Positions 1 to 45,825 of a stretch of DNA of 45,825 nt are shown here, one piece after another (position 1 is the first letter of the stretch; each line of letters starts with the position of its first letter). The position numbers and the translations under genes are program-made. Origin of the DNA: Phenylobacterium parvum (lineage in GTDB: Bacteria > Pseudomonadota > Alphaproteobacteria > Caulobacterales > Caulobacteraceae); contig JAPOKE010000006.1 of assembly GCA_029977805.1 (NCBI GenBank), positions 1 to 45,825 of the forward strand. Reading direction: 5' to 3'. A model generated the notes under the pieces. The model was not told where the DNA came from, ran no database searches, and saw only the letters and a list, made by a program, of their open reading frames with translations.

Positions 1-373
1 CGATGCAGGGGATGCCTTTGCTCTTCGGGGTCCAGCGCATGTTCGTGCACGCCTCGCACTGCCATCCGCCGAGCGCGGCGACGAGGCAGCGTTTCTGCTC
101 ATCCGTCAACCCGCACCCGGCCTGTCCGCCGAGGTCCAGGTGATGGGCCTCGACCTCGCCGGGGTCCGGGCCAGCGCCGGCGCCGCCTGCTCCAGCGGGA
201 AGGTCCGCCCGAGCCGGGTGCTGGAGGCCATGGGACTTACTGACCTCGCCCCCTGCGCCATCCGTCTCAGCGGCGGCTGGTCCACCCGTCCGGAGGACTG
301 GCGCGCTGCGGCGGACGCATGGATCGAGCTGAAGTCCCGGCGCGCCGGGCGCCAACACCCGGCTGCGGCCTGA
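1..373 (+). CDS. cysteine desulfurase, C-terminal part (5' end missing)
   Basis: This is the tail of a class V PLP-dependent cysteine desulfurase (IscS/NifS type), which takes sulfur from cysteine as a persulfide for Fe-S assembly. The motif [21 protein letters not shown] is typical of the catalytic-cysteine loop, and upstream of it [10 protein letters not shown] also fits the family. The PLP-lysine half lies outside the window. The stop (TGA, 371-373) overlaps the Shine-Dalgarno GAGGAG of sufB, so the two are co-transcribed. Before about position 112 the reading frame stays open but no longer resembles a desulfurase, so the first ~110 bases may not belong to this gene (see findings). Together with the SufS encoded at 4026 the operon carries two desulfurases, as is usual in Caulobacter-like suf operons. 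Confidence 0.75.
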
Positions 374-384
374 GGAGCAGACAG

Positions 385-1854
<1,470 letters not shown>

Positions 1855-1859
1855 CCCGG

Positions 1860-2252
1860 ATGACCGTTACCGAGAAGCTCTCCCTGCGCCAGGCCTTCGA
1901 CCTGGAGATCCATCGGCGGGAGGCCGAGCGCCTGGCCCGCGAGGCCGAGGAGCGCGCCCAGCAGGAGGCCGACCACGGCGCCGCCAGCGCCCTCTATGAC
2001 ATCCTGGCCTCGGATCCCGACTTCCTGCGCGAGCGGGGCCTCCGGCTCGACCGGACCCGCTACGCCGTCACCCTCGACCACGACGCCTTCCGGCTTCGGG
2101 CCTATTTCGAGGCGGGCGAGGCCAGCGTCAGTTCGGCCGACAAGCGCACGGCCACCACGCCGACGGCCGCGCCGCGCAAGCAGGCCGTCGCCACCTCCGT
2201 ATCGGGCGCCCTCGACATCCTCGCCCAGTTCCTTGCCGACGAGGCCCCCTGA
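1860..2252 (+). CDS. uncharacterised small protein in the suf operon
   Basis: A 130-residue protein I do not recognise as a named family. Residues ~8-45 are a charged, probably helical stretch (EIHRREAERLAREAEERAQQ) that could form a coiled coil; the middle has FRLRAYFEAGE; the tail has a Thr/Ala/Pro-rich linker and a hydrophobic C-terminal segment (SGALDILAQFLADEAP). It has no cysteines, so it is unlikely to bind a cluster directly. It sits between sufB and sufC. Its stop TGA (2250-2252) shares one base with the sufC ATG, and a GTG at 1851 would overlap the sufB stop as GTGA, so translation is coupled on both sides. The start could be GTG 1851 or ATG 1860. Position implies a role in SUF assembly or regulation, but that is inference. 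Confidence 0.85.
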   Translation: MTVTEKLSLRQAFDLEIHRREAERLAREAEERAQQEADHGAASALYDILASDPDFLRERGLRLDRTRYAVTLDHDAFRLRAYFEAGEASVSSADKRTATTPTAAPRKQAVATSVSGALDILAQFLADEAP

Positions 2253-2998
2253 TGCTGAGCCTTCGAAACCTGCACGCCCGCGTCGGCGACCGCGAGATCC
2301 TCAAGGGCCTCAGCCTGGAGGTGCCGGCGGGAGAAGTGCACGCCATCATGGGGCCGAACGGGGCGGGCAAGTCGACCCTGTCCTACGTCCTGACCGGCCG
2401 GCCGGGCTATGAGGTCACAGACGGCGAAGCCAAGCTGGACGGCGTGGACCTCCTGGGCCTCGAGGCGGACGAGAGGGCGGCGCAGGGCCTCTTCCTGTCC
2501 TTCCAGTATCCCCTTGAGATCCCGGGGGTTCCGGCCCTGACCTTCGTGCGCACCGCCCTCAACGCCCAGCGCAAGGTGCGCGGGGAGCCCGAGGTCTCGG
2601 CGCCGGACTTCCTCAAGCGCGCGCGCGCCTGCGCCGCCGACCTGAAGATGGACTTCGACATGCTGAAGCGGCCGCTCAACGTCGGCTTCTCCGGCGGCGA
2701 GAAGAAGCGGATGGAGATCTTCCAGATGGCGCTCCTGGCGCCGCGCTTCATGATCCTCGACGAGACCGACTCCGGGCTCGACATCGACGCCCTGCGGATC
2801 GTCTCGGAAGGGGTGAACGCCCTGCGCGCGCCGGACCGGGCCATGCTGGTCATCACCCACTACCAGAGGCTGCTCGACCATATCCGCCCGGACCGCGTGC
2901 ACGTCCTGGCGGACGGCCGGATCGTGGCGAGCGGCGGGCCCGAGCTCGCCCTGGAGCTCGAACGCGAGGGTTATGACAAGTACGCGAGGGCTGCGTGA
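2252..2998 (+). CDS. sufC: SufC, ABC-type ATPase of the SUF complex
   Basis: SufC is the soluble ABC ATPase that binds SufB and SufD and powers cluster assembly. At 248 residues it has the family length. Walker A GPNGAGKST is near residue 34, the signature FSGGEKKRME near 148, and Walker B FMILDETDSGLD follows; the acidic ETDSG in place of the usual EPTSG is a SufC hallmark. The ATG overlaps the previous stop by one base (TGATG), and the last four bases of the gene (GTGA) hold the GTG start of sufD. Confidence 0.97.
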   Translation: MLSLRNLHARVGDREILKGLSLEVPAGEVHAIMGPNGAGKSTLSYVLTGRPGYEVTDGEAKLDGVDLLGLEADERAAQGLFLSFQYPLEIPGVPALTFVRTALNAQRKVRGEPEVSAPDFLKRARACAADLKMDFDMLKRPLNVGFSGGEKKRMEIFQMALLAPRFMILDETDSGLDIDALRIVSEGVNALRAPDRAMLVITHYQRLLDHIRPDRVHVLADGRIVASGGPELALELEREGYDKYARAA

Positions 2999-4026
2999 AC
3001 CTCGGCCAGGCCATCCGGCTGCGCGACGCCACCCTCCTGCCGTCGCGGCGGGACGAGGACTGGCGCTGGACGGATCTCCGGGGCCTGCTGCGGACGATCC
3101 CCGAGCCCTCCCTCGCCCTCGATCCTGAATCGATTGGTCCCGGCCCCTTCGACGGCGTGGCGGGCGAGGTCCTCGTGGTCGCGAACGGCGCAGGCCCGGA
3201 GGCCGTGGAGGTCGAGGCCGGCGGCGACCGGACGCTTGTCCTTCGGCAGGTGTCCCGGGGCGACGGCGCCCACGCCTGCCGCCTGCGCATCCGGGTGGGT
3301 GCGGGGGCTCGCCTGACCCTCCTGGAGTCCCACGAGGGCGGCGGCTCCGGCCTGTCCCTCCTGGGGGTCGAGCTCGATCTGGGGGAGGGGGCGGCCTGCG
3401 AGCGGCTGGCGGTCTGCGACCTAGATCCGGACGCGGTGGCGGTGGCCGAGCTCGATGTCCGGCTCTCCCCGGGCGCCCGCTTCGCCCAGACCCTCCTCAC
3501 CACCGGATCACGCCGGCAGCGGCTGGAGACCCGCGTCAGCCACCCCGGCCAGGGAGCGGAGGCCCGTCTCGACGGGGCCTATCTCCTCTCCGGCCGGCGA
3601 CACGCCGACCTGACCAGCAGCGTCCGGCACGAGGGCCCCGACGGCCGCACCGACCAGCTGGCGCGGGGGATCGTCGACGACCAGGCGAGGGCCGTCTTCC
3701 AGGGCCGGATCGTCGTGCAGGAAGGCGCCGACGGGACGGACGCGCGGATGGCGCACAACGCCCTGATCCTGTCCGACCGGGCGGAGGTGGACGCGCGCCC
3801 GGAACTCGAGATCTACGCCGACGACGTCGCCTGCGCCCACGGGGCCACGGTCGGCGCCCTCGATGACGAGGTCCTGTTCTACATGCGCCAGCGTGGCCTG
3901 CCGGAGCGCGAGGCCCGGATCCTCCTGGCCGCGTCCTTCCTCGGCGAGGTGCTGGACCGGGTCGAGTCCCCGGCCGCTTCCGGTCGCCTGCGGGACTGGC
4001 TCGCCGCCCGTCTTGGAGCCGCCTGA
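2995..4026 (+). CDS. sufD: SufD, Fe-S assembly scaffold partner
   Basis: SufD pairs with SufB in the SufBC2D scaffold and is needed for iron acquisition. The 343-residue protein is short for the family (about 420 in E. coli) mainly because the N-terminal helical domain is reduced; it opens with NLGQAIRLRDATLLPSRRDEDWRWTDL, cut here to the RDEDWRWTDL motif typical of SufD. The C-terminus has the SufB/SufD signature CAHGATVG and LFYMRQRGLPEREARILLAASFLGE-type ending. The start is GTG within a GTGA overlap with sufC; the stop is joined to the sufS ATG as TGATG. Confidence 0.93.
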   Translation: MNLGQAIRLRDATLLPSRRDEDWRWTDLRGLLRTIPEPSLALDPESIGPGPFDGVAGEVLVVANGAGPEAVEVEAGGDRTLVLRQVSRGDGAHACRLRIRVGAGARLTLLESHEGGGSGLSLLGVELDLGEGAACERLAVCDLDPDAVAVAELDVRLSPGARFAQTLLTTGSRRQRLETRVSHPGQGAEARLDGAYLLSGRRHADLTSSVRHEGPDGRTDQLARGIVDDQARAVFQGRIVVQEGADGTDARMAHNALILSDRAEVDARPELEIYADDVACAHGATVGALDDEVLFYMRQRGLPEREARILLAASFLGEVLDRVESPAASGRLRDWLAARLGAA

Positions 4027-5240
4027 TGGCCTTTGACCCGGACAGCGTGCGGGGCGAGTTCCCGGTCCTCTCCCGGAGGATCGGCGACCGGCCGCTTGTC
4101 TACCTGGACAGCGCCGCCTCCGCCCAGAAGCCCGAGGCCGTGATCTCGGCGATGGCGGACATGATGCGCCGCAGCTACGCCAACGTCCACCGGGGCCTTC
4201 ACACCCTCGCGAATGAAACGACAGAACTCTATGAAAATGCGAGGAAAAAAGTCGCAGGGTTCATAGGCGCCTCCGAGGCGGAAATCGTCTTCACCCGGGG
4301 CGCCACAGAGGCCCTGAACCTCGTGGCCGCGGGCCTGGGCCAGGGGCTCGGCGAGGGCGACGAGGTCCTCCTGACCGAGATGGAGCACCACGCCAACATC
4401 GTTCCCTGGCACTTCCTGCGGGAACGCAAGGGCGTGGTCCTGCGCTTTGCGCCCCTCCTGCCCGATGGGGCCCTGGACATGGAGGCCCTCCAGCGGCTCA
4501 TCACCCCGCGAACCCGGGTGATCTCCGTCGTCCACATGTCCAACGTGCTTGGCACGGTGAACCCGGTCCGTCGGATCGCCGACCTCGCCCGGGCCGCCGG
4601 CGCGATCTGCGTCGTCGACGCCTGCCAGTCCGTGGTGCACGCGCCCCTGGACGTCCGCGCCCTCGGCGCCGACTTCGTCGCCTTCTCGGGACACAAGCTC
4701 TACGGACCGACCGGGATCGGCGTCCTGTGGGGACGCCCCGAGCGGCTCGAGGCGCTTCCGCCCTGGCAGGGCGGCGGCGAGATGATCGACCGGGTGGACT
4801 TCGACGCCATCACCTACGCCAAGCCGCCCCTGAGGTTCGAGGCGGGCACCCCGCCCATCGTCGAGGCGGTCGGCCTCGGCGCCGCGGTGGACTGGCTGTC
4901 CCGCCTGGACCGCGAGGCGGTGGCCGAACACGAGGCCGCGCTCTACCGCCGGGCCGCCGGGGGGCTCTCGGGCGTCAACGGGATACGCATTCTCGGCGAG
5001 GCGGAAGGCAAGGGCGCCGTGCTCAGCTTCACCGTCGAGGGCGCCCATGCCCACGACATCGCCCAGCTCCTGGACCGCTACGGCGTCGCGGTGCGCGCCG
5101 GGACCCACTGCGCCGAGCCCCTCATGCGACGGCTGGGGGTCAGCTCCAGCGTCCGCGCCTCCTTCGCCCTCTACAACACCCACCAGGAAGTCGACGCCTT
5201 CCTGGACGCCCTTGATCGAACCCGGACCTTCTTCACATGA
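4026..5240 (+). CDS. sufS: SufS, cysteine desulfurase
   Basis: A group II cysteine desulfurase that converts L-cysteine to alanine and passes persulfide sulfur to the SUF scaffold. The 404-residue length fits SufS. The PLP lysine lies in FSGHKLYGPTG (Lys224) and the catalytic cysteine in RAGTHCAEPLMRRLG (Cys362), almost the same numbers as in E. coli SufS (226 and 364). The short loop around the cysteine separates it from the IscS-type enzyme at the window start. No SufE is seen in the operon, so the sulfur-transfer partner must be elsewhere or be one of the small proteins here. The ATG overlaps the sufD stop by one base; the end overlaps the next gene as ATGA. Confidence 0.96.
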   Translation: MAFDPDSVRGEFPVLSRRIGDRPLVYLDSAASAQKPEAVISAMADMMRRSYANVHRGLHTLANETTELYENARKKVAGFIGASEAEIVFTRGATEALNLVAAGLGQGLGEGDEVLLTEMEHHANIVPWHFLRERKGVVLRFAPLLPDGALDMEALQRLITPRTRVISVVHMSNVLGTVNPVRRIADLARAAGAICVVDACQSVVHAPLDVRALGADFVAFSGHKLYGPTGIGVLWGRPERLEALPPWQGGGEMIDRVDFDAITYAKPPLRFEAGTPPIVEAVGLGAAVDWLSRLDREAVAEHEAALYRRAAGGLSGVNGIRILGEAEGKGAVLSFTVEGAHAHDIAQLLDRYGVAVRAGTHCAEPLMRRLGVSSSVRASFALYNTHQEVDAFLDALDRTRTFFT

Positions 5241-5605
5241 CCGAATCCGCAAGCCAGCCGGGCGGTGAAGCCGCCCCCAGCGCCCTCAGCCAGGCTGAGC
5301 TCGACCGGCTGACCGACCGGCTGATCGAGGCCTTCAAGACGGTTTTCGACCCGGAGATCCCGGTCGACATCTACGAGCTGGGCCTGATCTACAAGGTCGA
5401 CGTCTCGGATGAGCGGGACGTGGCGGTGGACATGACCCTCACGGCGCCGGGCTGCCCGGTGGCGGGCGAGATGCCGGGCTGGGTCGAGGATGCGATCCGC
5501 GCCATCCCCGAGGTCAGGAACATCAAGGTCGACCTGGTCTTCGACCCGCCCTGGGACCCTTCGCGGATGTCCGACGAGGCCAAGCTTCAACTGAACATGT
5601 TCTGA
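5237..5605 (+). CDS. sufT: SufT / MIP18 (DUF59) family Fe-S assembly factor
   Basis: A 122-residue DUF59/MIP18 protein, the family that includes SufT and eukaryotic CIA2, linked to Fe-S cluster maturation. Family marks: FDPEIPVDIYELGLIY, the conserved cysteine in TLTAPGCPVAGEMPGWV, and the C-terminal DLVFDPPWDPSRMSDEAK. The N-terminal ~25 residues are a variable Ala/Ser-rich lead. ATG at 5237 overlaps the sufS stop (ATGA), so the two are translationally coupled. The role as a carrier or maturation factor is from family knowledge. Confidence 0.93.
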   Translation: MTESASQPGGEAAPSALSQAELDRLTDRLIEAFKTVFDPEIPVDIYELGLIYKVDVSDERDVAVDMTLTAPGCPVAGEMPGWVEDAIRAIPEVRNIKVDLVFDPPWDPSRMSDEAKLQLNMF

Positions 5606-5620
5606 GCCCATATTGCAGCC

Positions 5621-6022
5621 ATGAGCCTCGACACCCTCTCTGCTTCGCCCCGGCCCCGGCGGCCGCGCCCCCAGGTGGTCTCCCTGAGCCCGGCCGCGGC
5701 GGAACGGGTGCGTGAGATCATCGCGCGGTCGCAGACGCCGATCGCGGGCCTGAGGGTCGGCGTCAAGAACGGCGGCTGCGCCGGCCAGGAGTACGTCCTC
5801 GACTACGCCGAAACGGTCGATCCCCTGGATGAGGTCGTGACGGACCAGGGCGTCACCATCCTGGTGGAGCCCTCGGCGGTCCTCTTCCTTCTCGGAACGG
5901 TGATCGACTACGAGGTGACCCGCCTGTCGTCCAAGTTCGTCTTCCGGAACCCGAACCAGACGGACGCCTGCGGCTGCGGCGAGAGCGTCACCATCCAGCC
6001 CGCCGCAGCCCCCGACGCCTGA
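5621..6022 (+). CDS. sufA: SufA/ErpA-like A-type Fe-S carrier
   Basis: An A-type carrier that accepts clusters from SufBC2D and delivers them to apoproteins. The 133-residue protein has the three ligand cysteines in the expected places: Cys53 in NGGCAG and Cys117/Cys119 in ACGCGES. An N-terminal Arg/Pro-rich tail of ~20 residues precedes the fold. It is the last gene of the operon, 15 bases after sufT. Only six bases separate its stop from the stop of the convergent gene at 6029, with no hairpin terminator visible. The symbol sufA rests on operon position; the sequence alone would also fit ErpA or IscA. Confidence 0.9.
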   Translation: MSLDTLSASPRPRRPRPQVVSLSPAAAERVREIIARSQTPIAGLRVGVKNGGCAGQEYVLDYAETVDPLDEVVTDQGVTILVEPSAVLFLLGTVIDYEVTRLSSKFVFRNPNQTDACGCGESVTIQPAAAPDA

Positions 6023-6028
6023 TCCGTC

Positions 6029-6835
6029 CTACTTGCGGGTGAACACCGCCACGCGCTTCTGGAGGAAGGCCATCACGCCCTCCCGGAAGTCGGCCGTGCG
6101 TCCGGCGGTCTTCTGCGCGACGCGCTCGGCGTGCAGCTGCTGCAGCCAGTCGTTGTCGAGGCTGTCCCAGATCAGCTTGCGGATCGAGCCGAGCGCCCAG
6201 GGGCCGTCGGCCAGGGAACGCGCGATCTCGTGGGCGGTGGTCATCAGTTGGTCGTCGGGGACGACGCGGTTGACCAGGCCCCAGTCGAGGGCCGTCTTGG
6301 CCGGGATCTTCTCGCCGAGCAGGGCCATCTCCAGGGCCCGAGCCTTGCCGATGAGGCGGGGCAGGAGATAGGTCGAGCCGCCGTCGGGAACCAGGCCGAT
6401 GCGGCGGAAGGCCTGGAGGAAGTAGGCGCTCTCGCCCGCGACGATGATGTCGCCCATCAGCGCCAGGGAGCAGCCCACGCCCGCCGCCGCGCCGTTGATC
6501 GCCGTGACGATCGGGATGGGATAGTCCCGCAGCGAGGTCATGAAGGGGTTGTAGACGGTCTCGAGCGCCGAGCCGGAGTCCGGGCCTTCCGGATCGGGGT
6601 TGGCGGCCTGTCCGGCGCTTCCGCCGCCGGAGAGGTTGGCGCCGGAGCAGAAGCCGCGGCCTTCGCCGGTGAGGATGACGCACCGGGCGCCGGAGTCGGG
6701 ACGTGCGTAGGCGGCGAAGGCGGCGCGCAGCTCGGCCATGGTGTCGAGGCCCGCGGCGTTCATAGTGCCCGGATCCGCGAGGGCGATGACGGCGATGCCG
6801 TCATTCAGGGAAATCTTGATCTTCTCGTAGGCCAT
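6029..6835 (-). CDS. enoyl-CoA hydratase/isomerase, PaaG-like
   Basis: A 268-residue crotonase-fold enzyme acting on acyl-CoA thioesters. The oxyanion-hole segments are clear: GFCSGANLSGGG near residues 62-73 and NGAAAGVGCSLALMGDI near 107-123. The two glutamates of classical enoyl-CoA hydratase appear to be absent (Ser and Arg where Glu is expected), while IGLVPDGGSTYLLPR carries an aspartate as in PaaG-type ring-oxepin/enoyl isomerases. It is therefore more likely an isomerase-like member than a plain hydratase; the substrate is unknown. MAYEKIKISLNDG at 6835 is taken as the start; an in-frame ATG at 6868 would add 11 unrelated residues. Confidence 0.87.
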   Translation of the reverse strand: MAYEKIKISLNDGIAVIALADPGTMNAAGLDTMAELRAAFAAYARPDSGARCVILTGEGRGFCSGANLSGGGSAGQAANPDPEGPDSGSALETVYNPFMTSLRDYPIPIVTAINGAAAGVGCSLALMGDIIVAGESAYFLQAFRRIGLVPDGGSTYLLPRLIGKARALEMALLGEKIPAKTALDWGLVNRVVPDDQLMTTAHEIARSLADGPWALGSIRKLIWDSLDNDWLQQLHAERVAQKTAGRTADFREGVMAFLQKRVAVFTRK

Positions 6836-6919
6836 GGAGTCCTCCGTATCGTGCTCCGGGATGAGCAAAACCCGGATGACCCTGCGTCAGGCCAGACCCT
6901 TGTGCGGGCCGTCGGCGGA

Positions 6920-7963
6920 TCAGGCGTCGCCTTCGACGACCAGCCGGTTCCGGCCCCGGCGCTTGGCCCTGTAGAGGCTGGCGTCCGCCCGTTCGATCAG
7001 CTCATGGATGGAGTCGCCGGCCCTGTAGCCCGCGATCCCGGCCGAGAGGGTGATAATCCCCAGGTTGTCATTGGTGGACCGCCTGCGGATGCTCGTGGCG
7101 GAGACATCCTTGAGGATGGCGTTCACCAGGGGCGAGGCCTCGAAGAGGCTTTCACCCGGCAGGATGAGGGCGAACTCCTCTCCGCCGAAACGGGCGGCGA
7201 AGCGCGGGGGCAGGACCCGCTTGCGGATCACGCTGGCCACATAGCGCAGGACCTGGTCGCCGGTCTGGTGGCCCCAGGTGTCGTTGAACTTCTTGAAGTG
7301 GTCGATGTCGAGCAGCACGAGGCAGAAGAACTCGCCCTTGGCGTCGGCGTCGGCCCGGGCCTGCTCGATCCTCTCGTCAAAGGCGCGGCGGTTGGCCAGC
7401 CGGGTGAGGGGGTCGGTCGCAGCCTCCTTGCGGATCACCTCGAGCTGTTCGCGGAGCATCGCCACCTCGGAGGTCGAGGCGGCGAGGGCGCGCTCCACCG
7501 ATGCGTTCTGCGCCTGCATCTCCCGCGTGGCGTCCGACAGGTTGGCGACCACACCCTGCAGGGCGGTGCTGGTGGGATCGCTCTCGAGGGTCCGCGAGGT
7601 TTCCTCGAGCCGGGTGGAGAAGGTCTCGCTCGTTTCCTGGGCCGAACGGATGGCCTGCTCGGCGGTGGCCAGTTCCCGGGAAAGGGCCTGGCCCGTGTCC
7701 CGGATCTGCTCGGAAAGCCGGCCCCGGGGCAGGAAGGTGGAGGCCAGCTGCTCCGCGAGGTCGTCGGTGATCGGCTCCCCGCTGACCATCAGCCGCTCGA
7801 GCTCCCGGGCCAGGGGGCCATTGGGGTCGGCGATCACATGCGACCAGAGCTCGTAGTTGATGGGGGTTGGCCAGACACGGTGGCTCTCCAGCCGCTCCAG
7901 CGCCATGCGGGCCAGCTCGTAGGCCTCAGGCGACCTGAACCTGGAGTCGAGATCCTCCGCCAT
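6920..7963 (-). CDS. diguanylate cyclase (GGDEF domain)
   Basis: A 347-residue cytoplasmic protein with a C-terminal GGDEF domain (about residues 178-345), which makes cyclic di-GMP from two GTP. The active-site loop is GGEEF at 260-264, preceded by DPLTRLANRRAFDE and LLDIDHFKKFNDTWGH, both intact. The inhibitory I-site RxxD, expected just before the loop, reads LPPR, so product inhibition is probably lost. The N-terminal half (about 1-177) is soluble, helical and likely coiled-coil (SEQIRDTGQALSRELATAEQ region), with no transmembrane segment. It resembles PleD-adjacent Caulobacter cyclases only in this domain. A promoter lies at 8029-8055. Confidence 0.93.
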   Translation of the reverse strand: MAEDLDSRFRSPEAYELARMALERLESHRVWPTPINYELWSHVIADPNGPLARELERLMVSGEPITDDLAEQLASTFLPRGRLSEQIRDTGQALSRELATAEQAIRSAQETSETFSTRLEETSRTLESDPTSTALQGVVANLSDATREMQAQNASVERALAASTSEVAMLREQLEVIRKEAATDPLTRLANRRAFDERIEQARADADAKGEFFCLVLLDIDHFKKFNDTWGHQTGDQVLRYVASVIRKRVLPPRFAARFGGEEFALILPGESLFEASPLVNAILKDVSATSIRRRSTNDNLGIITLSAGIAGYRAGDSIHELIERADASLYRAKRRGRNRLVVEGDA

Positions 7964-8028
7964 TCCCCTCTTTCCAAGCCCCCGCCAGCGAAAGGTGCGG
8001 CGCAGCCGAAGCCGCCCGCACCCGCTTC

Positions 8029-8055
8029 ACTTTAGTCCCCGGGCTCCCAAGTCAA
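8029..8055 (-). promoter_or_regulatory. predicted promoter for the diguanylate cyclase gene
   Basis: On the minus strand TTGACTT (8049-8055), a gap of 12 bases, then ACTAAAGT (8029-8036). This fits the Caulobacter housekeeping consensus TTGACGS-N10-14-GCTANAWC. Transcription would begin near 8022, about 60 bases before the start codon at 7963. Confidence 0.55.
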
Positions 8056-8074
8056 GCGCCGAGGCGATCGCGGC

Positions 8075-9640
8075 CTATTTTCGGCCTGGGGTTGTGGGGC
8101 GGGCCAGGAAGGCCGGAAGCTCCGAGCCGAAGCCCACCACAGGCCTGCCCGGGCGGTCGCCGTCATCGGAATCGTCCCTGTCCCGACCTCCGCGGCGGGG
8201 CGCCCGTTCCGGCCTTTCGGCGCGTTCGGAGCGCTCGGGGCGCTCGGGGCGTTCAGCTCGCGCAGGCCGTTCCTGCCGCTCCCGGCGGGCCGGGGGAGGC
8301 GGGGCCTCCGGCTCCACCGCGGGCGCCGGGGCGGTCGCCTCCGCAGGAGACGCCGACTCGGCGCGCGCATCAGGGGCTGCTTCGCGCTCCCGCCGGGGGC
8401 GGGGCGGGCGATCCTCGCCATCGCGGGAGCGACCGCGCCCGGCGGGACGTCCGCGACCCCCGCGCCGGTCATCCCGGGGCGTGTCCTTGATGGCCGAGAA
8501 GTCCACGCCTTCCAGGACGACCTCCTCGGGGTCCTTGCCGATCAGCTTGAGCACCTTGTCGATGTTCTTGGCGTCGGCCGGTGTGACGATCATGAAGGCC
8601 CGGCCGGACTTTCCGGCCCGGCCGGTCCGGCCGATCCGGTGGACGTAGTCGTCCGCATGGTGCGGCACGTCGTAGTTGAACACGTGGCTCACGTCGGGGA
8701 TGTCCAGCCCGCGGGCCGCGACGTCCGAGGCGCAGAGGAGCTTGAGGTCGCCGCTGCGGAAGGCGTCGAGGGTGCGCATCCGGGTCTGCTGGTCCAGGTC
8801 GCCATGGATGGCGGCCGCATCGAAGCCGTGGGTCCGCAGGCTCTTGGCCACGATGTCCACCTCGGACTTGCGGTTGCAGAACACGATGCCGTTCTTGATC
8901 CCCTCCGCCTCGATCAGCATGCGAAGCGCCGTGCGCTTGGCCTTGGGATCGGAGGTCGGCAGCCGCACGATGTGCTGGGCGATGGTCTCGGCCGTGGTCG
9001 CCGGGCGGGCGACCTCGATCCGCACCGGATCGTTCAGGAACTGCTTGGTCAGCCGGGTGATCTCGGGCGGCATGGTCGCCGAGAAGAAGAGGGTCTGCTT
9101 CTTCGGTGGAGTCAGCTTGAAGATGCGCTCGATGTCCGGGATGAAGCCCATGTCCAGCATCCGGTCGGCCTCGTCGACCACCAGGATCTGGACCCCGGTC
9201 AGGAGCAGCTTGCCGCGTTCAAAGTGGTCGAGCAGCCGGCCAGGCGTGGCGATCAGGACGTCGACGCCGCGGTCCAGCTTGAGTTCCTGGTCGGAGAAGG
9301 AGACGCCCCCGATCAGGAGGGCCCAGGAGAGCTTGCGCGCCTGGTTGGCGGAGTACCGCTCGAAGGAAGCGGAGACCTGGTCGGCCAGTTCCCGCGTGGG
9401 GGCGATGACGAGGGCGCGCGGCATGCGGGCGCGGCTGCGCCCCTGGGCGAGCCTCTCGATCATCGGAAGGGTGAAGGCGGCGGTCTTGCCCGTCCCGGTC
9501 TGGGCGATGCCGAGCACGTCCTTGCCCGTGAGGGCGATGGGGATGGCCTGGGCCTGGATCGGGGTGGCGGTGGTGTAGCCCGTCGCGGAGACGGCCTGCA
9601 GGATTTCGGGCGAAAGGCCCAGTTCAGCGAATTCGGTCAT
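8075..9640 (-). CDS. rhlE: DEAD-box RNA helicase, RhlE type
   Basis: A 521-residue ATP-dependent RNA helicase, involved in ribosome assembly and RNA turnover. Core motifs in order: Q motif ATPIQAQAIP (~residues 24-33), Walker A AQTGTGKTAAF, PTRELADQ, DEAD in VDEADRMLDMGF, SAT, and the C-terminal HRIGRTGRAGK. The core ends near residue 385; the remaining ~135 residues are a disordered, Arg/Glu/Pro-rich tail typical of RhlE proteins and likely to bind RNA, including RxE triplet repeats. Symbol assigned from core similarity and tail type. A likely promoter is at 9728-9755, giving an ~80-base leader that could carry autoregulation. Confidence 0.94.
   Translation of the reverse strand: MTEFAELGLSPEILQAVSATGYTTATPIQAQAIPIALTGKDVLGIAQTGTGKTAAFTLPMIERLAQGRSRARMPRALVIAPTRELADQVSASFERYSANQARKLSWALLIGGVSFSDQELKLDRGVDVLIATPGRLLDHFERGKLLLTGVQILVVDEADRMLDMGFIPDIERIFKLTPPKKQTLFFSATMPPEITRLTKQFLNDPVRIEVARPATTAETIAQHIVRLPTSDPKAKRTALRMLIEAEGIKNGIVFCNRKSEVDIVAKSLRTHGFDAAAIHGDLDQQTRMRTLDAFRSGDLKLLCASDVAARGLDIPDVSHVFNYDVPHHADDYVHRIGRTGRAGKSGRAFMIVTPADAKNIDKVLKLIGKDPEEVVLEGVDFSAIKDTPRDDRRGGRGRPAGRGRSRDGEDRPPRPRREREAAPDARAESASPAEATAPAPAVEPEAPPPPARRERQERPARAERPERPERSERAERPERAPRRGGRDRDDSDDGDRPGRPVVGFGSELPAFLARPTTPGRK
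8205..8275. repeat. 9-base coding repeat in the helicase tail
   Basis: The minus strand of this stretch encodes successive three-residue units of the form R-x-E (ERPERPERSERAERPERAP), a tandem 9-base pattern with several near-identical copies of GCGCTCGGG on the plus strand. Such repeats can change length by slippage; the encoded tail would tolerate this. Confidence 0.6.
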
Positions 9641-9727
9641 TATTTGCCTAAGGGGCGACGGGCCCGACCCGCAGGGCGGGGGCGCGCACGGCGCGGCGGC
9701 GCGGACGTCAGTCGTCGCGCGCCGCGG

Positions 9728-9755
9728 AACATACGGGCTGGGGGCTCCAAGTCAA
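9728..9755 (-). promoter_or_regulatory. predicted promoter for rhlE
   Basis: Minus strand TTGACTT (ending at 9755), 14 bases, GTATGTTC. The -35 is strong and the -10 (TATGTT) moderate. The start point would be near 9721, so the leader up to the ATG at 9640 is about 80 bases. Confidence 0.5.
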
Positions 9756-9781
9756 CGCGCTACCGCGCCGCCGCCAGGGCC

Positions 9782-11842
9782 TCAGAGGTCGAGGTCCGCC
9801 ACGGCGAACTCTGCGTTCTCCTGGATGAACCGGAAGCGGAGCTCGGGCTTGCGTCCCATCAGGGCCTCGACCAGTTCGGCGACCTCTTCCTCGGAGCGGG
9901 GAAGGGTGACCCGGGCCAGGATTCGCCGCGCAGGGTCCATGGTCGTCTCGCGCAGCTGGGCGGGCATCATCTCGCCGAGGCCCTTGAAGCGCCCGACCTC
10001 GGGTTTCTTGCCCTTGAACTCGGTCGCCAGCAGGGCCTCGCGGTGGGCGTCGTCCCGGGCGTAGACCACCTTGCCGCCGTGGCTGAGGCGGTAGAGGGGC
10101 GGCAGGGCGAGGTAGAGCCGGCCGGCCCGGATCAGCTGGGGCATGGTCCGGTAGAAGAAGGTGATCAGCAGGCTGGCGATGTGGGCGCCGTCCACGTCGG
10201 CGTCGGTCATGATGACCACCCGCTCGTAACGCAGGTCCTCCTCGCGGAACCGCGAGCCGCCCTGGACCCCCAGGGCCAGCATCAGGTCGGAGAGCTCCTT
10301 GTTCTGGCCCAGCTTGTCAGTCGTGGCCGAGGCCACGTTCAGGATCTTGCCGCGCAGGGGCAGGATGGCCTGGGTGCGGCGGTCGCGGGCCTGCTTCGCC
10401 GAGCCGCCGGCGCTGTCGCCCTCGACGATGAAGATCTCCGAGCCCTCCGCCGACTGGCCAGAGCAGTCGGCCAGCTTGCCCGGCAGGCGCAGCTTGCGTG
10501 TGGCGGAGGCGCGGGACACCTCCTTCTCCCGGCGGCGCTTGAGCCGCTCCTCGGCGCGCTGGATGACGAAGTCGAGCAGGGCGCGCGCCGACTTGGGCTG
10601 GGCGGCCAGCCAGTGGTCGAAGGGATCGCGCAGGGCCGCCTCGACCAGGCGCTGGGCCTCGGTCGAGGACAGGCGCTCCTTGGTCTGGCCCTGGAACTCG
10701 GGGTTGGCGATGAAGACGCTGACCAGTCCGCCGGCCTGGGCGACCACGTCCTCGGCGGTCAGGAGGCCGGCCCGCTTCTCGCCGACCAGTTCGGCGTAGG
10801 CCTTGAGGCCCCGGGTGAGGGCGGCGCGGAAGCCCGCCTCGTGCGTCCCGCCCTCGGGCGTGGGCACGGTGTTGCAGTAGGACTGGAGGAAGCCGTCGGC
10901 CTCGCCGAACCCGGCGCCGGTCCAGGTGACCGCCCATTCGACCTTGCCCGGGTCGCCCTTGCGCTCGAAGCGGCCGGTGAAGGGTTCCGGCGTCACGGTC
11001 TCGACGTCGCGCACCCGTTCGGCGAGGTAGTCGGCCAGGCCATTGGGGAACCGCAGGACCGCCTCCGCGGGGGTCTGGTCCTGGATCCGGGAAGGGTCGC
11101 AGGTCCATCGGATCTCGACGCCGCCGAACAGGTAGGCCTTGGACCTCGCCATCCGGTAGAGCCGGGCCGGCCGGAAGACGGCGGCGTCGCCGAAGATCAC
11201 CGGGTCGGGCCGGAAGCTGATGACCGTGCCGTGCCGCCGGGTCGGGCCCAGCTTCTCCAGGCCGCCGACCGGCTTGCCCCGGCTGAAGGTCTGGCGCCAC
11301 TCGAAGCCGTCCTTGAAGGCCGTGACTTCCAGGTGCTCGGACAGGGCGTTCACGACCGAGACGCCAACGCCGTGCAGGCCGCCCGAGGTCTCGTAGGCCT
11401 TGCCCGAGAACTTACCGCCCGAGTGCAGGACGGTCATGATGACCTCAAGGGCCGACTTGCCCGGGTGCTTGGGATGCGGGTCGACCGGGATGCCGCGGCC
11501 ATCGTCCCGGACCGTCAGGGCCCCGTCGGCGTCGAGGCGGACCTCGATCACCCTGGCGTGGCCGGCGACGGCCTCGTCCATGGCGTTGTCCAGCACCTCG
11601 GCGAAGAGGTGGTGCAGGGCCCGTTCGTCCGTCCCGCCGATGTACATGCCCGGACGCTTGCGCACGGGCTCCAGGCCCTCGAGGACCTCGATGTCCTTTG
11701 CGGAGTAGCCGCCGCCCTTGGCCGGGGCCTGGGGCGGAGCGGGAGGGGGCGCAGGCGCGGGTCCGGGCTCGGACAGGCCGGCCGGCCGGGGTTCCGGCTG
11801 GGGATCGTCGAACAGCGAGGCTTGGGGAGGGGGCCCGGACAT
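9782..11842 (-). CDS. parE: ParE, DNA topoisomerase IV subunit B
   Basis: The ATPase subunit of topoisomerase IV, which with ParC unlinks daughter chromosomes. The 686-residue protein has the GHKL ATPase domain ([13 protein letters not shown], then DDGRGIPVD), the transducer region, and the TOPRIM domain starting at [19 protein letters not shown] with the DxD triad [29 protein letters not shown] and the overall length of under 700 residues favour ParE over GyrB, which is usually longer in alphaproteobacteria. The first ~45 residues form a Pro/Ala-rich extension before [15 protein letters not shown]; such leaders occur in Caulobacterales ParE. The gene lies 100 bases after glnA on the same strand but beyond a strong terminator. 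Confidence 0.93.
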
Positions 11843-11884
11843 GGCCTTCGTTTGCCGCGATTCGCACCTTGCCGCCGCGCATGG

Positions 11885-11914
11885 AAAAGGGCCGCCGGAT
11901 CGCTCCGGCGGCCC
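11885..11914 (-). terminator. intrinsic terminator after glnA
   Basis: On the minus strand a perfect 11-base-pair stem GGGCCGCCGGA/TCCGGCGGCCC with a four-base loop is followed directly by TTTT. It lies 29 bases after the glnA stop and separates glnBA from parE. The parE start at 11842 follows 42 bases further, so parE needs its own promoter in that small space or reads through. Confidence 0.9.
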
Positions 11915-11942
11915 CTCCTGCGTCAGCGCCGCGGCGCTGGCG

Positions 11943-13352
11943 TCAGCACTTGTAGTACATGTCGAACTCGACCGGGTGAGGATGGAGCTGGAGGCGCATG
12001 ACCTCTTCCATCTTCAGCTCGATGTAGGAGTCGATGAAGTCGTCGTCCATGACGCCGCCGGCCTTCAGGAAGGCGCGGTCCTTGTCGAGGGCCTCGAGGG
12101 CCTCGCGCAGGGAGCCGCAGACCTCCGGGACCTTCTTCTGCTCGCGCGGGGGCAGGTCGTAGAGGTTCTTGTCCTGCGGGCCGCCCGGATCGATCTGGTT
12201 GATGATGCCGTCGAGGCCGGCCATCAGCAGGGCGGTGAAGGTCAGGTAGGGGTTGCCCATCGGGTCCGGGAAGCGGGCCTCGATGCGCTTGGCCTTCGGG
12301 CTGTCGACGTGCGGGATGCGGATAGAGGCCGAGCGGTTGCGGGCCGAGTAGGCCAGCTTCACCGGGGCTTCGTAGCCGGGCACCAGGCGCTTGTAGGAGT
12401 TGGTCGTCGAGTTCGAGAAGGCGTTGATGGCCTTGGCGTGCTTGATGATGCCGCCGATGTACCAGAGGCACATCTGCGACAGGCCGGCGTACTTGTCGCC
12501 CGCGAAGAGCGGCTTGCCGGCGCCCCAGATCGACTGGTGCACGTGCATGCCCGAGCCGTTGTCGGCGAACATCGGCTTGGCCATGAAGGTCGCGGTCTTG
12601 CCGTAGGCCGCCGCCACGTTGTGGATGACGTACTTGTAGAGCTGCATCCGGTCGGCCATCACCACCATGGTGTCGAACTTGAGGCCGAGTTCGTGCTGGG
12701 CCGGCGCCACCTCGTGGTGATGCTTCTCGGGCTTCATGCCGAGCTCGCCCATCACCGCCAGCATCTCGCCGCGCAGGTCCTGGGCGGAGTCCACCGGGTT
12801 GACCGGGAAGTAGCCGCCCTTGGGGCCCGGGCGGTGGCCCATGTTGCCCTCGGGGTATTCTCTCGCCGAGTTCACCGGCAGTTCGGTGGAGTCGTAAGAA
12901 TAGCCGGTGTTATGCGGGGCGGTGGACCAGCGCACGTCGTCGAAGATGAAGAACTCGGCCTCGGGTCCGAAGTACACCGTGTCGCCGACCCCGGCTGACT
13001 TCAGGTAGTTCAGGGCGGCCTTGGAGATCGACCGCGGGTCGCGGTTGTAGGGCAGGCCGGTGTCGGGGTTCACCACGTCGCACATCAGGGCCAGCGTGGT
13101 CTGCTGGTAGAAGGGATCGATGATGGCCGTGTCCAGGTCCGGACGCAGCTTCATGTCGCTTTCGTTGATGGCCTTCCAGCCGGCGATCGACGAGCCGTCG
13201 AACATGGTCCCGTCGGTCAGGAACTCCTCGTCGACCAGGTCGATGTCGAAAGTGACATGCTGCATCTTGCCGCGGATGTCGGTGAAGCGGACGTCGACGT
13301 ACTTGACGTCCTTTTCCTTGATCTGGTCCAGAATGTCCTTGGCCGTGGCCAT
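11943..13352 (-). CDS. glnA: glutamine synthetase, type I
   Basis: Makes glutamine from glutamate, ammonia and ATP, the main entry of ammonium into metabolism. The 469-residue length is exactly that of the GSI family. Marks: [15 protein letters not shown], the ATP/metal-site [13 protein letters not shown], the NRSASIRIP motif, and the adenylylation site NLYDLPP with Tyr398, so it is of the adenylylated GSI-beta type controlled by GlnE. The start MATAKDIL is preferred to an ATG 21 bases upstream because AAGGGGAA precedes it at good distance. It follows glnB by 33 bases in one operon. Confidence 0.98.
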
Positions 13353-13385
13353 GATGTTCCCCTTCTCGGTCAAAATCCCCGCCGA

Positions 13386-13790
<405 letters not shown>

Positions 13791-13837
13791 TCAAGTTCCG
13801 GAACGTCCCGGAGCCGCCCCCGGTGCCGCATTTCGGG

Positions 13838-13867
13838 CAGGCGCCTTAAAAACAGGCGCCCGGCGCC
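13838..13867. repeat. three GGCGCC palindromes between glnB and the thiolase-like gene
   Basis: GGCGCC occurs at 13840-13845, 13855-13860 and 13862-13867; the first two are parts of a direct repeat CAGGCGCC separated by TTAAAAA, with 15 bases from centre to centre. The site is within the 237-base divergent region between glnB (minus) and the thiolase-like gene (plus). It could be an operator, but GC-rich palindromes are common by chance in this genome. Confidence 0.35.
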
Positions 13868-13961
13868 CTCTTTACGTGCAATTCGTGGCAGCCCCGGAAT
13901 TCCCCTTGAGAGCGGCCCTTCGGGCTCTAGGATCGCCAGCCAGAAGACGGGGAGGGCGCGT

Positions 13962-15503
13962 GTGAGCGACGAAACTACACCGGTTCTGGTCGGAGGCGGC
14001 CAGTTCACCTGGCGCGGCGATCCCGGCGCCTCCCCATCTCCGACCGCCCTGCTCAAGATCGCGGCGGAAAGGGCGGCCGAGGATGCGGGGCTGGGAAGCG
14101 AGGCCTTGGCGGGCGTGGATGGCCTTGCGGTCATCAGCTTCGCGGTGGACGCCCCAGGCGAGCGGCGGGTCATGCCGCATTCGACGAACCCGCCCCTGAC
14201 CCTGTCACGCCGGCTGGGCGCCGCCCCGGGCTGGAGCGTCTACACCCGCACCGGGGGCAACAGCTCGCAGTACGCGATCAACGTCGCCGCGCAGCGGATC
14301 TCCGAGGGCCTGAACCGCCAGGTCCTTGTGGTCGGCGCCGAGTTCATGGGCTCGGGCGTCAAGCGCCTGACCCGGGGCCTGGGCTTCGATGACTGGGACG
14401 ACGCAGAGGACCTGCCGCCCCCGGAATGGATCGGCGATGGCCGTCCAGGGGTCAGCCCCTACGAGGCGGTCCACGGCATGGACCGGCCGATCAACATCTA
14501 TCCCCTGTTCGAGAACGCCCTTCGGGCGCGGGACGGCCGGTCGATCGCCGACCACCAGCGCCGCCTCGGAGACCTGTTCGCACCATTCACTCGGGTGGCG
14601 GCGGCCAATCCCGAGGCCTGGTTCCAGGTCGAGCGGACGCCCGACGAACTGGTGACGGTCACGCCGGCCAACCGGATGATCGGATTTCCCTACCCGAAGT
14701 TCCTCAACGCCATCATGGACGTCGACCAGTCGGCGGGCGTGCTCATGATGAGCCTGGCGCGGGCGCGTGAACTCGGCGTGCCGGAGGACAGGCTCGTCTT
14801 CCTGCACGGCTGCGCCGACGCCAACGACATCTGGAACCCGATCGACCGCCAGGACTTCCATTCCAGCCCCGCCATGCGCCTGACCGGCGAGCGCGCCCTC
14901 GACATGGCCGGGATCACGGTCGGCGACATCACCGCCTTCGACCTCTATTCCTGCTTCCCCTCCGCCGTGCAGGTGGGGGCGGAATCCCTTGGCCTCGCCC
15001 TCGACGATCCCCGCGGGTTCACCGTCACCGGCGGGCTTCCCTATGCCGGCGGCCCGGGCAACAACTACGCCATGCACGGCGTCTGCGCGATGATGCAGCG
15101 CCTGCGCCAGAAACCCGGCGCCTTCGGGTTCTGCACCGCCAACGGCTGGTATCTCACCAAGCAGTCCACCGGCGTCTATTCGACCCGCCGCCCCGCGACC
15201 CCCTTCGTCCGGCAGGACCCGTCGGTGCTGCAGGCGCAGATCGACGCCCTGCCAAGGCCGGCTGTCATCGAACGGCCATCCGGGCGGGGCAGGGTGGAGA
15301 CCTACACCGTGATTCATGACCGGGATGGCTACCGCATGGGCGTGATCGTGGGCCGTGACGAGGCCGACCGGCGTTTCGCCGCCATCATTCCGGGAACCGA
15401 GACCGAGGCCCTGGCGTCCCTGGAGGCCCGCGAGGGCGTCGGGCGGACGGGAACCGTCTCGCGCGCCGGAGACGACCGCCGCAACCTCTTCACCCTGGAC
15501 TGA
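13962..15503 (+). CDS. thiolase-like protein type 1 (acetyl-CoA acetyltransferase family)
   Basis: A 513-residue protein with a thiolase fold (about residues 5-400) followed by an extra C-terminal domain (VETYTVIHDRDGYRMGVIVGR...), the arrangement of mycobacterial-type thiolase-like protein 1 rather than of a true thiolase. At the place of the nucleophilic cysteine the sequence reads TRTGGNSSQYAIN, without cysteine, and the usual GHP-loop is replaced by YAGGPGNNYAMHG. A late cysteine in FCTANGWYLTKQS is kept. It may bind CoA esters without classical thiolysis. GTG start at 13962 with GGGGAGGG before it. It leads an operon with the phosphatase (3-base gap) and nnr. Confidence 0.85.
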   Translation: MSDETTPVLVGGGQFTWRGDPGASPSPTALLKIAAERAAEDAGLGSEALAGVDGLAVISFAVDAPGERRVMPHSTNPPLTLSRRLGAAPGWSVYTRTGGNSSQYAINVAAQRISEGLNRQVLVVGAEFMGSGVKRLTRGLGFDDWDDAEDLPPPEWIGDGRPGVSPYEAVHGMDRPINIYPLFENALRARDGRSIADHQRRLGDLFAPFTRVAAANPEAWFQVERTPDELVTVTPANRMIGFPYPKFLNAIMDVDQSAGVLMMSLARARELGVPEDRLVFLHGCADANDIWNPIDRQDFHSSPAMRLTGERALDMAGITVGDITAFDLYSCFPSAVQVGAESLGLALDDPRGFTVTGGLPYAGGPGNNYAMHGVCAMMQRLRQKPGAFGFCTANGWYLTKQSTGVYSTRRPATPFVRQDPSVLQAQIDALPRPAVIERPSGRGRVETYTVIHDRDGYRMGVIVGRDEADRRFAAIIPGTETEALASLEAREGVGRTGTVSRAGDDRRNLFTLD

Positions 15504-15506
15504 ACC

Positions 15507-16076
15507 ATGCAGAAACTCTTCCTGATCCGTCACGGAAAGCCGGCCGCCGTCTGGGGCGAGGCCGACGAGGACCCCGGCCTGGACGCGGCGGGTCGGGCGC
15601 AGGCCGAGGCCGCCCGCGACCACCTGCTTTCCCTGCCGGAGGACCAGAGGCCCCGGCGCGTGGTCAGCTCGCCCCTGCGCCGCTGCCGCGAGACCGCCGC
15701 GCCGACCGCCGAGGCCCTCGGCGTCGAGGTGGAGATCGATCCCGGCGTTGGCGAGATCCCGACTCCCGCCGCCCTGACCGCCGAGCAGAGGCCGGCCTGG
15801 CTGCGCGAGGCCTTCCAGGGCCGCTGGTCAGAGATCCAAGGGGACCTGGACTATGAGGACTGGCGCCGCCGCGCCGCAGGTTCCCTGCTGGCCCGCGGCC
15901 GCACGGCCGTCTTCAGCCATTACGTCGCAATCAACGCCGTGATGTCCCTTTTGGCGGAGGACGAGCGGGTCCTGGTCTTCCGTCCGGACCACGCCTCCAT
16001 CACCACCCTGGCGACGGATGGCCAGAACCTCGTCCTGGTCGAGGCCGGGCGAGAGGCCTCGACCGGGGTCCTCTAG
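15507..16076 (+). CDS. histidine phosphatase family protein
   Basis: A 189-residue member of the phosphoglycerate-mutase-like histidine phosphatases. The catalytic motif RHGKPA is at residues 8-13, where the histidine is transiently phosphorylated; SSPLRRCRETAAPTAEALG gives the second conserved arginine and SHYVAINAVM the second histidine. No signal peptide, so cytoplasmic. The substrate cannot be read from sequence. The ATG follows the preceding stop after three bases, and nnr begins four bases after its end, so it is in the middle of a three-gene operon. Confidence 0.88.
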   Translation: MQKLFLIRHGKPAAVWGEADEDPGLDAAGRAQAEAARDHLLSLPEDQRPRRVVSSPLRRCRETAAPTAEALGVEVEIDPGVGEIPTPAALTAEQRPAWLREAFQGRWSEIQGDLDYEDWRRRAAGSLLARGRTAVFSHYVAINAVMSLLAEDERVLVFRPDHASITTLATDGQNLVLVEAGREASTGVL

Positions 16077-16080
16077 GCCC

Positions 16081-17529
16081 ATGGCGCCCCGGCCCATCCT
16101 GACCGTCGCCGAGATGGCCCGGGCCGACCGGGCGGCCGTCGAGGCCGGGACCCCGGTCCTCGTGCTGATGCAAAGGGCGGGGCGGGCGGTGGCGAGGGCC
16201 ATGGAGGCCAGGTTCGAGCGCCAGCCCGTCCGCATCCTCTGCGGCCCGGGCGACAACGGTGGCGACGGCTATGTCGCCGCCGCCGAGCTTTCCGCGCGGG
16301 GCTGGCCGGTCGTCGTGGAGGCCCTTGCGTCTCCGGCGACCGCGGCCGCCCGGGCGGCGCGGGACGCCTGGCCCGGACCGGTCGTCCCCTGGGGCGAGGA
16401 AGGGCCTGAACGCCTGGTGGTCGACGCCCTGTTCGGCGCCGGCCTGAATCGTCCCCTGGATGCTCCGGTCGTCCGCCGGCTGGAGGCCCTAGCGCGCCGC
16501 TCCGCCCAGCTCGTCGCCGTGGACGTCCCCAGCGGGATCTCGGGCGACACAGGCAGCCCCGTCGGGCCTGCAGCGGCCTCGGCCGTCCTGACCGTCACCT
16601 TCCAGGCCCGCAAGCCGGCTCACGTCCTCCTGCCCGGCCGGGAGCGCTGCGGCGAGATCGTGGTCGCCGACATCGGCCTGGGGGCCCTGGAGTCGCGGCT
16701 CTTCGAGAACGACCCGGACCTCTGGCTGGACCGCTTCCCCTGGCCCGGCGCCGCCGGCCACAAGCACAGTCGAGGCCGGCTGGGCGTGATCAGCGGCGGG
16801 CCCTGGAACACCGGCGCGGCGCGCCTTGCCGCACGGGCGGGGCTCAGGGCCGGCGCCGGCCTCGTGACCCTGGTCTCGCCCCGGGACGCCCTGGCCGTGA
16901 ACGCCGCCCACGTCGAGGCGATCATGCTGGCTCCCGGTGACGACGCCGAGGAGGTGGGAGAGGCCTGCAGCGAGATGGACGCCGTCCTGGTCGGCCCGGC
17001 GGCCGGCGTCGGGGAGGTCACCCGCGATAAGGTGCTGGCCCTGGGCCGGACGGGCGCAGCCCTGGTCATCGACGCCGACGCCATCACGGTCTTCCGCGGC
17101 GCTCCCGCCGAGCTCTTCGCCCTGCTTGACGTCGACGACGTCCTGACGCCCCATGCCGGGGAGTTCGAGCGTCTCTTCCCGGGCCTTCTCGCCGCTTCCG
17201 TCACCCGCATCGAGGCGACCCGGGAAGCCGCCCGCCGGGCCGGCGCCGTCGTCCTCCTGAAGGGCGGGGACACCGTCGTGGCTCATCCGGACGGCCGGGC
17301 CGCGGTAAGCCTGAACGCCCCGCCCTGGCTGGCGACGGCGGGTTCCGGGGATGTTCTTGCGGGCTTCATCGGCGGCCTGCTCGCCCAGGGGACCGGCGGG
17401 TTCGACGCCGCCTGCGCAGGGGCCTGGATCCATGGGGAAGCCGCGGAGCGGTTCGGTCCGGGGCTGATCTCCGAGGACCTTCCGGACCTTGCGCCTGCCG
17501 TCCTCTCGGACCTCTTCGCGCGTCACTGA
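16081..17529 (+). CDS. nnr: bifunctional NAD(P)H-hydrate repair enzyme Nnr
   Basis: A 482-residue fusion of an NAD(P)H-hydrate epimerase (YjeF-N domain, ~1-210) and an ADP-dependent dehydratase (ribokinase-like YjeF-C domain, ~230-475). It repairs damaged hydrated NADH and NADPH. Marks: ILCGPGDNGGDGYVAA in the epimerase; GHKHSRGRLGVISGG, DVLTPHAGEFERLF and ATAGSGDVLAGFIGG in the kinase-like half. ATG 16081 is chosen since it gives the usual ILTVAEMARAD start; an upstream ATG at 16018 would overlap the phosphatase. Nnr is commonly a neighbour of glnB-glnA in alphaproteobacteria; here two genes lie between. It ends three bases before the convergent tRNA-Leu. Confidence 0.95.
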   Translation: MAPRPILTVAEMARADRAAVEAGTPVLVLMQRAGRAVARAMEARFERQPVRILCGPGDNGGDGYVAAAELSARGWPVVVEALASPATAAARAARDAWPGPVVPWGEEGPERLVVDALFGAGLNRPLDAPVVRRLEALARRSAQLVAVDVPSGISGDTGSPVGPAAASAVLTVTFQARKPAHVLLPGRERCGEIVVADIGLGALESRLFENDPDLWLDRFPWPGAAGHKHSRGRLGVISGGPWNTGAARLAARAGLRAGAGLVTLVSPRDALAVNAAHVEAIMLAPGDDAEEVGEACSEMDAVLVGPAAGVGEVTRDKVLALGRTGAALVIDADAITVFRGAPAELFALLDVDDVLTPHAGEFERLFPGLLAASVTRIEATREAARRAGAVVLLKGGDTVVAHPDGRAAVSLNAPPWLATAGSGDVLAGFIGGLLAQGTGGFDAACAGAWIHGEAAERFGPGLISEDLPDLAPAVLSDLFARH

Positions 17530-17532
17530 GGC

Positions 17533-17617
17533 TGGTGCCCTCCGCCGGACTCGAACCGGCACGCCTTGCGGCACGGGAACCTAAATCCCGCGCGTCTACC
17601 AGTTTCGCCAGGAGGGC
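17533..17617 (-). tRNA. tRNA-Leu(TAG)
   Basis: A complete class II tRNA with a variable arm and an encoded CCA. Acceptor GCCCTCC pairs with GGAGGGC; anticodon stem CGGGA/TCCCG encloses the loop TTTAGGT, giving anticodon TAG (reads CUN leucine codons). The T arm has GGTTCGAGTCC. Its 3' end lies three bases from the nnr stop, tail to tail. Confidence 0.97.
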
Positions 17618-17627
17618 GGCTTCGGGT

Positions 17628-17656
17628 CGTCTAGGACCGGCGGGGGACGGAGACAA
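17628..17656 (-). promoter_or_regulatory. predicted promoter for tRNA-Leu
   Basis: Minus strand TTGTCTC, 14 bases, CCTAGACG, about ten bases before the mature tRNA 5' end at 17617. Same layout as the other predicted housekeeping promoters in this window. Confidence 0.6.
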
Positions 17657-17763
17657 GGCGGGAATCCGGTCCCGGGGGGTTTCCGGTTCAACCGGGGGCT
17701 TAACCCTGCAATAAGTTGAAAGCGTGGTTTTCCTTTTCGGGCGTGTCCCACGGGAGGTGTCTG

Positions 17764-18699
17764 ATGTCCGGTTTGATCGACCGGGGGCCCGTTCTTGGCT
17801 CCCGCGATATCCGCCAGGTAATGGCGGTGGCGGAAAAGGGCAGCATCCGGCGCGCCGCCGAGGTCCTCGGCATGACCCAGCCCGGCCTCAGCAAGAACCT
17901 CCGTCTGATCGAGGACCGGCTTGGCGTGGCCCTGTTCCAGCGCTCCACCTCCGGCGTCCGGCTGACCCCGGCGGGGGCCATGCTCGTGGAGCGGGGGCGG
18001 CAGGTCCTCCTCGACCTTTCGGCCATCGAGCGTGACATCGAGGAAGCCTCTCGCGGCGAGAGTGGCTCTGTGACAGTCGGGCTCGGCCCGGTCATCGCCC
18101 TGGAACTCGCCACCGGCCTGCTCGCCGAGGCGCACCGGCTTCATCCCGGGATCTCGGTGGACGTCGAGGTCAATGACCCGGCAACCCTCCTGGAAATGCT
18201 CAAGACCGGCCGGCTGGACTTCGGTGTCTTCCATGTCGAACCCGGCAGCCTCGGCCCCGAACTCACATCCCGGGAAGTGCTTCGGACCCGGCCCATTGTC
18301 CTCGTAGGATCCCGGCACCCGCTCGCGGGCCGCGACCACGTTGAGCCCAGGGATCTGAGCCGCTACCGCATCACCGCGACCCGGATCTATCCCAGCCTCC
18401 AGCGCTGGCTTGAACAGAAGACCGGCGGTCCGCTCAAGCCGGCCCTCCTTGGGTCTGACTTCTTCCAGATCGGCGAGCTCCTGCAGCAGACGGATGCCTA
18501 TACCGTCGCCTCCACCGGCATCCTCCAGCGCCTCCAGCGCTTTTTTCCCCTGGTGCAGCTCAGGATGGACGGGCTCGACTTCGAGCACGTCGCCCAGTGC
18601 GTCCAGGCCTCGAGCCGGCCTCTCTCCACCGCCGGCCAGCGCATCCTGAAGCTGACGACCCGCCTGCTCGACCAGAGCTGGCGCGACCCTCAATCCTAG
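17764..18699 (+). CDS. LysR-family transcriptional regulator
   Basis: A 311-residue LysR-type regulator. The winged helix-turn-helix is at about residues 13-72 (KGSIRRAAEVLGMTQPGLSKNLR as helix pair, then LGVALFQRSTSGVRLTPAG), followed by a periplasmic-binding-like effector domain. The ATG at 17764 has GGGAGGT six to twelve bases upstream; an earlier ATG at 17716 lacks one. It lies 121 bases before a sulfatase gene on the same strand, with two T-N11-A boxes in the gap, so the sulfatase is its likely target. The inducer is not known; a sulfated compound or its product is an inference. Confidence 0.93.
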   Translation: MSGLIDRGPVLGSRDIRQVMAVAEKGSIRRAAEVLGMTQPGLSKNLRLIEDRLGVALFQRSTSGVRLTPAGAMLVERGRQVLLDLSAIERDIEEASRGESGSVTVGLGPVIALELATGLLAEAHRLHPGISVDVEVNDPATLLEMLKTGRLDFGVFHVEPGSLGPELTSREVLRTRPIVLVGSRHPLAGRDHVEPRDLSRYRITATRIYPSLQRWLEQKTGGPLKPALLGSDFFQIGELLQQTDAYTVASTGILQRLQRFFPLVQLRMDGLDFEHVAQCVQASSRPLSTAGQRILKLTTRLLDQSWRDPQS

Positions 18700-18701
18700 G
18701 G

Positions 18702-18715
18702 TTATGCCGGTCTAA
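18702..18715 (+). promoter_or_regulatory. possible LysR box 1 (T-N11-A)
   Basis: TTATGCCGGTCTAA has the T-N11-A pattern with TTA/TAA ends, flanked by GGTT on the left and AACC on the right at slightly unequal distance. It starts three bases after the regulator's stop. Weaker than box 2. Confidence 0.35.
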
Positions 18716-18762
18716 GCAACCGCCGGCTATCGGCCCCCGGACCAGCTTCCTACGCTTTCTCC

Positions 18763-18781
18763 CAATGGAATTGGTCCATTG
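18763..18781 (+). promoter_or_regulatory. probable LysR box 2 upstream of the sulfatase
   Basis: A perfect dyad CAATGG-N7-CCATTG, which contains a T-N11-A box (T18766, A18778), the classical binding pattern of LysR regulators. It lies 39 bases before the sulfatase ATG and 64 bases, centre to centre, from the weaker box. The closeness to the start codon suggests it overlaps or follows the transcription start. Confidence 0.6.
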
Positions 18782-18820
18782 CGGCCCTTCTGGAGCCGCA
18801 GGCGAGGGAGAAGCATCACC

Positions 18821-20326
18821 ATGCCCAACGGCAAGCCGAACATCCTGATCATGTGGGGCGACGACATCGGTCAGTCGAACCTTTCGATCTTCACCAAGGG
18901 GATGATGGGATACCGCACCCCCAACATCGACCGCGTCGCCGAAGAGGGGATGCTGTTCACCGACTACTACGCCGAGCAGAGCTGCACCGCCGGCCGCGCC
19001 TCCTTCATCACCGGCCAGTGCGGCCTCCGCACGGGCCTGACCAAGGTGGGCCTGCCGGGCGCCGAGCTGGGCATGCGGGCCGAGGATCCCACCATCGCCC
19101 GGGTCATGAAGGGCCAGGGCTACGCCACGGGCCAGTTCGGCAAGAACCACCTGGGCGACCGTGACTCCCACCTGCCGACCCAGCACGGCTTCGACGAGTT
19201 CTTCGGCAACCTCTACCACCTCAACGCCGAGGAAGAGCCCGAGCTGCGGGACTACCCGAACCCGGTCGACTTCCCGAACTTCAAGTCCAACTTCGGCCCC
19301 CGCGGCGTCCTGCACTGCAAGGCCGACGGCAAGGGCGGCCAGACCATCGTCAACACCGGTCCGCTGACCAAGAAGCGGATGGAGACCATCGACGACGAGG
19401 TCCTCGAGAAGACCGTCGACTTCATCAAGCGGCACAACGACGCCGGGGTGCCCTTCTTCGTGTGGTTCAACACCACCCACATGCACTTCCGCACGCACGC
19501 CAAGCCGGAAAGCCTCGGCCAGTCGGGTCGCTGGCAGTCCGAGTACCACGACGTCATGATCGACCACGACAAGGCGATCGGCGTCCTCCTCGACCTGCTC
19601 GACGAGCTCGGCATCGCCGACGACACCTTCGTCATGTACTCGACCGACAACGGCCCGCACTGCAACAGCTGGCCTGACGCGGGCACTACGCCCTTCCGCA
19701 GCGAGAAGAACACCAACTGGGAAGGCGCCTACCGCGTGCCGGCGATGATCCGCTGGCCGGGGAAGATCAAGGCGGGTTCCGTCTCCAACGACATCGTCTC
19801 CCACCTCGACTGGCTGCCGACCCTGGCCGCCATCGCCGGCGAGCCGAACGTCAAGGAAAAGCTGCTCAAGGGCACGAAGATCGACGGTCACGACTACAAG
19901 GTGCACCTCGACGGCTACAACCTGCTCGACTACCTGACGGGCAAGGAAGAGAAGTGCCCCCGGATCGGCTTCCTGTACTTCACCGATGACGGCGAACTGT
20001 CCGGCCTCCGCTACGACAACTGGAAGGTCGTGTTCATGGAGCAGCGGTGCCCCGGGACCTGCATGATCTGGTCGGAGCCCCTGGTGACCCTGCGGACCCC
20101 GAAGATCTTCAATCTCCGGACCGACCCCTACGAGCACGCCGACATCACCTGCAACAGCTACTGGGACTGGATGTTCGACCACGTCTACCTGCTGGTCCCG
20201 GCGCAGTCGCTGGTCGCCCAGTTCCTGTCCTCGTTCAAGGAGTTCCCGCCCCGCCAGAAGGCGGCGAGCTTCAACCTGGACAGCGTCATGGAGAAGATGT
20301 TCCAGGGCGCGTCGGGCGGCGCCTGA
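18821..20326 (+). CDS. arylsulfatase (type I, formylglycine-dependent)
   Basis: A 501-residue sulfatase that hydrolyses sulfate esters. The residue to be converted to formylglycine is Cys55 in SCTAGRASFITG (C-x-A-x-R variant of the signature). Metal ligands are visible as Asp14-Asp15 in MWGDDIG and in STDNGPHCN; FGKNHLGD supplies the active-site lysine. There is no signal peptide, so the enzyme is cytoplasmic and its substrate must be imported. ATG 18821 is preferred over 18779 because GAGGGAGAAG precedes it. The activating enzyme is encoded at 22886-23854. The substrate class cannot be read from sequence. Confidence 0.92.
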   Translation: MPNGKPNILIMWGDDIGQSNLSIFTKGMMGYRTPNIDRVAEEGMLFTDYYAEQSCTAGRASFITGQCGLRTGLTKVGLPGAELGMRAEDPTIARVMKGQGYATGQFGKNHLGDRDSHLPTQHGFDEFFGNLYHLNAEEEPELRDYPNPVDFPNFKSNFGPRGVLHCKADGKGGQTIVNTGPLTKKRMETIDDEVLEKTVDFIKRHNDAGVPFFVWFNTTHMHFRTHAKPESLGQSGRWQSEYHDVMIDHDKAIGVLLDLLDELGIADDTFVMYSTDNGPHCNSWPDAGTTPFRSEKNTNWEGAYRVPAMIRWPGKIKAGSVSNDIVSHLDWLPTLAAIAGEPNVKEKLLKGTKIDGHDYKVHLDGYNLLDYLTGKEEKCPRIGFLYFTDDGELSGLRYDNWKVVFMEQRCPGTCMIWSEPLVTLRTPKIFNLRTDPYEHADITCNSYWDWMFDHVYLLVPAQSLVAQFLSSFKEFPPRQKAASFNLDSVMEKMFQGASGGA

Positions 20327-20335
20327 TTGACCTGA

Positions 20336-20367
20336 CCCCCGGATCCGTGACCGGATCCGGGGGTTTT
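20336..20367 (+). terminator. intrinsic terminator after the sulfatase
   Basis: A perfect 12-base-pair stem CCCCCGGATCCG/CGGATCCGGGGG with loop TGAC, followed by TTTT, nine bases after the sulfatase stop. It should uncouple the next gene (start 20384), whose own promoter is not evident in the 16 remaining bases, so partial read-through is likely. Confidence 0.9.
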
Positions 20368-20383
20368 CCTGTCCCGGGAGCCG

Positions 20384-21244
20384 ATGATGCTGACCCCGTC
20401 CCTGATCAAGTTCGTCGCGATCTCCAGCGTGTTCCTGCTGGTGGTCTCGATCGGCCTCCAGGCGCGGGTCGGCGCCACCCTCCAGGTGCTGTCGGACGCC
20501 GGGGACCGCCGGAAGCTCTTCGGCGCCCTGCTGGCCATGTTCGTCGGCGTGCCGGCCCTGGCCTTCCTTGTGGTCCGGTTGGGCGACCTGCAGGGCCCGG
20601 CCGCCGCGGCCCTCCTGGCCGCCTCCATCTCGCCGATCGCCCCCTTCCTGCCGCGCAAGCAGTGGAAGGTCGGCGGCGACCCCGAGTGGGTGACCGCCCT
20701 CCAGGTCACCGCGACGATCCTATCGGTGCTCCTTGCGCCCCTTTTCCTCGCCCTCCTGAACCGAGCCTATGGCCTCAGCATCGAGGCCCCGCTGGGCTCG
20801 ATGATGACCGTCCTCGCCCTGACCGTCCTGGCTCCGCTGCTGCTGGGCATGCTGGTCCAGAAGGCGTCCCCGGGCGCCGCCTCGCGCCTTGCGGGCCCAG
20901 TCGGGCTTGTCGGGACGATCCTGCTGGCGGCCGTGGCCATCCTGATCCTGGCCGGCATGTGGCCCGCCCTTGCCGCCGCCGCGACCCAGCTCTTGCCGGC
21001 CAGCCTCGTCCTGTCGATCGGCGGCGTCCTGCTCGGTCACCTGTTGACCGCCGGGCCCCGGTCCGACCGGACGGCCTCGGCCATGGCCAGCGTCTCCCGG
21101 CACCCCGGCGTCGCGATCATCCTGGCCAGCGCCGCCCTGGGCGGGACGCAGGCGGTCCTGGTCGCTGACGTCCTCTTCTTCGTCCTGGTCGCCACCGCCG
21201 TATTGGCCGCCTACCAGTTCCTGCTGCGGCAGGCCGAAGCCTAG
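20384..21244 (+). CDS. membrane transporter, bile acid:Na+ symporter (BASS)-like
   Basis: A 286-residue integral membrane protein with eight to nine predicted hydrophobic segments. It resembles the BASS superfamily in length, topology and details such as the early GLQARVGATLQ turn and the late segment MASVSRHPGVAIILASAALGG, but I see no single decisive motif. BASS carriers import bile acids, steroid sulfates and organic acids with sodium. Its place right behind a cytoplasmic sulfatase suggests uptake of a sulfated substrate or export of the product; this is inference. ATG 20384 or 20387 can be the start. Its stop TAG shares the CTAG palindrome with the stop of the opposite gene. Confidence 0.65.
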   Translation: MMLTPSLIKFVAISSVFLLVVSIGLQARVGATLQVLSDAGDRRKLFGALLAMFVGVPALAFLVVRLGDLQGPAAAALLAASISPIAPFLPRKQWKVGGDPEWVTALQVTATILSVLLAPLFLALLNRAYGLSIEAPLGSMMTVLALTVLAPLLLGMLVQKASPGAASRLAGPVGLVGTILLAAVAILILAGMWPALAAAATQLLPASLVLSIGGVLLGHLLTAGPRSDRTASAMASVSRHPGVAIILASAALGGTQAVLVADVLFFVLVATAVLAAYQFLLRQAEA

Positions 21245-21888
21245 AGCGCCGCCACCGGCAGCCGGAGCAGGAAGACCAGCACCGCCACGCCCAGTCCCCC
21301 GGCGAGCAGCACCATCAGCCGCTTCTGCCGGTCCGACCGCGTCACCGTGGAAATGCCCAGCAGGAAGAGGATCAGGGCGAGGATGACCGTCGAGGCGACG
21401 TAGCGGTCGCCCGTGGCGTTGGCCCTGGCGGCCTGCTTGAAGAGATCGGCGGCCTCCGCGCGCAGGCGGGCGGCGTCGCGGCTCTCGGGATGCTCCGCAC
21501 GGGGCAGGGGGACGGCGGGGCCCTCGCGCACCTGGCCGCGCAGATCCTCGGGATACTGGGCGCGCCAGTCGTCGAACACCTTCCGGAAGCCCGGCGCGAA
21601 CCGTCGTTCGTAGAAGGTCATCAGCTCCCGGTCGTCCTCCGCCGCGGCGGACAGCCAGGCCATGTAGAGGGCGGTGTCCAGCCCTGCCTTCTGCCCCGCC
21701 TGTAGCTCCAGCCGGGCGGCCTCGGTGACCTGGGCGGAGGCGGTCGCGTAGCCGCTGGCCTGGATCCCGCCCCAGAGGGAGGACTGGTAGGTCGCCCAGG
21801 CGGACGCCACCCCCGCTGCGGCCAGCATGACCGAGGCGATGGTGTCGAGCCGGCGGGAACGCACCTGGCTTGAGGTCTCTTCAGCCAT
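21241..21888 (-). CDS. uncharacterised membrane protein, DUF4337-like
   Basis: A 215-residue protein with one hydrophobic segment near the N-terminus (IASVMLAAAGVASAWATY), a soluble middle of ~110 residues, and two more at the C-terminus (YVASTVILALILFLLGI and MVLLAGGLGVAVLVFLL). The layout (ASAWATYQSSLW, later TGDRYVASTVILALILF) recalls DUF4337 proteins, without known function. Start: ATG 21888 (MAEETSS) or ATG 21898-21900. It follows the DUF1622 gene on the same strand, probably in one transcript. Its end overlaps the end of the BASS-like gene. Confidence 0.7.
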   Translation of the reverse strand: MAEETSSQVRSRRLDTIASVMLAAAGVASAWATYQSSLWGGIQASGYATASAQVTEAARLELQAGQKAGLDTALYMAWLSAAAEDDRELMTFYERRFAPGFRKVFDDWRAQYPEDLRGQVREGPAVPLPRAEHPESRDAARLRAEAADLFKQAARANATGDRYVASTVILALILFLLGISTVTRSDRQKRLMVLLAGGLGVAVLVFLLRLPVAAL

Positions 21889-21921
21889 CTCAGGCCCCAT
21901 CCTGTTCAGGCCCCACCAGGC

Positions 21922-22275
21922 TCAGGCCTTGTGCCCGCCCGCGGAGGTGAAGTGCGTGATGTCCCGGGCGAGGAACCAGTTGAGGCCGGTCCGGATGGCC
22001 GCGATGGCGCCCAGCATGCCGATGTCCTGCCAGGTCGGGGCGATGGCCGTCCGGATGATGTCCGCGGCCAGGGCGAACTCCAGGGCCAGCATGATCCAGG
22101 CCGCGAAACCGAGCCAGATTTCCCGCCGGCCGCCGAGGTCGCCCCTCCGGAAGACCACAAGTCCCACCGTCCGGAACAGGGCCTCGCCGGCGCCCCAGGC
22201 CACGATGAGCACCACCGCCGCCTCGGCCAGCAGGCCCAGGGTCTGCGCGGCTTCCTGGAAAAGATGTTCGAGCAT
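21922..22275 (-). CDS. DUF1622 family membrane protein
   Basis: A 117-residue integral membrane protein with about three hydrophobic segments; the part IMLALEFALAADIIRTAIAPTW followed by LGAIAAIRTGLNWFLARDI, shortened here, is the mark of DUF1622. Function unknown. It probably forms a two-gene unit with the downstream protein (gap 33 bases). Its ribosome-binding site lies in a hairpin (22276-22301). Confidence 0.83.
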   Translation of the reverse strand: MLEHLFQEAAQTLGLLAEAAVVLIVAWGAGEALFRTVGLVVFRRGDLGGRREIWLGFAAWIMLALEFALAADIIRTAIAPTWQDIGMLGAIAAIRTGLNWFLARDITHFTSAGGHKA

Positions 22276-22301
22276 GTCGGCCTCCCGGTCTTCGCCGGGA
22301 G
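22276..22301 (-). promoter_or_regulatory. hairpin covering the ribosome-binding site of the DUF1622 gene
   Basis: Minus strand CTCCCGG-N6-CCGGGAG; the 3' arm contains GGGAGG, the Shine-Dalgarno, six bases before the ATG. The seven-pair GC stem could block translation unless opened by ribosomes, heat or a factor. Confidence 0.5.
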
Positions 22302-22422
22302 CTTAACCCAGGCCCGCACGCCCGCTGGCATAAGGAAAGGTTCTAGCCCTATGAAAGAAGGCGACATTCCAGCCCTGCGACAAGGCGCCTATCCTCGACT
22401 GTCGGCAGAAGTGGAGGCAGGC

Positions 22423-22878
22423 ATGGACCGCAAGGAAATGAGCGCGGGCGACCGGATGGCCGCGATGCGAACGGCCCTGAGCTTCCAGCGGACCCGCATG
22501 GCCGCCGACCGCACCCTGATGAGCGTCCAGAGGACCTCCCTTTCGCTCATCGGCTTCGGCTTCACGATCTTCTCGTTCTTCCGTTCCCTGGCGGACAAGA
22601 AGCTGCTCGGCGACGCCCTGCCTTCGGAGGCCCCGGCCCGCTTCGGCCTGACCCTCGTGGCCCTCGGGGTCGCGCTGCTGGCCCTCGGGATCGCCTCGCA
22701 CTTCAACTACATGAAGCAGCTGCGGGGCCAGCGCGACGAGATGATGGTCACCGAGCTCCTGCCCCCGGAGCCGGGCCTGCCGGTGTCCCTGGCCCTCGTG
22801 GCGGCCTTCACACTGCTGGTCTTCGGCCTGTTCGTGATCCTCGGCATCATGGCCCGTTCTGCGCCTTTCGGCGCCTGA
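22423..22878 (+). CDS. DUF202 (YidH-like) membrane protein
   Basis: A 151-residue inner-membrane protein. LSFQRTRMAADRTLMSVQRTSLSLIGFGF-type sequence (RTRMAADRTLMS, then SLIGFGFTIFSFF) marks the DUF202 family, with three hydrophobic segments and a short cytoplasmic N-terminus. Function unknown. ATG 22423 is preferred since GGAGG lies five bases ahead; an in-frame ATG at 22351 would add 24 residues without a clear ribosome-binding site. Its stop is seven bases from the stop of the opposing FGE gene. Confidence 0.85.
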   Translation: MDRKEMSAGDRMAAMRTALSFQRTRMAADRTLMSVQRTSLSLIGFGFTIFSFFRSLADKKLLGDALPSEAPARFGLTLVALGVALLALGIASHFNYMKQLRGQRDEMMVTELLPPEPGLPVSLALVAAFTLLVFGLFVILGIMARSAPFGA

Positions 22879-22885
22879 GCCGTCC

Positions 22886-23854
22886 CTAGGCCCCCGGCCG
22901 GACGATGCACCGGAAGCCAATGTGGCTCATGGAGCTGTCGACCGCCTGGGCGTGGCGCGCGGCGGGCCGGTAGCGTCGGCAGTAGGCGGGGGCGCACATG
23001 TGTGAGCCCCCCTTCAGGACCTTTCGGGGGATGCGGATCCGCGGCAGGGCCGGGTCGAAGCTGTCGGCTTCCTTTCCCCCCAGAGGGTTCTCGGACACGC
23101 AGCACGGGCTCTTGGCGACCTGGCCCGGATTGGCCGTGAACCAGTCCGCCGTCCACTCCCAGACATTGCCGATCATGTCGACCAGCCCGAGGTCGTTCGG
23201 CGGGAAGCTGCCGACCGGCGAAGTGAAGGCGAAGCCGTCCTCGCAGCTGTTGGCGTGGGGGAAGGCGCCCTGGAAGGTGTTGGCCATGTGCACGCCGCCG
23301 GGGACGAGCTCCGTCCCCCAGGCGAACTCGGTCTCGGCCGGCCGGCCGCCCCAGGCGGCGAACTCCCACTCCGCCTCGGTCGGCAGGCTCTTGCCCGCCC
23401 AGGCGGCGTAGGCGGCCACGTCAGCCCAGGCGACATGCACGACAGGGTGGTCCTCGAGGCCGGCGAGGGTGCTGCCGGGGCCGCGGGGCCGCCGCCAGCT
23501 GGCGCCGAAGGTCCAGCTCCACCACTGCGAGACATCGCCCAGGGGGACGGGTCCGCGCGTCGGCGTGAAGACCAGGGAGGCCGCCTTGAGCATGCGCGGA
23601 TCCGCGCCCGGGTAATCCTTGGCCCGCGGCGCGATCTCCGCCGTGGTGACATGACCCGTGGCCCGGACGAAGGCCTCGAACTGGCGGTTGGTGACTGGCG
23701 TCCGGTCCATCCAGAAGCCGTCGACCCGGACCCGCCGGGCGGGCTTTTCCTCGGGGTAGTGGTGGTCGGAGCCCATCGTGAACTCCCCCCCGGGCACCCA
23801 GACCATGTCCTCGCGGAGGTCGGGCGGGGAGGGGGACTCGACGGGACTCTGCAT
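22886..23854 (-). CDS. formylglycine-generating enzyme (sulfatase maturase)
   Basis: A 322-residue SUMF1/FGE-family protein, the copper-dependent oxidase that turns the sulfatase signature cysteine into formylglycine. The full fold is present, from MVWVPGGEFTMGSD through DHPVVHVAWADVAAYAAWAG, SLPTEAEWEFAAWGG and DMIGNVWEWTADWF to GGSHMCAPAYCRRYRPAARH. Cys287 and Cys292 keep the five-residue spacing of the two catalytic cysteines of human SUMF1 (336 and 341), so it should be an active maturase rather than a C-type-lectin-like relative. The sulfatase at 18821 is the obvious client. Its ATG overlaps the porin stop (TGATG), so the two are co-translated. Confidence 0.92.
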   Translation of the reverse strand: MQSPVESPSPPDLREDMVWVPGGEFTMGSDHHYPEEKPARRVRVDGFWMDRTPVTNRQFEAFVRATGHVTTAEIAPRAKDYPGADPRMLKAASLVFTPTRGPVPLGDVSQWWSWTFGASWRRPRGPGSTLAGLEDHPVVHVAWADVAAYAAWAGKSLPTEAEWEFAAWGGRPAETEFAWGTELVPGGVHMANTFQGAFPHANSCEDGFAFTSPVGSFPPNDLGLVDMIGNVWEWTADWFTANPGQVAKSPCCVSENPLGGKEADSFDPALPRIRIPRKVLKGGSHMCAPAYCRRYRPAARHAQAVDSSMSHIGFRCIVRPGA

Positions 23855-25194
23855 CAGTACACCCACTGTATCCGGGTCAGGACGGTGTCGGTCTTCCCGG
23901 TCTTGCCCAGGCGGTCAAGCTCGGTCCGGCCCCAGTCGACCCCGAACTTCCACCGGGTGGTCGCCCACCAGTTCACGCCAAGGTCGACGCGGGTGAAGCG
24001 TCCGCCCTGGACCGGGCCGTCGTCAAGGTCGACGTCGGAGTAACGGACGACCAGCTCCGGCGCGCCCCAGGGCGACTTCGGGATCACCCGGCGGGCATAG
24101 CCCACCTTGCGGTCATAGGGACGGGCCTCGCCGGTCAGGACCCAGGACCCCGTGAGGTACCAGCCGCTGAACCGCGGGTCCCCCTTGGCCTGCGAGTCCA
24201 CCGAGGCCGTGGCGTACTCGCCCAGCAGCGAGAGGCCGCCCCAGCTCACCAGGCCTTCCAGGCCGTAGTGGCGCGCGCCGTCCGCCGGGAACTCGCCCGT
24301 ATCGACGAAGTTCGAGGCCACGTTCGAGCCGGGCCGCCCCTTGTAGCGGATCGAACCGTCGGCGGCGGCGTAGCGATAGGATGCGCCGAGGTGGAGGTAG
24401 CGCCCGTTCGCCGCATCGTCCCAGGCGAGGCCGGACACCCGCGCGAAGTAGTCCGTGCCCCGGTTGGTGCTTGTCCCGACGTCCCAGCCGTCATCGGCGA
24501 ACCCGTAGGAGACATTGACCCGCTTGTCCGGGCCGAGGACGTGCGTGACCCGCACCCCGGTATTGCGCGAGACGAAGAAGGGGCTCAGCACGCGCTCGCT
24601 CTGGGGCAGGTTGGCGGCGTCGCCGACCATCTCGTAGGCGAAGGCCTCCTTGATCTTGCCCACGGCGATCCGGGTGTTCTGGCCGACGGGGAAGGTCAGG
24701 GACATGTCCGTCAGCTGCCAGTTGTCGGTCGGGTCGCTGTCGAAGCCCTTGTACTCGCCGCCGAACTGGTAGTTCACGCGGTAAGAGCCCCCGAAGGAGC
24801 CCAGGACCTGGAGCCGGAAGCCTCGCCATTCGTAGGCGTCCTTCTGGCGGCCCACCTGGGAGACGCTGTCCTCGTCCTGGGAAAAGGACGTCCAGTCGCC
24901 GAGGATGGCTGCGCTGGGCCTCAGGGTGAAGCCCGCCGAAGGCCAGGGTCGGGGCGCGCCCCGCGCCGGCGACAGGTCCGGCACGATGTAGTTCACGGGC
25001 GCGTCCGCCGCGGGCGGGGCCGCCTGCTGGCTGGCGGTCATGATCGGTTCCGAGGAGCTCTCGGTCTCCTGCGCCAGGGCCGGGGCCCCCGCCAGGAGGG
25101 CGGAGATGGCCGTGGCGGCGCCAAGCCAGCCCCTTCCGACCCCGCGGCGGCGGGCGGGCGTCATCGGCCGCAGGTTTCCATCCTCAAGTTCCAT
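23854..25194 (-). CDS. outer-membrane porin, OprO/OprP (phosphate-selective) family
   Basis: A ~446-residue outer-membrane beta-barrel with a signal peptide (RRRGVGRGWLGAATAIS, cleavage after APALA). Alternating patterns such as WRGFRLQVLGSF, YRVNYQFGGEY, VGKIKEAFAYEMVGD and the terminal TDTVLTRIQWVY, ending in an aromatic residue, fit the phosphate-selective porin O/P family. These porins take up oxyanions or anionic organics. Start uncertain: ATG 25194 or ATG 25164, the latter giving the shortest n-region. The last base of its stop is the first of the FGE start, so porin and sulfatase maturase are in one operon; uptake of sulfate esters is an inference from that. Confidence 0.85.
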   Translation of the reverse strand: MELEDGNLRPMTPARRRGVGRGWLGAATAISALLAGAPALAQETESSSEPIMTASQQAAPPAADAPVNYIVPDLSPARGAPRPWPSAGFTLRPSAAILGDWTSFSQDEDSVSQVGRQKDAYEWRGFRLQVLGSFGGSYRVNYQFGGEYKGFDSDPTDNWQLTDMSLTFPVGQNTRIAVGKIKEAFAYEMVGDAANLPQSERVLSPFFVSRNTGVRVTHVLGPDKRVNVSYGFADDGWDVGTSTNRGTDYFARVSGLAWDDAANGRYLHLGASYRYAAADGSIRYKGRPGSNVASNFVDTGEFPADGARHYGLEGLVSWGGLSLLGEYATASVDSQAKGDPRFSGWYLTGSWVLTGEARPYDRKVGYARRVIPKSPWGAPELVVRYSDVDLDDGPVQGGRFTRVDLGVNWWATTRWKFGVDWGRTELDRLGKTGKTDTVLTRIQWVY

Positions 25195-25389
25195 GTCGTC
25201 CCGTCCCGTCGCCACGGCCTGTCTCCTCGCCAACCCGGCGCCTGGGCGCGGCGTCGGGGCCTCCGGAGTCAGGATGGAGCCCCGCCCGGGAAACACTGCC
25301 GGATATCCGACACTCCGCTCACCTGATAGGCCCGCAGGGGTTGTCGCCCGATAACCCCCGGAAGGCGTCCCGGGCGGCCTGCTTTGGAC

Positions 25390-25418
25390 TTGGCCCGGGG
25401 CCGGTCGCGTGACATAAG
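25390..25418 (+). promoter_or_regulatory. possible promoter for tig
   Basis: TTGGCC (25390-25395), 17 bases, CATAAG (25413-25418). The start point near 25425 would fall immediately before the hairpin, making the hairpin the very 5' end of the tig mRNA. Confidence 0.35.
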
Positions 25419-25428
25419 GTCGCCCCTC

Positions 25429-25458
25429 CGCCGCCGGCTTCCGGCGGCGCTCATTTTT
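25429..25458 (+). terminator. terminator-like hairpin in front of tig
   Basis: A perfect nine-base-pair stem CGCCGCCGG/CCGGCGGCG with loop CTT, then CTCA and TTTTT. It stands 53 bases before the tig start, though no plus-strand gene lies upstream. It may end an unannotated leader or small RNA, act as an attenuator, or be a 5' stabilising stem. Confidence 0.5.
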
Positions 25459-25511
25459 CCGGAAGAAGGCGGGTCCGACCTGCGCATGGCGCGGAGGGTC
25501 CGGTGGGTTGA

Positions 25512-26876
25512 ATGTCGATGCAGATCGTTGAGAAGTCCGTCGAAGGCCTGAGCCGCGTCTATGGCGTCACCGTGCCGGCCGCCCAACTGGCGGAAAAGGT
25601 CGAGGCCCGGATCGCCGAGATCACGCCTACCCTGAACCTCAAGGGCTTCCGGCCCGGCAAGGTCCCGGCGGGTCATGTCCGCAAGATGTTCGGCCGCTCG
25701 CTCATGAGCGAGGTGGTGGAACAGACCATCACCGAGACCACCCAGAAGGTGCTGGCCGACAACAACCTCCGCCCCGCTGGCGAGCCGGACCTGCGCCCCG
25801 AGGGCGACATCCAGCAGGTCGTCGAGGGCAAGGCTGACCTTGCCTACGAGATCGCCCTGGAGGTCATCCCCGAGTTCGAGCCGACTGACTTCTCGGCCAT
25901 CGCCCTGAAGCGGCCGGTCTATGAGCCCACCGACAAGGAAGTCGACGAGGCCGTCGCCGAACTGGCGGAGTCCAGCAAGACCTACGAGCCCCGCAAGGGC
26001 AAGACCGTGAAGGCCAAGGACGGCGACCAGCTGCTCATCGACTTCGTCGGCCGCGTGGACGGCGAGGCCTTCGAGGGCGGCTCCGCCGAGGACGCCACCC
26101 TGACCCTGGGCTCGGGCCAGTTCATCCCGGGCTTCGAGGAGCAGCTCGTGGGCGCCAAGCCCGAGGACGAGGTCCTGGTGAAGGTGACCTTCCCGGCCGA
26201 GTACCAGGCCGCCCACCTCGCCGGGAAGGACGCTGAGTTCACCGTCACGGTGAAGGAGGTCCGCGCGCCCAAGGCGAGCAAGGTCGACGACGACCTCGCC
26301 CAGCGCCTCGGCATCGAGGACCTCGAAAAGCTTAAGGAGCTGCTGCGCTCTAACCTCCAGTCTCAGTTCGCCGGGGCCACCCGCTTCAAGCTGAAGCGGG
26401 CCCTGCTGGACGTCCTGGACGAGAAGCACGACTTCCCCCTCCCGCCGCGGATGGTCGAGGCCGAGTTCACCCAGATCTGGGACCAGGTCCAGGAGGACAA
26501 GACCGCCGGGAACCTGCCCCCCGAGGACGCCGACAAGTCCGACGACCAGCTGCGGGACGAGTACCGCAAGATCGCCGAGCGCCGCGTGCGCCTGGGCCTG
26601 GTGCTGGCCGAGGTCGGCCGGATCAACAACGTCCAGGTCACCGAGCAGGAGCTGGCCGAGGCCATGCGCCAGGAGGCCATGCGCTATGGCCCGCAGGCCC
26701 AGCAGATCTTCGACTTCCTGCGCCAGAACCCCTCGGCCCAGGCCCAGATCCGGGCTCCCATCTTCGAGGAGAAGGTCGTCGACCTGATCGTCTCGAAGGC
26801 CAAGGTCGAGGACGAGAAGGTCTCCCGCGAGGAACTCCTCAAGGAAGACGACATGCCGTCGGCCTACCGGTCCTGA
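25512..26876 (+). CDS. tig: trigger factor
   Basis: The ribosome-associated chaperone and peptidyl-prolyl isomerase that meets nascent chains. The 454-residue protein has the ribosome-binding domain with [17 protein letters not shown] (the FRxGxxP signature), the FKBP-like domain ([20 protein letters not shown], then FIPGFEEQL) at about 160-245, and the helical C-terminal domain. Two in-frame ATGs lie at 25512 and 25518; the second gives the usual MQIVEKS start. It heads the conserved order tig-clpP-clpX. Confidence 0.97.
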
Positions 26877-26900
26877 ACCGGGGCTGATCCCGGGCCCGGC

Positions 26901-26964
26901 CTTGCCATGGCCCGGTCGAAACGCGATATCGGAGGAGAGCGGCTCCGCGGAGGAGTCGCCGCTC
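26901..26964 (+). promoter_or_regulatory. clpP upstream region with possible promoter and leader repeats
   Basis: CTTGCC (26901-26906), 17 bases, CGATAT (26924-26929) can serve as promoter. Just after it GGAGGAG occurs twice (26931-26937 and 26949-26955), each followed by a C/G-rich stretch ending in GCTCC, and GAGCGGC/GCCGCTC (26937-26943 and 26958-26964) can pair into a leader hairpin. The true ribosome-binding site GAAGG follows near 26972. Confidence 0.4.
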
Positions 26965-26984
26965 CAGCCTGAAGGTGCACGCGA

Positions 26985-27599
26985 ATGCCGGATATGGTGA
27001 CGACCGCCCTGAACCTTGTCCCGATGGTGGTCGAGCAGACCAGCCGCGGCGAGCGCGCCTTTGACATCTTTTCCCGCCTCCTGAAGGAGCGGGTGATCTT
27101 CGTCTCCGGGCCCGTCGAGGACGGCATGGCCGCCCTGGTCTGCGCCCAGCTTCTCTATCTTGAGGCCGAGAACCCCAAGAAGGAGATCCAGATGTACATC
27201 AACTCCCCCGGCGGAGTGGTGTCGTCCGGCCTCGCGATCTACGACACCATGCAGTACATCCGCAGCCCCGTGGCGACCCTCTGCATGGGCTACGCCGCGT
27301 CCATGGGCTCCTTCCTGCTGGCGGCCGGCGCGCCGGGCCACCGGATCAGCCTGCCCAACGCCCGGATCATGGTGCACCAGCCCTCGGGCGGGTACTCGGG
27401 CAAGGCCTCCGACATCGAGCGGCACGCCGAGGACATCCTCAAGATCAAGCGCCGCCTGAACGAGATCTACGCCAAGCACACGGGCCGGACCTACCAGGAA
27501 GTCGAGGACATGCTCGACGCCGACACCTTCATGACGCCCGAGGAGGCCCGGGACTGGGGCCTGGTCGACCACGTGCAGGAAAACCGCGGCGAAGACTGA
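26985..27599 (+). CDS. clpP: ClpP, ATP-dependent Clp protease proteolytic subunit
   Basis: The serine peptidase that forms a tetradecameric barrel and degrades proteins fed by ClpX or ClpA; in Caulobacter it is essential for the cell cycle. The 204-residue protein has the catalytic triad Ser106 ([11 protein letters not shown]), His131 (MVHQPSGG) and Asp180 (before TFMTPEEA), with the spacing of E. coli ClpP. The glycine-rich [19 protein letters not shown] strand is intact. It lies 108 bases after tig. Confidence 0.98.
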
Positions 27600-27632
27600 T
27601 CGCCTTCGGGGTCCCCGCCCCCGGGGCCGGCC

Positions 27633-28307
27633 TCAGGGCCTTTCACGGAATTCCCGGTAGCCGGCGTGCGCGGCGATGGCCAGCATCTCGGTGTCGCCTG
27701 CCGAGTCCCCGTAGGCCGCCGCGAGCCGGACCTCCGGCCCGAACACTTCCGACAGCCTTCGGGTCTTCTCCGGGCCCCGGCAGTTTGCGCCGTCGAGGTC
27801 GCCGGTGATCCGCCCCTGCTCGTCCTCCACGAGGCGGGTCGCCAGCAGGTGGTCCGCGCCCAGCCCACGGGCGAAGGGCGCCACGAGGATCTCCGGGGAG
27901 GCGGTGACGATGGCGAGGGTCGCCCCGCGGGCGCGCCAGTAGCGCCAGGACCGCAGGGCGTCCGGCCTCAGGAGGCGGGTGGCGTTGGCCTCGGCGAAGG
28001 CCCGGGCGCGGGCCTCCAGGTCCTGCCGCGACATCCCGGCGAGGAACTGCCTGACGGTCGCGGCCTTGAGGCGCGCCCGGTCGCGGTCGCCGGCATAGCG
28101 GGCAAAGGCCGGGGCGAGGGCGGCGAGGCCGCGCGCCCAGCCGGCCGGCCCGGCTTGCCAGGCCAGGAAGGCCTGGAAGCTGTCGCGCACCGTCAGGGTC
28201 CCGTCGAAGTCGAACGCCACCACGCCGACGGGTCGGGCGGGGTCCTCGGGGAAGTCCTCGGGGGCGAGGTCGACCGGGACCCAGTTTCGCGGCCTTGGCT
28301 TCGACAC
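27633..28307 (-). CDS. cicA: CicA-like HAD-superfamily phosphatase
   Basis: A HAD subfamily IB phosphatase. All four motifs are present: DFDGTLTVRDSF, the threonine in VTASPEIL, the lysine in PEKTRRL, and GDSAGDTEML. In C. crescentus the gene between clpP and clpX is cicA, a HAD-type protein whose precise dosage matters for growth and shape; position and family agree, hence the symbol. Its substrate is unknown. The start is uncertain: GTG 28307 (used here, 224 residues, GGGAGG upstream at a long distance) or GTG 28382 (249 residues). It runs opposite to both Clp genes, its end 33 bases from the end of clpP. Confidence 0.85.
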   Translation of the reverse strand: MSKPRPRNWVPVDLAPEDFPEDPARPVGVVAFDFDGTLTVRDSFQAFLAWQAGPAGWARGLAALAPAFARYAGDRDRARLKAATVRQFLAGMSRQDLEARARAFAEANATRLLRPDALRSWRYWRARGATLAIVTASPEILVAPFARGLGADHLLATRLVEDEQGRITGDLDGANCRGPEKTRRLSEVFGPEVRLAAAYGDSAGDTEMLAIAAHAGYREFRERP

Positions 28308-28344
28308 GACCGGCGCTTCGCCTCCCGGGGTCCATGGAAAGGAG

Positions 28345-28370
28345 CCTGAATCCCCGGATTCGCCCCATGA
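28345..28370 (+). promoter_or_regulatory. weak heat-shock-type promoter candidate upstream of clpX
   Basis: CCTGAAT (28345-28351), 11 bases, CCCCATGA (28363-28370). The -10 matches seven of eight positions of the sigma-32 consensus CCCCATNT but the -35 only five of seven. It lies about 185 bases before the clpX ATG. Confidence 0.3.
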
Positions 28371-28554
28371 CGACAATGCCACAGGTTTCCGCTATACCCC
28401 CATGCAGACGGACCGCGGGCTTGTGGTCGGCGTCGGTATCGGGGACTGTCAACACTTCGACAACCCGTCGCCGATAGGCTGAATCAGGCCTTAACGGGCG
28501 AAGCGGGATTCGACGGCGCGCCGCAGGGTCGCCCGCCGAAGGAGTGAGAGACGC

Positions 28555-29817
28555 ATGACCAAGGCCGCCGGCGGGGATTCCAAGAGCACCCTCTATTGCT
28601 CTTTCTGCGGCAAGAGCCAGCACGAGGTGCGCAAGCTGATTGCGGGCCCGACCGTCTTCATCTGCGACGAATGCGTCGAGCTCTGCATGGACATCATCCG
28701 TGAAGAGCACAAGATTTCCTTCGTGAAATCAAAGGATGGCGTGCCGACCCCGAAGGAGATCCGGGAGGTCCTCGACGACTACGTCATCGGCCAGGACCAC
28801 GCCAAGAAGGTGCTCTCGGTCGCCGTCCACAACCACTACAAGCGCCTCAACCACGCCTCGAAGAACAACGACGTGGAGCTGGGCAAGGCCAACATCCTGC
28901 TGATCGGCCCGACCGGCACCGGCAAGACCCTGCTGGCCCAGACCCTCGCGAGAATCATCGACGTGCCCTTCACGGTGGCCGACGCCACCACCCTGACCGA
29001 GGCGGGCTATGTCGGCGAGGATGTCGAGAACATCATCCTCAAGCTGCTGCAGGCGGCGGACTACAACGTCGAGCGCGCCCAGCGGGGCATCGTCTACATC
29101 GACGAGGTCGACAAGATCAGCCGCAAGTCGGACAACCCCTCCATCACCCGCGACGTCTCGGGCGAGGGGGTCCAGCAGGCCCTGCTCAAGATCATGGAGG
29201 GCACCGTCGCCTCCGTGCCGCCGCAGGGCGGGCGCAAGCATCCCCAGCAGGAGTTCCTGCAGGTCGACACGACAAACATCCTGTTCATCTGCGGCGGCGC
29301 CTTCGCCGGCCTGGACAAGATCATCGCGGCCCGCGGGCAGGGCACCTCGATCGGCTTCGGCGCCCGCGTGGCGGATCCCGATGACCGGCGGACAGGCGAG
29401 ATCTTCCGCCAGGTGGAGCCCGATGACCTGCTGAAGTTCGGGCTGATCCCCGAGTTCATCGGCCGCCTGCCGGTGCTGGCGACCCTTGATGATCTCGACG
29501 AGAAGGCCCTGGTGAAGATCCTCACCGAGCCGAAGAACGCCTTCGTGAAGCAGTACCAGCGCCTGTTCGACATGGAGAACGTCGGCCTGACCTTCACCGA
29601 GGACGCCCTCATGGCCGTGGCCCGCAAGGCCATCGCCCGCAAGACCGGCGCGCGCGGCCTGCGCTCCATCCTCGAGGGGATCCTGCTCGACACCATGTAC
29701 GAGCTTCCCACCTGGGAAGGGGTCGAGGAGGTCGTGGTCAACGCCGAGGTGGTCGAGGGACGTTCCCAGCCCCTGGTGATCTACGCCGAGCGCCGCGACA
29801 AGGGCGGCGCGGCCTGA
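28555..29817 (+). CDS. clpX: ClpX, ATPase subunit of the ClpXP protease
   Basis: The AAA+ unfoldase that recognises substrates and feeds ClpP; in Caulobacter it clears CtrA. The 420-residue protein starts with the zinc-binding domain (Cys15, Cys18, Cys37, Cys40), followed by Walker A GPTGTGKT (~118-125), the pore loop GYVGED, Walker [11 protein letters not shown], the RKH loop, and sensor-2 GARGLRS. A good Shine-Dalgarno AGGAG is at 28539-28543. Its stop TGA abuts the stop of the opposite gene inside the palindrome TGATCA (29815-29820). Confidence 0.98.
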
Positions 29818-30615
29818 TCACTTCAGCGCGGCGGGCGGCTTGAGCCGCTCTAGCCAGTCGACGCGGGTCATCCAGTAGGCCGAGGTCGACTCCAGGAAGC
29901 CGTCCCGGCGGCGCGCCGAGATCCATCCGTTCAGGAAGTTGAGCAGGTTGGTGTCGCCCTTGCGGAGCGCCATGGCGTCCGCCGTGCGCGCGAGGGCCGG
30001 GCCGTCGCCCACGGCATAGCGCTGCGGCTTGGCGGCGGCGACCGTGAGGGTCGGGATCGGTTCCTTGAAGGCCAGGGCGTTGATGGCGCCGTCGTCCAGG
30101 GCCTTCTGCGCAGCCACCAGGTCGGGGAACTCCCGGAAGGTCGCGGAGGGCAGGCGGCTGCGCGCTGCATCCGCAGCCAGGGTCCCGGTCACCACCCCGA
30201 CGACGGAGTCCGTGACGTTCAGCTGGTCCGTCCGGAAGGGGACCTTGGCGCTGGCCACGACCCGGATGTCGGACTCCGCGTACGGATTGGTCATCCAGAC
30301 CTGCAGGAGCCGGCTGGGGTCGATCGCCATGCCGGCGATCGCGAGGTCGCACTCCCCGGCGTTCAGCCGGTCCATCAGTTGCACCCCGGCGACAGGCCTG
30401 AGGTCGAGGGTGAGGCCGAGGTCGCTGGCCAGGCGGGTGGCGATGTCGACCTCATGGCCGATCAGGTCGCCCTTGCCGGACCGGAAGGCGAAGGGCGCCG
30501 CCTCGACGGTGCAGACCTTCAGGGCGCCGCGGGCCAGGGCGTCTTCCAGGCCTCCCGCCGCGGCCGGGGAAGCGGTCGCCGCCGCCAGAAGAACACCCGC
30601 CAGGAACTTCCTCAT
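29818..30615 (-). CDS. periplasmic substrate-binding protein (amino-acid type, SBP_bac_3)
   Basis: A 265-residue protein with a clear signal peptide (MRKFLAGVLLAAATASPAAA) and the two-lobed fold of polar amino-acid binding proteins: LKVCTVEAAPFAF, GHEVDIATRLASDLG, and LNAGECDLAIAGMAIDPSR. No permease or ATPase gene is adjacent, so it is an orphan solute-binding protein in this window. ATG 30615 is preceded by GGAGG five bases away, which decides the start. It sits between clpX and lon, interrupting the usual neighbourhood; the ligand is unknown. Confidence 0.87.
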   Translation of the reverse strand: MRKFLAGVLLAAATASPAAAGGLEDALARGALKVCTVEAAPFAFRSGKGDLIGHEVDIATRLASDLGLTLDLRPVAGVQLMDRLNAGECDLAIAGMAIDPSRLLQVWMTNPYAESDIRVVASAKVPFRTDQLNVTDSVVGVVTGTLAADAARSRLPSATFREFPDLVAAQKALDDGAINALAFKEPIPTLTVAAAKPQRYAVGDGPALARTADAMALRKGDTNLLNFLNGWISARRRDGFLESTSAYWMTRVDWLERLKPPAALK

Positions 30616-30639
30616 CTCGACCTCCAGGACTGATCTGCT

Positions 30640-30683
30640 CAGCTTGCATTCAGCTTGCGGCGCGCACAACCGCCTGCGTAAAT
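30640..30683 (+). promoter_or_regulatory. direct repeat and possible promoter in the divergent region
   Basis: CAGCTTGC is repeated at 30640-30647 and 30651-30658, eleven bases apart (one helical turn). The second copy runs into TTGCGGC (30655-30661), 14 bases, GCGTAAAT (30676-30683), a possible promoter for the gene at 30735. Confidence 0.4.
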
Positions 30684-30734
30684 CAACTTCGGCCGCGCCG
30701 GGGAAACGCGTCCCGGCCGAGCAAGGAGACCGCC

Positions 30735-31406
30735 ATGCGCCCGATGCTGCTGATCGCCGCCGCCGCCACGACCACCATCGCCGGCGTCGCCCCCCCGGTT
30801 CCCGCGCGGGCGGATTCCTACATCAACTGCTCGTCGAACGATTACCGGCGCAACTGGTGCCCGGTCTATTCCCAGGGACGCGTCTGGCTGGACCGGCAGT
30901 ACTCGGGTGGACGGGGCGCCTGCATCGAGGGCTCGACCTGGGGCCGCGACCGCCGCGGCATCTGGGTCGACAATGGCTGCCGCGCCCGCTTCCGGGTGGA
31001 GGACCGCTACGGCAACTACCCGAACAACGGCTATCCCGACTACAACTACAACAACAAGAAGGACGACACCGGCGCCCTGATCGGCGGCTTGATCCTGGGA
31101 GGCCTCGTGGTCGGCGCCATCGCCGCAGCCAACGCCGAGAAGGACAAGGCGCCCGCGCCGTCGACATCCTCGGGTGGCTCCTCCGCCTCGGGCGTGGCCG
31201 TCGAGGCCTGCCGGTCGGAGGCCGTGAGCCGGGTTTCCGCCTACGGGCAGAGGGCGCGGATCGACCGGATCACCACCAACACCGCCTCGGCGGGCGGCTG
31301 GACGGTCCAGGGCTACGCCTCGGTCGACGTCGGACCCAAGGCGGTCTCCTACGCCTTCACCTGCCGCTACGACAACGGCGTGGCGCGGATCACCGCCCTC
31401 AACTGA
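30735..31406 (+). CDS. secreted DUF3011-domain protein
   Basis: A 223-residue exported protein with a signal peptide (cleavage after PARA). Residues ~27-90 form a DUF3011-like domain with paired cysteines and the pattern CSSNDYRRNWCPV, GACIEGSTWGRDRRGIWV, NGCRARF. A tyrosine/asparagine-rich stretch (NYPNNGYPDYNYNN) and a hydrophobic glycine-rich helix (IGGLILGGLVVGAIAAAN) follow, then a C-terminal part with two more cysteines. It may be anchored in a membrane by the glycine-zipper-like helix. Function unknown. AAGGAG lies eight bases before the ATG. Confidence 0.83.
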   Translation: MRPMLLIAAAATTTIAGVAPPVPARADSYINCSSNDYRRNWCPVYSQGRVWLDRQYSGGRGACIEGSTWGRDRRGIWVDNGCRARFRVEDRYGNYPNNGYPDYNYNNKKDDTGALIGGLILGGLVVGAIAAANAEKDKAPAPSTSSGGSSASGVAVEACRSEAVSRVSAYGQRARIDRITTNTASAGGWTVQGYASVDVGPKAVSYAFTCRYDNGVARITALN

Positions 31407-31472
31407 ACCGCCGTCAGGCGCCGTTCGCGCCCGTCATTTTCCGGGTTGTCCACGGCTGTCTTTCCCGGGCGG

Positions 31473-31502
31473 CTTGAACCCGGGGGCCGACGCGCCACAT
31501 CT
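31473..31502 (+). promoter_or_regulatory. heat-shock (sigma-32) promoter for lon
   Basis: CTTGAAC (31473-31479), 15 bases, CCACATCT (31495-31502). It matches the sigma-32 consensus CTTGAAA-N11-16-CCCCATNT in six of seven and seven of eight positions. Transcription would start near 31509, about 80 bases before the lon ATG. Confidence 0.75.
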
Positions 31503-31590
31503 AGAAGCATCTGGCCCGACCTGGCGATTGTCGCGGGGGGCCGCGCCGTCCCTGCTCAATGGAGGGGGACGCCCTGGAGTACATGTGCAC

Positions 31591-33996
<2,406 letters not shown>

Positions 33997-34045
33997 CGCC
34001 GGCCCCCGCGGGCCGCCCCGTCGTCGGCCCCGCCGCCGGTTGCGT

Positions 34046-34074
34046 TTGACACGCCGCCGGGGCGGGGCATGATG
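34046..34074 (+). promoter_or_regulatory. predicted promoter for the HU gene
   Basis: TTGACAC (34046-34052), 14 bases, GCATGATG. The -35 is ideal, the -10 modest. The transcript would carry a leader of about 65 bases containing the hairpin at 34091-34136. Confidence 0.5.
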
Positions 34075-34090
34075 GCCGCCTGTGGCTTCG

Positions 34091-34136
34091 CCCGGGTATG
34101 TCGTTGTTTGAGGCGAGGCTTGAAACAACACCCGGG
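34091..34136 (+). promoter_or_regulatory. leader hairpin upstream of the HU gene
   Basis: CCCGGG and GTTGTTT (34103-34109) on the left face AAACAAC (34123-34129) and CCCGGG (34131-34136) on the right, leaving a 13-base loop and a small asymmetric bulge. No T-run follows, so it is not a terminator. It ends just before the run of G that serves as ribosome-binding site. Confidence 0.45.
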
Positions 34137-34146
34137 GGGGTGATCC

Positions 34147-34419
34147 ATGAACAAGGCCGAGCTCATTGCCGCGGTCTCCGAGAGCTCCGGGCTCTCCGCA
34201 GGCCAGGTGCGCACCGCCCTGGACTCCATACTCCAGACCATGTCCGCTGCCCTCGCCGCCGGGGAAGAGGTGCGGCTGGTTGGCTTCGGCAGCTTCACCT
34301 CCGCCTTCCGCCCGGCGGGCCCGGCGCGCAATCCCCGCACCGGCGAGGCGGTCCGAAGGCCGGCGTCCCGGACCGTCCGCTTCCGGGCGGGGGAGGGGCT
34401 GAGGCGGGCCCTCAACTGA
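34147..34419 (+). CDS. hup: HU-family DNA-binding protein
   Basis: A 90-residue nucleoid protein of the HU/IHF family that bends DNA non-specifically. It starts MNKAELIAAVSESSGL and has the conserved VRLVGFGSFT and the beta-arm tip RNPRTGEAV, with the proline region GPARNP. Position directly after lon is the usual one in alphaproteobacteria. The run of seven G and TGATCC stand before the ATG. IHF is less likely because its arm motif differs. Confidence 0.95.
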   Translation: MNKAELIAAVSESSGLSAGQVRTALDSILQTMSAALAAGEEVRLVGFGSFTSAFRPAGPARNPRTGEAVRRPASRTVRFRAGEGLRRALN

Positions 34420-34500
34420 CCGGCGCCCGACGTCCCCAAAGGGTCCGGATTTCCCGCCGGCGCAAACGGCGCTAGACAGTCCACGGCCTGCGGGCCCGAC

Positions 34501-34577
34501 GGGCGGCTAGCTCAGCTGGTCAGAGCACCTGGTTTACACCCAGGGGGTCGGGGGTTCGAACCCCTCGCCGCCCACCA
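34501..34577 (+). tRNA. tRNA-Val(TAC)
   Basis: Complete, 77 bases with encoded CCA. GGGCGGC pairs with GCCGCCC; the anticodon stem CCTGG/CCAGG encloses TTTACAC, anticodon TAC. The T arm has GGGTTCGAACCCC-like sequence. A -10-like GCTAGACA lies at 34471-34478. The next gene starts only 15 bases after the CCA end. Confidence 0.97.
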
Positions 34578-34592
34578 TTCCCGGAGGCGGAA

Positions 34593-35528
34593 TTGGAGCA
34601 GCGCCCGCTTGGACGCACAGGTCTCTCGGTCTCCGCCATCGGGTTCGGCGCCGCCTCCTTCTGGGGCCATCCCGCCTTTCCCGAGACCGACGCCGTCCGG
34701 CTTGTCCACCGGGCCCTCGACCTCGGGGTCACCCTGTTCGACACCGGGCCGGCCTATTCCCGCGGTCAGGCCGAGGCGCGGCTGGGCCGCGCCCTCGCGG
34801 GTCGGGATCCCTCCGCCCTGGTCGTCGCGACCAAGGCCGGGACCTGCTTCGAGGGGGGACGGGTGCGCCGGGATATGTCGCTGCCCGCGATCGAGGCCAG
34901 CCTCGAGCTCAGCCGCCGCCGGCTGGGTCTCGAAGTCCTTCCCCTGGTCCACCTCCACGGCCCCTCGGCGGCGGAATTGACCCCGGACTTCCTTGGCGGG
35001 CTGCAGCGCCTCCGGGATCGCGGGCTGTTCCTGCAGCTGGGCGTCAACAGCTTCGATCCCACCGTCATCGAGGCCGCCCTGGCCCTGCGGGAGATCGACA
35101 CGGTGATGGTCGACATCAACGTCCTCAGGCCGGAGCGCGTCCCCCTGGTCGCCCGGGCGGCGGCGGCGGGGAAGGGGGTCCTGGCGGGCATGCCCCTGGC
35201 CATGGGGCACACCGCGCCCTCCCGCCTGCGCGACCTGCGCCCCTCCAGCCTCTGGTACGCCCTGAGGGCGCTGAAGAACCACCGCGCCGACATGTCCGCC
35301 GGCCGTCGCTTCCGCTTCCTCCACCAGCAGCCGGACATCACCGGGCCCCAGGCCCTGCTGGCCTGGACGCTCGCCGTCCCCGGCGTCTCCGCAGCCATCG
35401 CCGGCACCACGCGCCTCGGCCACCTTGAGGAAAACGTCGCTGCACCGGGCCTCCCGCTACCGGAAAACCTCGCTGTGCGGATCGCTCGGACACAACAGGG
35501 AGAGCTAGCCAAAAAGATATCGAAGTGA
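34593..35528 (+). CDS. aldo/keto reductase
   Basis: A 311-residue NAD(P)H-dependent TIM-barrel oxidoreductase. The family opening LGRTGLSVSAIGFGAASF and the catalytic Asp-Tyr segment FDTGPAYSRG, the lysine in VATKAG and the histidine in LVHLHG are all visible. It resembles the aldose/galactose dehydrogenase-like branch. The start is TTG at 34593 with GGAGG five bases ahead; the next ATG would remove a third of the barrel. The ribosome-binding site lies in the trailer of tRNA-Val, so it may be co-transcribed with the tRNA. Substrate unknown. Confidence 0.87.
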   Translation: MEQRPLGRTGLSVSAIGFGAASFWGHPAFPETDAVRLVHRALDLGVTLFDTGPAYSRGQAEARLGRALAGRDPSALVVATKAGTCFEGGRVRRDMSLPAIEASLELSRRRLGLEVLPLVHLHGPSAAELTPDFLGGLQRLRDRGLFLQLGVNSFDPTVIEAALALREIDTVMVDINVLRPERVPLVARAAAAGKGVLAGMPLAMGHTAPSRLRDLRPSSLWYALRALKNHRADMSAGRRFRFLHQQPDITGPQALLAWTLAVPGVSAAIAGTTRLGHLEENVAAPGLPLPENLAVRIARTQQGELAKKISK

Positions 35529-35536
35529 TATCACTT
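35523..35536. promoter_or_regulatory. 14-base perfect palindrome at the aldo/keto reductase stop
   Basis: AAGTGATATCACTT spans the stop codon (TGA 35526-35528). A second GATATC lies eleven bases upstream (35516-35521). It stands 22 bases before the SPFH gene, in a short AT-richer patch, and may be an operator for that gene. Confidence 0.5.
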
Positions 35537-35557
35537 TGTATCCTTCGGAGAGCCCTG

Positions 35558-36451
35558 ATGTCCCAAAATACCTCGCATTGCCAGACCAATGAACGCTCTG
35601 CTCACGCGCGCAGCGGCTGGCCCTTCGCCATCCTCGGCCTGGGCCTTGCGGTTAGCGTGGTCGTCCAGGTGATCAATCTCCGCGAGCCCACGGATGGAGT
35701 CACGGCGGCCTTGATCATTGGCTGCATGGTCGCTTCACTCTTGGTGCTAGTGGGCCTCTACACCGTTCAGCCGAACCAGGGGGTGGTGGCGTCGGCCTTC
35801 GGGCGCTACGCCGGGACAGATCGTCGAGACGGTTTGCGCTGGCTTCCCTTCTGGATCATGCGCCGCAAGATCTCCTTGCGGGTCCGGAACATGACCAGCG
35901 AGACGCTCAAGGTGAACGATCGCCGTGGCAACCCGATTGAGATCGCCGCCAACATCGTCTGGCGGGTCGAGCGCCCTGCGCAGGCGCTCTATGATGTCGA
36001 GGATTATCTGGCTTTCGTCAGCATCCAGGTCGAGACGGCCCTCCGAGAAGTCGCGAGGCAGTACGCCTACGACAGTCATGAGGACTGCGAACTCTCCCTG
36101 CAGACCGATGCGGAAACCGTCGGCGCCGAACTCAAGCAGGACCTCCAGGCTCGGGTCGGCGTGGCGGGCCTTGTCATCGATGAGGCACACCTGATGCATC
36201 TTGCCTACGCGCCGGAGATTGCAGGCTCCATGCTTCGACGGCAGCAGGCCGAGGCGGTTCTCGCCGCCCGCCGAAAGATCGTCCTGGGGGCTGTGGACAT
36301 GGTCGAGGGCGCCCTCTCCGCCTTGTCGGAACGAGGGGTCATTCACATGGATGATGAACGGCGGGCGACCATGGTCTCGAACCTGCTGGTCGTCCTGTGC
36401 GCAGACCGCGAACCGACACCGGTCGTGAACACCGGAACCCTCTACGGCTGA
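35558..36451 (+). CDS. SPFH/Band-7 domain membrane protein
   Basis: A 297-residue protein with two adjoining N-terminal transmembrane segments (WPFAILGLGLAVSVVVQVI and VTAALIIGCMVASLLVLVGLY), then an SPFH domain: VQPNQGVVASAFGRYAGT, GLRWLPFW, DRRGNPIEIAANIVWRV, and ALREVARQYAYD. The C-terminal part is helical (MLRRQQAEAVLAARRKIVLG), as in flotillin and HflK-like proteins that assemble into membrane rings. ATG 35558 follows GGAG; a GTG at 35525 would add 11 residues. Base composition is somewhat lower in GC than the neighbours. It is followed by a small DNA-binding-like gene two bases later. Confidence 0.87.
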   Translation: MSQNTSHCQTNERSAHARSGWPFAILGLGLAVSVVVQVINLREPTDGVTAALIIGCMVASLLVLVGLYTVQPNQGVVASAFGRYAGTDRRDGLRWLPFWIMRRKISLRVRNMTSETLKVNDRRGNPIEIAANIVWRVERPAQALYDVEDYLAFVSIQVETALREVARQYAYDSHEDCELSLQTDAETVGAELKQDLQARVGVAGLVIDEAHLMHLAYAPEIAGSMLRRQQAEAVLAARRKIVLGAVDMVEGALSALSERGVIHMDDERRATMVSNLLVVLCADREPTPVVNTGTLYG

Positions 36452-36453
36452 CC

Positions 36454-36624
36454 GTGGCCAGTCCCGGCAAGCGCGCCTTCCTCGCCCGGCTGAGTCCGGA
36501 GGTGCTCGCCGCCGTCGAAAGGCTGGCGGCGGGCGAACTGCGCAGCGTCAACGCCCAGGTCGAGGTTCTCCTGAGGGGGGCCCTCAAACGCCGGGGGATC
36601 AAACCGGACAGGCCAGCCGGCTGA
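36454..36624 (+). CDS. small Arc-like (ribbon-helix-helix) protein
   Basis: A 56-residue protein starting at GTG 36454, two bases after the SPFH stop. FLARLSPEVLAAVERLAAGELRSVN-like sequence (FLARLSPEVLAAVE, then RSVNAQVEVLLRGALKRRG) has the short strand and two helices of Arc/CopG ribbon-helix-helix repressors; RSVNAQVEVLL is close to the typical RSLNAQIE motif. The gene is too short for confident family assignment, but the pairing with an SPFH gene speaks for one functional unit. It could regulate the pair through the palindrome at 35523. Confidence 0.75.
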   Translation: MASPGKRAFLARLSPEVLAAVERLAAGELRSVNAQVEVLLRGALKRRGIKPDRPAG

Positions 36625-36646
36625 CTTTGCTTGCCCCGGCGCCCGG

Positions 36647-36669
36647 ATTGGGTTTTACTCGATCCCAAT
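36647..36669 (+). promoter_or_regulatory. inverted repeat upstream of the P450 gene
   Basis: ATTGGG-N11-CCCAAT, 36 bases before the P450 ATG. The size and position fit an operator of a dimeric repressor (TetR or GntR type); no such regulator gene lies beside it. Confidence 0.5.
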
Positions 36670-36705
36670 GGACGCACGAACGTTCTGGATTCAGGAGGAA
36701 GTCTC

Positions 36706-37968
36706 ATGGCGGACGGGGCGATCAGCATGGATGAGGCGCGCCGGCGCGCCTACGAGATCAGTCTTGAGGACATGAACCCGGGGGATCCGGAGCTCTTCAA
36801 GTCCAACGCCTTCTGGTCCTACTTCAAGCGGCTCCGGGACGAGGATCCCGTGCACTGGTGCCGGGACTCCGAGTTCGGGCCCTACTGGTCGGTCACCCGC
36901 TACAACGACATCATGGCGGTGGACACCAACCACGGCGTCTTCTCCTCCGAGGCGGCGCTGGGCGGCATCAGCATCCGCGACTCCCGCCCGGACCTGCGCC
37001 GGCCCAGCTTCATCGCCATGGACCCGCCCCGCCATGACCAGCAGCGCAAGGCGGTCAGCCCCATCGTCTCGCCGGGCAACCTGAAGACCATGGAGCCGAT
37101 CATCCGCGAGCGGGCCTGCCGGATTCTCGACAGCCTGCCCCTCGGCGAAGCCTTCAACTGGGTGGACCGGGTGTCCGTGGAACTGACCACCCAGATGCTG
37201 GCGACCCTGTTCGACTTCCCCTTCGAGGAGCGCCGCCGGCTCACGCGCTGGTCGGACGTGGCCACCACCATCCCCTATCCCGGCGGACTGGTCGAGACCG
37301 AGGAGGCCCGGCAGGCCGAGCTGATGGAATGCCTGGAGGTCTTCACCGGGCTCTGGAACGCCCGGGTGAACAGCCCGCCGGCCGGCGACCTCGTCTCCAT
37401 GATGGCGCACAGCGACGCCACCCGGAACATGACCCCCGACGAGTACCTGGGGAACATCATCCTGCTGATCGTCGGCGGCAACGACACCACCCGGAACTCC
37501 ATCTCCGGCGGCGTCCTGGCCCTGAACCAGAACCCGGCGGAGTACGCCAAGCTGCGCGCCAACCCCGGGCTCATCGAGTCCATGGTGCCGGAGATCATCC
37601 GCTGGCAGACGCCCCTGGCCCACATGCGGCGCACCGCGCTGCAGGACATCGAGCTGGGCGGCAAGACCATCCGCAAGGGCGACAAGGTCGTCATGTGGTA
37701 CGTCTCGGGGAACCGGGACGAGCGGGCCATCGAGAACCCCGACGCCTTCATCATCGACCGCGAGCGTCCGCGCCAGCACCTGTCCTTCGGCTTCGGCATC
37801 CACCGCTGCGTGGGCAACCGCCTGGCCGAGCTGCAGCTGAAGATCGTCTGGGAGGAGATCCTCAAGCGCTTCAGCTTCGTCGAGGTGCTCGAGGACCCGG
37901 TGCGGGTCCGCTCCAGCTTCGTGAAGGGCTACGAGACCCTGATGGTGAAGCTGCACCCCGCGACCTGA
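36706..37968 (+). CDS. cytochrome P450
   Basis: A 420-residue soluble bacterial P450 monooxygenase. The I-helix has VGGNDTTRNS, the K-helix the ExxR motif EIIR, and the haem loop FGFGIHRCVGNRLAE with the axial Cys368. PPRHDQQRKAVSPIVSP is a common early motif. ATG 36706 follows AGGAGG (36693-36698); an ATG at 36631 would add 25 residues. No ferredoxin or ferredoxin reductase gene is adjacent, so electrons must come from elsewhere. Hydroxylation of a terpenoid, steroid or alkyl compound is plausible but not shown. Confidence 0.95.
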   Translation: MADGAISMDEARRRAYEISLEDMNPGDPELFKSNAFWSYFKRLRDEDPVHWCRDSEFGPYWSVTRYNDIMAVDTNHGVFSSEAALGGISIRDSRPDLRRPSFIAMDPPRHDQQRKAVSPIVSPGNLKTMEPIIRERACRILDSLPLGEAFNWVDRVSVELTTQMLATLFDFPFEERRRLTRWSDVATTIPYPGGLVETEEARQAELMECLEVFTGLWNARVNSPPAGDLVSMMAHSDATRNMTPDEYLGNIILLIVGGNDTTRNSISGGVLALNQNPAEYAKLRANPGLIESMVPEIIRWQTPLAHMRRTALQDIELGGKTIRKGDKVVMWYVSGNRDERAIENPDAFIIDRERPRQHLSFGFGIHRCVGNRLAELQLKIVWEEILKRFSFVEVLEDPVRVRSSFVKGYETLMVKLHPAT

Positions 37969-38044
37969 CGTCGGGGCGCCCTTCCTTTCCGGGCCGGCCT
38001 GCGGTTTCATGCCGCGACAAGGATCTCGATCCGGGGGAAACAAC

Positions 38045-39973
38045 GTGTCCGACATCGACCTGAATGAGCTCGACAGGGCGCTCGCCGCCGCCCACCAGCC
38101 CGCCCTGCAGGCGGCCCTCGTGCACCTGACCGGCCAGGACCACTGGCTCCGTCCGGAATGGGTCCCGGCCTATGTGCCCCTGTCGCGCGGCGACACCGGC
38201 GTGCCCGAGGCCGAGCAGAAGAAGTTCCTCGCCGAGGCGAAGGCCGCCCTGGTCGACTGGTTCACGAACGGCCGCGGCCAGACCCACCAGCCCTCGGCCG
38301 CCACCCTGCGCCGGATGATGAGCTTCGTGGCCGGCGCCGAGATCCCCGAGGGCTATGCGGACTTCCTCGTCGACGAGCTCAGCCTCGGCGCGACAAACAC
38401 CAAGACCCCGGTCTGGGACTCGCCCCGCCTGAAGGACGGGGCTGCGAAGATGCACGTCCTGGTGATCGGCGCGGGCATGTCGGGCCTGCTCAGCGGCATC
38501 CGGCTGAGCCAGGCCGGCGTGAGCTACGAGATCGTCGACAAGAACGCCGACGTCGGCGGCACCTGGTTCGAGAACACCTATCCCGGCTGCCGGGTGGACT
38601 CCTCCAACCACATCTATTCCTACAGCTTCGAGCCCAACCACCACTGGCCGCAGCACTTCTCCACCCAGCCGGTCCTGCTCGACTATTTCCGCGGCGTCGC
38701 CGACCGCTACGACCTGCGCGGCAAGATCGCCTTCGAGACGGAGGTCGAGACCCTCGACTGGGATGAGCCCCGCGGCCTCTGGAAGGTCACCGTGCGGGAC
38801 GGGGCGGGTGCGCGCCGGGTCATCGAGGCCAACGCCGTGGTCACCGCCGTGGGCCAGCTCAACCGGCCCCGCATGCCTGACATCAAGGGACGCGACCGCT
38901 TCGCCGGGCCGGCCTTCCACTCCGCCCGCTGGCGCCACGACGTGGACCTGACGGGCAAGCGGGTGGCCGTGATCGGCACGGGCGCCAGCGCCTACCAGTT
39001 CGTGCCAGAGATCGCCGGCAAGGTCGGCAGCCTGACCATCTTCCAGCGCACCCCGCCCTGGGGCTTCCCCGTGCCGCACTACCACGAGGACGTGCCGGAC
39101 GGCATGAACTGGCTGCTCGAGCACGTGCCCTACTATGACAAGTGGTACCGGTTCTGGATGTTCTGGATGGTCACCGACGGGCTCCTGCCCATGGTCGAGG
39201 CCGACCCGGGCTGGAACGGCCCGCAGACCGCGGTCTCGGCCGCCAACCTCGAATTCCGCGAGATGATCGCCGCGGCGATCGCCGCCCAGGCGCCGAACCG
39301 TCCCGACCTGGTGGAGAAGGTCGTGCCGACCTACCCGGTGGGGGGCAAGCGCTCCCTCCTGGACAACGGGGTCTGGATGGCCGCCCTTCAGAGGGACAAC
39401 GTCTCCCTGGTCACGGATCCCATCGCCGAGATCACCGAGGCGGGCATCGTGACGGCCGATGGGACCGCCCGCGACTTCGACGTCATCATCTATGGTACGG
39501 GCTTCCACGCCTCGAAGTTCCTGGAGCCGATGAAGATCCGCGGCCGAGGCGGCGCCGACCTGCACCAGACCTGGGACGGCGACCCCCGCGCCTACCTCGG
39601 CATGACCACGCCGGGCTTCCCCAACCTGTTCATGATCTACGGGCCCAACACCAACATCGTCGTGAACGGCTCCATCATCTTCTTCTCGGAGTGTAGCGTC
39701 CGCTACATCGTCGGCTGCCTCAAGCTTCTGGCCGAGACCGGCGCCCGGGCCATGGAGCCGAAGCGCGAGGTGCATGACGCCTTCAACGCCAGGGTGGACG
39801 CCGCCAACGGCCTGATGGCCTGGGGCGCGCCGCAGGTGTCCAGCTGGTACAAGAACGAGAAGGGCAGGGTGACCCAGAACTGGCCCTTCGCCCTCGTCGA
39901 CTACTGGCGGGCGACCCTGGCGCCGGACCCGGGCGACTTCGTGATCGAGAAGGCGCCGGAACCCGTCGCCTGA
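38045..39973 (+). CDS. Baeyer-Villiger monooxygenase (HAPMO-like, long form)
   Basis: A ~642-residue FAD- and NADPH-dependent monooxygenase that inserts oxygen next to a ketone to give an ester. Two dinucleotide folds are visible, GAGMSGL at ~142 and GTGASAYQ at ~311, and the family fingerprint FxGxxxHxxxW reads FAGPAFHSARW at 286-296. An extra ~140-residue N-terminal domain before the first fold is as in 4-hydroxyacetophenone monooxygenase. GTG 38045 with GGGGGAAA in front is preferred; ATG 38009 would add 12 residues. Together with the P450 it suggests oxidation to an alcohol or ketone, then an ester. Confidence 0.93.
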   Translation: MSDIDLNELDRALAAAHQPALQAALVHLTGQDHWLRPEWVPAYVPLSRGDTGVPEAEQKKFLAEAKAALVDWFTNGRGQTHQPSAATLRRMMSFVAGAEIPEGYADFLVDELSLGATNTKTPVWDSPRLKDGAAKMHVLVIGAGMSGLLSGIRLSQAGVSYEIVDKNADVGGTWFENTYPGCRVDSSNHIYSYSFEPNHHWPQHFSTQPVLLDYFRGVADRYDLRGKIAFETEVETLDWDEPRGLWKVTVRDGAGARRVIEANAVVTAVGQLNRPRMPDIKGRDRFAGPAFHSARWRHDVDLTGKRVAVIGTGASAYQFVPEIAGKVGSLTIFQRTPPWGFPVPHYHEDVPDGMNWLLEHVPYYDKWYRFWMFWMVTDGLLPMVEADPGWNGPQTAVSAANLEFREMIAAAIAAQAPNRPDLVEKVVPTYPVGGKRSLLDNGVWMAALQRDNVSLVTDPIAEITEAGIVTADGTARDFDVIIYGTGFHASKFLEPMKIRGRGGADLHQTWDGDPRAYLGMTTPGFPNLFMIYGPNTNIVVNGSIIFFSECSVRYIVGCLKLLAETGARAMEPKREVHDAFNARVDAANGLMAWGAPQVSSWYKNEKGRVTQNWPFALVDYWRATLAPDPGDFVIEKAPEPVA

Positions 39974-40001
39974 CCCCCGCAACCGAACCAGGAGCCGCTT
40001 C

Positions 40002-40565
40002 GTGAAGCTTCAGACCGTCATCTGCTCGACCCGGCCCAACCGGGTCGGGCCCCATATCGCGCGCTGGTTCCACGGGCTGGCGGAGGCTCACGGCGATTTC
40101 GAGGCCTCGCTCGTGGACCTGGCGGACTTCAACCTGCCCATCTTCAACGAGCCGTGGCACCCGCGGCTCAGGAACTACCAGTTCGACTACACCAAGGCCT
40201 GGGCGGCGAGCGTCGAGGCGGCGGACGCCTACGTCTTCGTCATGCCCGAGTACAACTTCATGCCGCCGCCGGCCTTCGTGAACGCGGTGGACTACCTGTA
40301 CTTCGAGTGGAACGGGAAGCCGGCCGCCTTCGTCAGCTACGGCGGGCAGTCGGGAGGCGTGCGGGCCGTCCAGATGGCCAAGCAGATGCTGACCACGGTC
40401 AAGATCATGCCCCTGGTCGAGGGCGTCGCGATCCCCATGGTCGGCGAGCACCTCGATGCGGAAAAGGGCTTCGTGCCGAACGACGGCCACAGCCTGGCCG
40501 CCAAGGTGACCCTGGACGAGCTCGCCCGCTGGACACGGGCCCTGAAGGGCATGCGCGGGACCTGA
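40002..40565 (+). CDS. NADPH-dependent FMN reductase (flavodoxin-like)
   Basis: A 187-residue flavodoxin-fold reductase. CSTRPNRVG at residues 8-16 binds the FMN phosphate and MPEYNFMPPPAFVNAVDYL is the family's second motif; SYGGQSGGVRAVQ binds the isoalloxazine side. It reduces FMN or quinones with NADPH. GTG 40002 with AGGAG ahead; the gap to the monooxygenase is 28 bases, so it probably belongs to its operon. It could support the redox steps of the P450 cluster, which is inference. Confidence 0.9.
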   Translation: MKLQTVICSTRPNRVGPHIARWFHGLAEAHGDFEASLVDLADFNLPIFNEPWHPRLRNYQFDYTKAWAASVEAADAYVFVMPEYNFMPPPAFVNAVDYLYFEWNGKPAAFVSYGGQSGGVRAVQMAKQMLTTVKIMPLVEGVAIPMVGEHLDAEKGFVPNDGHSLAAKVTLDELARWTRALKGMRGT

Positions 40566-40617
40566 ACGGACCCCGCCCTGCGCCTTCGCGCCGGTCTCTG
40601 GCCAGGGGGGAGGGGAG

Positions 40618-40694
<77 letters not shown>

Positions 40695-40723
40695 ACTCGT
40701 TCGCGCATCAGCGCGAGGCGCGT

Positions 40724-40752
40724 CTGATAGGTCCGGGCCGGAATCGTGTCAA
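40724..40752 (-). promoter_or_regulatory. predicted promoter for tRNA-Asp
   Basis: Minus strand TTGACAC, 14 bases, CCTATCAG, about 30 bases before the mature tRNA 5' end. Confidence 0.6.
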
Positions 40753-40850
40753 CCGTCCATGAGGCCGTTAGCGGCGCGGTAGGGAATCTGCGTTGATCTG
40801 CCCGTCGCCCGGCTTCGGGACATCACCTCGCTCTGGGGGCAAACCGAGGT

Positions 40851-40879
40851 TTGAACCCGGCGCGAGGCTGGTCTAGAAG
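40851..40879 (+). promoter_or_regulatory. predicted promoter of the nuo operon
   Basis: TTGAACC (40851-40857), 14 bases, TCTAGAAG (40872-40879), fitting the Caulobacter housekeeping consensus. Transcription near 40886 leaves a leader of about 19 bases that just includes the ribosome-binding site GAGGA (40895-40899). Confidence 0.6.
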
Positions 40880-40904
40880 GGCGCGCGACTCCGGCGAGGA
40901 ATCC

Positions 40905-41282
40905 ATGGACGCCTTTCTTCTCGAGTACCTGCCGATCGTGATCTTCCTGGGGATTTCCTCGGCGATCGGGATCGTCTTCATCCTGGCCTCGGCCCTGCTG
41001 GCGCCCAAGGCGCCGGACCCCGAAAAGCTCTCGACCTACGAGTGCGGCTTCAACGCCTTCGACGACGCCCGCATGAAGTTCGACGTCCGGTTCTACCTGG
41101 TGTCGATCCTCTTCATCATCTTCGACCTGGAAGTGGCCTTCCTCTTCCCCTGGGCCGTGTCGCTCATGAAGCTGCCGCACGAGCAGGCCGTCTTCGCCTT
41201 CTGGTCCATGATGACCTTCCTCGGGGTCCTGACCGTCGGCTTCATCTACGAGTGGAAGAAGGGGGCCCTGGAATGGGACTGA
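40905..41282 (+). CDS. nuoA: NADH-quinone oxidoreductase subunit A
   Basis: A 125-residue membrane subunit of respiratory complex I with three transmembrane segments. [21 protein letters not shown] is the family signature, shortened here to [25 protein letters not shown] gives the second helix. ATG 40905 is preceded by GAGGA. Its end overlaps nuoB by ten bases. Confidence 0.97.
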
Positions 41283-41833
41283 TCGTTCCGGCCGGATCGG
41301 GCGCCAGGTCCTCCGTCGAGGGCTACGACCCCAAGCTGCATGACCCGTACTTCGACGGCGTCTCCCAGCAGCTCGCCGACAAGGGCTTCGTCACGGCCGC
41401 CGCCGACGACCTCATCACCTGGGCCCGCACCGGCTCGCTGATGTGGATGACCTTTGGCCTCGCGTGCTGCGCCGTGGAGATGATGCACGCCTCCATGCCG
41501 CGCTACGACCTCGAGCGCTACGGCTTCGCCCCCCGGGCCAGCCCGCGGCAGTCCGACGTGATGATCGTCGCGGGCACCCTCTGCAACAAGATGGCCCCGG
41601 CCCTGCGCAAGGTCTACGACCAGATGCCGGAGCCCCGCTACGTCATCTCCATGGGCTCCTGCGCCAACGGCGGGGGCTACTACTACTTCAGCTATTCGGT
41701 GGTCCGGGGCTGCGACCGCATCGTGCCGGTGGACATCTACGTCCCCGGCTGCCCGCCCACCGCCGAGGCCCTGGTCTACGGCGTGCTCCAGCTGCAGAAG
41801 AAGATCCGCCGCACGGGGACCATCGAACGATGA
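41273..41833 (+). CDS. nuoB: NADH-quinone oxidoreductase subunit B
   Basis: The 186-residue subunit holding the last cluster (N2, 4Fe-4S), which passes electrons to quinone. The ligand cysteines are seen as [11 protein letters not shown] (tandem pair), [12 protein letters not shown] and [11 protein letters not shown]. The start ATG 41273 lies inside the end of nuoA; the end overlaps nuoC as ATGA. Confidence 0.97.
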
Positions 41834-42438
41834 GCTGGCCCGTCGCAGAAGAAACCCTCCAGGCCCTGGGCGCCGAGATCACCGCCGCGGCGGGCGTCGG
41901 AGTTTCCGCCTCGACCGCCCACGGCGACCTCACCCTCGACGCCCCGGCCGGCCGGATCGTCGAGGTCCTGACCCTGCTGCGCGACCGGTTCGCCTTCCAG
42001 CAACTGACCGAGCTGACCGGCGTCGATCACCCGGACCGCGCCCAGCGTTTCGACGTCGTCTACCAGCTGCTCTCCTTCACCCGGAACCAGCGCCTGCGGG
42101 TCCGGGTCCGGACCGACGAGGACACCGCAGTGCCTTCCGTCACGGGCGTCTATCCCTGCGCCAACTGGTTCGAGCGCGAGTGCTTCGACATGTACGGCGT
42201 CTTCTTCGCCGGGCACCCGGACCTGCGCCGCATCCTCACCGACTACGGCTTCCACGGGCATCCGCTGCGCAAGGACTTCCCGATGAGCGGCTATGTCGAG
42301 CTGCGCTATGACGACGAGCTCAAGCGCGTGGTCTACGAGCCCGTGAAGTCCGTCGAGTTCCGCAACTGGGACTTCATGTCGCCCTGGGAAGGGGCCAGCT
42401 ACGTCCTGCCGGGCGACGAGAAGGGGGAGGCGCGCTGA
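41830..42438 (+). CDS. nuoC: NADH-quinone oxidoreductase subunit C
   Basis: A 202-residue peripheral-arm subunit (30-kDa family), here separate from NuoD. Marks: [39 protein letters not shown] and the end [15 protein letters not shown]. The ATG overlaps the nuoB stop (ATGA) and its stop overlaps the nuoD ATG (TGATG). Confidence 0.96.
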
Positions 42439-43688
42439 TGGCCGACGATCTCGCCGCGGGCTCCGCCCTCACCGAAACCCCCGTCCTTCCGGAAACGCCT
42501 GCGCTTCCGGAAACGCCTGTCCGCAAGTTCAACATCAACTTCGGCCCCCAGCATCCGGCGGCCCACGGCGTGCTGCGCCTGGTGCTCGAGCTGGACGGCG
42601 AGGTGGTGGAGCGGGTCGACCCGCACATCGGCCTCCTGCACCGCGGCACCGAAAAGCTGATGGAGGCCCGGACCTACCTCCAGAACGTGCCCTATTTCGA
42701 CCGCCTCGACTACGTGGCGCCGATGAACCAGGAGCACGCCTTCTGCCTGGCGATCGAGCGCCTGGCGGGCATCGAGGTCCCCATCCGGGGCCAGCTGATC
42801 CGCGTCCTCTACTGCGAGATCGGCCGGATCCTGAACCACCTGCTCAACGTGACGACCCAGGCCATGGACGTCGGCGCCCTGACGCCGCCGCTCTGGGGCT
42901 TCGAGGAGCGCGAGAAGCTGATGGTGTTCTACGAGCGGGCCTCCGGCGCCCGCCTGCACGCCAACTTCTTCCGGCCCGGCGGCGTCCACCAGGACCTGCC
43001 CGACGCCCTCATCGACGACATCGAGGCCTGGGCCAAGGCCTTCCACAAGCCCCTGGGCGACATCGACAAGCTGATCACGGGCAACCGGATCTTCAAGCAG
43101 CGCAATGTCGACATCGGCGTGGTCAGCCGCGAGGAGGCCATGGCCTGGGGCTTCTCGGGCGTGATGGTCCGCGGCTCCGGCATCGCCTGGGACCTGCGTC
43201 GCAGCCAGCCCTACGAGTGCTACAGCGAGCTGGATTTCGACATCCCGCTGGGCGTCAACGGCGACTGCTACGACCGCTATCTCTGCCGCATGCAGGAAAT
43301 GCGCGAGAGCGTGAAGATCATGCTCCAGTGCATTGATCGCCTGCGGAAGACCCCGGGCCCGGTCCTCACCGAGGACAACAAGTTCGCGCCGCCCCGCCGG
43401 GGCGACATGAAGCGGTCCATGGAAGCCCTCATCCACCACTTCAAGCTCTACACCGAGGGCGTGCACACGCCGGCCGGCGAGATCTACGCCGCCGTCGAGG
43501 CGCCCAAGGGCGAGTTCGGCGTCTTCCTGGTCAGCGACGGGGGCAACAAGCCCTATCGCTGCAAGATCCGCGCGCCGGGCTTCGCCCACCTGTCGGCCAT
43601 GGACTGGCTCTGCCAGGGCCACATGCTGGCCGACGTCTCGGCCATCCTGGGGTCGCTCGACATCGTGTTCGGCGAGGTCGACCGGTGA
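42438..43688 (+). CDS. nuoD: NADH-quinone oxidoreductase subunit D
   Basis: The 416-residue 49-kDa subunit that forms the quinone site with Nuo[20 protein letters not shown] starts the conserved part, with [14 protein letters not shown] after it; the C-terminus ends [21 protein letters not shown], shortened here to [12 protein letters not shown]. Before the conserved part is an extension with three ETP units ([18 protein letters not shown]), caused by an 18-base tandem repeat. The stop overlaps the GTG of the next gene (GTGA). Confidence 0.97.
42486..42519 (+). repeat. 18-base tandem repeat at the start of nuoD
   Basis: CTTCCGGAAACGCCTG occurs at 42486-42501 and 42504-42519, period 18 bases (six codons, [12 protein letters not shown]), with a degenerate third copy ahead. 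Each unit contains the palindrome TTCCGGAA. Length change would keep frame. Confidence 0.75.
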
Positions 43689-44035
43689 GCGCCCCCGTCT
43701 GCATCACCCCCTTCGACGTCGTCGAGGCCCAGTTCGAGGCCTACAACGCCCAGGACCTGGACGCCCACTGCGCGGCCTTCGCCGACGACGTGGTGGTGGC
43801 GGACTTCAACGGCGCGGTCACGATCTCGGGCATCGCCGCCTACCGCGAGAAGTACCGGCAGGTCTTCGCCGACTTCCCGCAGAACCGGGCCGAACTGCTG
43901 AACCGCATGGTGGTGGGCGCCTGCGTCATCGACCACGAGCGCGTCTTCCGTTCGCCGGAGGCCGACCCCTTCGAGGTCGCCGCCATCTACACCGTTTCGG
44001 ACGCGCGGATCGTGCGCGTCGACTTCATCAAGTGA
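43685..44035 (+). CDS. NTF2/SnoaL-like protein inside the nuo operon
   Basis: A 116-residue protein with the SnoaL/NTF2-like (ketosteroid-isomerase) fold: [27 protein letters not shown], shown in part as [17 protein letters not shown], then [19 protein letters not shown] and a final strand [13 protein letters not shown]. It is not a complex I subunit. GTG 43685 overlaps the nuoD stop, so it is translationally coupled; nuoE starts ten bases after it. Its function is unknown; members of this family bind small hydrophobic ligands or act as isomerases. Confidence 0.87.
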
Positions 44036-44045
44036 GGCCGGTCAC

Positions 44046-44732
44046 GTGAGCGTCCGCAGGCTAGCCGCCAACCAGCCCGACAGCTTCGCCTTCAGCGCCG
44101 AGAGCCTGAAGCAGGTGAAGTGGTGGATCGCCAAGTTCCCCGAGGGCCGCCAGCAGTCCGCAGTCATCCCGCTGCTCTGGCTGGTCCAGAAGCAGCAGGG
44201 CTGGGTGTCCGAGCCGTCGATCCGCGTGGTCGCCGAGACCCTCGGCATGCCGGTGATCCGCGTCTACGAGATCGCCACCTTCTACACCATGTTCATGCTG
44301 GAGCCGGTCGGCTCCCACGCCCTCGTGCAGGTCTGCGGGACCACGCCCTGCATGCTGCGGGGCGCCAATGACCTGAAGGCCGTCTGCCAGCGCCGGTTCG
44401 GCGACCGCGAGCACCTGTCAGCGGACGGCAAGGTGACCTGGCAGGAAGTGGAATGCCTGGGCGCCTGCTCCAACGCGCCCATGGCCGCCATCAACGACTA
44501 CTACTACGAGGACCTGACGCCCGAGACCTTCGAGCAGATCCTCGACGAGTTCATCGCCGGCAAGCCGCGGGCCCCCGGTTCGGCCATCGGCCGGCAGGGC
44601 TCGGCGCCGGAAGGCGGCGCGCGGGTCCTTTCCGATCCCGCCCTCTTCGACGGCACGGCGGCCAAGGCGCTGAAGTCGCTTCCGAACGCCGAGCCGAAGA
44701 AGCGCGGCAAGGCGAAGGAGGCGGCGCAGTGA
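44046..44732 (+). CDS. nuoE: NADH-quinone oxidoreductase subunit E
   Basis: The 228-residue 24-kDa subunit with the 2Fe-2S cluster N1a. The ligands are in VCGTTPCMLRGAND and VECLGACSNAPM. The GTG start lies at 44046. After about residue 175 it has a C-terminal extension rich in Ala, Pro and Lys (GSAIGRQGSAPEGG... KKRGKAKEAAQ), common in alphaproteobacterial NuoE and in mitochondria-like homologues. A gap of 59 bases separates it from nuoF. Confidence 0.96.
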   Translation: MSVRRLAANQPDSFAFSAESLKQVKWWIAKFPEGRQQSAVIPLLWLVQKQQGWVSEPSIRVVAETLGMPVIRVYEIATFYTMFMLEPVGSHALVQVCGTTPCMLRGANDLKAVCQRRFGDREHLSADGKVTWQEVECLGACSNAPMAAINDYYYEDLTPETFEQILDEFIAGKPRAPGSAIGRQGSAPEGGARVLSDPALFDGTAAKALKSLPNAEPKKRGKAKEAAQ

Positions 44733-44791
44733 TCGGGCGGGGTTCGACGGCCGGCTCTCGCCGGAACGGTCTGGAGGCTTAGGGGCGCATC

Positions 44792-45825
<1,034 letters not shown>

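Follow-up and report, generated by a model that had tools for sequence, protein, structure and literature searches.

A conserved sulfatase–FGE gene block with an atypical BASS-fold carrier in Phenylobacterium parvum hints at a little-known pathway for importing and desulfating sulfated compounds

A gene block of Phenylobacterium parvum brings together a LysR-type regulator, a cytoplasmic sulfatase, a carrier of the BASS/SLC10 fold, three membrane proteins, a formylglycine-generating enzyme (FGE) and a porin. Together they hint at a little-known way of importing sulfated compounds and removing their sulfate. The block lies at positions 17764–25194 of the 45,825-nucleotide stretch of contig JAPOKE010000006.1 that was analysed (the window). 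We consider it somewhat probable that it lets the cell take up a small sulfated organic anion and desulfate it internally, a reading based on the observed gene identities, intact catalytic motifs, predicted BASS fold, conservation, purifying selection and significant linkage.

All of these genes were identified by profile searches, which bore out the inventory of a first-pass annotation (LysR, sulfatase, BASS-like carrier, FGE, porin and three membrane proteins). On the forward strand, the LysR-type regulator (17764–18699; PF00126 and PF03466) is followed by a formylglycine-dependent sulfatase of the S1 type (501 aa; 18821–20326; PF00884, E = 5e-48) and by the carrier, of an Arg-His-Pro subfamily (20384–21244; PF01758, E = 8e-10, above the cut-off). 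The genes for a DUF4337-like membrane protein (21241–21900; PF14235, E = 0.0024, below the Pfam cut-off) and a DUF1622 membrane protein (117 aa; 21922–22275; PF07784, E = 1e-21) are on the reverse strand. A DUF202 membrane protein gene (22351–22878, forward strand; PF02656, E = 1e-12) is divergent from DUF1622, and on the reverse strand again are an aerobic FGE (22886–23854; PF03781, E = 8e-80) and an O/P family porin (23854–25194; PF07396, E = 3e-28), whose reading frame is open to 25296. Because the strands alternate, the block comprises at least four transcription units and no single operon. LysR is probably the first gene of a LysR–sulfatase–BASS unit, and it is kept at the same place in the other block loci with contigs long enough (L010, L081 and L146).

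Six related genomes carry the same gene order as far as their contigs reach, giving seven distinct loci together with the window, and the dN/dS of every block gene is at most 0.36 in each of six block pairs where it can be compared; the block is conserved under purifying selection. The first-pass annotation had made its module depend on sulfatase, BASS, porin and FGE occurring together in relatives, and the four do so in these seven distinct loci. Five other relatives retain FGE alone at the TF-NnrDE site, where no porin, BASS, sulfatase, LysR or any of the three membrane genes was found; these genomes have no close sulfatase homologue (the top-scoring genome matches are 29–31% identical). Some observations count against import: four genomes of the same genus (G324, G474, G494 and G519) have a BASS–DUF1622–FGE cluster without a linked sulfatase (a 72–76% relative of the window sulfatase is sited elsewhere in them, without block partners), and neither DUF1622 nor BASS is present at 55 out of 60 other Caulobacteraceae FGE loci.

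The sulfatase scores 164.5 bits against PF00884 (curated cut-off 25). Its ATG is at 18821 (the reading frame as listed starts upstream, at a TTG at 18779), and it carries CTAGR at residue 55, DD at 14–15, GKNHLG (GKxH) at 107 and DNGPH (DNG) at 276; these active-site motifs align with those of arylsulfatase A in a sequence comparison with the structure database. We take C-x-P/A-x-R to be the formylglycine site and the other motifs to be metal/substrate residues. The top PDB match is the arylsulfatase 7aj0 (E = 1e-52). Family score and intact motifs place the protein among the type S1 formylglycine sulfatases, with hydrolysis as its putative activity. A sequence scan found no signal sequence and no TM-like stretch, and therefore the substrate must get into the cell. 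The dN/dS of this gene is 0.04–0.15 across the six block pairs. Its dS is low: 0.37 between the window and L081 (trigger factor, 0.66; other block genes, 0.82–1.41) and 0.32 between the window and L146 (trigger factor, 0.34; other block genes, 0.56–0.97), possibly due to gene exchange among relatives or codon constraint.

The FGE scores 268.7 bits against PF03781, and its ranking of PDB structures runs from FGE/SUMF1 (E = 3e-66 to 3e-64) through PorK (2e-24) and PvdO (5e-16) to EgtB (2e-13). Judged by sequence, it is a true FGE, nearer to solved FGEs than to EgtB, PvdO or GldK. Cys287 and Cys292, which we take to be the catalytic, copper-binding pair, are both present within GGSHMCAPAYC. The porin belongs to the Porin O/P family (99.7 bits against PF07396; cut-off 20.9), and its ATG at 25194, the end point given in the first-pass annotation, precedes a signal-peptide-like stretch. 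The porin stop and the FGE start overlap as TGATG in all eight block records; as L243 and L016 cover one and the same contig stretch, these are seven out of seven distinct loci. The proposed porin–FGE pair was found at none of 60 other Caulobacteraceae FGE loci (the model was built from block porins only, and other porin types could escape it), and the pairing looks specific to this clade. An FGE dedicated to the block was rejected, and the earlier description of the module as self-contained is too strong, as FGE persists alone in the five block-less relatives and the same genome encodes a second FGE, adjoining another sulfatase, and has five other sulfatases with a Cys-type motif.

The carrier scores 39.1 bits against PF01758 (cut-off 24.3). 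Its AlphaFold model (pLDDT 83) retrieves a Foldseek list headed by 27 ASBT/NTCP structures, and the predicted fold has broken helices at the crossover; family score and predicted structure together assign it to the BASS/SLC10 fold. The Na+-ligand Glu and Gln of BASS carriers, presumably placed on TM9, mark a Na+-coupled symporter, and the window carrier lacks both. In 29 out of 29 subfamily members the Glu position holds A, S, T or M (A235 in the window), never Glu, and the Gln position holds Arg (R239); the subfamily bears an Arg-His-Pro motif (hence RHP-BASS). The Na+ sites are conserved in many BASS members, according to PMC10645422. These replacements leave Na+-driven uptake of steroid or bile-acid sulfates, the substrates suggested in the first-pass annotation, without support. 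KshA_C was not found in eight records, i.e. seven distinct block genomes, by a search with a weak control (one out of 14, and that one below the cut-off). RHP-BASS is rare, with at least 21 out of 299 Caulobacteraceae genomes and, class-wide, at least four out of 289 (own genome included); both counts are lower bounds, with at most eight candidates scored per genome. In five out of six pairs no block gene evolves faster than BASS, and its identity is 62–65% where that of the sulfatase is 93–98%, which is odd for a carrier with one fixed substrate and counts against import. One RHP-BASS gene (L253) adjoins an ABC transporter, whose binding protein matches the urea type (TIGR03427) rather than the sulfonate type.

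Linkage of BASS with sulfatase or FGE extends well beyond the block loci for the RHP type. A sulfatase or FGE gene lies within 9 kb at 17 out of 29 RHP-BASS loci, as against one out of 33 other SBF-family loci (p = 1.5e-6); the control comprises all 33 PF01758 matches, outside the RHP list, of 17 of the genomes with RHP-BASS, and by motif these are mostly other superfamily subfamilies (L265 and L266 alone resemble canonical BASS; five of the matches are partial). Control distances are approximate in one count (from the middle of the stretch), and another count took the whole stretch. Without five model rows and one block relative, linkage is found at 11 out of 23 RHP-BASS loci (p = 8e-5). The other 12 out of the 29 loci have neither gene within 9 kb, which speaks against import. 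On the BASS tree, the linked loci are spread over several separate clades. Sulfatase and BASS genes neighbour each other in L242 and L250. In L248, FGE (in two frames) shares a strand with BASS, sulfatase and DUF202, in a different order and with a DUF4337-like gene opposite.

The membrane protein genes recur in similar company. DUF1622 is found near FGE, mostly with a sulfatase, in Caulobacteraceae, Bosea, Pseudoxanthomonas and Nodosilinea; DUF202 is found with FGE and sulfatase in seven loci (L018, L048, L057, L080, L197, L201 and L248); and in Bosea, Pseudoxanthomonas and a cyanobacterium both are seen alongside sulfatase and FGE. The DUF4337-like protein has two TM-like segments, and its gene is conserved within the block and also lies near FGE in L248. 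A fold search with DUF1622 gave nothing better than E = 0.44, and the family is named in a single paper of the literature searched.

From these observations we infer a direction of transport, a type of substrate, a coupling ion, a mode of regulation and roles for the three small membrane proteins. The O/P porin would pass the sulfated anion through the outer membrane, and RHP-BASS, which lacks the usual Na+ sites, would carry it over the inner membrane. FGE would activate the cytoplasmic sulfatase, which would split off sulfate and leave the parent alcohol or phenol; LysR may govern the sulfatase–BASS unit, and DUF1622, DUF202 and the DUF4337-like protein may be accessory membrane parts. The import-and-desulfate proposal of the first-pass annotation remains the best reading, shorn of its self-containment and with Na+-coupled uptake of steroid or bile-acid sulfates unsupported. 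More tentatively, Arg-type BASS proteins could form a class of Na+-independent sulfate-ester carriers in which the Arg at the Na2 position replaces the cation, and whose genes, in Pseudomonadota, keep company with those for FGE-activated cytoplasmic sulfatases and for DUF1622/DUF202; in Cyanobacteriota, a distant BASS with the same Arg lies beside FGE and sulfatase.

It is rather unlikely that BASS acts outwards or on the product, exporting what desulfation leaves (an alcohol, phenol or organic acid) while the ester enters via another carrier. In favour of this reading, other residues stand at the positions of the Na+ ligands through which ASBT/NTCP power uptake, and the carrier evolves fast; against it, the block genes matched no further known family of inner-membrane transporters, and a porin with a cytoplasmic sulfatase suits uptake. 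Unlikely, too, is an envelope system of DUF1622, DUF202 and the DUF4337-like protein (joined at other loci by DUF4136, DUF2092 and more proteins without assignment). The target of its FGE-activated hydrolase would then be an envelope component or a phosphate/phosphonate ester instead of a nutrient. Enzymes of the S1 fold can show promiscuity towards both sulfate and phosphate esters, and the wider cluster of seven loci (L147, L151, L152, L175, L190, L191 and L244) holds several exported-looking proteins of unknown function; against this, the FGE, the Cys-type motif and the nearest PDB relatives are all of sulfatase type, and the sulfatase has no signal sequence. That unrelated genes were kept together merely through close kinship is very improbable. 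Mixed strands, the FGE kept alone in five relatives and a porin seen with FGE only in this clade would fit such chance neighbours, but RHP-BASS is linked to sulfatase or FGE in separate clades and also in a different arrangement, far more often than the SBF control genes are. A chance block was rejected on conservation and this control, and the chance reading is largely refuted for BASS, FGE, sulfatase, DUF1622 and DUF202; the porin and LysR fall outside that argument.

To our knowledge, little is known about how bacteria bring sulfate esters to cytoplasmic sulfatases. The import-and-desulfate reading offers RHP-BASS as a candidate carrier subfamily that has statistical support and a single testable motif, and it connects three unstudied membrane families (DUF1622, DUF202 and the DUF4337-like protein) with the activation of sulfatases. 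In soils, sulfate esters rank among the main forms of organic sulfur, according to the abstract of PMC4267179. The literature searched (titles and the starts of abstracts, mostly outside subscription journals) held no description of a BASS–sulfatase–FGE cluster. The acesulfame system of Shinella (PMC11500405) is similar, as far as the accessible part of that paper goes, in having a formylglycine-dependent sulfatase of 502 aa by a cluster with LysR and a TauE/SafE-type carrier, and an FGE in the genome; by the same description it is set apart by a CxPxR motif, a plasmid location and FGE genes elsewhere, with no BASS or porin mentioned. FGE-activated S1 sulfatases (PF00884) share with the window enzyme the fold family, the CxAxR motif, the active-site motifs and a nearby FGE gene; the window enzyme, however, is cytoplasmic, has no close relative among solved structures (7aj0 is the best) and falls well short, in score, of the curated models for choline sulfatase and arylsulfatase. 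In choline-O-sulfate utilisation clusters, LysR likewise adjoins a cytoplasmic sulfatase, but the window proteins fail both models (81.5 bits for choline sulfatase, cut-off 433; 50 bits for the regulator, cut-off 325), and a choline sulfatase was rejected on model scores. The window carrier differs from ASBT/NTCP in lacking the Na+-ligand Glu/Gln and having RHP, with 14–22% identity to the 27 top-listed structures; with the SLC10/BASS carriers ASBT, NTCP and ASBT_NM (we also count SOAT among the comparison systems) it shares the predicted fold, the broken helices at the crossover and PF01758.

The block at 17764..25194 of the window comprises LysR, sulfatase and BASS genes on the forward strand, DUF4337-like and DUF1622 genes on the reverse, DUF202 on the forward, and FGE (formylglycine-generating enzyme) and O/P porin genes on the reverse, flanked by thiolase/NnrDE genes on one side and trigger factor/ClpP genes on the other. 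The source genome is a draft of 2.29 Mb with a completeness of 85.8%. The sulfatase (18821-20326, forward) has its CTAGR site and active-site motifs intact, and no TM-like stretch was found in its protein sequence. The FGE (22886-23854, reverse) is closest to true FGEs and has both cysteines.

We scanned 84,980 species genomes for the FGE, confirmed 306 stretches and retained the best 80 loci. The same block is found in five of these 80 to the extent of their contigs (the L008 contig stops short of both flanks, those of L009 and L016 extend to trigger factor alone, that of L010 to NnrDE alone, and that of L081 to both). Among the matches listed in the scan, the named relatives nearest to the window are Phenylobacterium and Caulobacteraceae assemblies. 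Another block, with both flanks, lies in a complete single-contig genome of the same genus (locus L146, genome G267); L243 duplicates L016, the two being one contig stretch, and there are seven distinct block loci, counting the window. All seven retain the TGATG common to the porin stop and the FGE start. Pairwise dN/dS between blocks is at most 0.36 for every gene compared; in five of six pairs the sulfatase has the lowest value (0.04-0.09) and BASS the highest (0.33-0.36). The window sulfatase is 95-98% identical to those of L081, L010 and L146 with a dS of 0.32-0.37, lower than for other block genes (0.56-1.42) but not always lower than for trigger factor (0.34-0.66); this gene may have been exchanged among relatives or be under strong codon constraint.

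In five other relatives (L011-L015), FGE is the sole block gene between trigger factor and NnrDE (the L015 contig stops within NnrDE), and the top-scoring sulfatase matches from these five genomes share 29-31% identity with the window sulfatase (shorter pieces up to 38%). An unrooted tree built on four housekeeping proteins, in which several loci lack much of the data, splits the block genomes into two groups (the window and L146; L009, L010, L016 and L081) with FGE-only genomes between them; the two nodes that separate the groups have support of 74 and 86. The other block genes are thus present or absent jointly while FGE stays. This pattern argues for the block being a unit, and it shows that the FGE has work outside it. 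A second FGE in the window's genome adjoins another sulfatase; five of the six other sulfatases there have a Cys-type motif (the sixth, with only a pattern match far downstream, was left out of the count).

A profile built from eight BASS proteins was searched against 299 Caulobacteraceae genomes, few candidates being scored per genome, and found at least 29 loci in at least 21 genomes encoding BASS carriers with an Arg-His-Pro motif (RHP-BASS; 20384-21244, forward, in the window): in window numbering, Arg239 is present in 29 of 29, His240 in 27 and Pro241 in 28. Aligned with the Yersinia carrier, R239 lies opposite the Gln and A235 opposite the Glu that serve as Na+ ligands, and none of the 29 aligned members has Glu at the latter position. 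The predicted structure of the window protein (pLDDT 83) has helix breaks near residues 82-89 and 238-240; in a Foldseek search with it, 27 ASBT/NTCP structures rank first. The carrier thus has a predicted BASS fold and lacks the usual Na+-site residues.

As controls for the 29 RHP-BASS genes we took 33 further PF01758 genes, drawn from 17 of the same genomes. Within 9 kb, 17/29 RHP-BASS genes have a sulfatase or FGE, versus 1/33 controls (Fisher p = 1.5e-6); within 3 kb the figures are 12/29 and 0/33. Five of the 29 had served to build the profile; without them linkage is 12/24 (p = 4e-5), and 11/23 (p = 8e-5) on removing one more block relative. Two of the 17 differ: L259 is counted solely for a sulfatase at 8.3 kb, and the sulfatase of L261 is less related, with a signal-like N-terminus. 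The 29 are not independent, some being near-identical on the BASS tree, both linked and unlinked. Scored on this tree with L259 as unlinked, linkage requires six changes; shuffling gives a mean of 9.8, with six or fewer in a fraction of 0.013 of 2000 runs. Linkage is clustered by clade, yet is seen in several distinct clades, of which some have weakly supported nodes. The clearest case outside the block is L248, where FGE (in two frames), BASS, sulfatase and DUF202 share a strand; a DUF4337-like gene on the opposite strand matches our block model and no Pfam family. FGE genes adjoining BASS and sulfatase are broken into two frames in two genomes (L146:7514-8478 and L248:7893-8840); the split may reflect an error in assembly or decay of the gene, and a different FGE may serve these genomes. 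In L253 (8999-13069), an RHP-BASS gene without sulfatase adjoins a urea-type ABC transporter (TIGR03427); RHP-BASS carriers may therefore also act on further substrates.

Another 60 Caulobacteraceae FGE loci (the 66 highest-ranking ones minus six that the set already contained; about 9 kb either side, less at contig ends) include a sulfatase by our model in 44, DUF1622 in five, BASS in three, DUF202 in two and a block-type porin in none. The three with BASS (L175, L190 and L191) also have DUF1622, DUF4136, DUF2092, DUF1254, a Gly-rich protein (labelled DUF6515 here; a Pfam search gave no match) and a barrel-like protein without Pfam match, and no linked sulfatase within about 9 kb; L147 is similar. 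L151 and L152 have the same wider cluster, sulfatase included. Across these six loci and L244, DUF4136, DUF2092 and the Gly-rich and barrel-like proteins recur, partly with DUF1254/DUF1214 and HAD; this cluster accompanies RHP-BASS, mostly with FGE and DUF1622, and in part without a linked sulfatase. Among the best 80 of 306 FGE loci, BASS is found in 10, DUF1622 in eight and DUF202 in nine, most having none of the three. Within this set, Bosea (L018), Pseudoxanthomonas (L080) and the cyanobacterium Nodosilinea (L057) each combine sulfatase, FGE, DUF1622 and DUF202, and four cyanobacteria have BASS close to FGE (L076, L083, L085 and L086; with sulfatase in the first three). In Xenophilus (L046) BASS is about 8 kb from FGE, with no sulfatase seen in the stretch. 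A HAD-family phosphatase-like protein often adjoins sulfatase/FGE clusters (L018, L057, L080, L151, L152, L197, L201, L206 and L244; PF12710 in L152); the HAD model matches 29 of the best 80 loci and not the window.

On the simplest account of the block, a small sulfated anion would be imported by the cell and then desulfated inside it. The data show the gene identities, motifs, predicted fold, conservation and linkage; the direction of uptake, the substrate, the coupling, the regulation and what the three membrane proteins do are inferred. The first-pass annotation had suggested steroid or bile-acid sulfates, a proposal that rests on the BASS name; SOAT/SLC10A6 is described as a human steroid-sulfate carrier (PMC10298714), and a simple transfer from it is disfavoured because the Na+-ligand positions are replaced. 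KshA_C has no match in the seven distinct block genomes (eight handles), but with the control matching in just one of 14 genomes, and below the cut-off, this absence is weak evidence. We found no published description of a BASS-sulfatase-FGE cluster in titles and abstract openings, mostly from outside subscription journals; sulfatase-FGE pairs, BASS carriers and O/P porins are each already known by themselves.
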